Of a stretch of 16,934 nt of DNA, positions 1 to 16,934 are shown one piece after another. Both the position numbers and the translations under genes were made by a program. A model generated the notes under the pieces. It worked only from the letters and a program-made list of their open reading frames with translations. It did no database searches and had not been told where the DNA came from. This stretch comes from Deltaproteobacteria bacterium (GTDB taxonomy: Bacteria > Desulfobacterota_C > Deferrisomatia > Deferrisomatales > JACRMM01), in the NCBI GenBank assembly GCA_016218905.1, contig JACRCS010000288.1, positions 1 through 16,934 of the forward strand. The letters are read 5' to 3'. Position 1 is the first letter of the stretch. The number at the start of each line of letters is the position of its first letter.

Positions 1-1
1 G

Positions 2-709
2 CTGCTCCTCGCCATCCTGGACGACGCCATCGGGCTCATCATCATCGCCGTCTTCTACCCCGATCCCCTCGCCCCCGTTCGACCGGCGTGGCTCCTCGCC
101 GCGGCCGCCGGCATGGGGGCCTCCTATCTCCTCAGGCGAGGGAACACCAGGAGCTACTGGCCGTACCTGTTCCTGGGAGGTGTCCCGAGCTGGGTCGGTC
201 TCTCCCTCGCGCACCTCCACCCGGCGCTTGCGCTAGTCTTCGTCGTGCCGTTCCTGCCCCACCCCCGGCGGGAGACCGGGCACCTCTTCGAGGAGGACCC
301 CCGCGAGCGCTCCCCCTTAGCGCGCTTCGAGCAGGAGTGGCGGGTGATCGTCGACTTCGGCCTCTTCTTCTTCGGCCTCGCCAACGCGGGCGTGCCCCTC
401 TCCGGGATGGGGACCGGCACGTGGCTCGTGCTCTCTTCGCTCGTCCTCGGAAAGACGCTGGGGATCTTCGCCTTCGGCCTCCTGGGCCACGCCCTCGGCT
501 TCTCCCTCCCCCGGGGCATGGGAGGGCGGGAGCTCCTCGTCACCGGGCTCATCGCAGGTATCGGCTTTACGGTCTCTCTCTTCATCGCCGGCCAGGCCTT
601 CGCCGACCCCGCGCTCCAGGCCGAGGCAAAGATGGGCGCGGTCCTGAGCCTCGGCGTGGCAGCGGCGGTCGCCGGTGCGGGCCGGGCGGTTGGGATTCGG
701 AGGAGGTAG
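2..709 (+). CDS. nhaA: Na+/H+ antiporter NhaA, C-terminal part (5' end outside window)
   Basis: This is the distal part of an inner-membrane NhaA antiporter, which exchanges cytoplasmic Na+ (or Li+) for external protons. The reading frame is open from base 2, so the N-terminal half is missing only because of the window edge. The first residues contain the paired aspartates of the ion-binding site in the motif AILDDAIGLIIIAVFY (D163/D164 in the E. coli protein). Further on, VLGKTLGI carries the conserved TM-X lysine (K300 equivalent), and FFFGLANAGVPL and GFTVSLFIAGQAF match the late transmembrane segments of the family. The protein ends normally after an Arg-rich tail. It is followed by a repeat region and then by the sigma-54 regulator on the same strand. 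Its position beside two K+ systems suggests a general monovalent-cation locus, which is an inference from context. Confidence 0.93.
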   Translation: MLLAILDDAIGLIIIAVFYPDPLAPVRPAWLLAAAAGMGASYLLRRGNTRSYWPYLFLGGVPSWVGLSLAHLHPALALVFVVPFLPHPRRETGHLFEEDPRERSPLARFEQEWRVIVDFGLFFFGLANAGVPLSGMGTGTWLVLSSLVLGKTLGIFAFGLLGHALGFSLPRGMGGRELLVTGLIAGIGFTVSLFIAGQAFADPALQAEAKMGAVLSLGVAAAVAGAGRAVGIRRR

Positions 710-710
710 T

Positions 711-795
711 TGTCAGTTGCCAGTTATCAGTTTTCAGTTTTCAGTTCTCGGTTTTCAGTTTACTGATAACTGATCACTGATAACTGATAACCGAG
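711..795. repeat. Short intergenic repeat cluster of CAGTTTTCAGTT / ACTGATAACTGA units
   Basis: The gap between nhaA and the sigma-54 regulator is almost entirely made of AT-richer units CAGTT(T/A)TCAGTTTTCAGTT, followed by the inverse-oriented units ACTGATAACTGATCACTGATAA. The left arm CAGTTATCAGT and the right arm ACTGATAACTG are perfect complements, and CTCGGTTTTCAGTT pairs with AACTGATAACCGAG with one mismatch. The whole block could therefore fold into a long hairpin. Composition is sharply different from the flanking genes. Related units occur at 13822-13880, 16039-16064 and 16619-16650. It could act as a transcript-end structure or may be a spreading intergenic repeat; no promoter is recognisable in it. 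Confidence 0.85.
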
Positions 796-806
796 AAAGC
801 TCTACC

Positions 807-2168
807 GTGACGCCTCTCCGGGTTCTCATCATCGACGACGAGCGGAACATCCGCACAACCCTTGCGGCCTGCCTGGAGGCGACCGGGTGTACGGTCACGC
901 AGGCCCCGAACCGGGAGGCAGCCCTGGCGGCGGTCCGCTCGGGCCCCCTCGATCTTGCCTTCCTCGACCTGCGTCTCGGGACGGAGCAGGGCATGGACCT
1001 CCTGCCCGAGCTCCTGGCCGAGTCGCCGGACCTCGAGGTCGTGGTGATCACGGCCTACGGCACGATCCAGACGGCTGTGGAGGCCATGCGGCGGGGCGCC
1101 AGGGACTACCTGCCGAAGCCTTTCGAGCCGTCCCAGGTCCGTCACATCGTCGACCGCGTGGTGAGCCTGCGTGGCCTCGCGCGCGAGGTGGCCGAGCTCC
1201 GGGACCGGCTCGGCGACGCCGCTCCCGAGGCGGATCTCGCCTCCCGCTCGTCCCGCATGCTCGCCGCGCTGGAGATCGTCCGCCGGGCGGCGGCCGCCGA
1301 CGCCCCCGTCCTCTTCCGCGGCGAGAGCGGCACCGGGAAGACCGTCCTGGCGAGGTTCCTCCACGGCGCGAGCCGGCGGGCGGAGGGACCTTTCGTCGGC
1401 GTCAGCTGCCCGACCCTCTCGGGCGAGCTCCTGGCGAGCGAGCTCTTCGGCCACGCGCGGGGGGCGTTCACGGGCGCGGTCCGGGACCAGCAGGGGAAGG
1501 TCGAGGCGGCCGAGGGCGGCACGCTCTTCCTCGACGAGGTGGCCGAGATGCCGGTGGAGCTCCAGGCGAAGCTCCTCCGGTTCCTCCAGGAGAAGCGCTT
1601 CGAGAGGGTGGGGGAGACCCGGACGCGCACCGCCGACGTGCGGATCGCGGCCGCGACGAACCGCGACCTGGAGGCCGAGGTCTGCGCCGGCCGGTTCCGG
1701 GAAGACCTCCTCTATCGGCTCAACGTGATCGAGGTCCCGGTGCCGCCGCTACGAGAGCGGCCGGAGGACGTGCTGGCGCTCGCGGAGGGCTTCCTGCGCT
1801 TCTTCGCCCGAACGCTCCGGCGTCCCGTTCCCGAGCTCTCCCCGGCCGCCCGGGAGGCGCTCCTCTCCTACACGTGGCCGGGTAACGTGCGGGAGCTCCG
1901 GAACGCCATGGAGAGGGCCCTGATCCTCTGGCCCGCGGCGCTGCTCGAGCCGCAGGCGCTCCCGGGGAGGATCGCCGCGACGGCGCGGGCGCAGCCGAGG
2001 CCAGGGGGGCAGTGCACCCTCCAGGAGCTCGAGGACGAGCACATCCGGCTGGTTCTCGCCCGTTCGGCGACGGTGGAAGAGGCGGCTCGGGTGCTCGGGA
2101 TCGACAGCTCCACGCTCTGGCGGAAGCGAAAGCGCCTGGAGGGTCCGCGAGGGCAGGACGGCGGGTGA
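807..2168 (+). CDS. Sigma-54-dependent response regulator, NtrC family (REC-AAA+-Fis HTH)
   Basis: This is a complete 453-residue enhancer-binding activator that uses ATP hydrolysis to open sigma-54 RNA polymerase promoters. The receiver domain (about 5-118) has the acidic pair D10/D11, phosphoacceptor D54, T82 and K104. The AAA+ domain (about 145-375) has Walker A GESGTGKT (172-179), the sigma-54-contacting loop GAFTGA (219-224), Walker B LFLDE (240-244) and the RxxR-type LLYRLNVIEVPVPPLRERPEDV region. The C-terminus (about 405-448) is a Fis-type helix-turn-helix (EEAARVLGIDSSTLWRKRK). The start is GTG at 807, which gives the usual receiver N-terminus; the ribosome site is weak (GAGAAAG). 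No kinase lies directly beside it. Because it is the only sigma-54 activator in the window, it is the natural candidate to act on the sites at 7407-7450 and 10797-10840, but that link is inferred. Confidence 0.95.
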   Translation: MTPLRVLIIDDERNIRTTLAACLEATGCTVTQAPNREAALAAVRSGPLDLAFLDLRLGTEQGMDLLPELLAESPDLEVVVITAYGTIQTAVEAMRRGARDYLPKPFEPSQVRHIVDRVVSLRGLAREVAELRDRLGDAAPEADLASRSSRMLAALEIVRRAAAADAPVLFRGESGTGKTVLARFLHGASRRAEGPFVGVSCPTLSGELLASELFGHARGAFTGAVRDQQGKVEAAEGGTLFLDEVAEMPVELQAKLLRFLQEKRFERVGETRTRTADVRIAAATNRDLEAEVCAGRFREDLLYRLNVIEVPVPPLRERPEDVLALAEGFLRFFARTLRRPVPELSPAAREALLSYTWPGNVRELRNAMERALILWPAALLEPQALPGRIAATARAQPRPGGQCTLQELEDEHIRLVLARSATVEEAARVLGIDSSTLWRKRKRLEGPRGQDGG

Positions 2169-2190
2169 GGGACTTCACGCGTTGTGGTAC

Positions 2191-2214
2191 CTTTCGCCGC
2201 GTTCGTGGCGAAAG
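2191..2214. other. Perfect 8-bp hairpin between the sigma-54 regulator and trkA
   Basis: CTTTCGCC at 2191-2198 and GGCGAAAG at 2207-2214 form a perfect stem around an 8-base loop. No U-run follows, so it is not a classical intrinsic terminator. It could be a processing or attenuation structure in the trkA leader or part of an operator. It lies 23 bases after the stop of the regulator and 67 bases before the trkA start. Confidence 0.5.
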
Positions 2215-2280
2215 CGAGGGGCGAGAGGTGACGAACGCGGCCCCAGGTGCTTGGCTGCAAAGTCGCCGGGCGGAGGCTTC

Positions 2281-3606
2281 ATGACGCAGTTCGCGGTGGT
2301 CGGGTTGGGCAAATTCGGCATGGCCTTGGCCGAAGAGCTCACCCGGCTCGGCCAGGGGGTCATCGCGGTCGACGCGAACCCGGAGAAGACCCGGGACGCT
2401 CAGGCGTTGGTGCGCCAGGCGTTCACGGCAGACGCGACCCAGCGCCCCGCGCTGGTCTCCATGGAACTGGGCAAGGTCGACGTTGCCGTCGTGAGCCTCG
2501 GCCAGCGGATGGACTGGGCCGCCCTCGCCGTCCTGCACCTGAGCGAGCTGGGAGTGCCGCAGATCGTCGCCAAAGCGCTCAACGAAGAGCACGCGGCGAT
2601 GCTCACTCGTCTGGGGGCCTCGCACGTGGTCTTTCCGGAAAAGGAGATGGCGTACCGGGTCGCGGAACAGCTCGGGTCGCGGCACATCCTGAGCTACCTG
2701 CCGCTCGACGCGGACTTCGCGATCCTCGAGCTGGCGACGCCCGCGGCCTGGATCGGCAGGAGCCTGGCCGCCCTCGACCCAGGACGGGCATTCGGAATCC
2801 AGGTTCTCGCCGTCCGCGAGCTCCTGCCCGAGAGGACGATCGTTCCCCCCGGTGGCGACCTCGTCCTCAAGGACAGCGACGTCCTGGTGGTGCTGGGGCC
2901 GGAGAAGATGCTCAGCCGGGTCCGGAGGCTCGACGCCCAGAGGCGTCAGTTCGCCGTGATTGGCCTGGGACGCTTCGGGTACTACATGGTCCGGTCCCTC
3001 TCTGACATGGGGCACGACGTGCTGGCGCTGGACGACCGCAAGGACAACGTCGAGCAGATCGCTCCCTTCTGCTCCCAGGCGCTCGTCGCCGACGCCACCG
3101 ACCAGAGCGAGATCGAGGATACGGGCGCGTTTGAAGCCCAGGTGGGAATCGTCGCGATCGGCGACCGGATCGACGCGTCGATCCTCGCGACCCTGTATTT
3201 GAAGGAAGCGGGCGTGAGGGAGATCATCGCGAAGGCCGGTTCCCCCGCGCACGCGAGAATCCTCGCTCGCATCGGGGCCAGCGACGTCGTCCACCCGGAA
3301 CGAGACGCGGCGTTGCTCACCGCTCAGCGCTTGGCCGCGCCCACGGTCTTGGAGCGCCTGCCCTTTCTCGAGGGCTACGCCATAAGCGAGACGCCGGCGC
3401 CAAGGGCCTTGTGGGGAGTGAGCCTGAGCCGCACGCACCTCCGGTCCGCACACAACGTCTCGGTCATCCTGATCAAGCGCCGGGTCGCCGGAGAGGACCT
3501 GACCCTGCCGGCGCGCCCCGACGAGGTCTTTCGGGAGGGGGACAAGCTGCTCGTGCTGGTCCGTCCGAACGACCTGGAGGCTTTCCGGAAGGCCTACCCC
3601 GAATGA
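2281..3606 (+). CDS. trkA: TrkA-type K+ channel regulatory subunit with two RCK (TrkA-N/TrkA-C) units
   Basis: This cytoplasmic NAD(H)/nucleotide-binding gating subunit controls the membrane channel encoded next to it. It has 441 residues and consists of two tandem RCK units, like E. coli TrkA and unlike the single-unit KtrA. The first Rossmann motif is GLGKFG (G8, G10, G13) followed by an acidic strand end (IAVDAN). The second is GLGRFG (G228, G230, G233) with LALDDR. Each unit is followed by a TrkA-C domain, the first around 135-215 and the second near the end (FREGDKLLVLVRP). The start at 2281 is chosen because GGAGG lies six bases upstream and the protein then begins directly with the Rossmann strand; upstream in-frame codons would only add unrelated residues. 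The stop overlaps the start of the channel gene (ATGA), indicating translational coupling. RCK C-domains bind c-di-AMP in some bacteria, but that cannot be read here. Confidence 0.94.
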   Translation: MTQFAVVGLGKFGMALAEELTRLGQGVIAVDANPEKTRDAQALVRQAFTADATQRPALVSMELGKVDVAVVSLGQRMDWAALAVLHLSELGVPQIVAKALNEEHAAMLTRLGASHVVFPEKEMAYRVAEQLGSRHILSYLPLDADFAILELATPAAWIGRSLAALDPGRAFGIQVLAVRELLPERTIVPPGGDLVLKDSDVLVVLGPEKMLSRVRRLDAQRRQFAVIGLGRFGYYMVRSLSDMGHDVLALDDRKDNVEQIAPFCSQALVADATDQSEIEDTGAFEAQVGIVAIGDRIDASILATLYLKEAGVREIIAKAGSPAHARILARIGASDVVHPERDAALLTAQRLAAPTVLERLPFLEGYAISETPAPRALWGVSLSRTHLRSAHNVSVILIKRRVAGEDLTLPARPDEVFREGDKLLVLVRPNDLEAFRKAYPE

Positions 3607-5096
3607 GCGGCTTCGGCGGGCCGCAGGCCGGATCACGTCAGGCAAACCGAGCTCCGGTGAGGCGGAGGCGAGCCGTCAAGCCCTTTTCTCCCGGAAGGAG
3701 CGGGCGTTTTCGGTTCGCCTTCTCGTTGGGGAGGGTCCTGGAGCGGGTCCTTCACCCGACCCAGGTGCTGATCCTCTCCTTCGGCTTGACGATCGCCGTC
3801 GGCACCGCCCTGCTCATGCTCCCGTGGGCGTCCACGAAAGGGACCCTGGGGTTCGTGAACGCGCTGTTTACGGCCACCTCCGCCACGTGCGTGACGGGGC
3901 TTGCCGTCGTGGACACGGGGACGCAGCTCAGCCTCTTCGGGCAGTGCGTCGTCCTCGCGCTGATCCAGTTGGGCGGGCTCGGCATCATGACGTACTCGAG
4001 CGTGTTCCTGCTCATTGCGGGTGGGCGACTCTCCTTTCGCGGGCGGCTCATCGTCCATGAAACGCTGGGACGGAAGAAGGGCCAGCTCTCGGTCCGCCGG
4101 CTCGTGCGTGACGTCTTCGCGTACACGTTCCTCATCGAGGGGGTCGGCGCGCTGGCCCTCACGGCGGTCTTCTCCCGCACCCGTCCGCCCCTCGAGGCCC
4201 TCGCCCACGGCGCCTTCCACAGCGTCTCGGCTTTCTGCAATGCCGGCTTCTCCCTCTATGCGACCAGCTTCATGGAGTATCGGGGCGATTGGCTCCTCAA
4301 CTGGACCGTAATGCTCCTGATCGTGCTGGGCGGCACCGGCTTCATCGTGCTCGAAGATCTCTTCGACGCCTGGCGCGCGCGCCGCGCGGGACGGTCCTTC
4401 CACCTCAGCCTCCACAGCAAGGTGGTGCTGGCAGCGACCGGCGTGTTGATCCTGGCCGGCGCGCTCGCCATCTGGGCCTTCGAACGGGGAAACGCTCTCG
4501 CCCCGCTCCCGTGGCACGAAGCCGCCCTCGCGTCTCTCTTCCAGTCCATCACCGCGCGCACGGCGGGGTTCAACACGCTCGACTACGCCACCCTGACGAG
4601 CACGACCCTCTTCTTCACGATCCTGCTCATGTTCGTCGGCGCGAGCCCGGGCTCCTGTGGGGGCGGAATCAAGACTACCACCTTCTCGGTGGTGCTCGCG
4701 CTCTTCCGGGATCGGCTCCTGGCACGCGACCGGGTGCGGCTCTTTCGGCGTGTCCTTCCCGATGAGCTCGTCGCCCGGTCCGTCGCTCTCCTCGTCGCGT
4801 CCTTCGTCTTCATTACCGCGTTGGTGCTGGTCCTCTCCGGGCTGGAGATCGGCGCCGTACCCTACAGCGACCGGAGGGACGCCTTCCTCGGCCTCTTCTT
4901 CGAGGCCGTCTCGGCGTTCGGAACGGTCGGCCTCTCGACCGGGGTGACCGCCGCCCTCTCCCCGGCGGGGAAGCTCCTGATCACCCTCGCGATGTTCGTC
5001 GGACGACTGGGTCCCCTGACCATGGTCGTGGCGATCAGCCGAAAGTCGGGCGCAGAAGACTTCCAGTACGCCGAAGAAGGTCTGATGGTCGGCTAG
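3603..5096 (+). CDS. trkH: KtrB/TrkH-family K+ transporter membrane subunit
   Basis: This is the ion-conducting inner-membrane subunit of a Trk/Ktr K+ uptake system, 497 residues long. The fourfold MPM pore architecture is visible. The four filter segments carry their glycines: ATSATCVTGL (G99), SAFCNAGFS (G215), ITARTAGFNT (G322) and SAFGTVGLSTG (G443). All-glycine filters are typical of K+-selective members. The gating-loop signature GSCGGGIKTTT lies at about 350-360. An extra basic N-terminal stretch of about 45 residues precedes the first membrane helix. The start is the ATG of the ATGA overlap with trkA at 3603; the frame is open further upstream, but only inside trkA. The protein resembles KtrB/NtpJ more than long TrkH proteins, whereas its partner is a TrkA-like double RCK, which is a mixed pairing. 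The gene ends before a hairpin-rich gap and faces the convergent KimA-like gene. Confidence 0.94.
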   Translation: MSGFGGPQAGSRQANRAPVRRRRAVKPFSPGRSGRFRFAFSLGRVLERVLHPTQVLILSFGLTIAVGTALLMLPWASTKGTLGFVNALFTATSATCVTGLAVVDTGTQLSLFGQCVVLALIQLGGLGIMTYSSVFLLIAGGRLSFRGRLIVHETLGRKKGQLSVRRLVRDVFAYTFLIEGVGALALTAVFSRTRPPLEALAHGAFHSVSAFCNAGFSLYATSFMEYRGDWLLNWTVMLLIVLGGTGFIVLEDLFDAWRARRAGRSFHLSLHSKVVLAATGVLILAGALAIWAFERGNALAPLPWHEAALASLFQSITARTAGFNTLDYATLTSTTLFFTILLMFVGASPGSCGGGIKTTTFSVVLALFRDRLLARDRVRLFRRVLPDELVARSVALLVASFVFITALVLVLSGLEIGAVPYSDRRDAFLGLFFEAVSAFGTVGLSTGVTAALSPAGKLLITLAMFVGRLGPLTMVVAISRKSGAEDFQYAEEGLMVG

Positions 5097-5132
5097 CCCG
5101 CGCCCCCGCGGGACAGCTCCACCCCCTGGTGG
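5097..5132. terminator. Two GC hairpins between convergent trkH and kimA-like genes
   Basis: Immediately after the trkH stop, CCCGCG (5097-5102) and CGCGGG (5107-5112) form a perfect stem with a CCCC loop. CCACC (5119-5123) and GGTGG (5128-5132) then form a second stem with a CCCT loop. Neither has a U-tract, so intrinsic termination would be weak. The location between two convergent genes is where a bidirectional transcript end is expected. Confidence 0.4.
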
Positions 5133-5192
5133 AAAGTGCCTGGAGGCTCCGAAAAGGGCGACGGCGGTCACGGCATCGTTCACGAACTGCCG

Positions 5193-7286
5193 TCAGCTGA
5201 TCGCCATCCGGATCGGCAGGATCACCGCCTGGAGCCCGCTGAACTGCATCCGCCTCTGGATCGCGTAGGCGGTGTCATTGTGGAGGAGCCGGTCGTAGAG
5301 CCGCTCCCTCTTGAAGATCAATTGGCCGAGGTAGAACGTCGCCCGGGGATACTGCCGGACGACGTCCTTGCAGAGGGCCTCGGCTTCCTCCACGACCTCC
5401 GTCCCGACCGAGTAGCAGTAGGTCGCGTTCAGGCCGAAACCCCTCGCGCACTCCACGTACCGCTTCAGGTTCGCTTCTGTCTGCTCCCGGAGCGCCTCCA
5501 TCTCGGCCGCTCCCTTGAAGTGGCCGGAGTCCACGGCCCCGACCGAGAGGAAGAGGAAGTTCTTGTAGAACCCGGGGTAGAGCCGCTGGATCGAGAAGAG
5601 CGAGTGCATGCCGAGCCCGCCGTAGCCCGAGACGAGGAGGGCCGCCACCGGTTTCGTGGAATCGATCTGGTCCGAGCCCTGGCCCTCGCCCGGTTCCGGC
5701 AAGGCGCAGAGCACCTCGTCGAGCTTGCGGATCTCCTGGCGCACGCCGTCGTAGTGCTTCCGGACGGCGAAGCAGAGGCCGATGAGCGACGAGGTCACCA
5801 CGACCGTCAGCCAGCCGCCCTCCGAGAACTTCTCGTAGATGGTCACGCAGAGGATCGAAAGGCAGAGGGCCAGGGCGACGAGGTGGACGCAGAGGTTGCG
5901 GCCCCAGCCCTTGTGGTGCTCGCGCCCTTCACTCAACCAGAAGCGGGACATCCCGAGCTGGCTCATGCTGAAGGTGAGGAAGACGTTGATGGCGTAGAGC
6001 ACCACCAGGAAGGAGACCTGGCCGCCGGTATAGAGCATGACCGCTGCCGCGCAGCCGCCGATGAGCACGATGCCGTTCTTCGTCACCAGCCGCTCCGAGA
6101 GGCTCGCGAACCGGTGCGGCACCCAACTGTCGACCGCCATGTTGGAGAGTACCCGCGGACCGTCGACGAAGCCCGCCTGGGCGGCGACGAAGAGGAGGGC
6201 CCCCTCGGAGACGAGCGTGACGACGACCAGCCAGGGGCCGATGTGCAGTGGCCCGAGCGCCCAGGGCGAGAACACGAGCTCCATGAGCACGGCGTTCATG
6301 GTCTTTCCGGGCTGGGGCCTTGCCCCCCAGAGGAGGTAGCAGAGGAGGATCCCGCCCGCGGTGAAGGCGAGCGATACGGCCATATAGAGCATGGTCCGCC
6401 TGCCGGTGGCGACTCTGGGCTCGCGAAGGATCTGGAGCCCGTTCGAGACCGCCTCGATGCCCGTGTAGGTGCCGCCGCCGAGGGAGTAAGCCCGAAAGAA
6501 GAGGAAGAGGAGCGGCGCGAAGCCGAGGGCCTTGAGGTCCGCCGACCCCCGGGCGTGCGCCTGCTCGAGCACTTCCGGCAGGGCTCCCGCTTGGGCGATC
6601 ACCCCATAGAGGATCAGCACCGCATGGGAGACGACGAAGACGAGGAAGATGGGCGTGAGGACCTTCACCGATTCCTTGACGCCCCGCAGGTTCAGGATCA
6701 CCAGCAGGACGAGCGCGGCCATGGCCGCGGCTAGTTTGTTGGGCTGCCACGCGAGCGGCAGGAAACTGAAGATCGCGTCCGCGCCGGCGGCGATCGAGAT
6801 CGCGACCGTCAGGATGTAGTCCACGACCAGCGCGGAGCCCGAGACGACCCCGGCACGCGGGCCGAGGAGCTTCGAGGCGACGACGTACCCGCCGCCTCCG
6901 CTCGGGAAATGCTCGATCATGAGGCTGTACGAGAAGGAGATGACGCCGACCGTCACGGCCATCATCACCGCCAGCACGAGCGCCAGGTACTCGTGTCCGA
7001 GGAGCTGGCGAAAGGCCTCGTCCGGGCCATAGGCCGAGGACGAGAGCCCGTCGGCGCCAAGGCCTACCCAGGCGAGGAACGCGATGAGCGAGATGTGATG
7101 GAAGACCGACGGGTCAGTGGGACTCCGGGGCTTTCCGATCAGGAGGTGCTTGACCTTCTTCAGGAGGCCTTCCTCCTGACCTCCCTCCGGCGGCGCCGGG
7201 GGAGAAGGAAGGAGGTCGTCGGGGCGCGGGAACTCCGCGCCTTCCACACGGTTCGGCTCGAGCGCGTTCTGCGGCACAGTGGGCAC
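5193..7286 (-). CDS. kimA: KimA-like APC-superfamily potassium transporter
   Basis: This is a membrane transporter of about 697 residues resembling KimA (formerly YdaO) of Bacillus, a high-affinity proton-coupled K+ importer inhibited by c-di-AMP. The first helix has GLGADGLSSSAYG, which aligns with the KimA segment holding the K+-site Asp and Tyr seven residues apart (here D79 and Y86). FPSGGGGYVVAS and VVDYILTVAISIAAGAD match the following helices. About twelve membrane segments are followed by a soluble C-terminal domain (about 560-697), which in KimA is the c-di-AMP site. The N-terminal 45 residues are Pro-rich and not conserved. GTG at 7286 is preferred because GAGG lies six bases upstream and it is downstream of the predicted sigma-54 start; GTG at 7277 is an alternative. 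Some database entries call such proteins amino-acid permeases; the K+ gene neighbourhood favours KimA. Confidence 0.8.
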   Translation of the reverse strand: MPTVPQNALEPNRVEGAEFPRPDDLLPSPPAPPEGGQEEGLLKKVKHLLIGKPRSPTDPSVFHHISLIAFLAWVGLGADGLSSSAYGPDEAFRQLLGHEYLALVLAVMMAVTVGVISFSYSLMIEHFPSGGGGYVVASKLLGPRAGVVSGSALVVDYILTVAISIAAGADAIFSFLPLAWQPNKLAAAMAALVLLVILNLRGVKESVKVLTPIFLVFVVSHAVLILYGVIAQAGALPEVLEQAHARGSADLKALGFAPLLFLFFRAYSLGGGTYTGIEAVSNGLQILREPRVATGRRTMLYMAVSLAFTAGGILLCYLLWGARPQPGKTMNAVLMELVFSPWALGPLHIGPWLVVVTLVSEGALLFVAAQAGFVDGPRVLSNMAVDSWVPHRFASLSERLVTKNGIVLIGGCAAAVMLYTGGQVSFLVVLYAINVFLTFSMSQLGMSRFWLSEGREHHKGWGRNLCVHLVALALCLSILCVTIYEKFSEGGWLTVVVTSSLIGLCFAVRKHYDGVRQEIRKLDEVLCALPEPGEGQGSDQIDSTKPVAALLVSGYGGLGMHSLFSIQRLYPGFYKNFLFLSVGAVDSGHFKGAAEMEALREQTEANLKRYVECARGFGLNATYCYSVGTEVVEEAEALCKDVVRQYPRATFYLGQLIFKRERLYDRLLHNDTAYAIQRRMQFSGLQAVILPIRMAIS

Positions 7287-7347
7287 GGAGGACCTCAGCG
7301 GCTTCGGCACGTCAGATCGGAGACGGCAGGCATAAGAACGAAACAAC

Positions 7348-7363
7348 AGCAACCACCGTGCCG
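7348..7363 (-). promoter_or_regulatory. Sigma-54 promoter (-24/-12) of the kimA-like gene
   Basis: Read on the minus strand, the element is CGGCACG-GTGG-TTGCT. It matches the sigma-54 consensus TGGCACG-N4-TTGCW at all defined positions except the first, with the obligatory GG and GC exactly ten bases apart. Transcription would start near 7337, about 50 bases before the chosen GTG at 7286. The paired sites at 7407-7450 lie 76 and 107 bases upstream of that start. Confidence 0.82.
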
Positions 7364-7406
7364 GGCTCGAACCCGCCGCCGGGGCGCACCGGATCGGTCC
7401 GGGAGG

Positions 7407-7419
7407 TTGCGAAATGCAA
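7407..7419 (+). promoter_or_regulatory. Putative enhancer (UAS) site 1 upstream of kimA
   Basis: TTGCGAAATGCAA is an interrupted palindrome of the form TTGC-N5-GCAA. Its centre (7413) lies 76 bp upstream of the predicted kimA start. It shares the pattern TTGC(R)(R)AATGC(M)A with both sites at 10797-10840. Confidence 0.65.
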
Positions 7420-7437
7420 GATGGGAGGAGGGGACTA

Positions 7438-7450
7438 CTGCAATTTGCAG
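7438..7450 (+). promoter_or_regulatory. Putative enhancer (UAS) site 2 upstream of kimA
   Basis: CTGCAATTTGCAG is a perfect palindrome around its centre base and keeps the TGC-N5-GCA core. Its centre (7444) is 31 bp from that of site 1, about three helical turns, and 107 bp upstream of the predicted start. It lies 24 bases beyond the stop codon of the neighbouring kinase gene. Confidence 0.6.
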
Positions 7451-7473
7451 GGCGGGGCTGCGGCGGGCAGGAG

Positions 7474-9312
7474 CTACCTTGGCTGAGGCGAGACTGGAAT
7501 CGTGAACCAGAAGACGCTCCCTCGTTTCGCCTGGAGGCCGCCGGGTACGGCGCTCTCGACCCCGATCCTCCCCCGGTGCGCGGCGACGATCTCCTTGGCG
7601 ATGGCGAGTCCGAACCCTGCGGCGCCGGCGGCCGAGCCGGGCACCCTGTAGCCCTTCTCGAAGATCTTGTCACGGCTAGAGCCGGGGACTCCTGGTCCGG
7701 TGTCGGCGACCTCGAATCGGACCGCGGCCCCTTCCCGCCGCGCCCGGACCTCCACAGAGCCCTCCGGCGGGGTGTGGCGCAGGGCATTGCCGATGAGGTT
7801 GTCGAAGACGAGGGCGAGGCGCTCGGGGTCGCCGAGGACGCTCTCGCCCCGGCCCGTCTCCACGCACAGGAGGGCGACGGACGCGCGGGAGGCGGCGTCC
7901 CGGTGTCGGGCCACCGCGTCCTCCGTGAGCTCCGAGGCGGAGACGCTCCGAAGTCGCAGCTCGATCTTCCCGGACCGGATCCGGGAGAGGTCGAGGAGGT
8001 CGTCGACGATCGTCTGGAGCCGCTCGCACTCCTCGCGCGCGGCTGAGAGGAGGTCGGCCTGCTTCTCCGTGAGGGGGCCCACCGCCTCTTCGAGACACAG
8101 GTGCACCGACATCCGGATTGCCGTCAAAGGCGTCCGAAATTCATGTGCCACCGTGGAGACCATGTCGTCGCGCAGGTCCTCGAGGCGCTTGAACCGGGTG
8201 ACGTCCTGGAGGACCTCGGTGGCGCCGATGGTAATCCCGTCCTCGTCCCGAAAGGGCGCGGTCCAGAGTAGATACTGCCGGTTCCCGCTTCCCGTCGGGA
8301 TCTGCAGGGCATCCTGCATGCCCTTCGGTACCAGCGGACCTTTGCCGGCGAGGACGTGGGAGTAGGCTCGGACGAGAGCTTCCCGAAGCTCGGGGTTCAC
8401 CTGGTCGAGAGAGGAGATGTCCCCGAGGACCTCTTCGGCTGCCCGGTTGATGCTGATCACCTCTCCCTTCAGGCCGAGGATGAAGACCGGCTCCGGCAGG
8501 CTGTCCATGGAGGCTTGTGCGGCGAGTTGGGCTCGGAGGAGCTCTCCGAGGGAGCTCTTCCGGTACTGCTGGAGGTGCTCCGCCATGCCGTTGAACTCGC
8601 GGGCGAGCTCCACGATCTCGTCCCCGCCCGCCAGCCTGGCGCGGGCGTCCCAATCGCCTTCACCGAACCGGCGGACCGCCTGCTGCAGCACGTGCACCGG
8701 GCGAAGGACCCGACGGGTGAGAACCGTGGAGGCGAGAATCGCGACGATGCCGGCGGCGAGCGCGGCAATCGCCCAGGCGAGTCGTACCTTCTCGGCGAGG
8801 CCTCGAGCACGATCGCTCTTCCGGACCATGGCTTCCTGATTCAACGCGAGGATCTCGTCGACGGCGGCTCGAAGTTCCTCCAGGGCCGGGGAAATCCGGT
8901 CCGAGTACTCCCGCCGGATCGCCGGCGGGTCGCGGCTCGACGAGACCTCGCGGAGAGCCACCTTGACGCGCTCCCACCTCTCCCGGAGCCGGCGGGTGAG
9001 CTCGATCTCACCGGGTTCGGTGATGTTGCCCTCCTGGAACCGGAGCTCCGCCTCGAACCTGGGTCCCTCGCGCCCGGCGAGCTCGAGACCCTCGGGCTGA
9101 ATGCCCGCCATCCAGGTCAGCAGAGCCGAGTCGATGCGCTCGGCCCTCTCCCTCATGCGCTCGGCCGCGAGGACGCTGCGGTAGTTGTCCTTGAGGATGG
9201 TCTGCGAGCTTTCCCCCAGTCGGGAGATGGTGACGAGGGCGAGGACGGTCAGGCCGGCCAGTGCAGCGAGGAGGGGGATCTGGGCCAGGAGCACCTTTGC
9301 GCGCAGGGTCAT
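7474..9312 (-). CDS. Membrane sensor histidine kinase (sensor-HAMP-PAS-HisKA-HATPase)
   Basis: This is a 612-residue inner-membrane kinase. Membrane helices at about 8-30 and 176-199 bracket a mostly helical periplasmic region that contains DNYRSVLAAERM. HAMP follows (about 197-250), then a PAS domain (about 262-375). The HisKA domain has its phospho-accepting H390 in STVAHEFRTPLTAIR. The ATPase domain has the N-box NLIGNALRH (506-514), DTGPGVP (537-543) and GFGLAIA (566-572). The start ATG overlaps the TGA of the upstream KdpDN-Usp gene (ATGA at 9309-9312), so the two are translationally coupled. The kinase seems to supply the catalytic half that the KdpDN-Usp protein lacks. Its sensor region is clearly similar to that of the kinase at 11973-13808. 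Likely receivers are the sigma-54 regulator (807-2168) or the single-domain regulator (10958-11329); the sequence does not decide between them. Confidence 0.92.
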   Translation of the reverse strand: MTLRAKVLLAQIPLLAALAGLTVLALVTISRLGESSQTILKDNYRSVLAAERMRERAERIDSALLTWMAGIQPEGLELAGREGPRFEAELRFQEGNITEPGEIELTRRLRERWERVKVALREVSSSRDPPAIRREYSDRISPALEELRAAVDEILALNQEAMVRKSDRARGLAEKVRLAWAIAALAAGIVAILASTVLTRRVLRPVHVLQQAVRRFGEGDWDARARLAGGDEIVELAREFNGMAEHLQQYRKSSLGELLRAQLAAQASMDSLPEPVFILGLKGEVISINRAAEEVLGDISSLDQVNPELREALVRAYSHVLAGKGPLVPKGMQDALQIPTGSGNRQYLLWTAPFRDEDGITIGATEVLQDVTRFKRLEDLRDDMVSTVAHEFRTPLTAIRMSVHLCLEEAVGPLTEKQADLLSAAREECERLQTIVDDLLDLSRIRSGKIELRLRSVSASELTEDAVARHRDAASRASVALLCVETGRGESVLGDPERLALVFDNLIGNALRHTPPEGSVEVRARREGAAVRFEVADTGPGVPGSSRDKIFEKGYRVPGSAAGAAGFGLAIAKEIVAAHRGRIGVESAVPGGLQAKRGSVFWFTIPVSPQPR

Positions 9313-10454
9313 TCCGGTCTCTCCTCCCTCTCCAGAGAGGCGATGTACACGTCGATGCCTTCGGCCTCGTCGACGATCCGGTGCACGGGCGAGCGGCGGA
9401 GGAGTCGGCGCCACCACGGCTGGCGAGTTCGGCCGAGGATCAAATGGCCGACCCGATGGGAGCGGGCGAAGTCCAGGAGTGCGGGAACCGGGTCTTTCGC
9501 GTCGAGTCGCACCACCTCCGCGCCCAGCTCTTCGGCCCTCTGGAAATTTTCGAGGAGGTGACGCTGCGCGTCGGGGTCGATCCTGCCGGGAGCTTCGGCG
9601 GGCGTCTCCACGTACACGACGAACCAGTGGGCGTTGAGCCGCCCCGCCATGCGGGAGCCCCTCCGCAGGAGCGCCGCGGCGTGCAGCGGCATGGAGGAGA
9701 TCGCTACCATCACCCGGTCGCCGCTCAGCGGTCTCTGTCCCGCGTCGAGGCCGCGCCGTCCCGCCCGCTCCACGCTCTCCGCGGTCTCGCGCAGGGTGAG
9801 CTCCCGGAGCGAGAGCAGGTTCTCCTGGCGAAAGAAGTGCTCCAGGGCCCAGGGAATGCGCTCGTCGGCGTAGATCTTTCCGGCCTTCAGGCGATCGAGG
9901 AGGTCTTCGACGGGGAGATCTACGTTCACGATCTGATCGGCCCGGCGCAGGAAGGTGTCGGGGACGGTCTCCCGGACCCGCACGCCGGTTGCCCGCTCGA
10001 TCATGTCGTTGAGGCTCTCCAGGTGCTGAAGGTTGAACGCGGCGAGGACGTTGATGCCGGACTCCAGGAGCTCGAGGATGTCCTGGTAGCGCTTCCGGTT
10101 CTTCGAACCGGGCGCGTTGGTGTGGGCCACCTCGTCGACGAGGCAGATCTCGGGTGCGCGCGCGAGGACCGCTTCGACGTCCATCTCCGAGATCGTGATG
10201 CCTCGGTACTCGACGCTCCTGGGCGTCGCGATTTCCAGACCGGGGATCAAGGCCGCCGTTTCCGGACGGCCGTGGGTGTCTACGGCCCCGATCACGACGT
10301 CGCTCCCACGTTCCTTCAGAACGTGCGCCTCCTGCAGCATCCGGTAGGTCTTTCCGACCCCGGCTACGAAGCCGAGGTAGATCCGGAGCTTCCCTTGGCG
10401 TCCCTGATGGACGAGCTCGAGGAAGTCGTGGGGAGCCGGGCGTTCTACAGCCAT
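9309..10454 (-). CDS. Stand-alone KdpD N-terminal domain plus universal stress (Usp) domain protein
   Basis: This cytoplasmic protein of 381 residues corresponds to the N-terminal sensory part of the K+/osmotic sensor KdpD, without the four-helix membrane domain and the kinase. The KdpD domain (about 1-235) has the modified Walker A GFVAGVGKT (28-36), Walker B CLVDE (104-108) followed by VAHTNAPGS, and the family landmarks QHLESLND and VRETVPD. A Usp-like domain (about 250-381) begins at DRVMVAISSMP; the corresponding domain binds c-di-AMP in the Staphylococcus aureus protein, but the binding motif is not clear here. ATG at 10454 gives a normal KdpD N-terminus, with an AGGGGG stretch eight bases upstream. 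The stop overlaps the start of the kinase gene. The most economical reading is a two-piece KdpD made of this sensor and the neighbouring HAMP-PAS kinase. No kdpFABC gene is visible in the window. Confidence 0.92.
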   Translation of the reverse strand: MAVERPAPHDFLELVHQGRQGKLRIYLGFVAGVGKTYRMLQEAHVLKERGSDVVIGAVDTHGRPETAALIPGLEIATPRSVEYRGITISEMDVEAVLARAPEICLVDEVAHTNAPGSKNRKRYQDILELLESGINVLAAFNLQHLESLNDMIERATGVRVRETVPDTFLRRADQIVNVDLPVEDLLDRLKAGKIYADERIPWALEHFFRQENLLSLRELTLRETAESVERAGRRGLDAGQRPLSGDRVMVAISSMPLHAAALLRRGSRMAGRLNAHWFVVYVETPAEAPGRIDPDAQRHLLENFQRAEELGAEVVRLDAKDPVPALLDFARSHRVGHLILGRTRQPWWRRLLRRSPVHRIVDEAEGIDVYIASLEREERPE

Positions 10455-10662
10455 GGAAGAAGCCCCCTGCCGCGGCCTGTCGCGGCGCGCCGAAGTTGCA
10501 GTCGATCGCCCGTTCGCGACGAGCACGTTGACCCAGGGCTCGCACGGGAGCCGAGGGGGGCGCCCCCTTTCACCTGTTCCCGGATCAGCGCCGATCTGCA
10601 GCCAGCGTTGGCGTTCACGGGGCGCAGGAGAGCGTCTCGCGCGTCCGGGCCGGTACTCAGCG

Positions 10663-10691
10663 ATTATAGGGCCTCTCCGCCCCGGGGTCAG
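10663..10691 (-). promoter_or_regulatory. Sigma-70-type promoter in the leader of the KdpDN-Usp operon
   Basis: On the minus strand CTGACC (10691-10686) and a perfect TATAAT (10668-10663) are separated by exactly 17 bases. The start would be near 10656, downstream of the sigma-54 start near 10737. This could supply a basal level of sensor and kinase, with sigma-54 giving induction. A TATAAT in DNA this rich in G+C is unlikely to be frequent by chance. Confidence 0.55.
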
Positions 10692-10747
10692 AGAGCCGGT
10701 TACAGCTGGCGGCGCGCTTCCCACCTTCCTCCTCCCCTGCTTGGCGT

Positions 10748-10763
10748 AGCAAGGGTCGTGCCG
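10748..10763 (-). promoter_or_regulatory. Sigma-54 promoter of the KdpDN-Usp/kinase operon
   Basis: The minus-strand element CGGCACG-ACCC-TTGCT matches TGGCACG-N4-TTGCW at all defined positions except the first and has the required GG-N10-GC spacing. It is the same as the kimA promoter outside the N4 region. The predicted start is near 10737, placing the paired sites at -66 and -97. Confidence 0.8.
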
Positions 10764-10796
10764 ACGGTGATGAGGCTCCGGCAGCGGAAGCCGACG

Positions 10797-10809
10797 TTGC
10801 AGAATGCCA
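10797..10809 (+). promoter_or_regulatory. Putative shared enhancer (UAS) site A
   Basis: TTGCAGAATGCCA has the TTGC-N5-GC(C/A)A form. It faces site B in inverted orientation across 18 bases. The centre (10803) is 66 bp upstream of the minus-strand sigma-54 start and 128 bp upstream of the plus-strand start. Confidence 0.65.
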
Positions 10810-10827
10810 CTCCGGGCCCAGCCCGCC

Positions 10828-10840
10828 TGGCATTCCGCAA
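10828..10840 (-). promoter_or_regulatory. Putative shared enhancer (UAS) site B
   Basis: The minus-strand reading is TTGCGGAATGCCA, which differs from site A at one base. The centre (10834) is 31 bp from site A, the same spacing as in the kimA pair. It lies 97 bp from the predicted start of both divergent sigma-54 promoters. Confidence 0.65.
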
Positions 10841-10904
10841 GACGCCCCTCGGGCCGCGCCCAGCCGATTCCCTCTGGGAAGGGCCCCGGGAGCGGATGTG
10901 TCGA

Positions 10905-10920
10905 TGGCTCACTCATTGCA
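10905..10920 (+). promoter_or_regulatory. Sigma-54 promoter of the single-domain response regulator
   Basis: TGGCTCA-CTCA-TTGCA fits TGGCACG-N4-TTGCW with two mismatches and the exact GG-N10-GC spacing. The start would be near 10931, leaving a 27-base leader that contains the ribosome site GAAGGAGAG before the ATG at 10958. Confidence 0.75.
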
Positions 10921-10957
10921 CTCCCTTCTCCCACGCGTTCGAGAAGGAGAGTGCGAG

Positions 10958-11329
10958 ATGGAACCGAAACCGATCCTCGTCGTCGACGACTCGATGAACA
11001 TCCTTGTTACCGTCGCCAAAGCCTTGGAGATCCTGGGCCACCCCGTGGAGGTCACGGCGTACGCGGAGGAAGCGCTCCAACGCCTCAGCCGGACCGAGTA
11101 CGCCTTGGTGCTGCTCGACCTGGAGCTTTGGGGAATCAGTGGGCTGGAGATGCTGAGGCGCCTACGCGGGCGGGGGATGGAGACTCCCGTCATCATCATC
11201 ACGGCCTACGCGAACCCGGAGAACGAGGCCGAGGCGAGGGACCTCGGAGCGATCGACTTCATCCCGAAGCCCTTCACCCCCTACGAGCTTCGGGAGCGGG
11301 TGGCCCGCGTCCTCGAGCGGTCTGTCTAG
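10958..11329 (+). CDS. Single-domain response regulator (CheY-like receiver)
   Basis: This 123-residue protein is a receiver domain with no output domain. It has D10/D11 (LVVDDS), phosphoacceptor D54 (VLLDLEL), IITAYA with the conserved Thr, and a KPF motif (FIPKPFTPYELRERV). The start at 10958 is preferred over an in-frame ATG 60 bases upstream because GAAGGAGAG lies just before it and the sigma-54 promoter lies between the two. Without an output domain it probably works by protein contact or as a phosphate relay or sink for the divergent kinase. It is strongly similar to the regulator at 13890-14282, including the phrase ENEAEARDLGAIDFI. The gene is followed directly by a CorA remnant, so the downstream order has been rearranged. 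Confidence 0.93.
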   Translation: MEPKPILVVDDSMNILVTVAKALEILGHPVEVTAYAEEALQRLSRTEYALVLLDLELWGISGLEMLRRLRGRGMETPVIIITAYANPENEAEARDLGAIDFIPKPFTPYELRERVARVLERSV

Positions 11330-11430
11330 CCGAGAACGAGCACTGGTGGGCCTACCCCGCGTTCTGGGCAGTGTCGGTCGCCGTAGGCAGGGGGATGCTG
11401 CTCTGGTTCAAGCGGAAGAGGTGGCTCTGA
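11326..11430 (+). pseudogene. Remnant of a CorA-type Mg2+ transporter, C-terminal end only
   Basis: In the frame ending with TGA at 11428-11430 the translation reads ENEHWWAYPAFWAV followed by GMLLWFKRKRWL and stop. This has the pattern of the last membrane helix and basic tail of CorA proteins (YGYP then a hydrophobic helix then a YF(R/K)(R/K)(K/R)xWL-type end). Only about the last 32 residues remain; the rest has been replaced by the response regulator gene. There is no start site, so I read it as a dead fragment left by a deletion or insertion. Confidence 0.65.
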
Positions 11431-11648
11431 GCGATGCGTCTCCCGGAGCGGCTCCTCCTCCCGCCGCGGCGACCGGGCGCGGTGCGGTCTCATGGAATGA
11501 GCCGCTCTCCACTTCTCTTTCGGCGCCGAGTATGAGGCATACTGCCGCCGGACCTGGAGTCTGGTCCCTTGGATTTACTAAGCGGGCCGCGTCCTTTCTG
11601 CACCGAGCGAGATTGAGGCGCTGCCGGAGACCAACCCCGGTAGCGTCG
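11431..11648. other. Non-coding stretch with one short palindrome
   Basis: No protein family similarity is visible in any frame. The only structure I see is AGTATG-AGG-CATACT (11529-11543), a perfect 6-bp inverted repeat that could be an operator. Given the PIN-toxin scrap downstream, it might be what is left of a toxin-antitoxin promoter, but nothing proves this. Confidence 0.35.
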
Positions 11649-11752
11649 CCTGTGGGAGCGGCCTCCCGGCCGCGAATCGGGCGAAGCCCGAGGTCCGGGC
11701 AAGGCAGGAATGGCCCTGTGGCCCAAATCGCGGCCTGGAGCCCGCTCCCAGG
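11649..11752. repeat. REPIN-like pair of inverted REP elements
   Basis: A left arm (11649-11682) with core GGAGCGGCCTCC then GGCCGCGA is repeated in inverse orientation at 11721-11752. Over the 28 bases after a 2-base gap, the arms agree at all but four positions. The left arm begins with the GTGG typical of REP sequences mobilised by RAYT (REP-associated tyrosine) transposases, and each arm can fold by itself. The central 38 bases contain CGGGC-GAA-GCCCG. No transposase gene is present in the window, so the element would be non-autonomous. Confidence 0.7.
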
Positions 11753-11787
11753 CATAAGTTTCTTCCTGACCGCCGGCCGCCAGCCGT

Positions 11788-11943
11788 GGGTGGCCATTGT
11801 CCCATATATACATCGATGCTAGCCTGTTTGAGCTCTTGATCGCTCTGACCGCACGCTCCCACGGCGCACGCCTGATCACATCCAACTCCGCTGACTTCGA
11901 GCTGATTCGAGAGTACCGCGGCTTTCATTGCGAACCATGGTGA
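11788..11943 (+). pseudogene. Remnant of a VapC-like PIN-domain toxin, C-terminal end
   Basis: In the frame ending with TGA at 11941-11943 the translation includes FELLIALTARSHGARLITSN, then SADFELIREYRGFHCEPW and stop. This is the pattern of the last third of VapC-type PIN ribonucleases (LIAATAxxHGAxLVTxNxxDF, then a loop and an E-x-W end). The first catalytic acidic residues are not present, and no start or antitoxin gene is seen, so it is a truncated relic. The segment between the REPIN and this remnant shows no other coding sign. Confidence 0.6.
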
Positions 11944-11972
11944 GGTGAGGAGACCTCCCGGGAGACGGCACG

Positions 11973-13808
11973 ATGGCCAGAATCACCTCCCTGCGCTGGA
12001 AGATCCTCACCGGGTACGGTATCGCTCTCGGCCTCGTCGGGGTGATCTCGGTCTGGGCTTTTGCGACCCTTCGGGACCTGGGGGAGGCGAGCGACGCGAT
12101 CCTGCGGGAGAACTACAAGAGCGTCCTGGCCGCCGAGCGGATGCTCGAGGCCATCGAGCGGCAGGACAGCGCCGTGCTCCTCGTCCTGCTCGGCTACGAA
12201 CCGGAGGGGGCCCGGCAGTTCAGCGAGAACGAAGGTCCGTTCTTCCAGTCGCTGGGAAGGGCGAAAGACAACATCACGATCTCGGGCGAGCGAGCCATCC
12301 TGGAAGCCATCGACCGGGGCTACGCCCTCTACCTGGTGCGCGTCGGGGAGCTTCGGCTCGCCTACCGTTCGGATCCTCGCCACGCGCGCGACTTCTATCA
12401 CCAGACGGTCTTGCCGGCTTTCAAGGCCGTGCGAAACGGGTGCGGTCAGCTCCGAGACCTCAATGAGGCCGCCATGGTCCAGGCCAGCAACCGGGCGCGG
12501 AAGATCTCGGCTACCGCGCGCTGGTCGGGTGCCTTCACGAGCCTCGCTGCCGTCGGTTTCGGGCTCGCCTTTAGCCTCTTCCTCTCGAGTCGGCTTACCC
12601 GACCGCTGCGCCAGATGACCTCCGCGGCCAAGCGCCTCGCCGGGGGCGACTACCACGTCGAGATCGACGTCTCGTCGAGGGACGAGCTCGGCCTCCTCGC
12701 GAGCGAGTTCAACGGGATGGCGCAGAAGCTCAAGGCCTTCCGCGACCTCGACCTGGACCGGATCATGGCGGAGAAGGTGCGCAGCGAGGCCATCGTCCGC
12801 AGCATCGACGACGGTCTGCTCGTCGTCGATTCGGCGCTGCGGGTGACGGCGCTCAATCCCAAGGCGGCGGAGATCTTCGGCGTGGCCCCGGAACGGGCCG
12901 CGGAGCGCCACTTCCTCGAGGTCGTCCGCGACGACCGCCTGTACGAGCTCGTCAAGGACGCGGTGGAGAACGCCGCCTCGCCCGCGCTGGAAGAGGGCCG
13001 CGACGTCTTCACCGTCGGACGGGGTTCGGCCCGGCAGCACTACCACTTCTCCATCCTGCCGATCGCCTCGCCGGGGGGGCAGAGGCTCGGAGTGGTGCTC
13101 GTGCTCCGGGACGTGACGCGCCTGAAGGAGCTGGAGCGGCTCAAGAGCGAGTTCGTGATGACGGCGTCCCACGAGCTCCGAACGCCGCTCACGTCCATCG
13201 CGATGGCGATCGATCTCCTGCTGGAGGAGGCGGGGGACGCTCCCCGGGACCAGGAACTCCTCTCGGCGGCTCACGAGGAGGTCGGCCGCCTGCGGGCGCT
13301 CGTCGACGACCTGCTGGACCTCGCCAGGATCGAGGCGGGAAAGATCGAGCTGGAGTTCGCGCCGACCTCTTTGGGCGAGATCTGCGAGCGCGCCCTGGCC
13401 CCCACGGCGGCCCAGGCGGCCGAGCGCGGCGTGGAGCTCGGCATGGCGCTGCCGGAAGGCCTCCCAGACGTGATGGCGGACGGGGCGAAGATCTCGTTCG
13501 TCCTCGTCAACCTGATCGCCAACGCGCTCCGGCACGTCGACCCCGGCGGGCACGTCCGGATCTCGGCCGGCGCCGTGGACGGGCGCGTCCACGTGGCGGT
13601 CGAGGACGACGGAACCGGCATCCCCTACGAGTACCAGTCGAAGATCTTCGACAAGTTCGTGAAGGTCAAGTCGCCGCGCGACGCGGGCGGATCGGGCCTC
13701 GGCCTCTCCATCTGCCGCGAGATCGTCCGTGCGCACGGCGGAAGCATCTGGGTGGATTCCACGCCGGGGAGAGGCAGCAAGTTCACCTTCACGTTACCCG
13801 CGGTCTAA
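11973..13808 (+). CDS. Membrane sensor histidine kinase (sensor-HAMP-PAS-HisKA-HATPase), paralogue of the kinase at 7474-9312
   Basis: This 611-residue inner-membrane kinase has helices at about 10-32 and 184-206 around a helical periplasmic region. HAMP follows (about 205-258), then PAS (about 268-382). H400 lies in TASHELRTPLTSIA, the N-box is NLIANALRH (513-521), then DDGTGIP (545-551), the F-box-like KIFDKFVKV and GLGLSI (575-580). The sensor shares LGEAS-x2-IL-x-ENYKSVLAAERM and the following QDSA and EPEG positions with the other kinase, so both probably detect related cues. The ATG at 11973 has GGGAGA eight bases upstream. No sigma-54 promoter was found in front of it, unlike the first kinase. 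The receiver gene at 13890 follows after a repeat-bearing gap and is the likely partner. Confidence 0.93.
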   Translation: MARITSLRWKILTGYGIALGLVGVISVWAFATLRDLGEASDAILRENYKSVLAAERMLEAIERQDSAVLLVLLGYEPEGARQFSENEGPFFQSLGRAKDNITISGERAILEAIDRGYALYLVRVGELRLAYRSDPRHARDFYHQTVLPAFKAVRNGCGQLRDLNEAAMVQASNRARKISATARWSGAFTSLAAVGFGLAFSLFLSSRLTRPLRQMTSAAKRLAGGDYHVEIDVSSRDELGLLASEFNGMAQKLKAFRDLDLDRIMAEKVRSEAIVRSIDDGLLVVDSALRVTALNPKAAEIFGVAPERAAERHFLEVVRDDRLYELVKDAVENAASPALEEGRDVFTVGRGSARQHYHFSILPIASPGGQRLGVVLVLRDVTRLKELERLKSEFVMTASHELRTPLTSIAMAIDLLLEEAGDAPRDQELLSAAHEEVGRLRALVDDLLDLARIEAGKIELEFAPTSLGEICERALAPTAAQAAERGVELGMALPEGLPDVMADGAKISFVLVNLIANALRHVDPGGHVRISAGAVDGRVHVAVEDDGTGIPYEYQSKIFDKFVKVKSPRDAGGSGLGLSICREIVRAHGGSIWVDSTPGRGSKFTFTLPAV

Positions 13809-13817
13809 CAGACGAGG

Positions 13818-13880
13818 CGATTAGGGGTTAGGTGTTTGTCGGTACTCCTAAAGCCCAACAGCTAAAGCCTAATGACTAGA
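13818..13880. repeat. Imperfect inverted repeat GATTAGGGGTTAGG ... CTAAAGCCTAATGA
   Basis: The 81-base gap between the kinase and its regulator contains ATTAGGGGTTAG, pairing with CTAAAGCCTAAT at 10 of 12 positions, with a further CCTAAAGCCC copy between them. It is AT-richer than its surroundings and ends about ten bases before the next ATG. The style matches the ACTGA repeats elsewhere in the window, although the units differ. Confidence 0.6.
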
Positions 13881-13889
13881 GGTAAGACC

Positions 13890-14282
13890 ATGGAGACGAG
13901 ACCCATCCTGGTCGTGGACGACTCGAACAACATCCTGCTGACCGTCTCGAAGGCGCTCGCGAAGCTCGGGCTGCCGATCGAAACGACGGCCTACGCGGAG
14001 GACGCTCTCCTACGTCTGGAGCGCGGCACCGCGTACGCCGTGATCCTCCTCGACCTGGAGCTCCACGGAATGGGCGGACTCGAGATGCTGCGGAGGCTGC
14101 GCACGCGCCATCCCGGCGTCCCCGTCGTGGTCATCACGGCCTACGGGACCCGGGAGAACGAGGCGGAGGCGAGGAGTCTCGGAGCTGTCGACTTCATCGC
14201 GAAGCCTTTCACGCCCGAGGAGATCCGGGAGCGGGTGGCCCGGGCCGCCGGCCTCGAGGGGGCGCGGGCTCCTGGATCCTGA
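13890..14282 (+). CDS. Single-domain response regulator, paralogue of the one at 10958-11329
   Basis: This 130-residue receiver protein has D10/D11 (LVVDDS), phosphoacceptor D55 (ILLDLEL), VITAYG with the conserved Thr, and FIAKPFTPEEIRERV. There is no output domain; a short Ala/Gly/Arg tail ends the protein. ATG at 13890 is chosen because AGAGG lies seven bases upstream and the N-terminus then matches the other regulator; an in-frame ATG 18 bases earlier is possible. It follows the second kinase and shares ENEAEAR-x-LGA-x-DFI with the first regulator, so the kinase-regulator pair looks duplicated. Confidence 0.93.
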   Translation: METRPILVVDDSNNILLTVSKALAKLGLPIETTAYAEDALLRLERGTAYAVILLDLELHGMGGLEMLRRLRTRHPGVPVVVITAYGTRENEAEARSLGAVDFIAKPFTPEEIRERVARAAGLEGARAPGS

Positions 14283-14388
14283 CCCTTCAGGTACGAAATT
14301 GGGCCGTTCGACCCATGTACGAAGACGGCTTCGCGCCTTAGTGTCCCTCCGAGGCAATTGTCGTCCCCTGTTTCCATGGAGGTGAGTC

Positions 14389-14862
14389 ATGGCGCAAAAG
14401 GGCGGTTCAGTCAGCGTAGGTCCGATCGGCCTCGACATCGAGTTGAGGCTGGGGGACCTCCGGAATACATTGGAGTCGCTGACCTCCGCGTTGACAGGCC
14501 CCGTCGAGATGCTGACCGATACGGTCGCCGACGCGGTGGGGAAGTTCAGGAGCGCGGGAGTTCAGGGCCTCCGCTACGAGTGGGAGTGCTGCCAACGTGG
14601 TGACGAGTCGTGCTGCCACGAGGAGTCGAGAGACCTCTACAGCCGGATCACGGAGCAGCTCAGGTATGCGGCCGACAAGGGCATCCAGTCGGCCCGAAGC
14701 CTCCTGGAAGAGCTCGGAGAGGCCGTGGAGGGAGTGGGGAAGACGGTCGGCGGAGCGGTCTCGGGCGTCGGCCAGACGGTCGGCGGCGCCGTATCGGGAA
14801 TCGGCGAGACGATCCGGGAGACTGCGGCACCCTCTTCAGAGCAGCATCCCAAGCAGCAGTAG
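14389..14862 (+). CDS. Uncharacterised 157-residue helical protein with CC-x6-CC and 11-residue repeats
   Basis: I do not recognise a family. The ATG at 14389 follows a strong ribosome site (GGAGGTGAGTC), so the gene looks real. There is no signal peptide or clear membrane helix. The middle carries two cysteine pairs (C67-C68 and C75-C76) in an acidic stretch, suggesting metal binding or disulfides. The C-terminal part has tandem 11-residue units VG(K/Q)TVGGAVSG at 116-126 and 127-137 and a decayed third unit (IGETIRE). These correspond to 33-bp DNA repeats from 14734, an amphipathic or glycine-zipper type of pattern. The next gene begins nine bases after its stop, with the ribosome site next to the stop, so the two are probably co-transcribed. 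Confidence 0.75.
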   Translation: MAQKGGSVSVGPIGLDIELRLGDLRNTLESLTSALTGPVEMLTDTVADAVGKFRSAGVQGLRYEWECCQRGDESCCHEESRDLYSRITEQLRYAADKGIQSARSLLEELGEAVEGVGKTVGGAVSGVGQTVGGAVSGIGETIRETAAPSSEQHPKQQ

Positions 14863-14870
14863 GAGCGCAC

Positions 14871-15182
14871 ATGCCACGGGAGAGGCCGGAAACCCTCTCC
14901 CGTGCGTCTCTGCCGGCCATGACTTCGAAGATCACCCGCTTGCGCAATAGCGCCCGCTATGACGAGCTCCTCGGGGTCGTCTGCGAGCTCGAGGACGGCT
15001 CCTCCTGGGCCGTGAGCGGCGACGACGCCTTCACGGTCGAGGGGTGGACCCCGGGCGACACGGTGGAGATCTTCGGCCTTCACGGCTTGAGCGGCGAGCT
15101 CTCCAACGCCGATACCGGAGAGACGGTCGCCGCCATTCGCTACGCACCCCCTTTGAATTCCTCCGAGACGCGAACGGCTTAA
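14871..15182 (+). CDS. Uncharacterised small protein (about 103 residues)
   Basis: I do not recognise a family. ATG at 14871 is preferred because GGAGCGCAC precedes it, right after the stop of the upstream gene; an internal ATG at 14919 would give 87 residues starting at the more structured part. The body reads as a small beta-rich domain (GVVCELEDGSSWAVSG, then WTPGDTVEIFG), with an acidic, soluble composition and no membrane segment. An OB- or SH3-like fold is a guess. The close spacing suggests it works with the protein at 14389-14862. Confidence 0.7.
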   Translation: MPRERPETLSRASLPAMTSKITRLRNSARYDELLGVVCELEDGSSWAVSGDDAFTVEGWTPGDTVEIFGLHGLSGELSNADTGETVAAIRYAPPLNSSETRTA

Positions 15183-15205
15183 AATCGGCGTACCGCGTAC
15201 CGGGC

Positions 15206-15292
15206 CATCATGGGACTCATAGGAGCTATGGGACCTATGGGAGTTAAGCTCCCATCATTCCCATTATTCCCATTATTCCCATTACTCCCATC
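15206..15292. repeat. Tandem TCCCATTAT repeats with an adjacent inverse-oriented array and hairpin
   Basis: The left half contains spaced ATGGGA(C/G) and CTATGGGA units with a period of about ten; the right half contains four near-copies of TCCCATTAT with a period of nine. They meet at a perfect hairpin: ATGGGAG (15237-15243), loop TTAAG, CTCCCAT (15249-15255). The array could fold further by slipping register. It fills the gap between the unknown gene and dodecin and has no coding potential. Confidence 0.8.
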
Positions 15293-15386
15293 TGCCTTGC
15301 GTCCCGCCGACCCGCGGCTACCCTTGAGCAAACCTCGCGCCGAAGGCGTTTCTGCCCGTGGGCGAGCGCAACAGAGAGGAGGGACC

Positions 15387-15599
15387 ATGTCCGACAGCGT
15401 GTACAAAATCATCGAGGTCGTCGGGACGAGCGCGGTGTCCTGGGAGGAGGCGGCGAAGAGGGCGGTCGAGACCGCGAGCCAGACTCTCCGGGACCTCCGG
15501 GTGGCCGAGATCGAGAAGCTCGACATGAAGGTGGAGAACGGGCAGGTCGTGGCCTACCGGGCCCGCGTCAGCCTCTCCTTCAAGTACGGAAGCGATTAG
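15387..15599 (+). CDS. Dodecin family protein
   Basis: This 70-residue protein matches the dodecin fold: YKIIEVVGTS at the start, SWEEAAKRAVETASQTLRDL as the single helix, then DMKVENGQVVAYRARVSLSF as the beta-sheet. Dodecins form hollow dodecamers that store or buffer flavins. The tryptophan that stacks on the flavin in characterised members (in the LDWFEV segment) is Val39 here (LRVAEIEKL), so flavin binding may be altered or absent. A strong ribosome site (AGAGGAGGGACC) sets the start at 15387. The stop overlaps the stop of the convergent receiver gene (TTAG, 15596-15599), leaving no room for a terminator between them. Confidence 0.92.
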   Translation: MSDSVYKIIEVVGTSAVSWEEAAKRAVETASQTLRDLRVAEIEKLDMKVENGQVVAYRARVSLSFKYGSD

Positions 15600-16012
15600 C
15601 GGGAGCTTCCTCCTCCGCAGAGGAGGGCCCGCACGCGCGAGGGCAAGCGCCGGATATCGACAGGTTTGACGAGGCAGAGGGCGCAACCGGCCGAAAGCGC
15701 TCTGCGCCTGGCGGAGATGTCCGGAGCCACCGCGATGATGGGCACGGGGCTGAGGGCGCGTACGGCCGCGATGCCGTCGAGCTCCTCGGCCTCGATCCCG
15801 ATCTCGAGGAGGACGAGCTCGCAGGGGTAGAGGGAGAGGGCCGTCACGGCCTCGACGCCGCGCGCGGCTTCGATGACCTCGAAGCCCGCCCGGCTGAGGA
15901 CCTTGCTGAAGAGCAGGCGGTCGGCCTCGTGCCGGTCGACTACCAGCACCCTCGCCTTCGGGACTTCCTCTGGGGGCACGGGCGGCCTTTCGGAAGAGTC
16001 TAGAACCGCCAT
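15596..16012 (-). CDS. Receiver-domain protein with Glu at the phosphoacceptor position
   Basis: This 138-residue protein has a CheY-like fold after about 20 Pro/Glu-rich residues. The first strand is VLVVDRHE (D26, with Arg where the second acidic residue normally sits). The strand that should end in the phosphorylated Asp reads LVLLEIGI, putting Glu at position 70, and the conserved Lys is kept (LVKPVDI, K116). A Glu there mimics constant phosphorylation in some receivers, so this may be a phosphorylation-independent pseudo-receiver. ATG at 16012 is chosen as the first Met before the domain; upstream frame content shows no similarity and the ribosome site (GAGAAGC) is modest. An ACTGA-type repeat lies 27-52 bases upstream. 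It is convergent and overlapping with dodecin. Confidence 0.82.
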   Translation of the reverse strand: MAVLDSSERPPVPPEEVPKARVLVVDRHEADRLLFSKVLSRAGFEVIEAARGVEAVTALSLYPCELVLLEIGIEAEELDGIAAVRALSPVPIIAVAPDISARRRALSAGCALCLVKPVDIRRLPSRVRALLCGGGSSR

Positions 16013-16038
16013 GCTTCTCAAGCCGTTCGTCCCTTTCG

Positions 16039-16064
16039 ACTGAGGACTGAAAGACTGACGACTC
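16039..16064. repeat. ACTGA-type intergenic repeat upstream of the receiver gene
   Basis: The sequence GACTGAGGACTGAAAGACTG and a further ACGACT form three to four spaced ACTGA/GACTG units. They belong to the same style as the blocks at 711-795 and 16619-16650 and again lie shortly upstream of a start codon (16012, minus strand). Confidence 0.6.
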
Positions 16065-16124
16065 CATCCGGAAAGGCACTTTCCGGGTGGACACGAAAGT
16101 AGCACCTGGGCGCCGGGGCTGGCC

Positions 16125-16145
16125 ATCCCCCGTGCGGGGGATTTT
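16125..16145 (+). terminator. 7-bp hairpin followed by TTT
   Basis: ATCCCCC (16125-16131) and GGGGGAT (16136-16142) form a perfect stem with a GTGC tetraloop, followed by TTT on the plus strand. It resembles a short intrinsic terminator but lies between two divergent genes, where no plus-strand transcript should end unless transcription through dodecin continues antisense to the receiver gene. Confidence 0.4.
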
Positions 16146-16168
16146 GGCCGAATCCCGGCCTTCCGCGC

Positions 16169-16195
16169 TTGTGCTTCCCGGCGGAAGGGTAGAAT
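16169..16195 (+). promoter_or_regulatory. Possible sigma-70 promoter of the 70-residue protein gene
   Basis: TTGTGC (16169-16174) and TAGAAT (16190-16195) lie 15 bases apart, shorter than the usual 17, about 70 bases before the ATG at 16264. The -10 match is fair and the spacing poor, so this is only a possibility. Confidence 0.25.
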
Positions 16196-16263
16196 AGGGA
16201 AGCGCCGCAGCGGCGTTGGTCCCGGGTCGGCGACGCGCGGGGCTGCGGCAAGATGGAGGGTCA

Positions 16264-16476
16264 ATGTACGAAGAGGAAGTCCAGCTCGCCGCCTTTCGAG
16301 AGGCCGTGCTGGGCACGGTAGAGAATACGCCGCGGGCCGCCCAGATCTTCCGCGAGCTCGCCCGGCGCGCGATCGAGCTCCAGGGCGCGCCGCTCGACCG
16401 GCTCGGCCAGGACCCCGAGCTCTCGATGCTCGTCGACGAGTTCGTGGTGGAGTTCAGGATGAGGCGGGCGCATTGA
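16264..16476 (+). CDS. Uncharacterised 70-residue acidic helical protein
   Basis: I do not recognise a family. ATG at 16264 follows a good ribosome site (GGAGGGTCA). The protein is predicted almost wholly helical, with many Glu and Arg residues (FRELARRAIELQ, LVDEFVVEFRMRR), no cysteines and no membrane segment. It is divergent from the receiver gene and upstream of rubredoxin, from which it is separated by a repeat-rich gap of 178 bases. Confidence 0.65.
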   Translation: MYEEEVQLAAFREAVLGTVENTPRAAQIFRELARRAIELQGAPLDRLGQDPELSMLVDEFVVEFRMRRAH

Positions 16477-16654
16477 GAGAGTCCGGAGTCCCGGAGCCGA
16501 GCCCCAGGAGGGGGTCGGATCGCGGACGAGCTCAGGACGAGCTCGGATCGTGGAGGGCAGGACGCCCGAGAGGGATCACGGAGTCCCGAGCGAAGTCCAG
16601 GAGTCCGAGTTTGGGATTTACTGATAACTCGCGACTGAGAACTGACAACCATAG
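16477..16654. repeat. Repeat-rich gap before rubredoxin, including one copy of a 25-bp direct repeat
   Basis: The gap holds repeated GGAGTCC, AGTCCAGGA and CGAGCTC(A/G)G units, and at 16502-16526 a 25-bp sequence beginning CCCCAGGAGGGGGTCGG that recurs exactly at 16888-16912. It ends with ACTGATAACT / ACTGAGAACTGACAAC units (16619-16650) that stop five bases before the rubredoxin ATG. No gene is visible. Confidence 0.75.
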
Positions 16655-16834
16655 ATGATCGACAACCGGGCCTGGCAGTGCACCGTCTGCGGGTACGTCT
16701 ACGATCCCGCCCTAGGCGATTCGGCGGCCGGCGTGCCGCCCGAGACCGCCTTCGGAGAGCTTCCCCCGGCCTGGGTCTGCCCCATCTGCCGCGCCGGTCA
16801 GGACTACTTCGAGATCCTCGACGAATGCGCCTGA
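16655..16834 (+). CDS. Rubredoxin
   Basis: This 59-residue cytoplasmic iron protein carries single electrons through one Fe bound by four cysteines. The ligands are C9 and C12 in [16 protein letters not shown] and C42 and C45 in WVCPICRAG. The conserved aromatic core (W7, Y14, Y16, W40, F52) and the [13 protein letters not shown] segment fit the family, and the length is normal. Position 46, usually Gly in the CPxCG loop, is Arg. There is no clear ribosome site; the ACTGA-type repeat runs almost up to the ATG at 16655. A possible partner (reductase or oxidase) is not in the window. Confidence 0.93.
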
Positions 16835-16887
16835 GCCCGGCCCGACCGCGGTAGGGCCGGACAGGGGCAGAGTCCAGGACGAATCGA

Positions 16888-16912
16888 CCCCAGGAGGGGG
16901 TCGGATCGCGGA
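16888..16912 (+). repeat. Second copy of the 25-bp direct repeat, downstream of rubredoxin
   Basis: This 25-bp sequence is identical to 16502-16526 and is preceded, as in the first gap, by an AGTCCAGGA unit (16871-16879). The two copies flank the rubredoxin gene at a distance of 386 bp. Confidence 0.85.
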
Positions 16913-16934
16913 ACGCACGGAGGCGCGGGAGCGA

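Follow-up and report, generated by a model that had tools for sequence, protein, structure and literature searches.

Kdp, in the textbook, is controlled by KdpD and KdpE. In the E. coli system, KdpD joins an N-terminal sensor domain, a Usp domain and the kinase in one chain, and KdpE is an OmpR-type winged-helix regulator. Another potassium transporter, KimA of B. subtilis, is under the control of a c-di-AMP riboswitch. At the E. coli glnA enhancer two NtrC dimer sites lie about 32 bp, or three helical turns, apart, and in Pseudomonas AlgB/KinB controls alginate and virulence. The described system closest to the locus reported here is that of D. vulgaris Hildenborough, for which kdpFABC was reported as a target of the NtrC-type regulator DVU3334 and in which the sensor consists of two proteins, KdpDN-Usp and a separate kinase (Rajeev 2011, PMC3333781). 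DVU3334 is listed with DVU3339.1-DVU3337 and potassium uptake among the sigma-54 regulators (Kazakov 2015, PMC4641369), and in the available text of these papers the authors found its orthologues in just two other genomes (PMC3333781, PMC4641369). As far as the available text of the respective sources goes, E. coli kdp is tied to sigma-54 through PTS-Ntr only (PMC3162934), Geobacter kdpABCDE is described in terms of KdpD/KdpE homologues (PMC2700814, PMC10599522), and a paper on sigma-54 regulons mentions neither kdp nor potassium (PMC12316311).

We analyzed a stretch of 16,934 nucleotides from a deltaproteobacterial contig (JACRCS010000288.1), hereafter the window, in which a first-pass annotation had proposed a sigma-54 potassium regulon. 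Its description of a sigma-54 version of Kdp control with KimA as target as a new design was too strong, since for D. vulgaris the combination of a divided KdpD with kdp under sigma-54 has been published and the design was thus already in print (PMC3333781, PMC4641369). What appears new beyond this precedent is the wider occurrence, with a paired signal that recurs upstream of potassium genes in many relatives. No KimA target is reported for DVU3334 in the available text of the two papers (PMC3333781, PMC4641369). Our literature search found no sigma-54-controlled kimA, no Myxococcota kdp activator, no such paired-site geometry and no porin or small-protein members, and an AlgB motif was not found in the accessible part of an HT-SELEX paper (PMC8041468).

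Results

Genes of the window

The activator gene occupies positions 807-2168 on the forward strand. Its product comprises a receiver, an AAA+ domain with a GAFTGA loop and a Fis-type helix-turn-helix with the helix STLWRKRKR (Pfam Response_reg, Sigma54_activat and HTH_8). Domains, alignment and tree assign it to an AlgB-like subfamily of sigma-54 activators, and we propose it as the potassium regulator. It is followed by trkA and trkH/ktrB-like potassium uptake genes (2275-5096, +), which separate it from a kimA-like transporter gene on the reverse strand (5193-7247; 684 aa by the database start). The first-pass identification of this transporter as KimA-like is borne out by a match to 6s3k (E 2.2e-58, residues 3-482); no other PDB sequence matched at E 0.001. 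The reverse strand also encodes the membrane histidine kinase HK1 (7474-9312; HAMP, PAS, HisKA and HATPase) and KdpDN-Usp (9309-10454), a KdpD sensor domain joined to a universal stress domain without a kinase. The Pfam KdpD domain of the latter is clear (E 8.9e-91, 303 bits), and KdpD and Usp are its only domains; against NF038185, for KdpD-like non-kinase sensors, it scores 349.7 bits, under the curated cut-off of 550. The gene of a single-domain receiver, REC1, lies on the forward strand (10958-11329; Pfam Response_reg).

This gene set shares with the classical system the KdpD N-terminal sensor domain, the Usp domain and potassium uptake as presumed output. It differs in that sensor and kinase do not form one chain and in that the linked regulator is an AAA+ sigma-54 activator rather than an OmpR-type protein. 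With the DVU3334 system it shares an NtrC-type regulator, the split sensor composed of KdpDN-Usp and a separate kinase, and potassium uptake.

Promoter elements and paired sites

Three -24/-12 elements, all with GG and GC 10 bp apart, were found in the window. Those of kimA, CGGCACGGTGGTTGCT (7348-7363, -), and of kdpDN-HK1, CGGCACGACCCTTGCT (10748-10763, -), are near-perfect relative to TGGCAC-N5-TTGCW and each score 16.7 on our own sigma-54 consensus score, of which the maximum is 17.7. The element of the REC1 gene, TGGCTCACTCATTGCA (10905-10920, +), is weaker, with 15.2 of 17.7. No site other than the first two, on either strand of the window, scores 16 or more. In 300 dinucleotide shuffles, sites of at least 16.5 occurred at a mean of 0.04 per window and never twice, and sites of at least 15 at 0.78 per window; in the window itself another site of the latter kind lies at 15327 (-). 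The 10905 promoter is individually weak and rests more on context than on score.

Four putative enhancer sites, compared with TTGC-N5-GCAA, are arranged as two pairs. Upstream of kimA, the proximal site TTGCGAAATGCAA (7407-7419) has 0 mismatches and the distal site CTGCAATTTGCAG (7438-7450), 31 bp off, has 2. Between the divergent promoters, TTGCAGAATGCCA (10797-10809) and, 31 bp from it, TGGCATTCCGCAA (10828-10840) have 1 mismatch each. With at most 2 total mismatches and spacings of 20-45, just these two pairs exist in the window, both at 31; beside each lies a high-scoring -24/-12 element, of which the window has no more than these two. Shuffled windows contained a 31-bp pair in 0 of 300 cases, and pairs at spacings of 28-35 at 0.007 per window. 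If transcription is taken to start some 12 nt past the GC, the site centers are at about -76/-107 for kimA, -66/-97 for kdpDN and -97/-128 for REC1. Re-reading and recomputation thus returned the three GG-N10-GC elements, the four sites and the range of -66 to -128 that the first-pass annotation had given, with the REC1 element weaker than the two near-consensus ones. The spacing is similar to that of the NtrC sites at glnA; the site sequence and the genes are different. Putative paired upstream sites and a GAFTGA-bearing AAA+ activator, two features of sigma-54-type promoters, are both present in the window. No site pair with a -24/-12 element lies upstream of trkH, for which reason the Trk genes were dropped as regulon targets, and the window's own activator gene has no such unit upstream.

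Units before kdpA in related genomes

A unit was defined as two sites with at most 4 total mismatches and a spacing of 30-33, followed by a -24/-12 element, and was searched for within 900 and then 1700 bp. Among 42 distinct kdpA genes, counted as those found by a start motif that missed some (L177, L207 and L209), 39 have a unit ahead of kdpA or of a preceding porin gene. These are 29 of the 32 with a full 1700 bp upstream and all 10 with a shorter upstream region; L265 (genome G091), L162 and L179 lack a unit. The 39 units include a few poor ones, such as that of L145, which is far from kdpA, and that of L180, which has a 138-bp gap. As an internal negative control, the kdpDN genes of the retrieved loci carried a unit in 0 of 39 cases. 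This agrees with the window, in which kdpDN is not preceded by kdpABC and carries a unit of its own. The background, measured on random stretches from unrelated loci, was 3.6% within 900 bp and 7.4% within 1700 bp. The unit criterion is loose, yet the contrast between kdpA and background is large.

The 36 units of the initial kdpA set belong to loci many of which are close relatives, forming 15 clusters under 75% kdpA identity. Of these 36 units, 22 have a spacing of 32 and 14 one of 31, and 18 have a gap of 62 between site and promoter. Spacings of 31 and 32 were seen 13 and 19 times, where 10 shuffles gave about 4; a further peak at 36 bp was set aside as probably reflecting conserved coding sequence. 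The identical 31-bp geometry noted in the first-pass annotation therefore describes both window pairs, and relatives use 31 or 32. In many loci the unit is positioned 1.2-1.5 kb before kdpA, ahead of the porin gene, which Pfam identifies as BBP2 in each of the three loci examined for it (L183, L171 and L182).

Of 60 genomes in which the activator was not found at E 1e-160, 13 had a KdpA match, one of them a fragment. Among the 12 remaining kdpA, only L236 has a convincing unit; that of L239 was weak and distant and was set aside. A more permissive search, performed after the unit at L236 had been seen, located a 58% activator orthologue on the same contig of this genome (G082). The unit thus forecast the presence of the activator, which was found later. 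At E 1e-100, the other 11 negative genomes gave paralogues of 45-53% in three (G035, G083 and G086) and none in eight.

Units and riboswitches at kimA

Eight Myxococcota kimA loci were compared. A unit faces kimA in L116, L136, L138 and L144; at L147 the pair is accompanied by a weak element, at L141 and L143 there is a pair and no good -24/-12 element, and L115 has neither pair nor element. In G609, the closest relative of the window (KimA 79%, L262), a unit precedes this kimA and a further unit the kdp operon. In G265, a class-mate of G609, a unit was read by eye before the kdp operon. The second KimA gene of G609 (L264) and that of G265 (L263, 73%) have a c-di-AMP riboswitch, with 87.8 and 91.5 bits respectively, and no unit. 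Conservation in close relatives, on which the first-pass proposal depended, thus holds for kimA and kdp in G609 and fails for kimA at L263 and L264. Of the three kimA in the closest class, one has a unit and two a riboswitch.

Of the 13 loci scanned, the nine other kimA loci had no riboswitch, and unit and riboswitch occur together in no kimA among the loci examined. The window has no Rfam riboswitch match, and the c-di-AMP leader of B. subtilis kimA is missing; the homologous transporter gene has a sigma-54 unit. From these comparisons, KimA appears as a real but inconsistent additional target, and the kdp operon as the main target in most relatives seen. Since riboswitch and putative enhancer alternate at kimA, the replacement of one form of regulation by another can be tested directly there.

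Distribution and phylogeny of the activator

At E 1e-160 an orthologue of the activator is present, as a single copy each, in 82 of 193 Myxococcota genomes. Two of 118 genomes from another phylum, to which deltaproteobacterial MAGs led, also have it at E 1e-155; they represent the same sample twice. The 199 Acidobacteriota genomes gave no match at E 1e-155, an empty result that is not proof of absence. In a Desulfovibrio-related family 15 of 79 genomes have a KdpDN match; four were retrieved, of which L206 has a 62% activator. In a profile search with the activator alignment, the matches listed were mostly paralogues. From the 82 Myxococcota genomes 40 loci were retrieved first and 16 more later. 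KdpB is near the activator in 30 of the first 40, KdpDN in 30 and a relative of HK1 in 34, several of these loci ending at contig ends. A frequent order is kdp genes, kdpDN, HK1 and then a convergent activator gene. The gene set of the DVU3334 type, with an NtrC-type regulator, KdpDN-Usp, a separate kinase and potassium uptake genes, is found in the window and in most of the 40 loci. Upstream of the activator genes themselves, a unit was counted in 18 of 50 by the loose criterion, some of which probably belong to divergent genes.

A midpoint-rooted tree of 48 rows was built from 50 sequences, L253 and L020 being left out. The window activator falls in a 30-row clade (support 99/91) that holds 17 of 17 kdp-linked rows, a label that takes in L117, where KdpDN alone was found. 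A second, more distant activator copy of G001 (56%) also falls inside the clade. The sister group (94/90) combines three rows from Pseudomonas, of which two are identical, with two deltaproteobacterial ones. We infer that the Pseudomonas rows are AlgB. Several relatives of the window activator are annotated AlgB in the sources, and the tree places it as sister to the Pseudomonas AlgB group and not inside it. The activators are 49-50% identical, and the kinase adjoining AlgB is related to HK1 and HK2; in the two Pseudomonas AlgB-type loci searched, neither KdpDN nor KimA had a match. Rows L207-L209, of the Desulfovibrio type, belong neither to the window's clade nor to its Pseudomonas-containing sister. 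Their gene order, which in L207 and L209 matches that of DVU3334, suggests that they are DVU3334 orthologues; the activators of L207 and L209 are just 44-47% identical to that of the window. No clear site pair was found before kdp in L207 and L209, and L207 has a sigma-54-like element.

Genome-wide occurrence of the paired sites

The exact paired pattern was scanned in 15 activator-positive and 15 activator-negative genomes, giving 14 distinct places in the former versus 4 in the latter; the backwards pattern, used as a control, gave 0 and 5 hits. The clustering before potassium genes expected from the first-pass annotation is seen for seven of the 14 places, which precede kdp, kimA or the activator gene. 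One more, with a sigma-54 element, precedes a lone BBP2 porin gene. Six have no explanation, and 5 of the 15 positive genomes have no exact pair at all, so the sites must be degenerate. The paired site may serve as a ready marker for potassium genes of unknown function. The porin and a small four-cysteine membrane protein surfaced in this way, and we propose that both belong to the regulon in relatives.

Discussion

Comparison of relatives strongly supports a sigma-54 potassium regulon, and the pairs and elements of the window very probably represent a two-component, sigma-54-dependent regulon for potassium limitation. What can be read directly from the genomes is that the paired sites and the -24/-12 elements are conserved and that there is linkage to, and co-occurrence with, the activator. 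In the proposed mechanism, KdpDN-Usp, a potassium or stress sensor without a kinase, and the membrane kinase HK1 would act as a joint sensor and, as the linkage suggests, phosphorylate the activator encoded at 807-2168. The activator would bind, as cooperating dimers, the two conserved TTGC/GTGC-N5-GCAA sites three helical turns apart. With looping of the DNA between these sites and the promoter, it would then remodel sigma-54 polymerase at the conserved GGCAC-N5-TTGC element, downstream of which transcription is predicted to start. Low potassium would in this manner induce the target genes. In the window these would be kimA, kdpDN-HK1, with feedback on the sensors, and probably the single-domain receiver. 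In relatives they would be the kdp operon including kdpDN and the kinase, in some cases led by a BBP2 porin gene, and further kimA, in part the activator gene, the lone BBP2 porin and the small four-cysteine membrane protein. The first-pass proposal that this activator switches on the KimA transporter, the KdpDN-Usp/kinase operon and the single-domain regulator gains from the clade that holds all kdp-linked rows and from the units that recur before kdpA, some kimA and some activator genes; it loses by the inconsistency at kimA and by the dependence of the 10905 promoter on context.

Chance matches in a GC-rich window are an extremely improbable source of these patterns. The motifs are short and degenerate, and the 10905 element alone is not significant, but the absence of a 31-bp pair from all 300 shuffles and the units at 39 of 42 kdpA against 0 of 39 kdpDN speak otherwise, and as regards both pairs and both strong elements this reading is already refuted. 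The paired sites might instead be bound by an activator other than the 807-2168 protein. Myxococcota hold many such activators, and NmpR of M. xanthus is described as binding the dyad GCGCA-N5-TGCGC, which has the same 5-bp gap and half-sites in the opposite order (PMC11841059). The units, however, track this orthologue, including in the genome recognized only afterwards (G082), which makes another activator very unlikely.

More weight is due to the idea that the units are real sigma-54 units and the signal is not potassium. HK1 would then sense envelope or osmotic stress, as in AlgB/KinB, with the potassium genes as part of the output. The sister position of the Pseudomonas rows taken as AlgB (94/90), the resemblance of HK1 and HK2 to the kinase gene beside these rows (30-34%), and the BBP2 porin and small cysteine protein within the proposed regulon would all suit such a signal. 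We nevertheless regard it as unlikely, given that 30 of 40 loci link the activator to kdp genes and to KdpDN, and that units precede kdpA in 39 of 42. A potassium-limitation regulon thus remains our preferred reading. Under it, a large bacterial group appears to use ATP-driven sigma-54 activation instead of KdpD/KdpE, which would give a tight potassium switch.

A broader view, which we offer tentatively and with less than even confidence, is that this is a third general mode of control in potassium starvation, in which an AlgB-type sigma-54 activator and a kinase-less KdpDN run an entire potassium regulon made up of the Kdp pump, KimA, BBP2 as an outer-membrane porin and a novel membrane protein with four cysteines. 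An activating switch would have replaced the off-switch of the c-di-AMP riboswitch at kimA, and Pseudomonas AlgB/KinB would have arisen from such a potassium regulator; the activator tree provides a lead on this origin. Apart from the genes considered above, the window also carries the end of an NhaA antiporter gene and a second kinase/receiver pair.

Genes associated with the sigma-54 unit, and a second kinase/receiver pair

In the window and in its closest relative (locus L262), kimA is preceded by the unit of paired TTGC-N5-GCAA-like sites and a -24/-12 element, in place of the c-di-AMP riboswitch (RF00379) that is found before kimA in two loci from genomes of the window's closest class (L263:7528-7662 and L264:7909-8044, both plus strand). 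At L177:1455-1955 (+), the first gene past the unit of a kdp operon encodes a stand-alone protein related to the C-terminal domain of KimA. This protein is 28% identical to KimA residues 501-653 over 158 residues (E 3.5e-13), and a Pfam search with it returned no match.

The unit also precedes genes for BBP2 outer-membrane porins, which either stand alone or lead a kdp operon (L228, minus strand; L183:16052-17191, -; L171:3846-4919, +; L182:2506-3594, -). A further gene encodes a small protein of 116-130 amino acids with four invariant cysteines and a likely single membrane helix (L120:8154-8519, -; L129:7758-8120, -; L130:8009-8398, -; L133:18276-18641, +; L134:2404-2751, -). Seven homologues were found, and Pfam gave no match to the protein. 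The site pair is present at L129, L130 and L134, while L133 has a pair in common with kdpA and L120 a single clear site. The start codon lies 28-31 nt past the beginning of the sigma-54 element, thus the transcript would be almost leaderless.

The window harbors a second kinase/receiver pair, HK2 and REC2 (11973-14282), apparently paralogues of the membrane histidine kinase HK1 and the single-domain receiver REC1. The kinase adjoining the Pseudomonas activator is nearer to HK2 than to HK1.

Sites and elements outside complete units

A fairly good -24/-12 match, CGGCGCGAGGTTTGCT, occurs without paired sites at window position 15327 (-). A perfect TTGC-N5-GCAA pair with 32 bp spacing was observed in genome G170 (C214:4345-4389; L221/L229); neither a sigma-54 element nor a recognisable K+ gene was found around it. 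The kdpA of L265 (G091), one of three kdpA that lack the unit, retains the full-consensus element TGGCACGACGGTTGCT, preceded by a single good site (positions 153 and 68 of L135), so its missing unit may reflect a degenerate second site.
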